64,000 bases of DNA from NCBI GenBank assembly GCA_949130485.1, contig OX422183.1, positions 29,998,316-30,062,315 on the forward strand, written 5' to 3'. The position numbers and the translations under genes were made by a program. This DNA is from Agelas oroides (taxonomy: Eukaryota > Porifera > Demospongiae > Agelasida > Agelasidae). Of the stretch, positions 1 to 64,000 are shown in pieces (the first letter of the stretch is position 1; every line of letters starts with the position of its first letter). The notes beneath the pieces are model-generated. The model was not told the DNA's origin and searched no databases. It worked only from the letters and a program-made list of their open reading frames with translations.

Positions 1-40
1 ATCCAACACAAATACTGTTGCTAATAGGCAGTTGTTGAGG
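1..40 (-). CDS. Possible exon fragment cut by the window edge
   Basis: On the minus strand an AG acceptor (41-43) precedes an open segment starting PQQLPISNS. A related segment occurs at 24108-24190, where the frame keeps LPISNS and soon reaches a stop. Shared coding-like sequence in two places suggests an exon of a small gene family or a dispersed repeat. The rest lies outside the window and the function is unknown. Confidence 0.25.
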
Positions 41-469
41 CTGAAACATTAGGATTGCAAATGGATTAATTTGAGCATATTAGGTGGGTCTAAGATCACA
101 ATGTACAGCCACAAGAGAGATGAAGGTAGCCCACTGTTTTCTTCTTATGGTACCTGAATACAGTTAGCTATCAATGTACAACAAACAGAATTAGCTCAGC
201 AACAGTACGTGGCATATTTGTAATCAACCAACAGCTAGCTGAAACTGATAGAATGACGACAAATTGAAAGTGCCACACAATCACAATAAAATGCACTTTT
301 AATGGTTGGTAAATCAATAACATTCACCTAGCTATACATAAGACATCTACTTTCAGTACAAATGCACTACTTTTCCGAAGTGTTATCATACAGCAGCAAT
401 ACATTAATTTTACAGTTAATAACAGTTACTATAGTGTACACACATATCAATAATCTTGAAAGAAGAGTA

Positions 470-3400
470 TTAGCTGAGCATCCAGGTCAACGCAGACAGA
501 GATAGCAGCAGATGAACAGTAGCAACCTGTACGAAAATACCATAGTGGTTTAATTTCCTGAAGTTTGCAGATGTAACAAGTTTTCAAGATGAAATTTACT
601 TACCAAGTTTGTTGGACCACCGTTGGTTGGACCAGGAATTGTCTGGATGGAGAGAAATTTGTAAACATAAAACAGTCTGTTCAATGGACATTCTGATGTA
701 TATGTTAAATGTGATGTCAAGTTTAGGTGTGGCCTCATGATGTCACTTGTTAAGGTGTGCTTTGCAGTTAGGTTCTGTGCTAGTAGGAAGGTGTGACGAG
801 GAAGATGGGCCAGTTTAAGCATGTGGTGCTGTGCAAATGCTGGCTAATTACTGTAGTCATTTTTCAGGCAGAATGGGTATTCACTAGATAAGAGCTCTCA
901 CCAGTATAAGCTTGCTAATTTGGGGTGCTGTTAGGTTGCAAATCTGCACAGAATGGCTGAACTCACCTTTGCCTCAATTATGAAGCACTAGATCCAAGCA
1001 CAATTTAAAATTGTACACTGAAGTGACAAAGGTTGAGTTGTAGTGAACAAAGTATTAAAGTATATTATGGCCTCTTGAAAGTAGACAACTGTAAGTCAAT
1101 GTTTAAACAGACGATTACAAACAAGCAGTCAGATAAGTGCACACAACTTGATTACAATATAGCAGTATGTTTGTGTAGTCTTGTCCTTAGACCAAATCCT
1201 CTCACAAGGAAAAACAGTCTGGTGAACCACATCAAATTTCTTGGGCTAGTGCACACTTTTGCAACTAGTGCAATGTAGCAAATGTTCAAAACAATTTGCA
1301 CCACTCCAAAAATGCTTAGATGCTTGAGTAGGGTGGCAAAATTTTACTGCTGTATGGAGATCGCTACATAATAATTAACAAACCTGCAATCTCATTTGTT
1401 CTTACAACATTTTGAAAATAGGCCTCATAAATTTGACATCGTTCACTAGACAGTTTCTCGCCAGGAGGCACACAAAGGCTGGACATGAGACTAATGTTTG
1501 TGTCCCAACTACTTATTTCAGACATACAGTGCTGGACGCTCCATACAGTCAGGCATGTAACAAAGGTTACTAATCATGTCTATGATTGCTGCATCACTGC
1601 TGGTTGGATCAGAGAATATCTGGATGAAAAGAAATAAGGCAGTCAGATATTCTAGGTATATGCACGGTACTCTGCACTCACATGCACTGAATTAATCGGA
1701 GAAATGCAAGGCCATTTTGAACATGAATACTTATACACAAACACAGTTAGGAACTTTTCACAGTGCACAAAACGTCATCATGCTATACATATATTTGTGT
1801 TCTAAAGGACATTCTTCAGGTACACAGACTCTACACAGTCAGGCATATAACAAATACTTGCTAACCATATTAACTGCATCAGTGCTGGTTGGACCAGGGG
1901 TTGTCTGAATTGAGAGAATACACGTAAGACAGTCAGATATTTGATGTATATGTCTGAAGACATAGTCAAATTATGGTCTCCTAAAATCATACTACTGCAA
2001 GATTATATAGGCATGGATATTTACATGCAAACAGTCAGGATAAGTTATTCTTACAAAACTTCATCATACTATAGCAATGTTTGTGTCCCTACATTTAGGG
2101 ACTGCAATGGATACTGCTAAATATTCTATATAGTCACAAACACGTAAAATTTGCTAACCACATCAGCTGCATCACTGCTAGTTGGAGCAGGGATTGTCTG
2201 GATAGAGAGGAATGAATGTATAAGATGGTTGAATATTTTATGTATGGAGTAAGTTAGTAACTATCAGACAGCAGGATATGATCAGACGTGTATATACGAG
2301 GTGAACTGCAAGCAGGAAAAAATGCGTGGGTGTCATTTTTGGAACACCACACGCTGCATACCTCCGCTACAGTCACATGGTATCCCAGAGTGTTCATGTA
2401 CTTTTCTCTCCACATATCAGTGTCCGATTATACCTGATGTTTGATGATTGTTGTTTTACTGTATATGCTTGAAGGCCCATAGTGCCCCACGTTCAACTAC
2501 ATTATGTTATCCAGCAATTTGATAAATAAATGCAAGGCCATTTAAAATGTGGACGTTCACAAACAAGCATGAGCAAATATAGTCATACAATGCACAGTAT
2601 TTCATCATACTAAAGCAGTATTTGTGTCTTACATCACTGGTCCTGCTTTAGACATACATACTCTCTACAAATAAAGCATAGAATACACAGACCATACTGG
2701 ATGCACCACTACCGATTGGACCAGGAGATGGAGAGAAATACGAGACAGTCTACTAACTGAATGTTCCATGCATATTCTTGAAGGCTCTTACTCAACTATA
2801 AGAGAGTTGATTTGCATACAAGGATACAAGTTGGAAACCAGTTGAATTTAACCTACCACATCTCCTTGTCCTTCATCAGTGTAGTTGCCACAGATGACAC
2901 CAATACTACTGCTGTCAACAGTGCTGCTTGTGCATGCACTGGTAGATGGAGAACAATATTCTATCCGCGTCTCCCTTCCAATGCAGCGGTATTCAAATAG
3001 GCGGAAGTTACGACCTCCATCTATCCGCCTTGGAATGGGACCAAAGCTAAGCAAATATAAAGAAATTCATCATTTGACTGATGCGAATAGCATCCAATAG
3101 CTGCAGTATTAAATTCAGTCCAATTCTCATTTATGGGATTTAGATATGTTTGCTAAATCTAGGCTCCAACAGTAGCCCAAATTATATAATGCATGCAATG
3201 TTCACTTTGAGCTAATCTTCAGCAATGGGCCTAAGTTTAGGCAGCTATACTGACTGATGTTGTGCCTAAACATAGTATAAAAGATTTTTTTGAACGAGTG
3301 GGATCTTTGTCATTAATAATGCAATTTCTGCACTTAACACTTTGCCAAATAACAAAATGGGGAGAGTCACTGTTGGATAACTCAGTGCCAATACATTTAC

Positions 3401-6400
3401 TCCCATAGAATAGCGTGCCATTTAGATTTGTGATTGAACAATGTACTGTGAACTTGTATACTATAAACCACCATATCACATACCATACATGCTCAAACTT
3501 ATTATAGTATGTTTTAAACTAGCCAAAGTTTATGATTAACAAGGAACAGCATGTTTTCTCGTACAATTTGTGATTAACAGCACTTATAAGTGGCATAATT
3601 GCACTTGGCTTCTCCTCGTGCAATTAACAGCCATTCACTCATGCAATTAATTCCAAACTGCATCCGAAACCATGCTGTTACTTATACCAACAAGACTTAA
3701 AAAACATTAAAAATGTAAAAAGATGTAGGGATGGCATGCCAAAAAGTATGCAAACAAGGTAGGGATAATGCATGAAAGCAAAGGTCAACATATTGGCAAA
3801 GCCCCATCCCTACATCTTTTTCACACTGCAGTTGGACAGTGCATGGGGGTCTTCCTAAAACGTACCACAAGTACATCCCAACCTTTCATGACTGTAGCCT
3901 CATTCTCAGGCCACTTCCTAGCTCCTCCCACATGGACTGGGAATGAGGCTACAAATTTCTGCTGTAGCCTCCTTCTCAGGCCACTTCCTAGCTCCTCCCA
4001 CATGGCCTAGCCGTCGTACATGTAGGTATCTATCAGATAGCTACTAAGTAGCTTTACTGCCATCATACTACTTGTAGTGGACAGTGGCACCCTTTCTGAT
4101 ACAATTTAGACACTGAGCTTGAGTGGGCTGTAGATCAGTGTGTAAACTCAAGTACTCATGCTAACTGCATGGATGGGTACAGATTCAGCTCTCAAGCATG
4201 CTGTCTAGCTGCAGTGTGAAAAAGATGTAGGGATGGGGCTTTGCCAATATGTTGACCTTTGCTTTCATGCATTATCCCTACCTTGTTTGCATACTTTTTG
4301 GCATGCCATCCCTACATCTTTTTACATTTTTAATGTTTTTTAAGTCTTGTTTCTGTACTTTTTTGATGTTAATCTCAGTTACAGTTAGACCAAAGCCTAA
4401 GAAGATTTCGTTCAAGTATACCACAACACCAGAACTTGAAACGGCGTTGACAGTTTAGTAGTAGTTCCAGGCATGTAATAATGTGTAATATAGCCAGCTA
4501 GAACCTGATGAAGGGCCAACCGCTCTCCCTACCAAACTTTGTGAAGCCAATTTCATGATTCAGTTGTCATGACGACTAAACTATCATACTGACAACTGAC
4601 CATCCTAGCTTTACAGTTCACAAAAGCTGTGAGTAGGCTATTTTTAGGGTAGCTACAAGTAGGTAGCGCCTTACCTACGTGGTGTGTTCATAAGCCTTGC
4701 CCAATGCCGCGGGGGAAAAGACCGTGCCAGCCATGCGTACTGCCCGCTGGACATTTCGCCTGTGTACTAGTCTCGCTTCCAGACCAATGACCGTGGTCTT
4801 TGGTCTGGGAACGAGACTTTTTGTGCGCATGCGTACAAAATTATAAAATGGCGTCCTAAGCAACGGACAGCAGCCTCAGAGTGTTGTGAATGGCTTTTGT
4901 TGACCAGGGTGAATTTGAAGCTATGAAGACGCTGAGTGGCTGGGAAGCTGAGCGCTGTGATGAGCATTCGCATCATGCTAAATTCAAGGTGAGTACTTGA
5001 GCCGTTTTCGAGTTATCGTTGTTTGACAAGTGGTCTGAACAAAGAAAGAAAGAAAGAAGAAAGAATACGAGAAATGGCACTTTTGCTACCGCACACTTTT
5101 GCGTTTAGCTGTCATCCGCGTGGCTTTTGGGCAACTATATGAGTCTTGCTGATCACAAAGGCACTCAAAGAGGAAGCCTGGGCGCTTAAATAAGCTTTTA
5201 GCGTATTTGTGGTAAAGTTATACGGCTTTTGCTTAAGTATTGCATATATTGCGCGTCGGCGCCATCCCTACATAGAGAGTCTACCGACTCTCTGATTATG
5301 CTTCAATTAGTGCAGTCACGTGACCTTCAGCCAATCAGGTGTTTAAAATTTGGTCAGGTGATGCGCATTAAATTGCTTAATGTACACTAAAGTGTGCATT
5401 AAGTTGTGCATTAACTTGTTAGTGCACACTTTTCTAAGTACAACGTTGAGTGATTTCCACAAGTCTAAGGCATGAAATACAGGCAAAACGACGTGCATGG
5501 AAGTATATTGCCGACTGAAGGTACTAAAACTGGTTGTTTCTGCGCACATACTCGTGTCCACACAGAACGGGCCGGTAAGCCCCCAATGTCGTTGAGAAGT
5601 GCTAAAGCGCGCGTCGTTTGCGCTTAACCAAGATGCCAAGTCTACTATTCACTTCACGGAAATGCTTTAAAACAGCACAGAAGCAAGTATACAAAAAACA
5701 GGAATACGGAAAGTACTTACGAAGTGTTAGCTTACTTGGTGCCGTCTTTTCGGACTTTCGTGACACGTCTACCCGCTTCCCCAACCAGTAAGCAAGTCTA
5801 CTAGCATCGACAACGAACTTATGGTGCAGGACATCGATTTGAGCACCCGGCAGCCCATGCGCTCCAGACACAAATCCAGCAGTCGTTAGGCCACTGCCTT
5901 GTCTATAAAACAGCTCTCAATGTTATGTCTACCTTTTTGCTTACCTAAAACTAGTGATAACACGACGTACACCTGCCTTTTCGAGCCATTCACACAACAG
6001 CTCTCTCGAATGCGCGAACGTTTGGAATGACTCAGCAGCAACTAACCCGCCACCTGATTGGCTGAAGGTCACGTGACTGCACTAAAACGTTTATAACACA
6101 CTTAGCTGTACTTTATGGCATTTAATTAGTGCACTCGTATGACGCAATAATGCTCTCGATTGCATAATGCACTCACTTCGCTCATGCATTATGCAATCTC
6201 GACCATTATTGCGTCATACTCGTGCAACAAATTAAATGCCATAAAGTACAGCTAAGTGTGTTATAAATACTACACAACATCCCATGGCATGTAATAACGT
6301 ACCAACTCAAAACTTGTAGTTGTGGCAATAAATAATCTGAAGCTAACTCATGAATATACGGGCTCTCAGGTTCATATTTTGACAATTAACATAGATATCC

Positions 6401-9400
6401 TTGAGGCACCAGTGTCTATGTGGCTATCTAAACCAAAGTTTGAAAATGAACACCATGAAACAACAACAGTTGGTAATATTAAGTCTGTCACTAAATTGTA
6501 CCTAGTTAAATTAGGCAACTATATGACAAGAGGGGCTCTCAAGCTCTACTTACTCCTGAACAGATGTTCGAGCTGCTCCCTGTGTTCCGCACCCTAGTTG
6601 TCTACAAACAACTGCAGCTTCTTCACTACCAAAATTTCTGTCACAAGCTGTCCCCCACCACCCACGTCTTGCAATATACATTTCCAGCCGTCCCTCACAA
6701 TTACTGGAGCCACTCCTCAGTCGTACAGCTTCGTCATAGACAGTAGGAAGAGAGGGAATCTGTACATAAAAATTGATTGTGTATAACCATTTGCAACATG
6801 TAGCTACCTCTAACAAATCCAATGTACCTCACTTTGGCCACCACAGACAACAGCAATACTTGCTCTGACATGAGTACCCTGATTACAGGTTCCTCTTCGC
6901 TGTGTGCATTCTTCAAGTGTGGCCTCATCACCATCACAAGTACGATCAAATGTGGTAAAAAAGCGGTCTTGCCCATTTGGTCTTGGCAATACTCCGAAAC
7001 TGTTAAAGTAGTCATAAAGAAAGAAATGAGTCTCAAGTAAAAACAAATTCAGGTGTTAAAGGGCTAAGAAAGGAATTATAGCCTGCACACCATGTTTACA
7101 CATACAGTTGAAATGGATACAAAAGTCAAAGACTGATGGCTACATGTACGTGTTTGGCAAAGCCGAAGACATATAGTAGCTGGGCAAATTGGATTCAAGC
7201 TTGTTGGCATCCGAACCCACAACACAATATTTAGTAGCTGCAACCACTTAGTATGTGCTCTCAGAACTCCATTAGGAGTGACTGGTGGTTGTCCAGTTAT
7301 CCTAGCTCAATGGTAGAGCAACTGGTGGCTGAATCCAGAAACACTAGTTTTGGTTCACGGTGACTGCCGCCTTTTCACTTTCTTCTATTTGCATCTCACA
7401 ACAACAAAATACCTATTTCCATCTGAGACTGGAATTTACTTACGAACACTCAGCATGGGTTCTCTTCAGATGGAGAGAATTTCCGGTTAACTCCTAACAA
7501 AGTTCTGACAGCAAGTATTGAGTGTGCAACTGAGACATTTGGTACAGCCTGTGCAGTACATACAGAAGATTACAAGGGCTGGTGGTTGTCCAGTTGTCCC
7601 AGCTGAGTGGTAGAGCACTGGCAGATCAAGCCACAAGCCCTGGGCTTAATTCCCAACAATTGCTGGCTGTTCCCTCTCTTCAATTTTCACATAACAGCAT
7701 AATTAGAGACAGCTCTACTACAAACAGAGTAGGAGTATACGTAAAGTCTTGGTGTTGGCATTAGCTACTCTGCACAGAAGCTTATGCTTCAGCTGTGCAA
7801 CGTTTCTTATATGAAGATCAAAGTGACAAGCATTGGGGGCAACACATTGGCAGATCTAGGCATGATTTGTGTATTCGACTATTGTGTAACTAGACTGGAC
7901 TAAATACATCGATTGCAAGGTATATAAAACTCGTTTGAGGACATTACCTTCCCCGTGTATAGTTACTACCAAAGTTCACCACTTGATACTAACAAGAGTT
8001 CATAACAGTAAGAGTGTGCAACTCCCATATGGTTTCAACACCCGCCATCTGGATAGGATGACGTAGGCAATCAGCAGTGAATATGCTTAGCTGTGAAACA
8101 CAGCAATAAAGAGGTGGGCTTTCACATAGCTAATGTACACTAACACCTAGAATGGCTTCATGTTAAGTACCTGCTAAGCATATCCACTGCAGATTGCCTA
8201 CCTCATCCCATCCAGATGGCTGGTATAGAAAGCATATGGGAGTTGCACACTCTTACTGTTATGAACTCTTGATACTAACAACTCAGACGATTTCCGTGAT
8301 GCTAGTACTCCTACCTTAAGTGAAAATTGAAGGCTGTTTGCTCCCTTTGTTTGCTTCGTGTTTGGTAGCCCTTGATGTTGTCAAAATTCACGCACTAGTA
8401 CCGCCCTTTCCTACTAATAACAAATTATAAGCGGAAGGGCGTGGCCTAAAGTCTCGCTGGCTTCTTAGCTTTCTGTAAGCACCACTGTACTAGGCTGTAT
8501 TAATACACACGGCATATTCGAGTCACATATATGTGACAAAAGCAGGCAGGTCAAGGGTTGCCTATCGATTGATGAAGTGTTGCCTGTGGATCCGTAACGG
8601 CCCGGATGTGTAGGGGCGAGGGTCAGGGGCTAGGTTTCAGTGCAAAGTTCGGGGCGAGGTTAATTACCCCGCGTGCATGTGCAAGGGGTGAAGTGATCGG
8701 TCGTGTCCGTCTGTTGTCGTTGTCCGTCCGTCTGTCTCTGTCTGTCTGTCTGTCTGTCTGTCTGTCGGCACAAAAAACGCCAGTTCTCCAGATCCAGGCC
8801 GTTCTATTAGTGCTAAATAATCTTCAAACTGTGCAAAACGTAACACCGGCTGCCTTGTCTGTGCTTCTTTTTGCTAAATACACTCTCACAAACGCTTAAA
8901 ATCCTGCGTCATTTTGAGTTGGCATCGTGGGCACGCCTATCGACCACACCCAGATACCTGGCCACCTGTACAACATGAGACGACGGTTTCAGTGTTCCTA
9001 GGGTTCGCTATAAAGCGTGCATTTGTGAGACGACGGAATCACACGCATAGCTACGTGGCGCGCGGGGTACGTGCTCTAGTTAAGGTAAGTATCAGAAGCA
9101 GGGTCAGCCGGGATGTCAGTAAACTGACAGTCTGTCCAGCAAGAACTACAGCAAAACGATGGATATTCTGGCTAGTTTGGAGGCCTGCACCACGGCACTG
9201 TGTACGAGAAACGAATCTGCACTGAACAAAGAGCTAAAAATGACACACGTGCGATCTTCAGTCCCATAAACTCGGAGTTAAATCTCATATCCACGTTAAA
9301 TGGCATGCAATTTGCTTGACACAACTTGCTATGCCACTGTTTCAGTCAAGAAATCAGCAAAATGTTTTGCTCTCTAGCTTTTGACTGCCCAAAGATCTGT

Positions 9401-9967
9401 GTGCTGTCTAGGGACATTAGCTACCTCCAGATTCCGGTTGTGCATGAGCAGCAATGAATCATGCAAATCTTCCTGAAAATAGCTAGGTAGTTCTATATTA
9501 GTTGGATGTAATACACAATCCCCTGAGCTTCAACTTTTGTTAGGCTGTGCTAGCTATTGACAATCACAAACATGGCCAGAACTCACCATTGAACCTGCAT
9601 GTGACCTTAACCACATCAAACTAAGCAGACCAGCTCTCCAAAAATTGATCCAGGCAGGGACAAGAATCTCTCTTTCATGTGTTCTTATATATAATTATAT
9701 TGACTCCATAAAAAAAAAGAAAAAAGAAGGTATATCACTTACTCGAAGACAGGTCTTCGCATAGCCCCTCTTGCTTCACAGCCCAGCTGTCTGCAAACAA
9801 CTTGAGCCTCCTCGTCACCAAACCTTTCATCGCATGCAGTACCCCAGTATCTATCTCTTCCAGACACAAACAACTCCAACCTTCCCTGACATCTGTTCAG
9901 TCCGCCTCGTATCCGAATGTTTGTGCGCGCTGCAAGTGCAGACCAACAATGAAACATTTCAGATGGG

Positions 9968-10008
<41 letters not shown>

Positions 10009-10009
10009 C

Positions 10010-10072
<63 letters not shown>

Positions 10073-10239
10073 TAGATAGGTAGATAGATAGATAGATAGA
10101 TAGATAATATCATAGATAGAGAGAGAGAGAGATGATTAATCTGTCAGCAATATTTTGTACCTTGACTAGTGACACCAACAAAGAGGATGCTGCAAGTGAG
10201 AGCCACACACAGCTGACTGACTACTAGAAATTTAGCCAT
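470..10239 (-). CDS. Secreted, probably GPI-anchored protein with two SRCR domains
   Basis: Spliced gene, nine exons on the minus strand: 10239-10161, 9929-9743, 6999-6828, 6759-6554, 3046-2857, 2197-2159, 1904-1866, 642-604 and 526-470. All junctions are GT-AG and the phases agree, giving 1008 coding bases (335 residues). Exon 1 encodes a signal peptide ([20 protein letters not shown]). Exons 2+3 and 4+5 each make one SRCR domain, split at the same phase-2 position. Landmarks are [28 protein letters not shown] and the closing VVCGG/VICGN. Three 13-residue exons ([13 protein letters not shown] type) form a P/T/S-rich stalk. The last exon is hydrophobic ([18 protein letters not shown], stop), as in GPI-attachment signals. 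SRCR proteins act in adhesion, recognition and innate immunity; the ligand here is unknown. Introns 2 and 4 (2.7 and 3.5 kb) are full of mobile DNA. The exon joins are my inference; transcripts could add or skip stalk exons. Confidence 0.8.
604..2730 (-). repeat. Tandemly duplicated mini-exon/intron units of the SRCR gene
   Basis: Five related units carry a CAG acceptor, a 39-base exon and GTTAGC/GTAAGT. Copies at 642-604, 1904-1866 and 2197-2159 have intact splice sites and all are phase 0-0. The copy near 2690-2730 has lost the acceptor AG and that near 1570-1619 has lost the donor GT. Flanking intron sequence is also shared (gagagaaata and cagtcagatatt on the plus strand), so whole exon+intron units were duplicated. 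Three spacings are about 285-530 bp and one is about 980 bp. Confidence 0.75.
3690..4350. mobile_element. Fold-back element with 142-bp inverted arms
   Basis: Positions 3690-3831 and 4209-4350 are inverted copies with no mismatch that I can see, separated by 377 bases. Within each arm, gatgtagggatgg recurs inverted as ccatccctacatc, so each arm also folds on itself. The loop holds two direct copies (about 3895-3945 and 3964-4009) of a sequence starting gtagcct and containing ccacttcctagctcctccca. No coding sequence and no clear target duplication were seen. It lies in intron 4 of the SRCR gene. Confidence 0.75.
4890..4988 (+). CDS. Possible short first exon, plus strand
   Basis: ATG at 4890 opens 33 codons ([20 protein letters not shown] and on) that end exactly at a consensus donor AAG|GTGAGT. 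CpG-rich sequence precedes it (4690-4860), unlike the AT-rich surroundings. No downstream exon was found. It lies in the opposite orientation inside intron 4 of the SRCR gene, so it may belong to a nested gene, a transposon-borne fragment, or chance. Confidence 0.3.
5309..6084. mobile_element. Segment bounded by a perfect 34-bp inverted repeat
   Basis: Positions 5309-5342 and 6051-6084 are perfect inverted copies. Each contains the palindrome CACGTG and a CCAAT motif (AGCCAATCAG). The interior has a minus-strand open segment from 5871 ([20 protein letters not shown] and on) that runs into a GTAAGT donor-like site near 5720. It could be a terminal-inverted-repeat transposon or a captured promoter; no target duplication was identified. 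Confidence 0.5.
6091..6266. mobile_element. Hairpin MITE-like element
   Basis: The ends are inverted copies of each other: ttataacacacttagctgta at the left and its complement at the right. Pairing continues, with a few mismatches, to a centre near 6175. It is about 176 bp and non-coding, and lies directly beside the 5309-6084 segment. Confidence 0.7.
7275..7400 (+). mobile_element. tRNA-derived SINE, copy 1
   Basis: The sequence tagctcaatggtagagca resembles a polymerase III A box and the later ggttcacggt a degenerate B box. It begins with the same tggtggttgtccagtt head as the copy at 7575. It lies in intron 2 of the SRCR gene. Confidence 0.55.
7575..7700 (+). mobile_element. tRNA-derived SINE, copy 2
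   Basis: It shares the head with the copy at 7275. The A-box-like agctgagtggtagagcac and the B-box-like ggcttaattcc are in tRNA order and spacing. A third relative, on the minus strand, is at 33637-33868. A functional tRNA is unlikely because no closed acceptor stem is seen. Confidence 0.6.
7994..8270. mobile_element. Long-TIR hairpin element with 9-bp target duplication
   Basis: About 105-bp inverted ends (AAGAGTTCATAACAG... and its complement) are flanked by perfect direct repeats GATACTAAC at 7985-7993 and 8271-8279. A 9-bp target duplication with long TIRs is typical of Mutator-like elements. The element is 277 bp and non-coding. Confidence 0.75.
8713..8765. repeat. CTGT-type microsatellite
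   Basis: Tandem tctg/gtct repeats, imperfect at the left edge, inside a locally CpG-rich stretch (8560-9080). I see no gene that I can support there. Confidence 0.9.
9967..10132. repeat. GATA/GACA microsatellite
   Basis: Alternating blocks of (gata)n and (gaca)n, followed by (ga)n. It lies in intron 1 of the SRCR gene, less than 30 bases from the signal-peptide exon donor. Length variation there could affect splicing (inference). Confidence 0.95.
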
Positions 10240-10310
10240 CTTGAAGTTTGTAGCAAGGCTATCATAAATTGTTCATATAGACTGCATGTAGAGACTTACA
10301 CACAAGCAAC

Positions 10311-10320
10311 TATTTATATA
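10311..10320 (-). promoter_or_regulatory. TATA box of the SRCR gene
   Basis: On the minus strand this reads TATATAAATA, about 70 bases before the signal-peptide ATG at 10239. That fits a TATA-driven start site near 10285. Not experimentally supported. Confidence 0.5.
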
Positions 10321-10989
10321 GTACCTTAAACAGGATGTGATCAAAGCCTTTGTACTCTGTAGAGCAGGTGACAGTTCAGACCCTTCAACCTTTCACCTGG
10401 TAGTTGGCAGGCCCAGGGTAGTGAACTCTTGGACTTTAAATGTCAATTTGGTATAGTATGAAATCAGCTCACATGCATGAAATCAACTTCCTACGAGGTC
10501 AACTTCCACTAAATAATCTTCCCACAAGATCTACTCCAAACGAGTGCTGTTGATTGTATGTGATATCAATGTGGGATCAAGAGATGTACAATACTCAGTA
10601 ATCGATGGCTGTCACATCTTTATTGTTTAATTTGGACGAGTATACCTCTCAATTGCAAAAGCTAGTATGGCACTGGGATAGCAGGTAAAGCTGTTCCTGG
10701 AAGTGCTTTGAAATAGCCATTTTGAAACCCCTGGCCTGGAAACAAGGTAGCAGTCTATAGATATGCATACTTTGCACTCCCTGCACTATGGAAATTTGTA
10801 AAAACGATGGTGTAGATTATAGAAACACAACATGAGTATCAGGAAAAGTGGAATTTGAGCTTGTAAATAGCAAACTGCACCAAGATACAAGGAGAGATTT
10901 TGTGAGATTTGGTCGTACTCTTGCCAGATTTGGTTGTGGACAACAGTGAACCTACACAAAACTATACATAAGGCCACCCCCAAGTTGTA

Positions 10990-11473
10990 CAGTGGAACCC
11001 CGCTTAACGGACACCCCTCAACAGCGGACACCCACGATATAACGGACAATTCTGAAAGTCCCGACTGTCCTTCCATTCACTTCAATACTTAAGCAACCCC
11101 TGAATAGCGGACACCCCGCTACTCCGTATAACGGACAGTTTTCGCAGTCCCAATTGTACGCAAACAATACTCAACGACCCCGATTTTGCGGACACTCGTC
11201 GACCTTTCAGCAAGATTGTACACCATCGCTGCTGTAGTTAACAAGTTGACATTTGCTTAGTACTGTTACTCATAGTACTAGCCTCTGCTTAGCCTTCCCT
11301 GCCAGCGTACTGCAAAGGAAAGCTCTGAAAATGCAGCCACGTTGTGTTCACAGCCCGATTACACAGTACCACGCCTACTGGAAATATACCGGAAGCCCCT
11401 GAGTTAGGGACACCTCCCTATAAGGGACAAAATGTTGGCTCCCATTGGTGTCTGTTATAGAGGGGTTCCACTG
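10990..11473. mobile_element. pogo/Tigger-like MITE
   Basis: The ends read CAGTGGAACCCC and GGGGTTCCACTG, flanked by TA on both sides (10988-10989 and 11474-11475). These termini and the TA target are characteristic of Tc1/mariner-pogo (Tigger) elements. The interior repeats gcttaacggacacccc-like motifs. It is 484 bp without transposase, hence non-autonomous. Confidence 0.9.
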
Positions 11474-12030
11474 TACTTCTGTTTCTGCTCTATTCCAGAC
11501 CACTTCAGTTTATGAGCATCTTTGTATAATAAACTTGCACAGAAGCAGTGGTCACTTGAACCCAAAAATCCTTTGGTTGACTTCTATGCAGGTGTTTATT
11601 TTTTATTTCCGGCCTACCTGCTTGAAACTTTTATACGGATAAGGATATGGAAATAGCATCATTTTTGTGATTCAAAACAAATGATTTTCTTACACAGTGA
11701 TGTGTTTCTTTTATTGGCAAATAAATACATTTTGATTGCTACTGCTTTGCTGATGTACCGCCCATGCACATGGAAGGGAAATCCGACCAGAAACAAGTAC
11801 AACTTGGAATGGTGTCATTGTTACTACATTATGATAATCCCACTTCAGAGACGATTATTGTTGAATCACACTTCCACTTTGCACACCATCATTTCTTTCA
11901 CCTGGGTCCACCAAATTTTGGCTTGTCAACACAAAAGGGACAGTGACCACAGTCTCCTTCCACTAAACACCCTATATCTTGATCTCTTCTGCCTATTAAG
12001 AGTAACAACTGTACCTAGTGAGTTCATGTG

Positions 12031-12091
12031 TAGCCTCGTACCCAGGCTCCTCCCCTGCAGAAAAGCAGGGAGTAGCCTGGGTACGAGGCTA
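12031..12091. repeat. Short hairpin repeat with 18-bp perfect arms
   Basis: The arm tagcctcgtacccaggct (12031-12048) is repeated inverted at 12074-12091, with direct CATGTG on both sides. Similar gtagcct...gaggcta sequences occur near 3895-4005, so this is a dispersed family. Confidence 0.7.
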
Positions 12092-13224
12092 TGCATGTGC
12101 CTGTCATATTAACTGTAAAGCATGTTGGTTTCACTGGCTTCTGTATATCAGCCATTAATGCTGCTGCCACTATTCCGCTTAATATGATAGGCATGCTTAT
12201 CAGAACAGAGTTGGTATTCAAGCAGACCACCTTTGTAAGGCAATCATATTGTCATGCACTTCCGCTATCATTAAAAGCACAGCTAGCAGAATGCCGAGCG
12301 TTAGTAATAAAACTTTCATTGAAATAGCATTTTTGTGGGTGGCACTTTTTCTAGCACTTAAGACCCCTACAGGAGGCTGCTAAGAAGGCAAACACTGCCC
12401 TGTCATCACCTCCTGCTGAAATAGTGCCAGCAGCATTAATGGCTGATATATACAGAAGCCAGTGAAACAAACATGCTTTACAGTTTGGCAAGAGTTAGTG
12501 GGAGGGGGCGGGTATAAGAACGAGGCTAGTTGTGTCAAGAGTATGTAGTGGAAGAAGACTGTTGTCACTGTCTCTTTTGTGCTGACAAGCCAAAATTTGG
12601 TGGACACGGATGAAAGACACATTGATGTGTAAAGTGGAAGTGTGGGTCAACAATAACTGTCTGCACACTGACATCATCATATTCATACAGACTACGACCA
12701 AATGTCACAAGATCTCTCCTTGTAACTTGGCACAGGTTTGTTATTTTACAAGCTCAAATTCTGGTTATATTGAAACCATTAAGCTCAAATTCTACTTGGC
12801 CTGGTACTCATGTTGTGTTGCTATAGTCTACACCATCGTTTTTATAAATTCCCATAGTGCACTGGGGATGCAAGGTATGCATATCTATAGACTGCATATG
12901 TAAAGCCAGCTACTTTGTTTTTATTCCATACCCAGTTGCTTCAGAATGGCTATTTGAAAGCACCTCCAGGTACCTGCTATCCCAGTGCCAGTACTGCTTC
13001 TGTGACTATCTTACTCGTATCAAAGGGGTTAAGCATCTCTGAAACATAACGTTTCAAACGGGTTAATAGCTTCTCCGCTGTGACACCGGAAATGTGTACT
13101 TTGCCGACGCGGATTGTAGACGCAAAGCGAGGTAGTTGAATAGTTCTAGCATTGCTGTTGCCAGTCTCATGCAGTATTGGTATCTGAACTGTAGAGAAGC
13201 TATAGACGCCTGTCAAGTGTACAC

Positions 13225-13746
13225 TAGGGTTGGGCGGATTATGCTGGCATAATTTTGGGAATAATAGGTACCAGAAAGCATTGAGCATTATGCGGGAATA
13301 ATAGGTACATTTTGAGCATAATGTGTCTGTGGTAGACTGGTAGTCTCGTCCTCAGACCGTATCCCAGTCCCAGACCGTGAAGTATCTCATCCCATGCCCT
13401 GTTGGTAAGCGGCGAAGTGAGGGAGCAATGAACAGCAATCGCAGAGTCTGGTGATCTACATTGAACTCACCAGGATGTTAGCGTGGCCACACCCACTCTT
13501 GCGGAACGGGGTGTGGCTACGCGAGACTACAATGGTCGATGAACTGCCATCCTGTTTCAATTTACTTTTTCTGTACAGTGTTAAATAATTATTCGAACAT
13601 ACAAGTTTGCTCCTTCCAGAAATAATGGGCATAGTTTGAGCATAATAGGCAAATTTTGGGCATAATTTTAGGCATAATTGGTACAATTTTGAGCATATTG
13701 GAATAGCATAATGGGTAAAAAATGGAGCATAATCCGCCCAACCCTA
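13225..13746. mobile_element. hAT-like MITE with perfect 8-bp target duplication
   Basis: Terminal inverted repeats begin TAGGGTTGGGCGGATTATGC and are flanked by GTGTACAC at 13217-13224 and 13747-13754. An 8-bp duplication with TAGGG-type ends is diagnostic of the hAT superfamily. Inside, cataatagg motifs recur at both ends. About 13,330-13,560 may be a further insertion (tagtctcgtcctcagaccg). No transposase is present. Confidence 0.88.
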
Positions 13747-13754
13747 GTGTACAC

Positions 13755-15009
13755 TGAAACGTATACTTGCAAAATAAACTGCGCTAGTCCGTTACGTATG
13801 TTGGACGTTGCTTCAGCGTCCAGCAGTCATAATTAAGTCAATATGTAAGACTCAACTATATTTAATCATAGTAAGCGTAATTGTTAATAAAAAGTGCATA
13901 GAAGGACTATAGAAACAAGTTAACGTGAATGGTGTGTTCAGTATAGTATTATCAACCCCCAGAAACTAAGGGGTGCCAACTACAATGGTGTTCCTAGTGT
14001 CAAACTAGTACTTTCAGCAGTAAATATATAAGTTAGTGACTTAATTCAGCTTTTCAAAAGTCAAGGTACCCAGTGTAGAAGCTCTTGTAGCCAACTATAC
14101 AAGAATGTTATGCTGGCATTCACACCATTATAAGAGTTAGTGTGAGATGCCAAACCTACCATGGTAGTGTCACGTTTAATTTGGACCCCCCTAAAATTGT
14201 CCCCCCCCCCCCCCCCCCCCCGTACTGTAACAAAGTGGGAATTCATGAAAGTATGAGCAATACTATATTATTTGTTAGAATTTCAGTGCTGTTTTGCTTG
14301 AACTCTTTATATACAATGTACTAATAGTTACATTAAGAGTGTATGCAAACTGCATTTAGGTGCATTTTGGTTGTGTTGAAAATAAGATTTGTGTGTTTTT
14401 ACTGAAAGTAAATGTGTTATCACAACCTCTGCATGAGTTTTGTATAGTTCCCATTGCCTACAGAATTGTGTACATAAGTGTGAGTACTTTATCCAATACA
14501 AATCATGCTTGTGGCATCCGTTTTACTACAATAACCTTATACCATTAACTAGTAGTGCTGCAGATTGAACTTTGAAGTCCTTGCTACAGATGACCATGCA
14601 GTACTTAGTTCAAGAAAAATGCTGTTCTTTTTTAAGGATGGATATGTGTCTTTCACAGTAGGCATGTTTTCAATAGAGCTGTAAGCAGCTAGGTTAGAAA
14701 GCTTGATTGCAGACCTGCTTTGGTGACCAGAAGAAGGTTTACAAAACTCAATCAGATAATTATGTTTGATTTATCCACTTATTGATCTTGGAAGACTCTA
14801 TGTCTAGTTTACTACAAATGACATTGCACTCTCCAACAAGTGAATTACGTGACATCACCATTAACTAATTGCACCAAGGTACTTTTCACTTTTCCGCTCT
14901 TGGAGCATATTTGGCTAATGAATGTCAACACATGATCCACTGCTGCAGTTCAATTCTGTTCTATATGCAGACTGCTCTCGGTTTTTAAATTTACAAGCAA
15001 ACTACTGAA
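13755..15009. other. Stretch without recognised gene
   Basis: AT-rich sequence with an 18-base cytosine run at about 14204-14221, a likely assembly or sequencing weak point. I see no exon with convincing splice sites until the ATG at 15010. Confidence 0.5.
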
Positions 15010-15372
15010 ATGGTAAGTAGCTACATTGCTGATGCTAAACTTGCATTGCTATAGTGAGTTAGCTAGCTCAGGGGTTAGAGTTGATTTTGCCTCCCAGTCT
15101 TTGAATCATAGATGTTGGCTTCTATGTAGGCATGGGTGTATTGTATGTATATATGTGTATGGTGGTTTTGTGGATAAATGAAATTCTGTCTATACACTGT
15201 ATCAATTATAAAATATGTTGAATCCTTAGGCGTGGCAGCCACTTAATCCTTGGAGTCCACTTGGTGATGTGGACTTTAGAAACACAGGTTCTGTTCAAAC
15301 ATACAGCATTGCAGATGCTGGCGTGCCAGGTTTAGCCAAAGAGGTCTTAATCTATGTTACTCTGCGAACAGG
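15010..15372 (+). CDS. Start codon and second exon of an unrecognised gene
   Basis: An ATG (15010-15012) abuts a donor, GAAATG|GTAAGT. After a 217-base intron ending CCTTAG, an exon (15230-15372) reads in frame AWQPLNPWSPLGDVDFRNTG and continues to AKEVLIYVTLRTG, then the donor ACAGG|GTACAA. The start codon alone would form the coding part of exon 1. The closing SAKEVLIYV-like pattern recalls a beta-sandwich type found repeatedly in sponge proteins, but I cannot name the domain. The next exon is not found. The exon is followed directly by the duplicated MITE-bearing segment, so the gene may be broken. Confidence 0.5.
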
Positions 15373-15630
15373 GTACAATTTATTTTAATGTTTGATTTGG
15401 ACTACTAGTTAATAACACTTTTCCGTATAGAGGGAAACTTTCGAGGGAGAAAACTTTCGCGAATTTTGAGGTATTTGCAAAAGTTTTCTCCACAAAATTG
15501 GGGGCATGGCATCTTTTGGCAGACACCAGCGAGCAATCCGCGAAAGTTTTCTCCACGAAAAATTAATTTCCGCCAGTTTGTGAATGTTTTCTCACTCGAA
15601 AGTTTCCCACTATACGGGCAATAACTCCTT
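15373..15630. repeat. Direct duplication, copy 1 (contains a MITE)
   Basis: Nearly identical, with a handful of base differences, to 16214-16470. The inner part (about 15424-15621) has inverted ends (cgtatagagggaaactttcg and its near complement ...ctatacggg) typical of a MITE. About 50 bases of shared flank show that the duplication covered more than the MITE itself. Confidence 0.85.
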
Positions 15631-15738
15631 TTTAGATGTAAAAGATCCAGGTCAGTAACCCTGGTAGGGTGTTAAATATCAATAATCTATGTGACGCTAT
15701 AACATTTGAATGACATTTTTTTTCCAATTGCCATATTG

Positions 15739-15973
15739 TTAGGGCTGCTGCTTAAAAATGATGTGGCCATAATCTGGCAAGCTGTGTATGTTGGCACACA
15801 GCAATTAGGGAGGTATGGGGGCATTTGTCCCTAAGAAAATGTTAACATGTCTATGCTTGGAGATCACTTCTGAGACTATTTCTGCAGAATCTACATTCTG
15901 TGAGTCAGACCATCTCCAGCTGATTGGAATCAGAATCCTGCTGTGTCACATCATTTTTAAGCAGCAGCCCTAA
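15739..15973. mobile_element. Short MITE with 25-bp inverted ends
   Basis: The end TTAGGGCTGCTGCTTAAAAA is repeated inverted at the right. The interior is non-coding. It lies between the two copies of the 258-bp duplication. Confidence 0.75.
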
Positions 15974-16163
15974 TGTCTTGACACTTTGGGAGTTGACATT
16001 ATGGGAAGTTGATATTTTGGGAGTTGACATTTTGAGAGTTGACATTCTGGGAGTTGACATTCGGGGAGGTGACATTTTTGGAGTTGACCTTTTGGGAAGT
16101 TGACATTCTGGGAGTTGACATTCTGGGAGTTGACATTTTGCGAGTTGACATTTTGGAAAGAAC
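15974..16163. repeat. 15-bp minisatellite
   Basis: About twelve copies of a unit close to ttgacattttgggag. It starts immediately after the right end of the MITE at 15739-15973, as if it grew from that junction. Open frames across it are a by-product of a unit divisible by three. Confidence 0.9.
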
Positions 16164-16213
16164 CCATTCTGCAGCCATGAAATTTAGCCACATGTACATA
16201 CCTACCATATCTC

Positions 16214-16470
16214 AACACATTTATTTTAATGTTTGATTTGGACTACTAGTTAATAACACTTTTCCGTATAGAGGGAAACTTTCGAGGGAGAAAACTTTCG
16301 CGAATTTTGAGGTATTTGCAAAAGTTTTCTCCACAAAATTGGGGGCGTGGCATCTTTTGGCGGACACCAGCGAGCAATCCGCGAAAGTTTTCTCCACGAA
16401 AAGTTAATTTCCGCCAGTTTGTGAATGTTTTCTGACTCGAAAGTTTCCCACTATACGGGCAATAACTGCA
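16214..16470. repeat. Direct duplication, copy 2 (contains a MITE)
   Basis: Second copy of 15373-15630, same orientation, about 840 bases away. The MITE part is about 16265-16462. Confidence 0.85.
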
Positions 16471-16821
16471 TGTAGAATGAGAGAAAAAGTGTGATCACAG
16501 TCACTTCCAGCTTGTTTGCATATAGACGACTTATACATGTGCACAAATTATCACACATTTTTATGTTGGGTTGCTTTGTTAGTTACGAATTGGATAATTA
16601 TCGTTCACACGTATGAAATATACATGAGGGTATGATAATTGATCCCAATTATGTGATTACTTTCATGCTAGCAATGTGATGTTACTCTTTGCTTATCTCT
16701 ATGTCATGCACTTAATAGTATTACAATCTACTTGATTTTTGTGTATATACGTGCACACAGTTGGAGAGGAGCAGTGCTGCTGAGAATTAATGCAGTTGTT
16801 TCCATTTCACTGTATTTACAG

Positions 16822-16964
16822 ACAACGTAGCAACTGAAGTCTCATCTAAGAGCCTAACTTGCCTCAGAGCAAAGTATCACCAGATCAAGATCAAACTTGG
16901 ATTTCCTCTAAAACACAATGCATCTGGACTAATGATGGTAGAAGCCATGCAACATGATATATGA
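16822..16964 (+). pseudogene. Decayed terminal exon, relative of 62122-62309
   Basis: After TTTACAG the frame reads DNVATEVSSKSLTCLRAKYH and then HQIKIKLGFPLKHNASGLMM, ending at TGA. The inverted relative at 62122-62309 reads the same with substitutions but is longer and has a polyadenylation signal. Here a small change creates an earlier stop, and the AATAAA has become aataag. Similarity continues through the 3' flank to about 17540. Function unknown. Confidence 0.55.
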
Positions 16965-17540
16965 AGAGCCGAGAACTAATTGGGTTAAGTCAATCAAGTA
17001 CTAAAATTGTGCAAGAATGCAATAAGCATTCCCTACAATTAGGTCAAAAATTCTAAATTTTCAGTAGCTCCTCGAATATATTTTGAGAGCATTCCATTTG
17101 TAGGTTAGGCTGCTCTGATTCTCAGGCCTTCAAAATTAACATACGTCAGCAAAGGAGAAAGCTACTGAAAGTACATGCTTATGCAGGTTTATTCTGCATG
17201 TAGCCATGTCTGATACAATTTACTTGCAAAATACAGAAGTTTTCTTTCAGTACAAATAGACCAGTTTCCCAAATGGTCATTTCCAATACAGAATCACTGG
17301 TGTGTTCAACCAACAACTGCATCCAAAACTGTTTGCGTAAAAGTATGAAAGTATTATTTCTGTTTATCATGGATTGTAACATTTACCTGAGAAGATTTGA
17401 TAAAATACTTTGTACAATCACTCAGTTTTTCCAAAGCTATTTTCAACACAGTACTGTGATATATCTGGTTAATCAACAACTGTACTCAGTAGCATTTTGT
17501 AATCATTTTGAAAGTGCTGCTCTCAGTAATGGTAAATTGT

Positions 17541-18543
17541 ACACCAATTTTACATAAAACAGCACTAAAATATACTCACAAGGGTCCACTAAATATTTCT
17601 AGCAGTGCCATCCAGGTACCAGGGTGCGGTATAGTATTTGCTGCTAACAAAGCGTCTTCCTGCAATTTAAGAGAGACAAGACTGAAATGTGAGTGATGAT
17701 ATTACAATTTGGAAATGCAATCACACATAATTATTATGTATACCATGTAGACGTGCAATGAGGGCTGTACTGTCATCAAATCTCATTAATTCATGGATAG
17801 CACTCATGGCCAGTTTGATAAGAATCAGAGAGCTTTATTATAATGTTAAACCTGATCTTTACTGGTGTAAAACAGTGTTCTTGCTGTGATGAGTTTAACT
17901 ATCAGATCATGTTATATACAAGGATGTAAGAGAGTATAGTGTTACGTAGCAGCTCCACCATTAAAACTGTGTACAAATAGTAATTCTGCCTTTAAACAGG
18001 TTCCCAAAGATGCTGCTTTTCAGGGGTTTCTAGTACCACTATACAAACGATCTTGGGTAATGATAAATTTCACATTGTAATATAATAAGTCAAGCTTATT
18101 CATGTGCACTCCTGCTTTCTCCATGCATCATACACTGCTACGTATATTTGCTAATTCATTAAAGCTAGACTGAGAATATCTAATATGAGCTTGCTGAGGT
18201 ATTTATATGTAACGTCTACCATATACTGAGCAGACAGGACTTATTTTGCTACAAGCAAAGATCGGATAATGTGTGCGACAATAAAAATGTCCAACTGCAT
18301 CACTTATGCCTTAATCAGTTAGCAGTCTTCTATGAAGGTGTAACTTGGATATAGCGACCTAGTTTACAAAAGCTGTTGGTTGTTAGTAATAACTATGAGG
18401 TAATTGCTTACATTCAAAACAGCTGTGAATTAAAGGAACATAATATTATTGCACTAGGTGTATAGGCAGTAGGGATAACCAAGGTTTGTATTTGTCTTCA
18501 GATTCTCAGACAATATTGAGTTAAGAGAAAGCTAAGTCTGAAA
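17541..18543. other. Stretch without recognised gene
   Basis: AT-rich sequence between the decayed exon unit and the receptor-like gene. I see no exon, repeat or hairpin that I can support. The final part presumably holds the promoter of the following gene copy. Confidence 0.5.
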
Positions 18544-21500
18544 ATGTATTCCCTAGTGCTTTCCTGCCTCACTCTGCTATCTTGGACAGTCACAGCAAAG
18601 CAGTTCTTTGTCATACCCAGCAGTAACACAAGTTGTCCCAGGGATCCTTGCTACACTCCGACTGATATGGTACAAAACCCATCTCAGTTCTTTGCATCTC
18701 ATCACATTTCTGCCTGGGCTCCACCAAACATACTTCACTGGATATCACACAGTGCTGATCAACAATGTAAGGAACATCTCCATGATTGGTTACAACCATA
18801 ACAATAGCACTATGAACTCAAGGACTGTGATTCACTGTGGAGGATCATTTGGATTCATGTTTAAAAATGTCACCTCACTAGATATAATAAAACTAAGTTT
18901 CTCTTTCTGCGGTGCACGTTTTCCTTTAAACTTCATAGTGTATCCTCACGACTTTGAAACATTGCTCAAAACACCATCCACAAAAGTTTCGAGAGTGACT
19001 TGTACTTCTTGCAAACAGTAAATGTTACCATCTCTGAGGTGGCTATAAGCAATTCCATTGCTGGGAGTTAACATGATTGGAGTTTCAAACATCTTACACT
19101 CTGTATTAAGTGGTAACAAACCAAACTGCTTGCTAATGTTTTTGGACATGCCTTCCATGTCAGATGTCATTTTACCTACTGATCTAAATATCAAGGAAGT
19201 TCAGGCTACTTTTGGAAGTAGACCACGCCAAAAAGGACACCGATATCACCCCACCAAGTATGCTACAGGACTCAGCATTAAACTAGCACAGACCACATAC
19301 AATGTTCACATTTACATAAACAATATTACAACATGTGAAAACATTGGTATGCAAGATGGATGGCATGGCAACCTTCACATTGCAATTGAAAATTGGAAGT
19401 GTCACTGTTCTGTAATCCAGGCAAAACAGATCACAAGCACTAATACACCATGGAGGTATGATGTAGCCAAAATACAGTTACACTATGGTAATAGCTCTTT
19501 GCATACCTGTACCTGCCCAACAGAAACAGCTGAAGACTACATGGTGCACATTTCCAAAAGCCATTTTTGGGGGACAGGATTATCAGTGGAGTCAGACAAG
19601 AAAGAAACATGGTGATGCTAGAGTAAAATTGAAGAATGTTACCATACAAAATTGTACCAATGTCATAGCACTGGATGTGCATAGGTTGTCCATTGATCTG
19701 CAGGATATAACATTTATCTACAATTGCTTAGATGAATACGTTACAGGAATGATAGTAGTTAATAGCAACATCTCACTGTATGGAAGCAATTACTTCACCA
19801 ATAACACTGGAAGGCGAATGTTGCTCTTAATCACAAGCACAATATCTTTCCATGGACATACAAAAATTATTGGTAATGAGGTGGAAATGGGAAGTACAGT
19901 CTATGTCATCAAGTCAACCATTATATTTCAACAAAAAGCAGAATTAGCAGAAAATGAAGGAAAAGCAGGTGGTGCTATAGCTCTATATGAAAACAGTCAA
20001 TTTGTATTTTGGGAACAAAGTAAAATCACTTTTCTGAGAAACAATGCAGAGCAGAATGGTGGGGCTATATTAGCTGATGCTTCCACCATAGTTGTCCAAA
20101 GAGATGCAAACATAACATTCATGGAAAATGCAGGTTATGATGGTGGAGCACTAGCATTGCAAAATGGAGGTACAGTCACACTTGGCTCACACAGTATAAC
20201 TGCCTTCACAAGAAATCATGCTCACCAATTGGATTATGGAGGAGCCCTATATGTGACTAACATTCCAGAAAAAGAAACCTATTTAAAACAATTTATTCCA
20301 TGTTTCTTTCATGCACAACTCGTTTCTCATAACAGACTACAATTTTTGCTTCCAAGTCTGTTGTTTCACAACAATACTGCTGATATTGCTGGAAGCAGTA
20401 TCTATGGGGGATGGGTAGATATATGCAAGGGCACAGGTCCAATATTTGATACTATATTTCACTTTGGAGATGACTCACTGCAATTGTCAGCAGTATCTTC
20501 CAATCCAACAAGAGTTTGTTTATGCACAAATAATCTTCCTGACTGCAGTATAATGTCACAGCCTACCCTGGTAAGACATTTCAAATACCGCGCAGTTGCA
20601 GTTGGACAGAGGTTTGGAACAATACCCTTCACAGTACATACTAGGTTTACTTCAAACAGCCCTATTGATCAACCACAAATAAAATCATTGTAGGAAGCAC
20701 AAAAAGTCAAAGGAACATGTACAAATCTGATGTACACCATCTTTTCCCAGAATCATAGCAATGTTATGATATTGAGAAGTCAACAAGATTAATGTTCCAG
20801 AAAACTACGAAGAGAATGCTTCTGATGAGGTGTTGAAAGCAGTACTCTTCCAATTCACAGATGTTCGTGTGCACATTACGCTGCATCCTTGCCCACTGGG
20901 GTTGTATTGCACAACTCTTCATGCACTTGTCACTCCCAACTACAACAACATGGAATAAACTGCAGCTTGACACCCAGACAATCAACAGACAATCATTAAT
21001 GTGGATCAATGCAACATTAACAAATGGTTCACAGAATGGAATCCTAGTACATGATCACTGCCCATTTGATTATTGTAAGCCTGAGAGTTTTGATCTTGAC
21101 TTGGAGGACCCAGATGAGCAGTGTGCATTCAATCGCTCTGGCATCCTCTGTGGAGCATGTCAGTGCAACCTCAGTCATGTCTTTGGAACATCTGCATGTA
21201 GGGAGTGCTCAAGTCTGTGGGCCCTGCTTTGGGTTCCAGTCATTGGCTTAGCTGGGATAGCTCTAGTGGTGCTATTGATTGTACTAAACCTCACTGTATC
21301 TGTGGGAACAATCAATGGTCTCATCTTCTATGCTAACACAGTGAGAGCCAACCATGCTACTTTCTTCCCTCCCAACACAAGCAACTCATTCCTCAGCTGG
21401 TTCATAGCCTGGATCAACCTAGACCTCGGTATTGAGACCTGTTTCTACAATGGACTAGATGCCTATGTCAAGACATGGCTACAGTTTGTTTTCCCACTCT

Positions 21501-22399
21501 ACATCTGGTTCTTGGTCATGATCATCATAGTACTGAGCCACTATTTTACGCTTGCAGCAAGGCTGAGTGGAAGAAATGCAGTGCCGGTCCTGGCGACACT
21601 GTTTCTCTTATCTTATACCAAGCTACTTCGGATAATCATCACTGTATTCCAATCAACTCCGCTTGAGTATCAGTCTGATAACTCTGTGAGAAAGGTCTGG
21701 CTCTATGATGGAAATGTTGACTACTTAGTAGGCAAGCACATTCCGCTCTTCATAGCTGCTCTGCTCCTACTCTTCATCTCCTTGCCCTACACAGCCATCC
21801 TCATTTTCATCCAATACCTCCAACACAGGTCCAGTTACAGAGTGCTGTTTTGGGTAAAGAAACTGAAGCCACTCTTTGATGCATACACTGGACTCTACAA
21901 AGACAGGCATCGCTACTGGACTGGACTACTCCTGCTAGGTTGCATTGCACCTGACATCAACTTTCTAGCAATCGTCTTAACAGTGCTCTCTCTGTTCATG
22001 CATGTTGTACTCTTTGGCACTGTCTACAAGACATGGTCTCTGAATGTCATTGAATACTCCAATATCATCAACCTTGGTGTATTGTCATCTACCACATTCT
22101 ACACCAAAGTTGCTGGAAAAGGACAAGCAGGAGTTGTGTATGCCTCTGTCAGTGTTGCTTTTACTCAATTCATTATCACTGTTGCATTTCATGCACTAAA
22201 AAGGTCTTCACATCATTGTAATTGGATTGTTGTGAACATAGTAAGGAAATTGACAGTTAAAGTATCTAAAATCGGGTCAGTTCTAAAGAAGTTTGTCTGC
22301 AAGCAGAAAATCCCTCAGCATGACACTCAGCCCAGAGTACACCTTGCCAGGATTGAACTGCGCGAATCACTGCTGGGATACTGCTCTGAATTTAACTAG
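18544..22399 (+). pseudogene. Frameshifted beta-helix / multi-membrane-span receptor-like gene
   Basis: The gene has no introns. It opens with a signal peptide (MYSLVLSCLTLLSWTVTA). The ectodomain then passes through several reading frames. Frame changes fall near 18700, 18990, 19050 and 19590, and a stop at 20691 plus at least one shift precede about 20940. The part at 19600-20500 has repeated GGAI/GGAL and FxxN motifs (AGGAIALYENSQ, NGGAILADAS, DGGALALQNG) typical of Pmp-like right-handed beta helices. The long 3' frame (to 22399) holds a cysteine-rich module (C67, C72, C88, C97, C100, C102, C113, C116 counted from 20861) and then about seven hydrophobic segments (residues about 119-147, 205-230, 238-263, 293-320, 353-390 in one or two spans, 424-447) and a basic tail. 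I read it as a surface receptor or channel family member of unknown ligand. The frameshifts could be real decay or sequence errors; the 3' third is intact. Confidence 0.7.
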
Positions 22400-22621
22400 T
22401 GTGTGCACACTTCTTGAACATACCAAATTTGTGACGATATTATTCTTTTACACTTTGTTCTGTGTGTGACCCAATTTAAACGTTAACTACTCAGTAGAAA
22501 ATCACTTGAAGAATTAAGTAAATGGTCAGAATATACAATACATTGTAAGATGCCATGATATCAGCAGGTAGATACTCTAATACAGTCTGCTACCTGCTTA
22601 GTTGAGTGCAATCAGACACAG

Positions 22622-23812
22622 CAGGCCCGTAGGTAGGGGGGGTTCGAGGGGGTTCGCTCGAACCCCCCTTTTGGCTTCCAAAAAGATTTTAAACACCGCT
22701 TAACTGTGCATTCTAAGTGCCCTACCGTTTAAAAGTGGCCCACTAGCCTCGATGCTACTAAGAATCACCATTGTCCAAACGAGTCTGATTGCAGCTATAC
22801 GTGTTTGTTCATGGAGATCAGAGCACGTAAGCGGTTTACGCCGCTGCGATGAAAGGACGCGCGTAAATCTCTATTTCAGGCGCTCAAGAGCTCACTAGTT
22901 GTTCTTCTAGTGAGTCACCGCCAACGATCAAGCGGCAACTGAACAGCCTGGAGTCATACCAACTTTCTGAAAACACATGGAAACGTACGGTATATTATGG
23001 TAGTCTATAGAGTCTGACATTTAGCTGTCGTATAAGCTGACATATTTTCAGTATTCTCTGCATGCTATTTCACCATCTGTCACCCCACCTGCTGTTCTGT
23101 CAACCGTGGTACCTTCTCTCGTCGAAATTTGATGTCAGCTGGCTTAGCAAATGCATACATGGACACCCAAAAATTGGATACAACACTCTACGAGCCATGT
23201 AGCGTACACTGCTACTACGGGTCTGCTTCTGTCCCAAAATGGCTTCAGAAGCAGTCTCAGAGCATCTGATTTCTAAAAATTTCCTGGGGGAGCATGCCCC
23301 CACACCCCCCTAGTCTTGCATGGTTATACAATTGCATACACATCAGTAGGCCTTGGTAGATTATGCTAGCATAATAGGTGCTTCTGAGCATCAAGAATTA
23401 TGCTGGCATAATAGGTACACTTTCCTGATCAGGTGGCCAGAACATTGCAAACTTGCAATCTCTTTCAACCAAGTGCACTGTAGCCTCATTCCCAGTAACA
23501 AGTTTCTTATGTTTTCAGCAAGAATCTTCTTTGGTGGACTACATACAGCTTTCAGTAATGCTAGAATACAACCACTGAGAAAGGCGAGAATCCTAATTGT
23601 AACCACTTTCAAATTATTGTCATTTGTATATGCATATGTGTGAAATCCAGTTAGCATAATTGAGAATAATAGGTGCATTGAAAAGAATAATAGGTGAAGT
23701 TTATGGGAATAAAAGAATAGAATAATAGGTAGAAATGTGAGCATAATCTACCAAGGCCTACACATCAGACATCCATGTAACCCCCCTTGCAAAAATCCTG
23801 GCTACGGGCCTG
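22622..23812. mobile_element. DNA element with CAGGCCCGTAG ends and 5-bp target duplication
   Basis: The left end CAGGCCCGTAG matches the right end CTACGGGCCTG inverted. CACAG flanks both sides (22617-22621 and 23813-23817). Just inside, a short palindrome ggttcgagggggttcgctcgaac lies near 22640-22665. No transposase is recognised. A hAT-like MITE (23347-23760) is nested near the right end, so about 780 bp is its own. The superfamily is not assigned. Confidence 0.75.
23347..23760. mobile_element. Nested hAT-like MITE with perfect 8-bp target duplication
   Basis: Inverted ends TAGGCCTTGGTAGATTATGC are flanked by CACATCAG at 23339-23346 and 23761-23768. Subterminal gcataataggt motifs match those of the element at 13225-13746, so the two are relatives with different outermost bases. 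Confidence 0.88.
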
Positions 23813-23817
23813 CACAG

Positions 23818-24345
23818 TCTACACAATTACACCAGCTTGACCTCAACAAATGAGAATGATGATGTGCAGTAGTGTGGGCATTCCCCCACTCAATGCCCCA
23901 ACTTCCAGGGTACAAATCTAGAGTATAATGTTTTAGAATAACTCCATGTAGAATAAAACTAAATAAAAAAAAATTATGTTGTTTGATATTTGTGATGGCT
24001 ATCTTAAATTTAGCTTGACCAGTTTTACCATAGGAAACATATATGTGGGCAAGGTTCTAATAGTAAAATATTGTATGCACATTCTTTATGAAGGTTAATT
24101 TAACTATGTACATCCACCACAATTACTGTTGCTAATAGGCAGTTGCAGAGGGTGAACCATTAATTAGCATTGCAAATGGATTAAATATAAATGTCAGCAT
24201 TATACAATTTTTAGTTATTACACACACTTTTAAGTTTAAATTGAAGTATAAATATGCAGTCAATCAAAGGGAGACTATTAAAGCAGAAGAGCAATGCTTT
24301 CAATTTAACTGACACCTCCTATACTGTACAATGTGCAGGGTGAAG
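23818..24345. other. Spacer before the satellite, with a second copy of the window-start sequence
   Basis: 24108-24190 resembles positions 1-80 (actgttgctaataggcagtt is identical), same orientation. Nothing else is recognised in this stretch. Confidence 0.5.
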
Positions 24346-24349
24346 CTGA

Positions 24350-27300
24350 AGACTACTTGCGATAGTGGAACCTATATTCCGGGTTAGGGTTTGCCGTCAA
24401 TTTGCGTGAATTTCATGTATGTGCGCTAATTCGGCATTGCACGGCCTCGGGTAAAAGGGATTTGTTTGCAGGCTTGTAGAGGTTGGTGCGTTCATTGCAC
24501 AAACTAACGGGTTACATTTTTGAACTCTCTATTCCCTACGCTTGCAGGCTTGTGGAGGTTGGTGCGTTCATTGCACAGATAAACGCCGCTTACAACTGAA
24601 CGCACCAACCTCCACAATTAAGCCTGCAAACTTACATTTTTGAACTCTCTGTTCCTGCACTTCATGCTGATATGCTACTTGCATCAGTACAATCTTTGTT
24701 CCGGGTTAGGGTTAGCCGTAAAGTTTCGTGAATTTCATATATCTGCGCTAATTCAGCATTGCAATGCATCGGGTGAAATGGATTGTTTTCAGGCTTGTGG
24801 AGGTTGGTGCGTTCTTTGCACAGAGTAACGGCTTACATTTTTGAACTCTCTATTCCCTACGCTTCATGGTCATATGCTACTGGCATTAGTGGAACCTATA
24901 TTCCGGGTTAAGTTTAGCCGTCAATTTGCGTGAATTTCTTACATCTGTGCAAATTTAGCATTTCGAGAAATCGAGTGAAATGGATTTGTTTACAGGCTTG
25001 TGGAGGTTGGTGCGTTCATTGCACAGACTAACGGCTTACAATTTTGAAATCTCTATTCCCTACGCTTCATCCTCATATGCTACTTGCATTAGTGGAACCT
25101 ATATTCCTGGTTAGAGTTTGCCGTGAATTTGCGTGAATTTTATGTATGTGCGCAAATTCGGCATTACACGGCCTCGGATGAAATGGATTTGTTTGCAGGC
25201 TTGTGGAGGTTGGTGCGTTCATTGCACAAACTAACGGGTTGCATTTTTGAACTCCCTATTCCCTATGCTTCATGCTGATATGCTATTTGCATTAATGCAA
25301 AATTTGTTCACGGTCGGGATTAGCCGTCAATTTGCAATAATTTCATATATCAGCGCTAATACGGCATTGCAAGACCCGGTTCAAATGGATTTGTTTGCAG
25401 GCTTGTGGAGGTTGGTGCGTTCATTGCACAGACTAACGGGTTACAATTTTGAACTCTCTATTCCCTACGCTTCATGCTCAAAAGCTACTTGCATTAGTGC
25501 AGCCCCTGTTCAGGGTTTAGTTTAGCTGTCAATTTTCGTGAACTTCAAATATCTGTGCAAATTCGGCATTTCACGGCCTCAGGTGAAATGGATTTGTTTG
25601 CAGGCTTGTGGAGGTTGGTGCGTTCATTGCACAGAGTAACGGCTTACAATTTTGAACTCTCTATTCCCTACGCTTCATGCTCATACGCTATTTGTGTGAG
25701 TGCAACCTATGTTCCTGATTACAGTTTGCCGTAAATTTGCGTGAATTTCATATATCTGCGCTATTTCGGCATTTCACGGCCTCGGGAGAAATGAATTTGC
25801 TTCCAGGCATGTGGAGGTTGGTGCGTCAATTGCACAGAATGACGGCTTACATTTTTGAAGTCTCTATTCCCTACGCTTCATGCTGATATGCTACTTGCAT
25901 TAGTGCAACCCTTGTTCAGGTTTAGGGTTAGCAATCAATTTTCGTGAATTTCATGTATCTGTGCAAATTCGGCATTACACGACATCAAGTGGAATGGATT
26001 TGTTTACAGGTTTGTGGAGGTTGATGCGTTCATTGCACAGAAAAACGGCGTGCAATTTTCAACTCTCTATTCCCTACGCTTTATGCTCATATGCTACTTG
26101 CATTAGTGGAACCTATATTCTGGGTTAGGGTTTGCCGTCAATTTGCGTGAATTTCATGCATGTGCGCTAATTAGGCATTGCACCGCTTCAGGTGAAATGG
26201 ATTTGTTTGCAGGCTTGTGGAGGTTGGTGCGTTCATTGCACAGAGTAACGGCTTACAATTATGAACTGTCTATTCCCTATACGCTTCATGCTCATATGCT
26301 ATTTGCATGAGTGCAACCTATGTTCCGGGTTACAGTTTGCCGTAAATTTGTGTGAATTTCATATATCTGCGCTATTTCGGCATTGAACGGCCTCGGGAGA
26401 AATGATTTTGCTTCCAGGCTTGTAGAGGTTGGTGCGTTCATTGCACAGACTAACGGCTTACATTTTTGAACTCACTATCCGCTACGCTTCATGCTGATAT
26501 GCTATTTGCATTAGTGCAACATTTGTTCAGGGTTGGGGTTAGCCGTCAATTTGCGTGAATTTCATATATCAGCGCTAATTCGGCATTGCAAGACCTCGGG
26601 TGAAATGGATTTGTTTGCAGGCTTGTGGAGGTTTGTGCGTTCATTGCACAGAATAACGGCTTACATTTTTGAAGTCTCTATTCCCTACGCTTCATGCTCT
26701 TATGCTACTTGCATTAGTGCAACCCTTGTTCAGGTTTAGGGTTAGACGTCAATTTGTGTGAATTTCATATATCTGTGCAATTTCGGCATTGCTCGACCTC
26801 GGGTGAAATGGATTTGTTTGCAGGCTTGTGGAGGTTGATGTGCTCAATGCACAGACTAACGGCTTACAATTTTGAACTCTTTCTTCCCTACGCTTCATGT
26901 TCATATGCTATTTGCATGAGTGCAACCTATGTTCCGGGTTACAGTTTGCTGTAAATTTGCGTGAATTTCATATATTTGTGCTACTTCGGCATTGCACGGC
27001 CTCGGGAGAAATGAATTTGCTTCCAGGCTTGTGGAGGTTGGTGTGTTCATTGCACAGACTAACGGCTTACATTTTTGAACTCTCGATTCCCTATGCTTCA
27101 TGCTGATATTCTATTTGCATTAGTGCAACATTTGTTGAGGGTTGGAGTTAGCCGTCAATTTGCATGAATTTCATATATCAGCGCTAATTCGGCATTGCAA
27201 GACCTCGGGTGAAATGGATTTGTTTGCAGGCTTGTGGAGGTTTGTACGTTCAATGCGCAGACTAACGGCTTACATTTTTGAACTCTCTATTTCCTACGCT

Positions 27301-27500
27301 TCATGCTCATATACTATTTGCATGAGTGCAACCTATGTTCCGGGTTACAGTTTGCCGTAAATTTGCGTGAATTTCATATATCTGCGCTATTTCGGCATTG
27401 CACGGCCTCGGGAGAAATAAATTTGCTTCCAGGCTTGCGGAGGTTGGTGCGTCAATTGTACAGACTAATGGGTTACAATTTTGAACTCTCTATTCCCTAA
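24350..27500 (-). repeat. Diverged satellite block, about 202-bp units
   Basis: About 15 units with landmark gcttgtggaggttggtgcgtt recurring every 202-205 bases. They are clearly related to the 192-bp satellite read on the minus strand (aggcttgtggaggttggtgcg versus the aggctcgtaccgctttgtgcg type), but unit length and sequence differ widely. Internal divergence is higher than in the main array, suggesting an older block. A small fold-back lies at 24544-24627. Confidence 0.85.
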
Positions 27501-30500
27501 CTACATATGAGCAAGAAGCTGTGGGAATGGGAAGGCCAAAAACGCAAACCCTCCGTTTGTGCAATCAACGCACAAAGCGGTACGAGCTTGGAAATTGCTC
27601 CAAATCCACCTTCGCCTAACAATGACGGCAATGGAAATTCACGCAAATTCCCGGCAAACCCTACACCAGAACAATAGTTGCACTAATGCAAACTACGTAT
27701 GAGCAAGAAGCTGTGGGAATGGCGAGCCCAAAAACGCAAACCCTCCGTTTGTGCAATCAACGCACAGAGCGGTACGAGCTTGCAAATCGTTCCGCCTCCA
27801 CCATCGCCGTATTGTATCGGCAATGGAAATTCGCGCAAATTCCCGGCAAACCCTACCCCAGAACAATAGTTGCACCAAATGCAAACTACAGCAAGAAGCT
27901 GTGGGAATGGGGAGCCCAAAAACGCAAACCCTCCGTTTGTGCAAACAACGCACAAAGCGGTAGGAACTTGCTAATCGTTCCGCCTCCACCATCGCGGTAT
28001 TATATCGACAATGGAAATTCGCGCAAATTCCCGGCAAACCCTACACCAGAACAATAGTTGCACTAATGCAAACTACGTATGAGCAAGAAGCTGTGGGAAT
28101 GGCGAGCCCAAAAACGCAAACCCTCCGTTTGTGCAATCAACGCACAGAGCGGTACGAGCTTGCAAATCGTTCCGCCTCCACCATCGCCGTATTGTATCGG
28201 CAATGGAAATTCGCGCAAATTCCCGGCAAACCCTACACCAGAACAATAGTTGCACTAATGCAAACTACGTATGAGCAAGAAGCTGTGGGAATGGGGAGCC
28301 CAAAAACGCAAACCCTCCGTTTGTGCAATCAACGCACAGAGCGGTACGAGCTTGCAAATCGTTCCGCCTCCACCATCGCCGTATTGTATCGGCAATGGAA
28401 ATTCGCGCAAATTCCCGGCAAACCCTACACCAGAACAATAGTTGCACTAATGCAAACTACGCATGAGCAAGAAGCTGTGGGAATGGGGAGCCCAAAAACG
28501 CAAACCCTCCGTTTGTGCAATCAACGCACAGAGCGGTACGAGCTTGCAAATCGTTCCGCCTCCACCATCGCCGTATTGTATCGGCAATGGAAATTCGCGC
28601 AAATTCCCGGCAAACCCTACCCCAGAACAATAGTTGCACCAATTACAAACTACAGCAAGAAGCTGTGGGAATGGCGAGCCCAAAAACGCAAACCCTCCGT
28701 TTGTGCAATCAACGCACAGAGCGGTACGAGCTTGCAAATCCTTCCGCCTCCACCATCGCCGTATTGTATCGGCAATGGAAATTCGCGCAAATTCCCGGCA
28801 AACCCTACACCAGAACAATAGTTGCACTAATGCAAACTACGTATGAGCAAGAAGCTGTGGGAATGGGGAGCCCAAAAACGCAAACCCTCCGTTTGTGCAA
28901 TCAACGCACAGAGCGGTACGAGCTTGCAAATCGTTCCGCCTCCACCATCGCCGTATTGTATCGGCAATGGAAATTCGCGCAAATTCCCGGCAAACCCTAC
29001 ACCAGAACAATAGTTGCACTAATGCAAACTACGTATGAGCAAGAAGCTGTGGGAATGGGGAGCCCAAAAACGCAAACCCTCCGTTTGTGCAATCAACGCA
29101 CAGAGCGGTACGAGCTTGCAAATCGTTCCGCCTCCACCATCGCCGTATTGTATCGGCAATGGAAATTCGCGCAAATTCCCGGCAAACCCTACCCCAGAAC
29201 AATAGTTGCACCAATTACAAACTACAGCAAGAAGCTGTGGGAATGGGGAGCCCAAAAACGCAAACCCTCCGTTTGTGCAAACAACGCACAAAGCGGTAGG
29301 AAATTGCAAATCGTTCCGCCTCCAACATCGCGGTATTATATCGACAATGGAAATTCGCGCAAATTCCCGGCAAACCCTACCCCAGAACAATAGTTGCACT
29401 AATGCAAACTACATATGAGCAACAAGCTGTGGGAATGGGGAGCCCAAAAACGCAAACTCTCCGTTTGTGCAATCAACGCACAAAGCGGTACAGGCCTGCA
29501 AACCCTTCCGCCTCCACCATCGCCGTATTGTATCGGCAATTGAAATTCGCGCAAATTCCCTGCAAACCCTACCCCAGAACAATAGTTACACTAATGCAAA
29601 CTACATATGAGAAAGAAGCTGTGGGAATGGAGAGCCCAAAAACTCAAACCCTCTGTTTGTGCAATAAACGCACAAAGCGGTACGAGCTTGCAAATCGTTC
29701 CGCCTCCACCATCGCCGTATTGTTTCGGCAATGGAAATTCGCGCAAATTCCCGGCAATCCCTACTCCAGAACAATAGTTGCACTAATGCAAACTATATAT
29801 GAGCAAGAAGCTGTGGGAATGGGGAGCCCAAAAACGCAAACCCTCCGTTTGTGCAAACAACGCACAAAGCGGTAGGAACTTGCAAATCGTTCCACCTCCA
29901 CCATCGCCGTATTATATCGGCAATGGAAATTCGCGCAAATTCCCGGCAAACCCTACCCCAGAACAATAGTTGCACTAATGCAAACTACATATGAGCAAGA
30001 AGCTGTGGGAATGGGAAGCCCAAAAACGCATACCCTCCATTTGTGCAATCAACGCACAAAGCGGTACGAGCCTGTAAATCGTTCCGCCTCCGACAACGCC
30101 GTATTGTATCGGCAATGGAAATTCGCGCAAATTCTCGGCAAACCCTACCCAAGAAGAATAGTTGCACTAATGCAAACCACATATGAGCAAGAAGCTGTGG
30201 GAATGGGAAGCCCAAAAACGTAAACCCTCCGTTTGTGCAATCAACGCACAAAGCGGTACGAGCTTGCAAATCGTTCCGCCTCCACCATCGCCGTATTGTA
30301 TCGGCAATGGAAATTCGCGCAAATTCCCTGCAAACCCTACCCCAGAACAATAGTTGCACTAATGCAAACTACATATGAGCAAGAAGCTGTGTGAATGGGA
30401 TGCCCAAAAACGCATACCCTCCGTTTGTGCAATCAACGCACAAAGCGGTACGAGCCTGTAAATCGTTCCGCCTCCGCCAACGCCGTATTGTATCGGCAAT

Positions 30501-33011
30501 GGAAATTCGCGCAAATTCTCGGCAAACCCTACCCAAGAAGAATAGTTGCACTAATGCAAACCACATATGAGCAAGAAGCTGTGGGAATGGGGAGCCCAAA
30601 AACGCAAACCCTCCGTTTGTGCAAACAACGCACAAAGCGGTAGGAACTTGCAAATCGTTCCGCCTCCACCATCGCCGTATTATATCGGCAATGGAAATTC
30701 GCGCAAATTCCCGGCAAACCCTACACCAGAACAATAGTTGCACTAATGCAAACTACATATGAGCAAGAAGCTGTGTGAATGGGATGCCCAAAAACGCATA
30801 CCCTCCGTTTGTGCAATCAACGCACAAAGCGGTACGTGCCTGTAAATCGTTCCGCCTCCTCCAACGCCGTATTGTATCGGCAATGGAAATTCGCGCAAAT
30901 TCTCGGCAAACCCTACCCAAGAAGAATAGTTGCACTAATGCAAACCACATATGAGCAAGAAGCTGTGGGAATGGGGAGCCCAAAAACGCAAACCCTCCGT
31001 TTGTGCAAACAACGCACAAAGCGGTAGGAACTTGCAAATCGTTCCGCCTCCACCATCGCCGTATTATATCGGCAAAGGAAATTCGCGCAAGTTCCCGGCA
31101 AACCCTACCCCAGAACAATAGTTGCACTAATGCAAACTACATATGAGCAAGAAGCTGTGTGAATGGGAAGCCCAAAACCGCATACCCTCCGTTTGTGCAA
31201 TCAACGCACAAAGCTGTACGAGCCTGTAAATCGTTGCGCCTCCGCCAACGCCGTATTGTATCGGCAATGGAAATTCGCGCAAATTCTCGGCAAACCCTAC
31301 CCAAGAAGACTAATGCAAACCACATATGAGCAAGAAGCTGTGGGAATGGGAAGCCCAAAAACGTAAACCCTCCGTTTGTGCAATCAACGCACAAAGCGGT
31401 ACGAGCTTGCAAATCGTTCCGCCTCTACCATCGCCGTATTGTATCGGCAATGGAAATTCGCGCAAATTCCCTACAAACCCTACCCCAGAACAATAGTTGC
31501 ACTAATGCAAACTACATATGAGCAAGAAGCTGTGTGAATGGGATGCCCAAAAACGCATACCCTCCGTTTGTGCAATCAACGCACAAAGCGGTACGAGCCT
31601 GTAAATCGTTCCGCCTCCTCCAACGCCGTATTGTATCGGCAATGGAAATTCGTGCAAATTCTCGGCAAACCCTACCCAAGAAGAATAGTTGCACTAATGC
31701 AAACCACATATGAGCAAGAAGCTGTGGGAATGGGGAGCCCAAAAACGCAAACCCTCCGTTCGTGCAAACAACGCACAAAGCGGTAGGAACTTGCAAATCG
31801 TTCCGCCTCCACCATCGCCGTATTATATCGGCAATGGAAATTCGCGCAAATTCCCGGCAAACCCTACACCAGAACAATAGTTGCACTAATGCAAACTACA
31901 TATGAGCAAGAAGCTGTGGGAATGGGGAGCCGAAAAACGCAAACCCTCCGTTTGTGCAAACAACGCACAAAGCGGTAGGAACTTGCAAATCGTTCCGCCT
32001 CCACCATCGCCGTATTATATCGGCAAAGGAAATTCGCGCAAGTTCCCGGCAAACCCTACCCCAGAACAATAGTTGCACTAATGCAAACTACATATGAGCA
32101 AGAAGCTGTGTGAATGGGAAGCCCAAAACCGCATACCCTCCGTTTGTGCAATCAACGCACAAAGCGGTACGAGCCTGTAAATCGTTCCGCCTCCGCCAAC
32201 GCCGTATTGTATCGGCAATGGAAATTCGCGCAAATTCTCGGCAAACCCTACCCAAGAAGAATAGTTGCACTAATGCAAACCACATATGAGCAAGAAGCTG
32301 TGGGAATGGGGAGCCGAAAAACGCAAACCCTCCGTTTGTGCAAACAACGCACAAAGCGGTAGGAACTTGCAAATCGTTCCGCCTCCACCATCGCCGTATT
32401 ATATCGGCAATGGAAATTCGCGCAAATTCCCGGCAAACCCTACCCTAGAACAATAGTTGCACTAATGCAAACTACATATGAGCAAGAAGCTGTGGGAATG
32501 GGAAGCCCAAAAACGCATACCCTCCGTTTGTGCAATCAACGCACAAAGCGGTACGAGCCTGTAAATCGTTCCGCCTCCGACAACGCCGTATTGTATCGGC
32601 AATGGAAATTCGCGCAAATTCTCGGCAAACCCTAACCAAGAAGAATAGTTGCACTAATGCAAACCACATATGAGCAAGAAGCTGTGGGAATGGGAAGCCC
32701 AAAAACGTAAACCCTCCGTTTGTGCAATCAACGCACAAAGCGGTACGAGCTTGCAAATCGTTCCGCCTCCACCATCGCCGTATTGTATCGGCAATGGAAA
32801 TTCGCGCAAATTCCCGGCAAACCCTACCCCAGAACAATAGTTGCACTAATGCAAACTACATATGAGCAAGAAGCTGTGGGAATGGGAAGCCCAAAAACGC
32901 ATACCCTCTATTTGTGCAATCAACGCACAAAGCGGTACGAGCCTGCAAATCGTTCCGCCTCCACCATCGCCGTATAATATCGGCACTGGAAATCGAGCAA
33001 ATTCCCTGCAA
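27501..33011 (+). repeat. 192-bp satellite, plus-orientation block, part 1
   Basis: About 29 tandem units with landmark gcaagaagctgtgggaatgg. Most are 192 bases; a few are about 190 or shorter because of a deletion near the unit boundary (27880, 28640, 29215). From about 30360 onward two unit types alternate, giving a 384-base dimer. 28066-28637 and 28638-29210 are almost identical, indicating recent amplification. Confidence 0.95.
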
Positions 33012-33636
33012 CAGTCGTTAGGCCAGCTGTCCAAGAACAATAGAAATTATTCAGATACAGGAAGTTACATTCCAGTATGTAATTAACGCAATGAATACTT
33101 CCTGACTTTTCTACAAGCATGCAAGCTAGCTCCAGGCAGCAATGGCAGAAATGAACCGGACTTGCGCCAGTGTGCGTAGAGGTACCTCTCTGCTGTTCAT
33201 AAATGTACTTTGTGTCCCGGTTTGATAATGACTTCCAGCGTTGCGACCGTTTTTCGCGACCTCGTCGCGGTGCGAGACTCGTGATATGTTGCCGCGTATT
33301 TTAGTACATTTTTTTTTGACTGCCCGAACCCTGGCGATATATACATATGTGCGGATAGCCCATGGATAGCTCTACAAAATATGTAAAAATCAAAAACTTC
33401 CGCTCGGGCAGTTAGCAGTTATGCGGGCTCAAAGTTAGGCTGAAATATTATGCTGCGGTTTACATAATTGGCATGTTTACTGGTGCGTTCTAACTGGGAA
33501 TGCTGTACAGAGAGATGCACTGGCCACTGTGCAGGGTGAAATGAAAGGTAAAGTACCAAAAGTAAAGTAACTGACTTGGCTTGTATGCATTCAGGGCCCC
33601 AAAGTTGGAAGACAGGCTATGTGATAGCTGATAGTT

Positions 33637-33868
33637 GAGATGTTTTTGAGGTGAAATAGAGGAAAGTGAAAAGGCCAGCAGTTGCTGGGAATCAAACCTA
33701 GGACACCTGGCTTGTGCAGCCATTGCTCTGTGACTGAGCTACGACAAACGGACAACCACCACCCCCCACAATCCTCTATATGTGCAGCACGGTGGTACTG
33801 AAATGCCTCAGTCACACACCCAGTTCGCCTCAAAAACATCTAAACTCTATTCCAACATGAGGCTAAGC
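33637..33868 (-). mobile_element. tRNA-derived SINE, copy 3, nested
   Basis: Read on the minus strand, gtagctcagtcacagagc (A box) and ggtttgattcc (B box) follow a head like that of the copies at 7275 and 7575. An 11-bp direct repeat agctgatagtt flanks it (33626-33636 and 33869-33879). Its absence from the other inverted arm of the host element shows that it inserted after the arms formed. An agatgtttttgagg motif is inverted near its two ends. Confidence 0.8.
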
Positions 33869-34065
33869 AGCTGATAGTTAAGCTCAGCTAGCACCCATTA
33901 ATGTTTCACACATGCTGGGTGGGATAAACAATCAGTGGTAGCAACTTTAGCATCTGCTGTGCCATAAGAAATGGTACTCAGTGCAGATCCCAGTACATAG
34001 AAGAGCAAGAGGAGGACAACAGTGATAGAGAGGAAGATGACAAGGAGGGTATCAATGTATTTCCA

Positions 34066-34195
34066 TTAACGACAGTACGTTGGCATCCATATGCTATACA
34101 GTGATTTATATGGTTAGGGTGGGGTTAGGGTTGGGTTAGGTCTGGTATAAATACCGTATAGCATATGCATGCTAACATACTGTTGTTAACGGCTT
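34066..34195. mobile_element. Small hairpin MITE nested in the 2.5-kb element
   Basis: The left ttaacgacagtacgttggc...catatgctatac pairs inverted with the right gtatagcatatgcatgctaacatactgttgttaa. The loop contains ggttagggtggggttagggt. Confidence 0.65.
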
Positions 34196-35504
34196 GTTGT
34201 CAATGATAGTGACGACAATGACTTGTGTTAGTGCCTTAGCATTATCAGGTAGGGAGCCAAAAAGTTAAATCCTAGAATGTCCCAGGGCCAGCAGCTGAAG
34301 AGCCAATGAAGTTGGAGAGCACCACTGCATCTTTAGTGCGGCACATCATCACTGAGGGCTTGTATGAGTAGCGAAGAGCTTTCAGATGACATGTATATCT
34401 TTGGATGGTGTGCCCAGAGGGAACTTTAAAAGAATTTCTCCAATGTCTGTAGCAGTGCCCACTCTCATGTAGCAAGTCACACTGTGCCTTTAACGTTACT
34501 TGTACACAAAGGAGGACGTACCAGTCCAATACGAACACTGGCCCTCAAGTCTTCAGCATGCTTGTAGCGCACACCTGCAATAGGCAACCTGGATTATGCA
34601 GTATAACACTCTGTGTAACTGTTTTGAGCTCACTCTAATACTATATACCCTGCTGCCTACGGGGTTAGACTGTAACACAAAATTGCTATTTCCCAAACTT
34701 GCCTTAGAAAGGGGCGGTGGGGGGTTGTGTAGGGCTGGCAAGTAGCGATGGCTCCGTGTGCTCCAGCCCAGGATCTGCAGTACCATTTCTTATGGCACAG
34801 CAGATACAAAATAAGGTTGCTACTACTGACTGATTGATTATCCCACCCAGCACGTGTGCTAACGGGTGCTAGCTGAGCTATACTATAGCTATCAGCTATC
34901 ACATAGCCTGTCTTCCAACTTTGGGGCCCTGAATGCATACAAGCCAAGTCAGTTACTTTACTTTTGGTACTTTACCTTTCATTTCACCCTGCACAGTGGC
35001 CAGTGCATCTCTCTGTACAGCATTCCCAGTTAGAACGCACCAGTAAACATGCCAATTATGTAAACCGCAGCATAATATTTCAGCACAAATTTGAGCCCGC
35101 ATAACTGCTAACTGCCCGAGCGGAAGTTTTTGATTTTTACATATTTTGTAGAGCTATCCATGGGCTATCCGTACATATATATATCGCCAGGGTTCGGGCA
35201 GTCAAAAAAAAATGTACTAAAATACGCGGCAACATATCACGAGTCTCGCCCCGCGACGAGGTCGCGAAAAACGATCGCAACGCTGGAAGGCATTATCAAA
35301 CCGGGATACAAAGTGCATTTATGAACAGCAGAGAGGTACCTCTACGCACACTGGCGCAAATCCGGTTCGTTTCTGCCATTGTTGGCTGGAGCTAGCTTGT
35401 AGAAAAGTCAGGAAGTATTCATTGCGTTAATTACACACTGGAATGTAGCTCTACGTGCACTTCCTGTATCTGAATGAAATGGACCGCTGGCCTAACGACT
35501 GCAA

Positions 35505-36183
35505 ACCCTACACCAGAACAATAGTTGCACTAATGCAAACTACATATGAGCAAGAAGCTGTGGGAATGGGAAGCCCAAAAACGCATACCCTCCGTTTGTG
35601 CAATCAACGCACAAAGAGGTACGAGTCTGTAAATCGTTCCACCTCCACCGTCGCCGTATTGTATCGGCAATGGAAATTCGCGCAAATTCTCGGTAAACCC
35701 TACCCAAGAAGAATAGTTGCACTAATGCAAACTACATATGAGCAAGAAGCTGTGGGAATGGGAAGCCCGAAAACGCATACCCTCCGTTTGTGCAATCAAC
35801 GCACAAAGCGGTACGAGCCTGTAAATCGTTCCGCCTCCACCATCGCCGTATTGTATCGGCAATGGAAATTCGCGCAAATTCTCGGTAAACCCTACCCAAG
35901 AAGAATAGTTGCACTAATGCAAACTACACATGAGCAAGAAGCTGTGGGAATGGGGAGCCCAAAAACGTAAACCCTCCGTTTGTGCAATCAACGCACAAAG
36001 CAGTACGAGCTTGCAAATCGTTCCGCCTCCTCCATCGCCGTATTGTATCGGCAATGAAAATTCGCGCAAATTCCCGGCAAACCCTACCCCAGAACAATAG
36101 TTGCACTAATGCAAGCAACATATGAGTAAGAAGCTGTGGGAATGGGGAGCCCAAAAACGCAAACCCTCCGTTTGTGCAATCAA
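35505..36183 (+). repeat. 192-bp satellite, plus-orientation block, part 2
   Basis: About three and a half units between the 2.5-kb element and the truncated LINE, in phase with the left side once the element is removed. Confidence 0.95.
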
Positions 36184-38397
36184 GTGTGTCATGTATTGAC
36201 TTGGCCCTAGTCTCTAACCTGTCACAGCTAAGGAAGTGTGAAGTTATTCCACCATTAACAGATTATGGTCATGGACACTCTGGACTCCAGGTTAGTATGA
36301 GCTGGAAGGATGTTAAGAGATCCGCTGTTAATGGAAATGGAAAGAGAACTGTCTGGAAATATGCCCAGGCTGATTTTACAAAGGCCTGTTCTCTGATCGA
36401 AGCTACCAATTGGGAATCACTACTTACTGGAGATGTGAATCAGGCCTTGGCCAACTGGGAAGCTAAGTATATGGAAATTATGGAACTATGCATTCCGAAG
36501 AAGTCTCTCCCAAAGCGGAGAAATCTGCCATGGCTGACAAAGGAGCTGACTAAAGGTATAAGGAAAAGAAATGTCCTCTACCGGCGTGCAAGACGTAGTG
36601 GTAATAGCTTGCTATTTGATCGATATAAAGAGCAAAGGAACAAAGTTGTAAATGAATTATGCAGATCCAAGAGTCATTTTTTCAGAAGTTTTAATCCCTC
36701 CAATCCAAAGCAGTTTTGGAAGATTGCCAAGCTGTTAAACAAAAGCAGTTCATCCATTCCATCATTGGTTAAAAATGGCTACACTGCAACCACTGACTCT
36801 GACAAGGCTACTATGCTAAATAGTTTCTTTTCTGAATGTTTCAACACAGCTCAACCACCATTGTCGATAAATCAGGAGGAACCTTTGAGCTACTTAGAAC
36901 CATCCAACTTTGAATCCATTGAAGACCTATTATGCACCGAAGATGAAGTTTATGAGATGATTGTATCTCTGGATACCTCCAAAGCTAATGGGTCCGATGG
37001 CATCTCTGCAAGAATGCTCAAAGGTACAACTCATAGCATCACCCCAGTACTAACTCGCTTGTTTAACATGTCAATAGAGTCTGGAATATTTCCAGTGGAA
37101 ACTCTCATCAGTTGTTCCAATTCCAAAAGGCGGTGACCATTCAAATCCTTCAAATTATAGACCTATCTCCCTCTTATCAGTCATTAGTAAGATGCTTGAG
37201 CGACATGTCTACTACTTGATCACAGAGCACTTGTCTTCAGATCATCCCCTTGCCAACACTCAATGGGGATTCCAATCAGGAAAAAGCACTGTGACTGCAC
37301 TATTAACAGCTACATATGACTGGTTTGCAAAATTAGAAGCAGGCAAAGAAGTTTGCTCAGTGTTTTTTGACCTGAAAAAGGCTTTTGATTCTGTGCCACA
37401 CAGGGAACTTGTTGAGAAACTTGTAAGTTACACATTAGCCCAGTTGTTCTGAAATGGATAAGAAACTATCTGACCAACAGACACCAGAAAGTCGTGATTG
37501 GCGGTGAGGAATCTAAAGTTATCTCAGCTACATCAGGAGTGCCTCAGGGCTCTGTCTTGGGCCCCTTGCTATTTCTCATCTATATTGATGACGTGACAAG
37601 ACTTCCTCTCTCTGATGGTACCCAGTTAGTACTTTATGCCGACGATATGCTACTTTACAGGAAAATTGACTGTCCTGAGGATTACATTGTATTGCAAAAT
37701 GACATCAACATGGTTAACAACTGGGTCAAAGGCAACTATCTCACTTTCAATGCATCTAAGTGTAAGTACATGGTCATCTCTCGTAGAAGACAAGGCTACT
37801 GTCATCCACCTGACCTGCTTGATGACTTGTGCCTGGAGAGGGTTGAAAGTTTTAAGTACCTGGGGATTCTTCTAAGTTCGGACTTGTCATGGTCAAAACA
37901 TATTGAATCAATTTGTACCAAAGCTCGTAAGTTACTAGGGCTTCTTTATCGTAGATTTTATAAGTATGCAGAACCACCAGCATTACTTCAACTGTATCAA
38001 TCACTGGTAAGACCCCACCTAGAATATGCAAGTGATGTTTGGGACCCCCACCTACTTAAAGACAAAACACTTATTGAAAACGTACAAAAATTTGGTCTAA
38101 GGATTTGTGCCAAACAGTGGGATCTAGGCTACAACGAACTTCTGTCTAACTTTGCAGTCTCTACACTTCAAAATTGTATACAACCTTATCGTTTTTCCTC
38201 CCTCCATTTTTGTACCACGCCAGAGCAGAACTAGCTCTAATGCCTATCTTCAACCTTTTGCGCACACAAACTCTTTTTTGCACTCTTTTGTTCCTAGTAC
38301 TATTTCATTGTGGAATTCTTTACCTAGTAATGTCACTAGTACACATACACTCCCTATCTTTAAAACCTATATACATGCACTAAATTTGTTTTCATAG
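36184..38397 (+). pseudogene. Broken endonuclease-reverse transcriptase ORF of LINE copy A
   Basis: Reading frame segments at 36174-37136, 37192-37452, 37494-38234 and 38152-38397 are in alternating frames, so at least three frameshifts break the protein. Visible parts are the tail of the APE endonuclease (SCIDLALVSNL...TDYGHGHSGL), then RT motifs NGSDGISARML, FFDLKKAFDSVPH, SGVPQGSVLGPLLFLIYIDD and YADDMLLYRK, then VRPHLEYASDVWDP and the C-terminal region. In function it would nick target DNA and copy element RNA. This copy is inactive. Confidence 0.85.
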
Positions 38398-38533
38398 TCT
38401 GTAAACTGGATACACTTATTTTAGCTTTTGTTAGCTACTGTTGTATCCATTTCTCTGGAGCATAAATTATTTATAAAAAAAAAATACAAAAATAAAAATA
38501 ATAAAAAAAAAATAAATAAAAAAATTAAAAAAA
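36184..38533 (+). mobile_element. 5'-truncated non-LTR retrotransposon, copy A
   Basis: It begins inside the endonuclease region and ends in an A-rich tail (38470-38533, mostly A with T interruptions). The left satellite stops at ...gtgcaatcaa and the right resumes at cgcacaaagcgg, which are adjacent in an intact unit. The insertion therefore has no target duplication and no loss. The 3' coding end (SFVPSTISLWNSLPSNV) is of the kind seen in CR1/Jockey/L2-like elements. Confidence 0.85.
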
Positions 38534-39517
38534 CGCACAAAGCGGTACGAGCCTGCAAATCGTTCCGCCTCCACCTTCGCCGTATAATATCGGCACTGGA
38601 AATTCGCGCAAATTCCCTGCAAACCCTACACCAGAACAATAGTTGCACTAATGCAAACTACATATGAGCAAGAAGCTGTGGGAATGAGTAGCCCAAAAAC
38701 GCAAACCTTCCGTTTGTGCAATCAACGCACAAAGCGGTACGAGCTTGCAAATCGTTCCGCCTCCACCATCGCCGTATTGTATCGGCAATGAAAATTCGCG
38801 CAAATTCCCGGCAAACCCTACCCCAGAACAATAGTTGCACTAATGCAAGCAACATATGAGTAAGAAGCTGTGGGAATGGGGAGCCCAAAAACGCAAACCC
38901 TCCGTTTGTGCAATCAACGCACAAAGCGGTACGAGCCTGCAAATCGTTCCGCCTCCACCTTCGCCGTATAATATCGGCACTGGAAATTCGCGCAAATTCC
39001 CTGCAAACCCTACACCAGAACAATAGTTGCACTAATGCAAACTACATATGAGCAAGAAGCTGTGAGAATGAGTAGCACAAAAACGCAAACCCTCCGTTTG
39101 TGCAATCAACGTACAAAGCGGTACGAGCCTGCAAATCGTTTCGCCTCCACCAGCACCGTATTGTATCGGCAACGAAAATTCGCGCAAATTCCCGGCAAAC
39201 CCTACCCCAGAACAATAGTTGCACTAATGCAAGCAACATATGAGTAAGAAGATGTGGGAATGAGGAGCCCAAAAACGCAAACCCTCCGTTTGTGCAATCA
39301 ACGCACAAAGCGGTACGAGCCTGCAAATCGTTCCGCCTCCACCTTCGCCGTATAATATCGGCACTGGAAATTCGCGCAAATTCACTGCAAACCCTACACC
39401 AGAACAATAGTTGCACTAATGCAAACTACATATGAGCAAGAAGCTGTGGGAATGAGGAGCCCAAAAACGCAAACCCTCCGTTTGTGCAATCAACGCACAA
39501 AGCGGTACGAGCCTGAC
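38534..39517 (+). repeat. 192-bp satellite, plus-orientation block, part 3 (384-bp dimers)
   Basis: Two unit types alternate: one with ttgtatcggcaatg and ccctacccc, one with ataatatcggcactgg and ccctacacc. The last 160 bases (39356-39515) are repeated right of LINE copy B. Confidence 0.93.
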
Positions 39518-39753
39518 TATTATACGGCGAAGGTGGAGGCGGAACGATTTGCAGGCTCGTACCGCTTTGTGCGTTGATTGCACAAACGGAGGGTTTGCGT
39601 TTTTGGGCTCCTCATTCCCACATCTTCTTACTCATATGTTGCTTGCATTAGTGCAACTATTGTTCTGGGGTAGGGTTTGCCGGGAATTTGCGCGAATTTT
39701 CGTTGCCGATACAATACTGTGATGGTGGAGGCGAAACGATTTGCAGGCTCGTA
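39518..39753 (-). repeat. Inverted copy of the LINE's own left flank
   Basis: This 236-base segment is the reverse complement of 39122-39357, differing at two positions only. It shares private variants (aagatgtgggaatgaggagcc, ggcaacgaaaattcg). It joins the plus-orientation satellite on its left through the two bases ac, and the 5' end of LINE copy B on its right. Confidence 0.9.
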
Positions 39754-39754
39754 G

Positions 39755-40996
39755 ATGACTTCGCAAATGCCCTTTCAAACGTCTTCTCAAGCGTCTTCCT
39801 CCCAAGCGTCCTCCAGAGTGCTCTCTGAAGCGTCCTACCAACCAGTGTCGACCTCCCAAACATCCTCCCAAGTGCTGGCGCTGGATGGTGAAAACGGTAC
39901 AGGAGAGGCAGAAGCCCAACCGCAAATGCTAGTGGAGCTAGACGAACTGGGTGAATACATCGAGGTGAGCAGCGGTCATTTAGTGGGTAGGCTCTATTTA
40001 GAGAAGTTTGAACTATCCAAGAAAAGGAACGTAGCGAAGTGTGTCCTTGTTGAAGATAAATGGCTGAGCCTTGGAGAGTTTGAAACAAAGAGTGGAAAGA
40101 AGACCAAAAACTGGAGAAAGTCTGTAAAGCATGGTGGCGTGCCTCTTAATGACTTTATCACTGAAACTTTCCCTTGTAAACCACCCACTACTAGGTTGTA
40201 TACTCAAGCTAGCAACCAAGGGGTGTCACCTAGTCAGAGCTCAGCCCCGCACCCCTGGCCTCCAGAGCTTACAACCGCTTTCAGCAAGCTAGAACAAAGG
40301 CTAACTGCATCTATTGAAGATGCCATACAAAAAGCAATGGGCCCAATGCACAGACTGATTAAAGAGGAGGTTAGCACTTTAACCCTGCAGTTAAATGAGC
40401 TGCAGAAAAGGGTGGACAAGTTGGAAGCACAAGAAATGGGTGAACAAAGTACAGATCAGCAACCTGTTAGCCATGAAGATTTAGACCCCAAAATAGGGAT
40501 GTTAGAGACGCAGGTCAAACAACTTTCAACGGCTTTTAGTGTACATAACCGGAAAGTGGAAGCTGAAGAACGGGAGGCCAGAAAGACTTCAGTGATCATT
40601 GCAGGGCTTGAGGAAGGTGAAGATGAGAATGCAGTCGAGGCAGTAAAGACGCTGTTCACAACGAGACTTGACATACAAGAACCTAAATTTGACACAGCGA
40701 ATCGCCTAGGCAGAAAACAAAGCGACAAGCATCGGCCAATAAAGGTTAAGTTCTCTTCCCTGCAAGAAAAGAGGCTCGTTATGGAGAGGAAACAGTCCCT
40801 GAAACATACGGGGATATATATAAACCATGACCTGACAAAACTACAACAAGAAAGAAGTAAAAAGTTGCGAGAGGCAAAAAAGGTTGCTATGCAAAGATAC
40901 CAAAACCAGGAAGTCAGGATTGTAAAAGGGAAGCTGTGTGTGGATGGACAACCCCTATCAACAGAAACTTTCCTAACACTAGGTGGTAATATATAG
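39755..40996 (+). CDS. LINE ORF1 protein with SAND-like domain, coiled coil and RRM/CTD
   Basis: 413 residues. Residues 1-60 are S/T/Q-rich. Residues about 67-137 match the SAND pattern: IEVSSGHLVGRLYLEKF, AKCVLVEDKWLSLGEFE, then KNWRKSVKHGGVPLNDF, which aligns with the KDWK-type DNA-binding core (KxWKxSIRxGG). Residues about 172-275 have heptad-like hydrophobic spacing (LEQRLTASIEDAIQKA, LNELQKRVDKLEAQ), as in trimeric ORF1p coiled coils. Residues about 276-413 resemble the L1-type RRM and C-terminal domain (SVIIAGLEEGE, NRLGRKQSDKHRPIKVKF, GIYINHDLT). ORF1 proteins bind element RNA. A SAND domain would add DNA or chromatin binding and might guide target choice (inference). The ATG follows an in-frame TAG in the satellite, so the start is secure only for this copy. 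The frame is intact. Confidence 0.85.
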   Translation: MTSQMPFQTSSQASSSQASSRVLSEASYQPVSTSQTSSQVLALDGENGTGEAEAQPQMLVELDELGEYIEVSSGHLVGRLYLEKFELSKKRNVAKCVLVEDKWLSLGEFETKSGKKTKNWRKSVKHGGVPLNDFITETFPCKPPTTRLYTQASNQGVSPSQSSAPHPWPPELTTAFSKLEQRLTASIEDAIQKAMGPMHRLIKEEVSTLTLQLNELQKRVDKLEAQEMGEQSTDQQPVSHEDLDPKIGMLETQVKQLSTAFSVHNRKVEAEEREARKTSVIIAGLEEGEDENAVEAVKTLFTTRLDIQEPKFDTANRLGRKQSDKHRPIKVKFSSLQEKRLVMERKQSLKHTGIYINHDLTKLQQERSKKLREAKKVAMQRYQNQEVRIVKGKLCVDGQPLSTETFLTLGGNI

Positions 40997-41002
40997 GATA
41001 AA

Positions 41003-41015
41003 AGCCGGGGTGGCT
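41003..41015 (+). promoter_or_regulatory. Intercistronic hairpin, matched by 44540-44552
   Basis: agccggggtggct lies seven bases after the ORF1 stop and eight before the ORF2 ATG. Its exact reverse complement lies at the ORF2 stop. Each copy can also form a small AGCC/GGCT stem. It could serve ORF2 re-initiation or RNA recognition (inference). Confidence 0.5.
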
Positions 41016-41023
41016 CAAAAAGC

Positions 41024-42328
41024 ATGATTGCCAAGAATCTCAAAGCAAGTGATCTAAGCTTCTACATACTGAATATACATGGATTTACAATGGATAAATT
41101 TAGTGAATTGTTGCAATCTGTTTTTCATGTATATGATTTCGTCTGTCTGTCTGAAACTTGGATGAAAACCCCAGAAAAGCCAAATGTAGATGTGAAAGAC
41201 TATGTATGTATCAACAAACCAAGGTCACGAATTAACAAAAGAGCGAAAAGAGGTTCAGGTGGAATTTTGCTGTACATTCACAACAGAGTAATGGAGAATG
41301 TAGAAATTCTCAATGACCACGAAAGTGATGACAGATTATGGATTAAATTTCGGAGTAGAACTTTAACTGGTGGGGAAAGTGACACCTTCATCTGCTTTTG
41401 CTACTTGCCTCCAGCCGATTCTACATCAACACTTAATGAAGGCTCACACCAACTGGCCTTTGAGAGGGAGGTTGTAAGGTATTCATTAAAAGGAAATGTC
41501 TTGATATGTGGAGATATGAATGCACGTACAGGCATACTGAAGGACTACGCTGAGAATGACTCGGACCTCCCAGTGGATATCCCTTTAAACTACACTATTG
41601 ACCAGGAGGTCCCTCGGCAGTCAAAGGATACAAGTGTAAACCCCCAAGGAAGAGTTTTGTTGGATTTGTGCATTAGTGCTAGAATGAGAATAGTTAACGG
41701 CAGAACCAATGGTGACTCTGCAGGAGATTACACTTGTTATACACCCAGAGGCTGTAGCGTGGTGGACTATCACATCGTGTCAGCAGATCTATTACCAAAG
41801 ATAGTAAATTTCCGTATTGGTACCCTCCCAGATCACTCTGACCACTGCCCACTGATTTTCAATGTACCAGTATTTGTAAGACCAGCAAGACAGCTATTAG
41901 AGGAACAGTTCCCAGACACAAACATAAACAAACACACATTGTCAAGACCATTAAAATGGGATAAAGAGGTAAAGGAGAAATTCTCAATATACCTGCAGCA
42001 AAGCTCCACCATAGAAAAGCTGTCTCATTTGAGACAAACGCTCAAAAGGAGCAGCCCCAATGAAAGTGCACAGGAACTTACAGCATTTCTGACAACAGCT
42101 GTAGACAACTGCGGGCATAATGAAAATACCAATAGAAGGAAAAAACATCCATCGAGATACCGAAGGAAAAGCACAAAATTCCCCACCAACAATTGGTTTA
42201 ATGAAGAATGCAAAGTTCAAAAGCGATTGGTAAATGGTATCAAGAAAATGTTCCTGCAGCAGCCAAATGATACAAACTTAAGAGAGCAATACTTCAAAGA
42301 AAAGAAAGTTTACAAAAAAAATAATTAA
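41024..42328 (+). CDS. LINE ORF2, apurinic-type endonuclease part
   Basis: 434 codons up to a frameshift stop. Endonuclease/exonuclease/phosphatase landmarks are visible: N17 (ILNIHG), E44 (LSETW), D164/N166 (CGDMNAR), D248 (VVDYH) and S272-D273-H274 (SDHCPL). These are the metal-binding and catalytic positions used to nick target DNA for target-primed reverse transcription. ORF2 starts 27 bases after the ORF1 stop. The frame is lost in an eight-A run at 42314-42321; the RT continues 17 bases later in another frame. It could be a decayed base, a sequencing slip, or (less likely) a programmed slip site. Confidence 0.9.
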   Translation: MIAKNLKASDLSFYILNIHGFTMDKFSELLQSVFHVYDFVCLSETWMKTPEKPNVDVKDYVCINKPRSRINKRAKRGSGGILLYIHNRVMENVEILNDHESDDRLWIKFRSRTLTGGESDTFICFCYLPPADSTSTLNEGSHQLAFEREVVRYSLKGNVLICGDMNARTGILKDYAENDSDLPVDIPLNYTIDQEVPRQSKDTSVNPQGRVLLDLCISARMRIVNGRTNGDSAGDYTCYTPRGCSVVDYHIVSADLLPKIVNFRIGTLPDHSDHCPLIFNVPVFVRPARQLLEEQFPDTNINKHTLSRPLKWDKEVKEKFSIYLQQSSTIEKLSHLRQTLKRSSPNESAQELTAFLTTAVDNCGHNENTNRRKKHPSRYRRKSTKFPTNNWFNEECKVQKRLVNGIKKMFLQQPNDTNLREQYFKEKKVYKKNN

Positions 42329-42344
42329 AGCCAGAAAACGTGTA

Positions 42345-44540
42345 GTGGAGACAAACTTCCATAAAAATCTTCTTACTTCCCACAACCAAAACCCAAGAGA
42401 CTTCTGGAAGACTGTTAACCACCTGAGGGAGAAAGACAAACATATTGAAACAGGAGTAAATCCCAAAGAGCTGCTGTCACACCTCCAAAACTTAAACATG
42501 AAAAGAAGTAATGAACGGAATGAGCCACCAAATGCCTCAAGGGTATGTGTACCACACCTTGATAGAGAAATATCAGTGGCAGAGGTGGAAGAGGTACTAC
42601 ATAAACTAAAAGTGAATAAAGCACCTGGAGAGGATGGAATACCACCAGGAGTATTCAAAGCCCTAGATAACACCCTAATTGAAATGCTGGCTATCCTATT
42701 CAACAATGTCATGAGATCTGGAGAATACCCAAACTGTTGGTCCACAGGTATTATATGCCCATTACATAAATCAGGTCCAAGAGATGACCCGAACAACTAC
42801 CGAGGGATAACTCTCTTAAATGTAATGGGCAAGCTGTTCACAGCTATCCTATGTGATAGAATAACACAATGGGCAACTGCAAGACAACTCTTACCAGAAA
42901 CACAGTTTGGTTTCCGCAAAAATAGAAGAACTACAGATTGTTTATTTATAGTGAACACACTAATAGAGAGAGCATCCTGTGAGAAAAGCACACTCTTTTT
43001 GTGCTATGTTGACTTCAGAAAAGCATTTGACTCAGTTGATCATTACTGTTTGTGGAAAAAGCTGGTTCAACTGGGAATTAGTCAACAAACTTTGACAATC
43101 CTGCAGTCAATGTACTCAAAAGCCATGTCAAGTCTGAAACTGTCAAATCACGAGGTCACAGACCAGTTCCGTTGTGAAGTGGGAGTGAGGCAAGGCTGCA
43201 ATCTGAGCCCTCTTCTTTTTAGCCTGTTCATCAGTGGACTAGAGGCTGAACTTGCGAAAAACAAAATGGGAACCAGACTGTGGAACAGACCCATTGATCT
43301 ACTAATGTATGCCGATGATATCGTGTTGATGTCTTCAAGTGAGGAGGGGTTGAGAAAACATCTCAGATCACTGGAGGAATTCTGTGAAGAGTGGAAATTA
43401 GAGGTAAATATAGACAAAACCAAAGTATGTGCTTTTGGGAAAAAGCCAAGATTACTGTCACCTTTCTCATTTGAGGGTATTAACCTGGAAATGGTACAGG
43501 AATACAAATATTTGGGAGTGTGGCTCTCAACAAACCATGTTTATAATAAAGCTAAGAAAGCCCAGGCCAACCAAGGGAAGAAAGCAATATTTGCACTACA
43601 AAGATTACTTGTAAAGTTAAAGTACCCACCCATCACCATTGCACTGAAGCTATTTGATGTTATGATACTGCCAGTACTATCTTACGGTTGCGAACTATGG
43701 GGACATGTAGTGGATCCAGAGCTGGAGGCAACAGAAATGCATTTTCTAAAATATATTTTAAACTTGCCACCAAGTGCAACAAACATGGCCGTACGTGGAG
43801 AGCTCGGACAGCTTCCCCTTCATCTCCTGTGGAGAGAAAAGATATTGTGTTACTGGAATAGACTCTGCTCAGAGGAGATTCCAGATCTCCTCAGAGAGGC
43901 CTTTCATCTATCCACTTGGATGCATCAAACCGGTAAAACCACCTGGGTAACAAAGGTAAAAGAGCTATTTGACAAGGCTGGTATGTCGTTTGCATTCACT
44001 CCACAGGGATGTGGACGAAGAGAAATAGAGCAAGTAATGATACGCTACAGAGATCAGTTTATTCAGCTCTGGAACAGCGAACTTAGCAGACAGACTAGCA
44101 AGAGAGGTGAAGCAGGAAACAAACTACGAACTTACAGACTGTTCAAGTCCCGATTCGAACTGGAGAGTTACCTCTCTCAAGTCAAGGTAGCAAAGTATCG
44201 CATAGCTCTCACCAAGTTGAGAGTGAGTTGTCACAGGCTTCAGATAGAACTGGGAAGGTACCACAAACCATGCTCCATCCCCCCAGAACAGAGACTTTGC
44301 AAATCATGCAATTGTATCGAGGATGAAGTCCATTTCGTATGTGTCTGTCCTGTTTATAACGACCTGAGGGATGAACTGTACACTATCATTGTTAAATCTA
44401 ACCCAAGCTTCATGTATCTCTCCACTAGAGACAAATTTATCCGTCTGTTAACATCTAAAAACACAGCTGTTGTGAACTCCTTAGCCAAGTTTGTACATTT
44501 AGCCTTTAAATTACACAGTTCATACTTTATTGACTTATAA
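42345..44540 (+). CDS. LINE ORF2, reverse transcriptase and zinc-knuckle part
   Basis: 731 codons; the ATG at 42345 is not the true start, because the protein continues from the endonuclease segment across a one-base shift. RT blocks in order: KAPGEDGIPPGVFK, NNYRGITLLNVMGKL, QFGFRKNRRTTDC, motif A YVDFRKAFDSVDH (D223), VRQGCNLSPLLFSLF, the catalytic YADD (322-325), LEVNIDKTKVCAFG and YKYLGVWLS. A C-terminal CxxC...H...C knuckle (about 651-670, CKSCNCIEDEVHFVCVC) follows, as in many LINE ORF2 proteins. It copies element RNA at the nicked target. No other break is seen, so the copy is young. Confidence 0.92.
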   Translation: METNFHKNLLTSHNQNPRDFWKTVNHLREKDKHIETGVNPKELLSHLQNLNMKRSNERNEPPNASRVCVPHLDREISVAEVEEVLHKLKVNKAPGEDGIPPGVFKALDNTLIEMLAILFNNVMRSGEYPNCWSTGIICPLHKSGPRDDPNNYRGITLLNVMGKLFTAILCDRITQWATARQLLPETQFGFRKNRRTTDCLFIVNTLIERASCEKSTLFLCYVDFRKAFDSVDHYCLWKKLVQLGISQQTLTILQSMYSKAMSSLKLSNHEVTDQFRCEVGVRQGCNLSPLLFSLFISGLEAELAKNKMGTRLWNRPIDLLMYADDIVLMSSSEEGLRKHLRSLEEFCEEWKLEVNIDKTKVCAFGKKPRLLSPFSFEGINLEMVQEYKYLGVWLSTNHVYNKAKKAQANQGKKAIFALQRLLVKLKYPPITIALKLFDVMILPVLSYGCELWGHVVDPELEATEMHFLKYILNLPPSATNMAVRGELGQLPLHLLWREKILCYWNRLCSEEIPDLLREAFHLSTWMHQTGKTTWVTKVKELFDKAGMSFAFTPQGCGRREIEQVMIRYRDQFIQLWNSELSRQTSKRGEAGNKLRTYRLFKSRFELESYLSQVKVAKYRIALTKLRVSCHRLQIELGRYHKPCSIPPEQRLCKSCNCIEDEVHFVCVCPVYNDLRDELYTIIVKSNPSFMYLSTRDKFIRLLTSKNTAVVNSLAKFVHLAFKLHSSYFIDL

Positions 44541-44552
44541 GCCACCCCGGCT
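44540..44552 (+). promoter_or_regulatory. 3' hairpin matching the intercistronic one
   Basis: agccaccccggct overlaps the ORF2 stop and is the exact reverse complement of 41003-41015. With the (att)n tail 20 bases downstream, it makes up almost the whole 3' region. Confidence 0.5.
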
Positions 44553-44590
44553 TCTCTTGTCATTAAAAATTATTATTATTATTATTATTA

Positions 44591-47500
44591 ATATCGGCAC
44601 TGGAAATTCGCGCAAATTCACTGCAAACCCTACACCAGAACAATAGTTGCACTAATGCAAACTACATATGAGCAAGAAGCTGTGGGAATGAGTAGCCCAA
44701 AAACGCAAACCCTCCGTTTGTGCAATCAACGCACAAAGCGGTACGAGCCTGCAAATCGTTCCGCCTCCACCGTCGCCGTATCGTATCGGCAATGGAAGTT
44801 CGCGCAAATTCCCGGCAAACCCTACCCCAGAACAATAGTTGCACTAATGCAAACTACATATGAGCAAGAAGCTGTGGGAATGGGAAGCACAAAAACGCAA
44901 ATCCTCCGTTTGTGCAACCAATGCACAAAGCGGTACGAGCCTTCAAATCGTTCCGCCTCCACCGTCGCCGTATTGTATCGGCAATGGAAGTTCGCGCAAA
45001 TTCCCGGCAAACTCTACCCCAGAACAATAGTTGCACTAATGCAAACTACATATGAGCAAGAAGCTGTGGGAATGGGGAGCCCAAACACGCAAACCCTCCG
45101 TTTGTGCAATCAACGCACAAAGCGGTATGAGCCTGCAAATCGTTCCGCCTCCACCTTCGCCGTGTGATATCGGCACTGGAAATTCTAGCAAATTCCCTGC
45201 AAACCCTACACCAGAACAATAGTTGCACTAATGCAAACTACATATGAGCAAGAAGCTGTGGGAATGGGGAGCCCAAAAACGCAAACCCTCCGTTTGTGCA
45301 ATCAACGCACAAAGCGGTACGAGCCTGCAAATCGTTCCGCCTCCACCTTCGCAGTGTGATATCGGCACTGGAAATTCGAGCAAATTCCCAGCAAACCCTA
45401 CACCAGAACAATAGTTGCACTAATGCAAACTACATATGAGCAAGAAGCTGTGGGAATGGGGAGTCCAAAAACGCAGACCCTCCGTTTGTGCAATCAACGC
45501 ACAAAGCAGTACGAGCCTGCAAATCGTTCCGCCTCCACCGTCGCGGTATTGTATCGGCAATGGAAATTCGCATAAATTCCCGGCAAACCCTACCCCAGAA
45601 CAATAGTTGCACTAATGCAAACTACATATGAGCAAGAAGCTGTGGGAATGGGGAGTCCAAAAATGCAGACCCTCCGTTTGTGCAATCAATGCACAAAGCG
45701 GTACGAGCCTGCAAATCGTTCCGCCTCCACCTTCGCCGTATGATATCGGCACTGGAAATTCGAGCAAATTCCCTGCAAACCCTACACCAGAACAATAGTT
45801 GCACTAATGCAAACTACATATGAGCAAGAAGCTGTGGGAATGGGGAGTCCAAAGACGTAGACCCTCCGTTTGTGCAATCAACGCACAAAGTGGTACAAGC
45901 CTGCAAATCGTTCAGCCTCTACCGTCGCCGTATTGTATCGGCAATGGGAATTCGCGCAAATTCCCGGCAAACCCTACCCCAGAACAATAGTTGCACTAAT
46001 GCAAACTACATATGAGCAAGAAGCTGTGGGAATGGGGAGCCCAAAAACGCAAACCCTCCGTTTGTGCAATCAACGCTCAAAGCGGAACGAGCCTGCAAAT
46101 CGTTCCGCCTCCACCATCGCCGTATAATATCGGCACTGGAAATTCGCGCAAATTCCCTGCAAACCCTACACCAGAACAATAGTTGCACTAATGCAAACTA
46201 CATATGAGCAAGAAGCTGTGGGAATGAGTAGCCCAAAAACGCAAACCCTCCGTTTGTGCAATCAACGCACAAAGCGGTACGAGCCTGCAAATCGTTCCGC
46301 CTCCACCATCGCCGTATTGTATCGGCAATGGAAGTTCGCGCAAATTCCCGGCAAACCCTACCACAGAACAATAGTTGCACTAATGCAAACTACATATGAG
46401 CAAGAAGCTGTGGGAATGGGAAGCACAAAAACGCAAACCCTCCGTTTGTGCAATCAACGCACAAAGCGGTACGAGCCTGCAAATCGTTCCGCCTCCACCG
46501 TCGCCGTATTGTATCGGCAATGGAAGTTCGCGCAAATTCCCGGCAAACTCTACCCCAGAACAATAGTTGCACTAATGCAAACTACATATGAGCAAGAAGC
46601 TGTGGGATGGGGAGCCCAAAAACGCAAACCCTCCGTTTGTGCAATCAACGCACAAAGCGGTACGAGCCTGCAAATCGTTCCGCCTCCACCTTCGCCGTAT
46701 GATATCGGAACCGGAAATTCGAGCAAATTCCCTGCAAACCCTACACCAGAGCAATAGTTGCACTAATGCAAACTACATATGAGCAAGAAGCTGTGGGAAT
46801 GGGGAGCCCAAAAACGCAAACCCTCAGTTTGTGCAATCAACGCACAAAGCGGTATGAGCCTGCAAATCGTTCCGCCTCCACCTTCGCCGTGTGATATCGA
46901 CACTGGAAATTCGAGCAAATTCCCTGCAAACCCTACACATGAAAAATAGTTGCACTAATGCAAACTACATATGAGCAAGAAGCTGTGGGAATGGAGAGTC
47001 CAAAAACGCAGACTCTCCGTTTGTGCAATCAACGCACAAAGCAGTACAAGCCTGCAAATCGTTCCGCCTCCACCGTCGCCGTATTGTATCGGCAATGAAA
47101 ATTCGCGCAAATTCCCGGCAAACCCTACCCCAGAACAATAGTTGCACTAATGCAAACTACACATGAGCAAGAAGCTGTGGGAATGGGGAGCCCAAAAACG
47201 CAAACCCTCCTTTTGTGCAATCAACGCACAAAGCGGTATGAGCCTGCAAATCGTTCCGCCTCCACCTTCGCCGTATAATATCGGCACTGGAAATTCGCGC
47301 AAATTCCCTGCAAAGCCTACACCAGAACAATAATTGCACTAATGCAAACTACACATGAGCAAGAAGCTGTGAGAATGAGTAGCACAAAAACGCAAACCCT
47401 CCGTTTGTGCAATCAACGTACAAAGCGGTACGAGCCTGCAAATCGTTTCGCCTCCACCATCGCCGTATTGTATCGGCAATGAAAATTCGCGCAAATTCCC

Positions 47501-50500
47501 GGCAAACCCCACCCCAGAACAATAGTTGCACTAATGCAAGGAACATATGAGTAAGAAGCTGTGGGAATGGGGAGCCCAAAAACGCAAACCCTCCGTTTGT
47601 ACAATCAACGCACAAAGCGGTACGAGCCTGCAAATCGTTCCGCCTCCACCTTCGCCGTATAATATCGGCACTGGAAATTCGCACAAATTCCCTGCAAACC
47701 CTACACCAGAACAATAATTGCACTAATGCAAACTACATATGAGCAAGAAGCTGTGAGAATGAGTAGCCCAAAAACGCAAACCCTCCGTTTGTGCAATCAA
47801 CGTACAAAGCGGTACGAGCCTGCAAATCGTTTCGCCTCCACCATCGCCGTATTGTATCGGCAATGAAAATTCGCGCAAATTCCCGGCAAACCTTACCCCA
47901 GAACAATAGTTGCACTAATGCAAGCAACATATGAGTAAGAAGCTGTGGGAATGGGGAGCCCAAAAACGCAAACCCTCCGTTTGTGCAATCAACGCACAAA
48001 GCGGTACGAGCCTGCAAATCGTTCCGCCTCCACCTTCGCCGTATAATATCGACACTGGAAATTCGCGGAAATTCCTGCAAACCCTACACCGGAACAATAG
48101 TTGCACTAATGCAAACTACATATGAGCAAGAAGCTGTGGGAATGAGTAGCCCAAAAACGCAAACCCTCCGTTTGTGCAATCAACGTACAAAGCGGTACGT
48201 GTCTGCAAATCGTTCCGTCTCCACCATCGCCGTATTGTATCGGCAATGGAAATTCGCGAAAATTCCAGGCAAACCCTACCCCAGAACAATAGTTGCACTA
48301 ATGCAAGCAACATATGAGTAAGAAGCTGTGGGAATGGGGAGCCCAAAAACGCAAACCCTCCGTTTGTGCAATCAACGCACTAAGCGGTACGAGCCTGCAA
48401 ATCGTTCCTCCTCCACCTTCGCCGTATAATATCGGCACTGGAAATTCGTGCAAATTCCCTGCAAACCCTTCACCAGAACAATAGTTGCACTAATGCAAAC
48501 TACATATGAGCAAGAAGCTGTGGGATGAGTAGCCGAAAAACGCAAACCCTCCGTTTGTGCAATCAACGCACAAAGCGGTACGAGCCTGCAAATCGTTCCG
48601 CCTCCACCTTCGCCGTGAGATATCGGCACTGGAAATTCGAGCAAATTCCCTGCAAACCCTACACCAGAACAATAGTTGCACTAATGCAAACTACATATGA
48701 GTAAGAAGCTGTGGGAATGGGGAGTACAACAACGCAGAGCCTCCGTTTGTGCAATTAACGCACAAAGCGGTACGAGCCTGCAAATCGTTCCGCCTCCACC
48801 TTCACCGTGAGATATCGGCACTGGAAATTCGAGCAAATTCCCTGCAAACCCTACACCAGAACAATAGTTGCACTAATTCAAACTACATATGAGCAAGAAG
48901 CTGTGGGAATGGGGAGCCCAAAAACGCAAACCCGCCGTTTGTGCAATCAACGCACAAAGCGGTACGAGCCTGCAAATCGTTCCGCCTCCACCTTAGCCGT
49001 GAGATATCGGCACTGAAAATTCGAGCAAATTCCCTGCAAACCCTACACCAGAACAATAGTTGCACTAATGCAAACTACATATGAGCAAGAAGCTGTGGGA
49101 ATGGGGAGCCCAAAAACGCAAACCCGCCGTTTGTGCAATCAACGCACAAAGCGGTACGAGCCTGCAAATCGTTCCGCCTCCACCTTAGCCGTGAGATATC
49201 GGCACTGAAAATTCGAGCAAATTCCCTGCAAACCCTACACCAGAACAATAGTTGCACTAATGCAAACTACATATGAGTAAGAAGCTGTGGGAATGGGGAG
49301 TACAACAACGCAGAGCCTCCGTTTGTGCAATCAACGCACAAAGCAGTACGAGCCTGCAAATCGTTCCGCCTCCACCGTCGCCGTATTGTATCGGCAATGG
49401 AAATTCGCATAAATTCCCGGCAAACCCAACCACAGAACAATAGTTGCACTAATGCAAACTACATATTAGCAAGAAGCTGCGGGAATGGGGAGCCCAAAAA
49501 CGCAAACCCACCGTTTGTGCAATCAACGCACAAAGCGGTACGTGCTTGCAAATCGGTCCGCCTCAACCATCGCCGTATTGTATCGGCAATGGAAATTCGC
49601 GCAAATTCCCGGTAAAACCTACCCCAGAACAATAGTTGCACTAATGCAAACTCCATATAAGCAAGAAGCTGTGGGGATGGGGAGCACAAAAACGCAAACC
49701 CTCCGTTTGTGAAATCAACGCACAAAGCGGTACGAGCTTGCAAATCGTTCCGCCTCCACCATCGCCGTATTGTATCGGCAATGGAAATTCGCGCAAATTC
49801 CAGGCAAACCCTACCCCAGAACAATAGTTGCACTAATGCAAACTACATATTAGCAAGAAGCTGCGGGAATGGGGAGCCCAAAAACGCAAACCCACCGTTT
49901 GTGCAATCAACGCACAAAGCGGTACGTGCTTGCAAATCGGTCCGCCTCAACCATCGCCGTATTGTATCGGCAATGGAAATTCGCGCAAATTCCCGGTAAA
50001 ACCTACCCCAGAACAATAGTTGCACTAATGCAAACTCCATATAAGCAAGAAGCTGTGGGGATGGGGAGCACAAAAACGCAAACCCTCCGTTTGTGAAATC
50101 AACGCACAAAGCGGTACGAGCTTGCAAATCGTTCCGCCTCCACCATCGCCGTATTGTATCGGCAATGGAAATTCGCGCAAATTCCCAGCAAACCCTACCC
50201 AAGAAGAATAGTTGCACTAATGCAAACTCCATATTAGCAAGAAGCTGCGGGAATGGGGAGAGCAAAAACGCAAACCCTCCGTTTGTGCAATCAACGCACA
50301 AAGCGGTACGAGCTTACAAATCGGTCCGCCTCCACAATCGCCGTATTGTATCGGCAATGGAAATTCGCGCAAATTCCCGGCAAACCCTACCCCAGAACAA
50401 TAGTTGCACTAATGCAAACTCCATATAAGCAAGAAGCTGTGGGGATGGGGAGCACAAAAACGCAAACCCTCCGTTTGTGCAATCAACGCACAAAGCGGTT

Positions 50501-53500
50501 CGAGCTTACAAATCGTTCCACCTCCACCATCACCGTATTGTATCGGCAATGGAAATACGCTCAAATTCCCTGCAAAACCTACCCCAGAACAATAGTTGCA
50601 CTAATGCAAACTACATAAGAGTAAGAAGCTGTGGGAATGGGAAGCCCAAAAACGCAAACCCTCCGTTTGTGCAAACAACGCACAATGCGGTAGGAACTTG
50701 TAAATCGTTCCGCCTCCACCATCGCCGTATTATATCGGCAATGGAAATTCGCGCAAAGTCCCTGCAAACCCTACCCCAGAACAATAGTTGCACTAATGCA
50801 AACTACATATTAGCAAGAAGCTGTGGGGATGGGCAGCCCAAAAACGCAAACCCTCCGTTTGTGCAATCAACGCACAAAGCGGTACGAGCTTACAAATCGT
50901 TCCACCTCCACCATCACCGTATTGTATCGGCAATGGAAATACGCTCAAATTCCCTGCAAAACCTACCCCAGAACAATAGTTGCACTAATGCAAACTACAT
51001 AAGAGTAAGAAGCTGTGGGAATGGGAAGCCCAAAAACGCAAACCCTCCGTTTGTGCAAACAACGCACAATGCGGTAGGAACTTGTAAATCGTTCCGCCTC
51101 CACCATCGCCGTATTATATCGGCAATGGAAATTCGCGCAAAGTCCCTGCAAACCCTACCCCAGAACAAAAGTTGCACTAATGCAAACTACATATTAGCAA
51201 GAAGCTGTGGGAATGGGCAGCCCAAAAACGCAAACCCTCCGTTTGTGCAATCAACGCACAAAGCGGTAGGAACTTGTAAATCGTTCCGCCTCCACCATCG
51301 CCGTATTATATCGGCAATGGAAATTCGCGCAAAGTCCCTGCAAACCCTACCCCAGAACAAAAGTTGCACTAATGCAAACTACATATTGGCAAGAAGCTGT
51401 GGGAATGGGCAGCCCAAAAACGCAAACCCTCCGTTTGTGCAATCAACGCACAAAGCGGTAGGAACTTGTAAATCGTTCCGCCTCCACCATCGCCGTATTA
51501 TATCGGCAATGGAAATTCGCGCAAAGTCCCTGCAAACCCTACCCCAGAACAAAAGTTGCACTAATGCAAACTACATATTGGCAAGAAGCTGTGGGAATGG
51601 GCAGCCCAAAAACGCAAACCCTCCGTTTGTGCAATCAACGCACAAAGCGGTACGAGCTTGCAAATCGTTCCGCCTCCACCATCGCCGTATTGTATCGGCA
51701 ATGGAAATTCGGGCAACTTCTCGGCAAAACCTACCCAAGAACAATAGTTGCACTAATGCAAACTACATATTAGCAAGAAGCTGCGGGAATGGGGAGCCCA
51801 AAAACGCAAACCCAACGTTTGTGCAATCAACGCACAAAGCGGTACGTGCTTACAAATCGGTCCGCCTCAACCATCGCCGTATTGTATCGGCAATGGAAAT
51901 TCGCGCAAATTCCCGGCAAACCCTACCCCAGAACAATAGTTGCACTAATGCAAACTCCATATAAGCAAGAAGCTGTGGGGATGGGGAGCACAAAAACGCA
52001 AACCATCCGTTTGTGCAATCAACGCACAAAGCGGTTCGAGCTTGCAAATCGTTCCGCCTCCACCATCGCCGTATTGTATCGGCAATGGAAATACGCTCAA
52101 ATTCCCTGCAAAACCTACCCCAGAACAATAGTTGCACTAATGCAAACTACATAAGAGTAAGAAGCTGTGGGAATGGGAAGCCCAAAAACGCAAACCCTCC
52201 GTTTGTGCAAACAACGCACAATGCGGTAGGAACTTGTAAATCGTTCCGCCTCCACCATCGCCGTATTATATCGGCAATGGAAATTCGCGCAAAGTCCCTG
52301 CAAACCCTACCCCAGAACAAAAGTTGCACTAATGCAAACTACATATTAGCAAGAAGCTGTGGGGATGGGCAGCCCAAAAACGCAAACCCTCCGTTTGTGC
52401 AATCAACGCACAAAGCGGTACGAGCTTACAAATCGTTCCACCTCCACCATCACCGTATTGTATCGGCAATGGAAATACGCTCAAATTCCCTGCAAAACCT
52501 ACCCCAGAACAATAGTTGCACTAATGCTCAAACTACATAAGAGTAAGAAGCTGTGGGAATGGGAAGCCCAAAAACGCAAACCCTCCGTTTGTGCAAACAA
52601 CGCACAATGCGGTAGGGAACTTGTAAATCGTTCCGCCTCCACCATCGCCGTATTATATCGGCAATGGAAATTCGCGCAAAGTCCCTGCAAACCCTACCCC
52701 AGAACAAAAGTTGCACTAATGCAAACTACATATTAGCAATGAAGCTGTGGGAATGGGCAGCCCAAAAACGCAAACCCTCCGTTTGTGCAATCAACGCACA
52801 AAGCGGTAGGAACTTGTAAATCGTTCCGCCTCCACCATCGCCGTATTATATCGGCAATGGAAATTCGCGCAAAGTCCCTGCAAACCCTACCCCAGAACAA
52901 AAGTTGCACTAATGCAAACTACATATTGGCAAGAAGCTGTGGGAATGGGCAGCCCAAAAATGCAAACCCTCCGTTTGTGCAATCAACGCACAAAGCGGTA
53001 GGAACTTGTAAATCGTTCCGCCTCCACCATCGCCGTATTATATCGGCAATGGAAATTCGCGCAAAGTCCCCTGCAAACCCTACCCCAGAACAAAAGTTGC
53101 ACTAATGCAAACTACATATTGGCAAGAAGCTGTGGGAATGGGCAGCCCAAAAACGCAAACCCTCCGTTTGTGCAATCAACGCACAAAGCGGTACGAGCTT
53201 GCAAATCGTTCCGCCTCCACCATCGCCGTATTGTATCGGCAATGGAAATTCGGGCAACTTCTCGGCAAAACCTAACCCAAGAACAATAGTTGCACTAATG
53301 CAAACTACATATTAGCAAGAAGCTGTGGGAATGGGGAGCCCAAAAACGCAAACCCAACGTTTGTGCAATCAACGCACAAAGCGGTACGTGCTTACAAATC
53401 GGTCCGCCTCAACCATCGCCGTATTGTATCGGCAATGGAAATTCGCGCAAATTCCCGGCAAACCCTACCCCAGAACAATAGTTGCACTAATGCAAACTCC

Positions 53501-53624
53501 ATATAAGCAAGAAGCTGTGGGGATGGGGAGCACAAAAACGCAAGCCATCCGTTTGTGCAATCAACGCACAAAGCGGTTCGAGCTTGCAAATCGTTCCGCC
53601 TCCACCATCGCCGTATTGTATCGG
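44591..53624 (+). repeat. 192-bp satellite, plus-orientation block, part 4
   Basis: About 47 units. Local amplification units are evident. 49459-49833 and 49843-50217 repeat at 384 bases. Segments near 50579-50793 recur at 50963, 52115 and 52499 with near identity. 51187-51560 repeats a single type. Two small indels (52530, 52617) break phase locally. Confidence 0.95.
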
Positions 53625-53824
53625 NNNNNNNNNNNNNNNNNNNNNNNNNNNNNNNNNNNNNNNNNNNNNNNNNNNNNNNNNNNNNNNNNNNNNNNNNNNN
53701 NNNNNNNNNNNNNNNNNNNNNNNNNNNNNNNNNNNNNNNNNNNNNNNNNNNNNNNNNNNNNNNNNNNNNNNNNNNNNNNNNNNNNNNNNNNNNNNNNNNN
53801 NNNNNNNNNNNNNNNNNNNNNNNN
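53625..53824. other. 200-base assembly gap (N)
   Basis: Exactly 200 Ns. The satellite is in plus orientation to the left and minus to the right, so the orientation switch is not actually sequenced. Confidence 0.99.
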
Positions 53825-56800
53825 TATTACACTGCGATGGTGGAGGCGGAGCGATTTGCAAGCTCGTACCGCTTTGTGCGTTAATTGCACAAACGGAGGG
53901 ATTGCGTTTTGGGGCTCCCCATTCCCAAAGCTTCTTGCTCATATGTACTTTGCAATAGTGCAACTATTGCTCTGGCGTAAGGTTTGCAGGGAATTTGCAC
54001 GAATTTCCATTGCCGATATTGCACGCCGATGGTGGAGGCGGAGCGATTTGCAAGCTCTTACCGCTTTGTGCGTTGATTGCACAAACGGGGGGTTTGCGTT
54101 TTGGTGCTCCTCATTCCCACAGCTTCTTGCTCATATGAACTTTTGATTAGTGCAACTATTGTTCTAGCGTAAGGTTTGCAGGGAATTTGCACGAATTTCC
54201 ATTGCCGATATTGCACGCCGATGGTGGAGGCGGAGCGATTTGCAAGCTCGTACCGCTTTGTGCGTTGATTGCACAAACGGTCGGATTGCGTTTATGGGCT
54301 GCCCATTCCCACAGCTTCTTGCTCATATGTACTTTGCATTAGCGCAACTATTGTTCTGGCGTAAGGTTTGCAGGGAATTTGCACGAATTTCCATTGCCGA
54401 TAGTGCAAATTCATGGTGGAGGCGGAGCGATTTGCAAGCTCGTACCGATTTGTGCGTTGATTGCACAAACGGAGGGTTTGCGCTTTTGGGCTCCCAATTC
54501 CCACAGCTTCTTGCTCATATGTACTTTGCATTAGTGCAACGATTGTTCTGGCGTAAGGTTTGAAGGGAATTTGCACGAATTTCCATTGCCGATATTACAC
54601 GGCGATGGTGGAGGCGGAGCGATTTGCAAGCTCGAACCGCTTTGTGCGTTAATTGCATAAACGGAGGATTTGTGTTTTTACGCTCCCCATTCCCACAGCT
54701 TCTTGCTCATATGTACTTTGCATTAGTGCAACTATTGTTCTGGCGTAAGGTTTGCAGGGAATTTGCACGAATTTCCATTGCCGATATTGCATGCTGATGG
54801 TGGAGGCGGAGCGATTTGCAAGCTCGTACCGCTTTGTGCGTTGATTGCACAAACGGTGGGATTGCGTTTTTGGGCTCCCCATTCCCACAGCTTCTTGCTC
54901 ATTTGTACTTTGCATTAGTGCAACTATTGTTCTGGCGTAAAGTTTGCAGGGAATTTGCACGAACTTCCATTGCCGATATTACACGGCGATGGTGGAGGCG
55001 GAGCGATTTGCAAGCTCGTACCGTTTTGTGCGTTGATTGCACAAACGGAGGGTTTGTGTTTTTGGGCTCCCCATTCCCACAGCTTCTTGCTCAAATGGAC
55101 TTTGCATTAGTGCAACTATTGTTCTGGCGTAAGGTTTGCAGGGAATTTGCACGAATTTCCATTGCCGATATTGCATGCCGATGGTGGAGGCGGAGCGATT
55201 TGCATGCTCGTACCGCTTTGTGCGTTAATTGCACAAACGGAGGGATTGCGTTTTGGGGCTCCCCATTCCCACAGCTTCTTGCTCATATGTACTTTGCATT
55301 AGTGCAACTATTGTTCTGGCGTAAGGTTTGCAGGGAATTTGCACGAATTTTCATTGCCGATATTGCACGCCGATGGTGGAGGCGGAGCGATATGCAAGCT
55401 CGTACCGTTTTGTGCGTTGATTGCACAAACGGGGGTTTGGGTTTTTGTGCTCCCCATTCCCACAGCTTCTTGCTCATATGTACTTTGCATTAGTGCAGCT
55501 ATTGTTCTGGCGTAAGGTTTGCAGGGAATTTGCATGATTTTCTATTGCCGATATTGCAGGCCGATAATGGAGGCGGAGCGATATGCAAGCTCGTACCGTT
55601 TTGTGCGTTGATTGCACAAACGGTGGGATTGCGTTTATGGGCTCCCCATTCCCACAGCTTCTTGCTCATATGTACTTTGCATTAGTGCAACTATTGTTCT
55701 GGCGTAAGGTTTGCAGGGAAATTGCACGAATTTCCATTGCCGATATTGCACGCCGATGGTGGAGGCGGAGCGATTTGCAAGCTCGTACCGATTTGTGCGT
55801 TGATTGCACAAACGGAGGGTTTGCGTTTTTGGGCTCCCAATTCCCACAGCTTCTTGCACATATGTACTTTGCATTAGTGCAACGATTGTTCTGGCGTAAG
55901 GTTTGAAGGGAATTTGCACGAATTTCCATTGCCGATATTACACGGCGATGGTGGAGGCGGAGCGATTTGCAAGCTCGTACCGCTTTGTGCGTTAATTGCA
56001 TAAACGGAGGGTTTGTGTTTTTACGCTCCCCATTCCCACAGCTTCTTGCTCATATGTACTTTGCATTAGTGCAACTATTGTTCTGGCGTAAGATTTGCAG
56101 GGAATTTGTACGAATTTCCATTGCCGATATTGCATGCCGATGGTGGAGGCGGAGCGATTTGCAAGCTCGTACCGCTTTGTGCGTTGATTGCACAAACGGA
56201 CGAATTGCGTTTATCGGCTCGCCATTCCCACAGCTTCTTACTCATATGTACTTTGCACTAGTGCAACTATTGTTCTGGCGTAAGGTTTGCAGGGAATATG
56301 CACGAATTTCCATTGCCGATATTACACTGCGATGGCGGAGGCGGAGCGATTTGCAAGCTCGTACCGCTTTGTGCGTTGATTGCAAAAACGGAGGGATTGC
56401 GTTTTGGGGCTCCCCATTCCCACAGCTTCTTGCTCATATGTACTTTGCACTAGTGCAACTATTGCTCTGGCGTAAGGTTTGCAGGGAATTTGCACGAATT
56501 TCCATTGCCGATATTGGGCGCCGATGATGGAGGCGGAGCGATTTGTAAGCTCGTACCGCTTTGTGCGTTGATTGCACAAACGGATGGATTGCGTTTATGG
56601 GCTCCCCATTCCCACAGCTTCTTGCTCATATGTACCTTCCATTAGTGCAACTATTGTTCTGGCGTAAGGTTTGCAGGGAATTTACATGAATTTCCATTGC
56701 CGATATTACACTGCGATGGTGGAGGCGGAGCGATTTGCAAGCTCGTACCGCTTTGTGCGTTGATTGCACAAACGGAGGGATTGCGATTGTGGGCTCCCCA

Positions 56801-59800
56801 TTCCCACAGCTTCTTGCTCATATGTACTTTGCATTAGTGCAACTAATGTTCAGGCGCAAGGTTAGCAGGGAATTTGCACGAATTTCCATTGCCGATATTG
56901 CACGCCGATGGTGGAGGCGGAGCGATTTGCAAACTCGTACCGCTTTGTGCGTTGATTGCACAAACGGAGGGTTTGCGTTTTTGGGCTGCCCATTCCCACA
57001 GCTTCTTGTTCATATGAACTTTGCATTAGTGCAACTATTGTTCTGGCGTAAGGTTTGCAAGGAATTTGCACGAATTTCCATTGCCGATATTACACGGCGA
57101 TGGTGGAGGCGGAGCGATTTGCAAGCTCGTACCGTTTTGTGCGTTGATTGCACAAACGGAGGGTTTGTGTTTTTGGGCTCCCCATTCCCACAGCTTCTTG
57201 CTCAAATGGACTTTGCATTAGTGCAACTATTGTTCTGGCGTAAGGTTTGCAGGGAATTTGCACGAATTTCCATTGCCGATATTGCATGCCGATGGTGGAG
57301 GCGGAGCGATTTGCAAGCTCGTACCGCTTTGTGCGTTGATTGCACAAACGGAGGGATTGCGTTTTGGGGCTCCCCATTCCCACAGCTTCTTGCTCATATG
57401 TACTTTGCATTAGTGCAACTATTGTTCTGGCGTAAGGTTTGCAGGGAATTTGCACGAATTTTCATTGCCGATATTGCACGCCGATGGTGGAGGCGGAGCG
57501 ATATGCAAGCTCGTAACGTTTTGTGCGTTGATTGCACAAACGGGGGTTTGGGTTTTTGTGCTCCCCATTCCCACAGCTTCTTGCTCATATGTACTTTGCA
57601 TTAGTGCAGCTATTGTTCTGGCGTAAGGTTTGCAGGGAATTTGCATGATTTTCCATTGCCGATATTGCACGCCGATAATGGAGGCGGAGCGATATGCAAG
57701 CTCGTACCGTTTTGTGCGTTGATTGCACAAACGGACGAATTGCGTTTATCGGCTCGCCATTCCCACAGCTTCTTACTCATATGTACTTTGCACTAGTGCA
57801 ACTATTGTTCTGGCGTAAGGTTTGCAGGGAATATGCACGAATTTCCATTGCCGATAATACACTGCGATGGCGGAGGCGGAGCGATTTGCAAGCTCGTACC
57901 GCTTTGTGCGTTGATTGCACAAACGGAGGGATTGCGTTTTGGGGCTCCCCATTCCCGCAGCTTCTTGCTCATATGTACTTTGCACTAGTGCAACTATTGC
58001 TCTGGTGTAAGGTTTGCAGGGAAGTTGCACGAATTTCCATTGCCGATATTGCGCGCCGATGATGGAGGCGAAGCGATTTGTAAGCTCGTACCGCTTTGTG
58101 CGTTGATTGCACAAACGGAGGGTTTGCGTTTTTGGGCTGCCCATTCCCACAGCTTCTTGTTCATATGAACTTTGCATTAGTGCAACTATTGTTCTGGCGT
58201 AAGGTTTGCAAGGAATTTGCACGAATTTCCATTGCCGATATTACACGGCGATGGTGGAGGCGGAGCGATTTGCAAGCTCGTACCGTTTTGTGCGTTGATT
58301 GCACAAACGGAGGGTTTGTGTTTTTGGGCTCCCCATTCCCACAGCTTCTTGCTCAAATGGACTTTGCATTAGTGCAACTATTGTTCTGGCGTAAGGTTTG
58401 CAGGGAATTTGCACGAATTTCCATTGCCGATATTGGGCGCCGATGATGGAGGCGGAGCGATTTGTAAGCTCGTACCGCTTTGTGCGTTGATTGCACAAAC
58501 GGATGGATTGCGTTTATGGGCTCCCCATTCCCACAGCTTCTTGCTCATATGTACCTTCCATTAGTGCAACTATTGTTCTGGCGTAAGGTTTGCAGGGAAT
58601 TTACATGAATTTCCATTGCCGATATTACACTGCGATGGTGGAGGCGGAGCGATTTGCAAGCTCGTACCGCTTTGTGCGTTGATTGCACAAACGGAGGGAT
58701 TGCGATTGTGGGCTCCCCATTCCCACAGCTTCTTGCTCATATGTACTTTGCATTAGTGCAACTAATGTTCAGGCGCAAGGTTAGCAGGGAATTTGCACGA
58801 ATTTCCATTGCCGATATTGCACGCCGATGGTGGAGGCGGAGCGATTTGCAAACTCGTACCGCTTTGTGCGTTGATTGCACAAACGGAGGGTTTGCGTTTT
58901 TGGGCTGCCCATTCCCACAGCTTCTTGTTCATATGAACTTTGCATTAGTGCAACTATTGTTCTGGCGTAAGGTTTGCAAGGAATTTGCACGAATTTCCAT
59001 TGCCGATATTACACGGCGATGGTGGAGGCGGAGCGATTTGCAAGCTCGTACCGTTTTGTGCGTTGATTGCACAAACGGAGGGTTTGTGTTTTTGGGCTCC
59101 CCATTCCCACAGCTTCTTGCTCAAATGGACTTTGCATTAGTGCAACTATTGTTCTGGCGTAAGGTTTGCAGGGAATTTGCACGAATTTCCATTGCCGATA
59201 TTGCATGCCGATGGTGGAGGCGGAGCGATTTGCAAGCTCGTACCGCTTTGTGCGTTGATTGCACAAACGGAGGGATTGCGTTTTGGGGCTCCCCATTCCC
59301 ACAGCTTCTTGCTCATATGTACTTTGCATTAGTGCAACTATTGTTCTGGCGTAAGGTTTGCAGGGAATTTGCACGAATTTTCATTGCCGATATTGCACGC
59401 CGATGGTGGAGGCGGAGCGATATGCAAGCTCGTAACGTTTTGTGCGTTGATTGCACAAACGGGGGTTTGGGTTTTTGTGCTCCCCATTCCCACAGCTTCT
59501 TGCTCATATGTACTTTGCATTAGTGCAGCTATTGTTCTGGCGTAAGGTTTGCAGGGAATTTGCATGATTTTCCATTGCCGATATTGCACGCCGATAATGG
59601 AGGCGGAGCGATATGCAAGCTCGTACCGTTTTGTGCGTTGATTGCACAAACGGACGAATTGCGTTTATCGGCTCGCCATTCCCACAGCTTCTTACTCATA
59701 TGTACTTTGCACTAGTGCAACTATTGTTCTGGCGTAAGGTTTGCAGGGAATATGCACGAATTTCCATTGCCGATAATACACTGCGATGGCGGAGGCGGAG

Positions 59801-61511
59801 CGATTTGCAAGCTCGTACCGCTTTGTGCGTTGATTGCACAAACGGAGGGATTGCGTTTTGGGGCTCCCCATTCCCGCAGCTTCTTGCTCATATGTACTTT
59901 GCACTAGTGCAACTATTGCTCTGGTGTAAGGTTTGCAGGGAAGTTGCACGAATTTCCATTGCCGATATTGCGCGCCGATGATGGAGGCGAAGCGATTTGT
60001 AAGCTCGTATCGCTTTGTGCGTTGATTGCACAAACGGATGGATTGCGTTTATGGGCTCCCCATTCGCACAGCTTCTTGCTCAAATGGACTTTCCATTAGT
60101 GCAACTATTGTTCTGGCGTAAGGTTTGCAGGGAATTTGCACGAATTTTCATTGCCGATATTGCACGCCGATGGTGGAGGCGGAGCGATATGCAAGCTCGT
60201 AACGTTTTGTACGTTGATTGCACAAACGGGGGTTTGGGTTTTTGTGCTCCCCATTCCCACAGCTTCTTGCTCATATGTACTTTGCATTAGTGCAGCTATT
60301 GTTCTGGCGTAAGGTTTGCAGGGAATTTGCATGATTTTCCATTGCCGATATTGCACGCCGATAATGGAGGCGGAGCGATATGCAAGCTCGTACCGTTTTG
60401 TGCGTTGATTGCACAAACGGACGAATTGCGTTTATCGGCTCGCCATTCCCACAGCTTCTTACTCATATGTACTTTGCACTAGTGCAACTATTGTTCTGGC
60501 GTAAGGTTTGCAGGGAATATGCACGAATTTCCATTGCCGATAATACACTGCGATGGCGGAGGCGGAGCGATTTGCAAGCTCGTACCGCTTTGTGCGTTGA
60601 TTGCACAAACGGAAGGATTGCGTTTTTGGGCTCCCCATTCCCACAGCTTCTTGCTCATATGTACTTTGCATTAGTGCAACTAATGTTCAGGCGTAAGTTT
60701 TGCAGGGAATTTGCACGAATTTCCATTGCCGATATTGCACGCCGATGGTGGAGGCGGAGCGATTTGCAAGCTCGTACCGCTTTGTGCGTTGATTGCACAA
60801 ACGGAGGGTTTGCGTTTTTGGGCTGCCCATTCCCACAGCTTCTTGCTCATATGAACTTTGCATTAGTGCAACTATTGTTCTGGCGTAAGGTTTGCAGGGA
60901 ATATGCACGAATTTCCATTGCCGATATTACACGGCGATGGTGGAGGCGGAGCTATTTGCAAGTTCGTACCGCTTTGTGCGTTGATTGCACAAACGGAGGG
61001 TTTGCGTTTTTGGGCTCCCCATTCCCACAGCTTCTTGCTCATATGTACTTTGCATTAGTGCAACTATTGTTCTGGCGTAAGGTTTGCAGGGAATTTGCAC
61101 GAATTTCCATTGCCGATATTGCACGCCGATGGTGGAGGCGGAGCGATTTGCAAGCTCGTACCGCTTTGTGCGTTGATTGCACAAACGGAGGGTTTGCTTT
61201 TTTGGGCTGCCCATTCCCACAGCTTCTTGCTCATATGTACTTTGCATTAGTGCAACTATTGATCTGGCGTAAGGTTTGCAGGGAATTTGCACGAATTTCC
61301 ATTGCCGATATTATACGGGGATGGTGGAGGCAGAGCGATTTGCAAGCTCGCACCGCTTTTTGCGTTGATTGCACAAACGGAGGGTTTGCGTTTTTGGGCT
61401 CCCCATTCCCACAGCTTCTTACTCATATGTACTTTGCATTAGTGCAACTATTTTTCTGGCGTAAAGTTTGCAGGGAATTTGCGCGAATTTCCATTGCCGA
61501 TATTATACGGC
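53825..61511 (-). repeat. 192-bp satellite, minus-orientation block
   Basis: About 40 units read on the minus strand, with variants not seen in the plus block (tggcgtaaggtttgcaggg, gatattgcacgccgatgg). About 56515-58430 recurs at about 58434-60030 with a 1919-base shift (ten units). Several intervals are identical over hundreds of bases, and a further copy of part of it lies at about 60080. The array ends abruptly at gatattatacggcactcac. Confidence 0.95.
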
Positions 61512-61589
61512 ACTCACATTTCAGTCACCACTCACATTTCAGTCTTTGTTTTTCTTAAAAAATATTCTGTGGATTCTTGTAAATAATTT

Positions 61590-62330
61590 AGTGCTACATT
61601 ATTACTATTTCATTTAAAAAAGAAAGTATTTTTTTTGAGTACAGTTGTTGGTTGACTGGATTATCACTGTACTGTGCTGAAAATGACTTTGGGAAAATGT
61701 GTGTGTTTATATTGAAAGTATCTTATCAAACTTCTCATGTAAATGTTATTGGTTTACAATCCATTAAAAACTAAGGGTGAATAGTACTTTCAATGTTATT
61801 ATACTTTTAGGCAAACAGTTTTGGATCCAGTTGTTGTTTGATTATGAATACACTGTATTAGAAATAAACATTTGGGAAACTGGTCCATTTGTACTGAAGT
61901 GGAGCTCTACAGTTTGCAAGTAAAATGTATCAGACACAGCTACATGCAGCATAAACCTGCATAAGCTACTTTCAGTAGCTTTCTCCTCTGCTGATGTATG
62001 TTTGAAGGGCTGAGAATTAGAGCAGCCTAACCTACAAATGGGAAATGTATTCGAGGAGCTACTGAAAATTTAGAATTCAGTTCGACCTAATGTTTGTAGG
62101 GTATGCATGTTTTTTATTGCATTAATATTCTTGCACAATTTTAGTACTTGATTGACCTAACCCAATTAGTTCTCGGCTCTTCATGGCTTCTAGAATCATT
62201 AGTCCAGATGCATTGTGTTTTTGAGGAAATCCAAGTTTGACCTTGATCTGGTGATACTTTGCTCTCTGACAAGTTTGGCCCTTAGTTGAGACTTTAGTTG
62301 CTATGTTGTCTGTAAATACAGTAAAATGCA
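61590..62330 (-). repeat. Inverted relative of the 16.8-17.5 kb segment
   Basis: Read on the minus strand, this matches 16800-17540 through an exon and its 3' flank. Shared stretches include gagccgagaactaattgggtt and tcaatcaagtactaaaattg, with many substitutions and small indels elsewhere. The two copies lie in opposite orientation on either side of the receptor-like gene and the satellite. Confidence 0.8.
62122..62309 (-). CDS. Terminal exon of an unrecognised gene
   Basis: Acceptor TGTATTTACAG, then DNIATKVSTKGQTCQRAKYH, HQIKVKLGFPQKHNASGLMI and on to KIVQEY, then TAA. AATAAA follows within 10 bases, which supports a real 3' end. Relative of the decayed exon at 16822-16964. Upstream exons were not identified, and the neighbouring gene at 62874 has its own stop, so they are separate. 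Function unknown. Confidence 0.5.
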
Positions 62331-62873
62331 CAGGAGAAAAATGGAAATTTTTCACTGCAAGATTTATGTAGAAAATGTGAATGAAAACTGATGTGTCTTA
62401 CTAATTGTCATATTGTATGAAATTTGGTATTTCTGTCCAAATTTCCTGTGGAGGATAGGGCGACATTTCGGATACAGAAATGCTGCATTGGGGGTCATTT
62501 CCACTACAGATTTCTTAAAGGTTTTATGCTGTATAATACACCAAATTTCTTGCATACAATGTATCGATTTCCTGCACATCCTTAATACTTCATGCAGCTC
62601 CTGAATAATAATAATGCATGCAATTGATTCTTATTATTCAATAATTAAGATCCATAGATGACAAGAATTAAAATTTTATACCAAAAGATCAAACAGTAAT
62701 CAAAGGGCAAATTCGACGATCAGAACATACCATTGGTAACCAAAGTGTGAACACAGTATTGAGATGTTGATATAATAAGCATTGTTATGTTTGAACCAAA
62801 AGTGTTGGCAATAGATAAATGATATCACTGTTTGAACAAAGCCAGTTGGACTACTATTGTCCTCAGAGACTCC
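62325..62873. other. Stretch without recognised gene
   Basis: AT-rich spacer between two minus-strand terminal exons. I see nothing specific. Confidence 0.45.
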
Positions 62874-63548
62874 TCACTTCTCTTGATTAATGGCCCAACT
62901 CGGATATTTTCCAGTAGGCATTGGGCGGTCGGAGTAGGATCCAGAAAGGTATCGTTCCATTGTTTGTCTCTTTGATTGGTCAGACCTACTTTTAGCTTTC
63001 ACAGAATCCAGAGTCTTGAAAAACTCATCTGCCCTGGCTGATCTCCATTTGATCGGATGTTTGATGATTGTACCAGCTTGCTCACTATCACTGTCTTCGC
63101 TGGACATAAACTCTGGGACCAGTACACTCATCCATTTACCCTGATCTTTCGCACTCAATGATGACTTTTCAGTGTCAAAATTCTGTCCTTCAGTTTCTGT
63201 GTGGATTAATCAACCCAATGTTAAAATAAGCTAAATAAGTAATAAACAGGAACTTACTCGAACTTGTCTTTCCTTCCTCCTTCTAGTCTGGTTACGCTGA
63301 GCAAGTTTGCCTCTGCGTTTCAACGACTCCTCCTGAACAACAGTCCGGTAGTAGGTATAAGCAGCGGCTATAAAAAAATAATGTATATTCACTATAGAAC
63401 TACTGTATACTGACAAAACATTAAAACGGACCGAGAAATGACTAACAAACCTCTTATCAATCCACTCTGAAACTCTGGATTTGCACCTTGTATCTCCTTG
63501 ATTAGCCTATCAACCACTTTAGCATTGTCAGGATCTTTAAATGAAACC
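62874..63548 (-). CDS. Last three exons of an unrecognised gene
   Basis: Exons 63548-63451, 63367-63258 and 63182-62874 (stop TGA) join with consistent phases: phase 2 in, then phase 1, then phase 0. The first reads VSFKDPDNAKVVDRLIKEIQ and on; the second AAAYTYYRTVVQEESLKRRG, then very basic (RNQTRRRKERQVR); the third is mixed acidic/basic (EFMSSEDSDSEQAG, KWRSARADEFFKTLDS, MERYLSGSYSDRPMPTGKYP). The basic stretch suggests a nuclear or nucleic-acid-associated protein, but no domain is recognised. The last acceptor (GGACAG|AATTTT) was chosen because it keeps the frame; the nearer CACACAG would not. Upstream exons lie beyond the window. Confidence 0.6.
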
Positions 63549-63636
63549 CTGAAATAACAGAAAAAAAAAATACATGCATGAATAACCTTTCTCGGGGAAA
63601 AAAATAGCATAATTATGATGTAATTGGATGGGTGTG

Positions 63637-63638
<2 letters not shown>

Positions 63639-63713
<75 letters not shown>
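63639..63713. repeat. (GT)n microsatellite
   Basis: About 37 uninterrupted gt repeats. It lies upstream of the exon at 63548 in what should be an intron. Confidence 0.98.
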
Positions 63714-63715
<2 letters not shown>

Positions 63716-63759
63716 GAGGGGGGAGGTCCAGGAATCCAGGCAATGATCATAATATGTGG

Positions 63760-64000
63760 CAGTCCTGTGTAGAAATCGAAGGTTATTCCGTCGCGTATTT
63801 CGATCGTTCAAAGCGCCGTATCGCTGAACTTCCGTGAAGGGCGGCGCTCATATGCGCTTCGTAAACTCATTAGATATTCATGCATCTACGAAGCAAGTAT
63901 GAGCCCCGCCCTTAACGGAAGTTCAGCGATATGGCGCTTTGAACGCAGCGATGCGATTGAAATACGCGACAGAATAACCTTCGATTTCTACACGGGACTG
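63760..64000. mobile_element. Hairpin MITE ending at the window edge
   Basis: CAGTCCTGTGTAGAAATCGA at the left pairs with TCGATTTCTACACGGGACTG at the right end. Pairing continues with few mismatches for about 105 bases per arm. It is non-coding. The right-hand target duplication would lie outside the window. Confidence 0.85.

Follow-up and report, generated by a model that had tools for sequence, protein, structure and literature searches.

SAND domains in the ORF1 proteins of LINE retrotransposons of the sponge Agelas oroides and their possible part in satellite insertion

Introduction

Chromoviruses are LTR retrotransposons with a chromodomain at the C-terminus of the integrase, which is thought to steer their insertion, and R1, TRAS/SART and Utopia are sequence-specific LINEs of repeats. 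Sp100/Sp140, DEAF1 and GMEB are host transcription or nuclear-body proteins that are not known to possess an RRM-type ORF1 or a reverse transcriptase, and the ORF1 protein (ORF1p) of L1 is not known to have a SAND domain. The contribution of ORF1 to target choice in LINEs is an open question, and the published chromatin-type addition to it is a PHD finger. According to the main text of Metcalfe and Casane (2014; PMC4120745), where the word “SAND” is absent, type IIC ORF1s of the L2_6 and CR1_5 subgroups carry an N-terminal PHD for which a role in targeting is suggested, within a modular and reticulate evolution, and the authors knew of no functional study of this domain in LINEs as of 2014. 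Regarding SAND domains, PMC4274154 reports binding of DEAF1, through its SAND, to paired CpG half-sites 6–11 nt apart and suggests that oligomerisation helps this binding; GMEB likewise binds CpG half-sites in pairs.

Here, we describe LINE families of Agelas oroides in which a SAND domain is joined to ORF1. The nearest published architecture that we found is the type IIC ORF1 of PMC4120745, which joins an N-terminal chromatin-associated domain to an ORF1 of the L1 type (coiled coil, RRM and C-terminal domain), a type to which the present ORF1 may also belong; the added domain is PHD there and SAND here. The ORF1 SAND has a KDWK-like core in common with the SAND family of Sp100/Sp140, DEAF1 and GMEB. 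As in chromoviruses, a domain that would read chromatin is carried by the element itself, although those are LTR elements and their domain is located in the integrase. The preliminary description of the locus knew of no report of this architecture, and we found none among open-licence papers, Repbase lying outside this search.

The window element

The element is an APE-type non-LTR retrotransposon (LINE). On one strand of the window (the whole 64-kb stretch analysed, C1:29998316-30062315), an ORF1 with a SAND domain is followed by an ORF2 with an APE endonuclease and a reverse transcriptase, after which the element has a short 3′ end with its (ATT)n tail (Table 1). No second copy of the element was found inside the window, and Rfam and tRNA searches gave no matches.

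Table 1. Features of the window element and its surroundings, and SAND-bearing LINE families of the genome
Feature	Position in the window, or loci	Strand	Basis or remark
Satellite beside the 5′ end	39522..39753	-	inverted relative to the surrounding array
ORF1, 413 aa here, 5′-truncated	39755..40996	+	open frame, stop ending at 40996; frame begins farther upstream in two other copies
SAND domain (PF01342), KNWR core	39950..40168	+	Pfam, PDB and genome-wide matches
Possible coiled-coil stretch of ORF1p	40331..40444	+	sub-threshold Pfam matches to leucine-zipper/trimerisation models
RRM and C-terminal domain of ORF1p	40499..40993	+	RRM profiles, single-sequence model, weak fold matches
ORF2, APE-type endonuclease part (PF03372)	40997..42328	+	Pfam E 1.8e-8
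14 nt just past the ORF1 stop	41002..41015	+	perfect inverted match to 44540-44553
ORF2, reverse transcriptase part (PF00078)	42282..44540	+	Pfam E 3.9e-40; one frame break relative to the endonuclease part
14 nt at the ORF2 stop	44540..44553	+	inside the predicted 3′-end hairpin
A-rich, then (ATT)n tail	44565..44591	+	
192-bp satellite array hosting the insertion, 3′ side	44592..53624	+	
Family A	window, L022, L023, L030		core KNWR
Family B	L010-L014, L020, L021, L029, L033		core KKWR
Family C	L015-L018		core KNWK
Family D	L019		core KNWK
Family E	L024		core KNWR
Family F	L025, L031, L032		core KNWR in L025; lost in decayed L031
Family G	L026-L028		core GKWR

Two copies elsewhere, L022 (on C9) and L023 (on C13), are 99.7% and 99.9% identical to the window element over 4838 bp, and both extend farther upstream. 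Since their frame continues there as MAL[R/S]AEAEEFRSTSLVGSQLSSQ-MTSQMPF..., the window copy is 5′-truncated and ATG 39755 is not the start of the element's own ORF1; the TAG directly before this ATG spans the junction of flank and element. From stop to stop, ORF1 comprises 441 codons in L022 and 437 in L023, with a start at MAL[R/S]AEAEE, and ORF2 is a single frame of 1180 codons in both, so that a programmed frameshift at the break seen in the window copy was rejected. Both ORFs are thus open in these two copies. The family is dispersed, with 23 3′ ends and mostly (ATT)n-like tails, and the window copy and L036 are examples of 5′ truncation.

The perfect inverted pair of 14 nt joins the ORF1/ORF2 junction with the 3′ end, each member lying at a stop codon. 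Both sites are able to form hairpins with complementary loops, GGGGU and ACCCC; the 3′ hairpin is stabler than chance (z -3.9) and the junction hairpin is not (z -0.2). An inverted 14-mer somewhere in the element is not rare, appearing in 55 of 200 shuffles with palindromes counted.

The SAND domain and the remainder of ORF1

The preliminary description had placed a SAND domain at about residues 67-137 of ORF1, with KNWRKSVKHGG as its KDWK-like core, and an HMM search agrees on both the family and the position. In Pfam, PF01342 scores 53.6 bits over residues 66-138, where the cut-off is 22 (E 1.8e-14), and the fragment searched by itself reaches E 1.3e-15. The nearest solved chains are those of human Sp100-B (1h5p, 1.8e-7) and Sp140 (8j70, 5.9e-7; phmmer against PDB), whose alignments run through KNWRKSVKHGG, the basic core being present here as KNWR. 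The single-sequence structure model of the domain is poor (pLDDT 53), and Pfam gave no PHD finger match in ORF1 up to E 1. The in-frame fusion of a SAND domain to the RRM-type ORF1 of a LINE is confirmed.

The rest of the protein had been called an ordinary ORF1p, a description that profile and fold matches support weakly and Pfam does not: outside SAND, no match to Transposase_22, RRM or CCHC was obtained in ORF1. A profile built from five RRMs of this genome retrieved a single PDB chain at E<=10, 2ldy (E 0.013), whose record title reads “ORF1 codes for a 40 kDa product” and which we take to be an L1 ORF1p. The single-sequence model (pLDDT 58) orders the RRM as beta-alpha-beta-beta-alpha-beta and predicts a helix-strand-strand-helix after it, where a C-terminal domain would lie. 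Searched with Foldseek and VIA, the RRM model gave weak matches (E 0.13 upward) to common RRM and ferredoxin-like folds, with L1 ORF1p chains at ranks 2-4 (E 0.14-0.38). By this single profile match and these weak fold matches, the RRM may be of the same kind as that of L1 ORF1p (2ldy, and 2ykp and 2ykq of the human L1 ORF1p trimer), although the proteins are too distant in sequence for Pfam Transposase_22. In the whole genome PF02994 gave no match, which is uninformative as the controls were also without one. Preceding the RRM, residues 193-230 show leucine-zipper-type matches below threshold (Pfam; CLZ at E 0.017, under its own cut-off), pointing to a possible coiled coil.

SAND-bearing LINE families across the genome

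A search of the assembly (259.3 Mb, 141 contigs) recovered 26 SAND matches, reading exons singly, so that intron-split host SANDs may escape it. Twenty-five of them, window included, are in LINE contexts. The remaining one (L009) looks like a host gene from its sequence features, with a KDWK core, a CxxC motif and GRPPK, and neither ORF2 nor RRM. ORF2-like sequence lies downstream of all the LINE-context SANDs except L033. Copies combining SAND and RRM, for which the preliminary description had proposed a search, proved to be common: an ORF1-type RRM is present at E<0.01 in 23 of the 25, according to a genome RRM profile built from families A (window sequence included), B, C and G and from L034. 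The exceptions are L019 and L024, that is, families D and E, which both look decayed, so that the lack of an RRM there is uninformative; family F, outside the profile, still scores 4e-21 to 3e-20.

We grouped these copies into about seven families from ORF1 and ORF2 comparisons (Table 1). The reverse transcriptases of the other families are mostly 25-31% identical to that of the window. Over ORF2, A shares 25-27% identity with B, C and D, and D shares 22-23% with B and G, against 45% between C and G. SAND identity across families is 24-45% (decayed L030 and L031 excluded), and the Pfam SAND scores of families B-G are 47.9-61 bits. In a tree of 10 SAND sequences, Sp100 with Sp140 was the only supported grouping. 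The K-x-W-[RK] core is found in A, B, C, D, E and the F copy L025; its first K is absent in G, and the B copies L020 and L021 are one residue short in it. No relatives were found in viral contigs. Between SAND and RRM, the C and G ORF1s (L015-L018, L026-L028) have a similar intervening region, P[VL]LAFVKAFRL..., with no Pfam match above cut-off.

Since the domain is common to about seven families, it is not host sequence picked up solely by the window copy, and a one-off capture was rejected. The related idea of a chance or recent fusion, a LINE copy having inserted next to a host SAND exon that plays no role in the element, finds nothing in its favour apart from the single copy in the window; with 25 LINE-context SANDs in such diverged families, and long open frames on several contigs, we consider it refuted by these copies.

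An optional and maintained N-terminal module

Relatives without SAND occur in the same genome. An RRM query from family C found 78 genomic places, with SAND within 3 kb at 13 and not at 65. Counting only C-like RRM frames that run for 340 aa or more without a stop, 9 have a SAND within 3 kb and 21 have no SAND match within that distance, as judged by frame length, score and SAND proximity; at least 7 of these 21 resemble copies of one family, with equal frame length and near-equal score. L034, an A/B-like ORF1 with a decayed 5′ part, yielded no SAND. Because of these SAND-less relatives, SAND is better seen as an optional N-terminal module than as one element's recent capture. The proposed capture of a SAND domain thus stands as a real fusion and fails as a recent acquisition by one element. 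The module may have been gained or lost through shuffling, as may the PHD in ORF1s of type IIC.

Purifying selection acts on SAND in family B. Restricted to the aligned SAND and RRM regions, SAND dN/dS is 0.05 (L012-L011), 0.06 (L013-L011) and 0.18 (L012-L010). The three pairs that involve L029, a partial copy, have values of 0.24, 0.32 and 0.97 based on few changes, and the SANDs of L012 and L013 differ by one synonymous change and nothing else. RRM dN/dS is 0.22-0.53 in the six pairs that remain when L012-L013 is set aside. A difference between SAND and RRM was seen in a single pair out of seven (p 0.015), one with L010, whose RRM end is out of frame, and SAND is therefore under about the same constraint as the RRM. 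The safest statement from these sequences is that in several LINE lineages ORF1p bears SAND as an N-terminal module, both optional and maintained.

Insertion into the 192-bp satellite

The window copy had been described as sitting in a satellite array, and this was borne out on both of its sides (Table 1). Allowing up to 2 mismatches, we found 23 3′ ends of family A, 35 of C and 15 of G, and examined the flanks of all 23, of 24 and of 3, respectively, the three of G being its SAND loci. At one C end (L058), a further C 3′ end takes the place of plain flank. In the comparison of insertion sites suggested for the copies, satellite surrounds 6 of the 23 A ends (5 of 10 exact matches), 12 of the 24 C ends and all 3 G ends, the share being counted in these SAND-bearing families only. 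The fetched loci of B (9), D (1), E (1) and F (3) proved free of satellite, as did the fetched A loci L022, L023 and L030. We estimate the satellite at about 2.0 Mb of the C type plus 0.7 Mb of the window type, or 1.0% of the genome, a figure that may miss divergent arrays. With a background of 1.0%, the binomial tail for A is 1e-7 and that for C is 4e-18; a background of 3% gives 5e-5 and 1e-12, respectively.

The insertions are also concentrated within the monomer. Of the 21 satellite junctions, 16 fall at monomer positions 86-100 (3/6 in A, 10/12 in C, 3/3 in G), with a P value of 3e-14 that is too small, as this 15-nt segment was picked after seeing the data. Ten of the 12 C insertions share one nucleotide, position 100, on the same strand. 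Their same-phase flanks have a median identity of 85.6% (45 pairs), against 88.5-90.6% between monomers of one array, and the L015 and L017 elements, 99.2% identical, have opposite orientations relative to the array. Amplification of one C insertion with its array is therefore unlikely (element bodies compared in L015-L018), since the flanks differ to the extent that unrelated monomers do and L017 is oppositely oriented; the C insertions at one target position are consistent with independent events. Repeated insertion at one repeat position is also the habit of R1, TRAS/SART and Utopia, whereas the target of family C is the 192-bp satellite and half of its examined ends lie outside it.

The role of SAND in this bias is where the readings diverge. 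The insertion points have ATT/TAT letters in common with the tail, so that endonuclease and priming can account for the site without SAND. It is a substantial possibility, short of even odds, that the satellite bias of A, C and G comes from endonuclease specificity, tail priming and retention in non-coding arrays, with SAND a passenger as regards targeting: the single nucleotide used by family C fits this, as does the SAND of family B, which is not accompanied by satellite. Satellites may simply retain insertions, and the array around the window element also holds the relic of another LINE, described below. However, the bias is found at the regional scale and not just at the insertion point, with shares in A and C far above about 1%, and A, which belongs to another reverse transcriptase lineage, uses the 15-nt segment of C and G in half of its satellite cases.

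As the B, D, E and F loci show, having a SAND does not suffice for satellite targeting. The same loci would suit a protein-protein or self-association module, acting with nuclear bodies or chromatin proteins or by mimicry of host SANDs and unrelated to DNA choice. The proximity of the ORF1 SAND to Sp100/Sp140 among solved chains and the self-interaction that the DEAF1 SAND also mediates, as PMC4274154 reports, point in this direction. Against it, the basic core is preserved in most families and no partner protein is known here, and we regard this role as somewhat unlikely.

The most likely role of SAND would be that of a DNA-binding arm, because most families retain the core and DEAF1 uses its SAND to bind CpG half-sites. 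We assign a probability of roughly 0.55 to the reading in which these are SAND-ORF1 LINEs with a type II-like, RNA-packaging ORF1p (probable coiled coil, RRM and C-terminal domain) whose N-terminal SAND domain acts as such an arm and aids satellite insertion in A, C and G. SAND would be the part of ORF1p that binds double-stranded DNA, and the protein would oligomerise via its coiled coil, with the RRM and C-terminal domain packaging the element RNA. The several SAND domains presented per oligomer might anchor the ribonucleoprotein (RNP) to chromatin that contains CpGs during nicking by the endonuclease and priming by the reverse transcriptase. In A, C and G, SAND would help to concentrate insertions in the 192-bp satellites, and the exact nick would more likely be set by the endonuclease and tail annealing.

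Several points stand against this reading, among them the lack of satellite in the B, D, E and F loci, the insertion points that endonuclease and priming can explain, the departure of the G core and the residue missing from that of L020 and L021, the dN/dS of up to 0.97 in pairs with L029, the poor SAND model, the weak RRM link to L1 and the weak CpG fit. The hot spot does hold CpGs 8 nt apart (GCCG-TATTGTAT-CGGC), but the fit is suggestive at most, because 35% of the window-type monomer lies within such a pair. The bolder version, a new ORF1 architecture in which a captured DNA-reading SAND, multiplied by the coiled coil, steers the RNP to the CpG satellite, with the A and C/G lineages sharing a hot spot, seems unlikely to us. 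As SAND normally reads DNA sequence, and one genome holds families that have SAND or lack it and that show satellite bias or do not, the targeting question becomes testable by domain swaps. These LINEs also carry and spread the DNA-binding domain of a host regulator.

Other observations concern the arrays and their neighbourhood. The inverted satellite of about 232 bp next to the 5′ end of the window element may be a by-product of 5′-end joining. The copy L036 (C10:7220600-7223400), of family A and truncated within ORF1, is preceded in frame by letters resembling translated satellite, and 4 kb beyond it comes the L040 3′ end, which is surrounded by satellite and whose tail is almost purely A. 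In the window, large frames at 18557-22399, with a PMP repeat match (E 1e-5) and a seemingly multi-span membrane part, are probably one host gene. The array that hosts the element also holds a relic of another LINE (36126-38234), without visible ORF1, which shares 24-27% identity with the SAND families over its C-terminal part of the reverse transcriptase.
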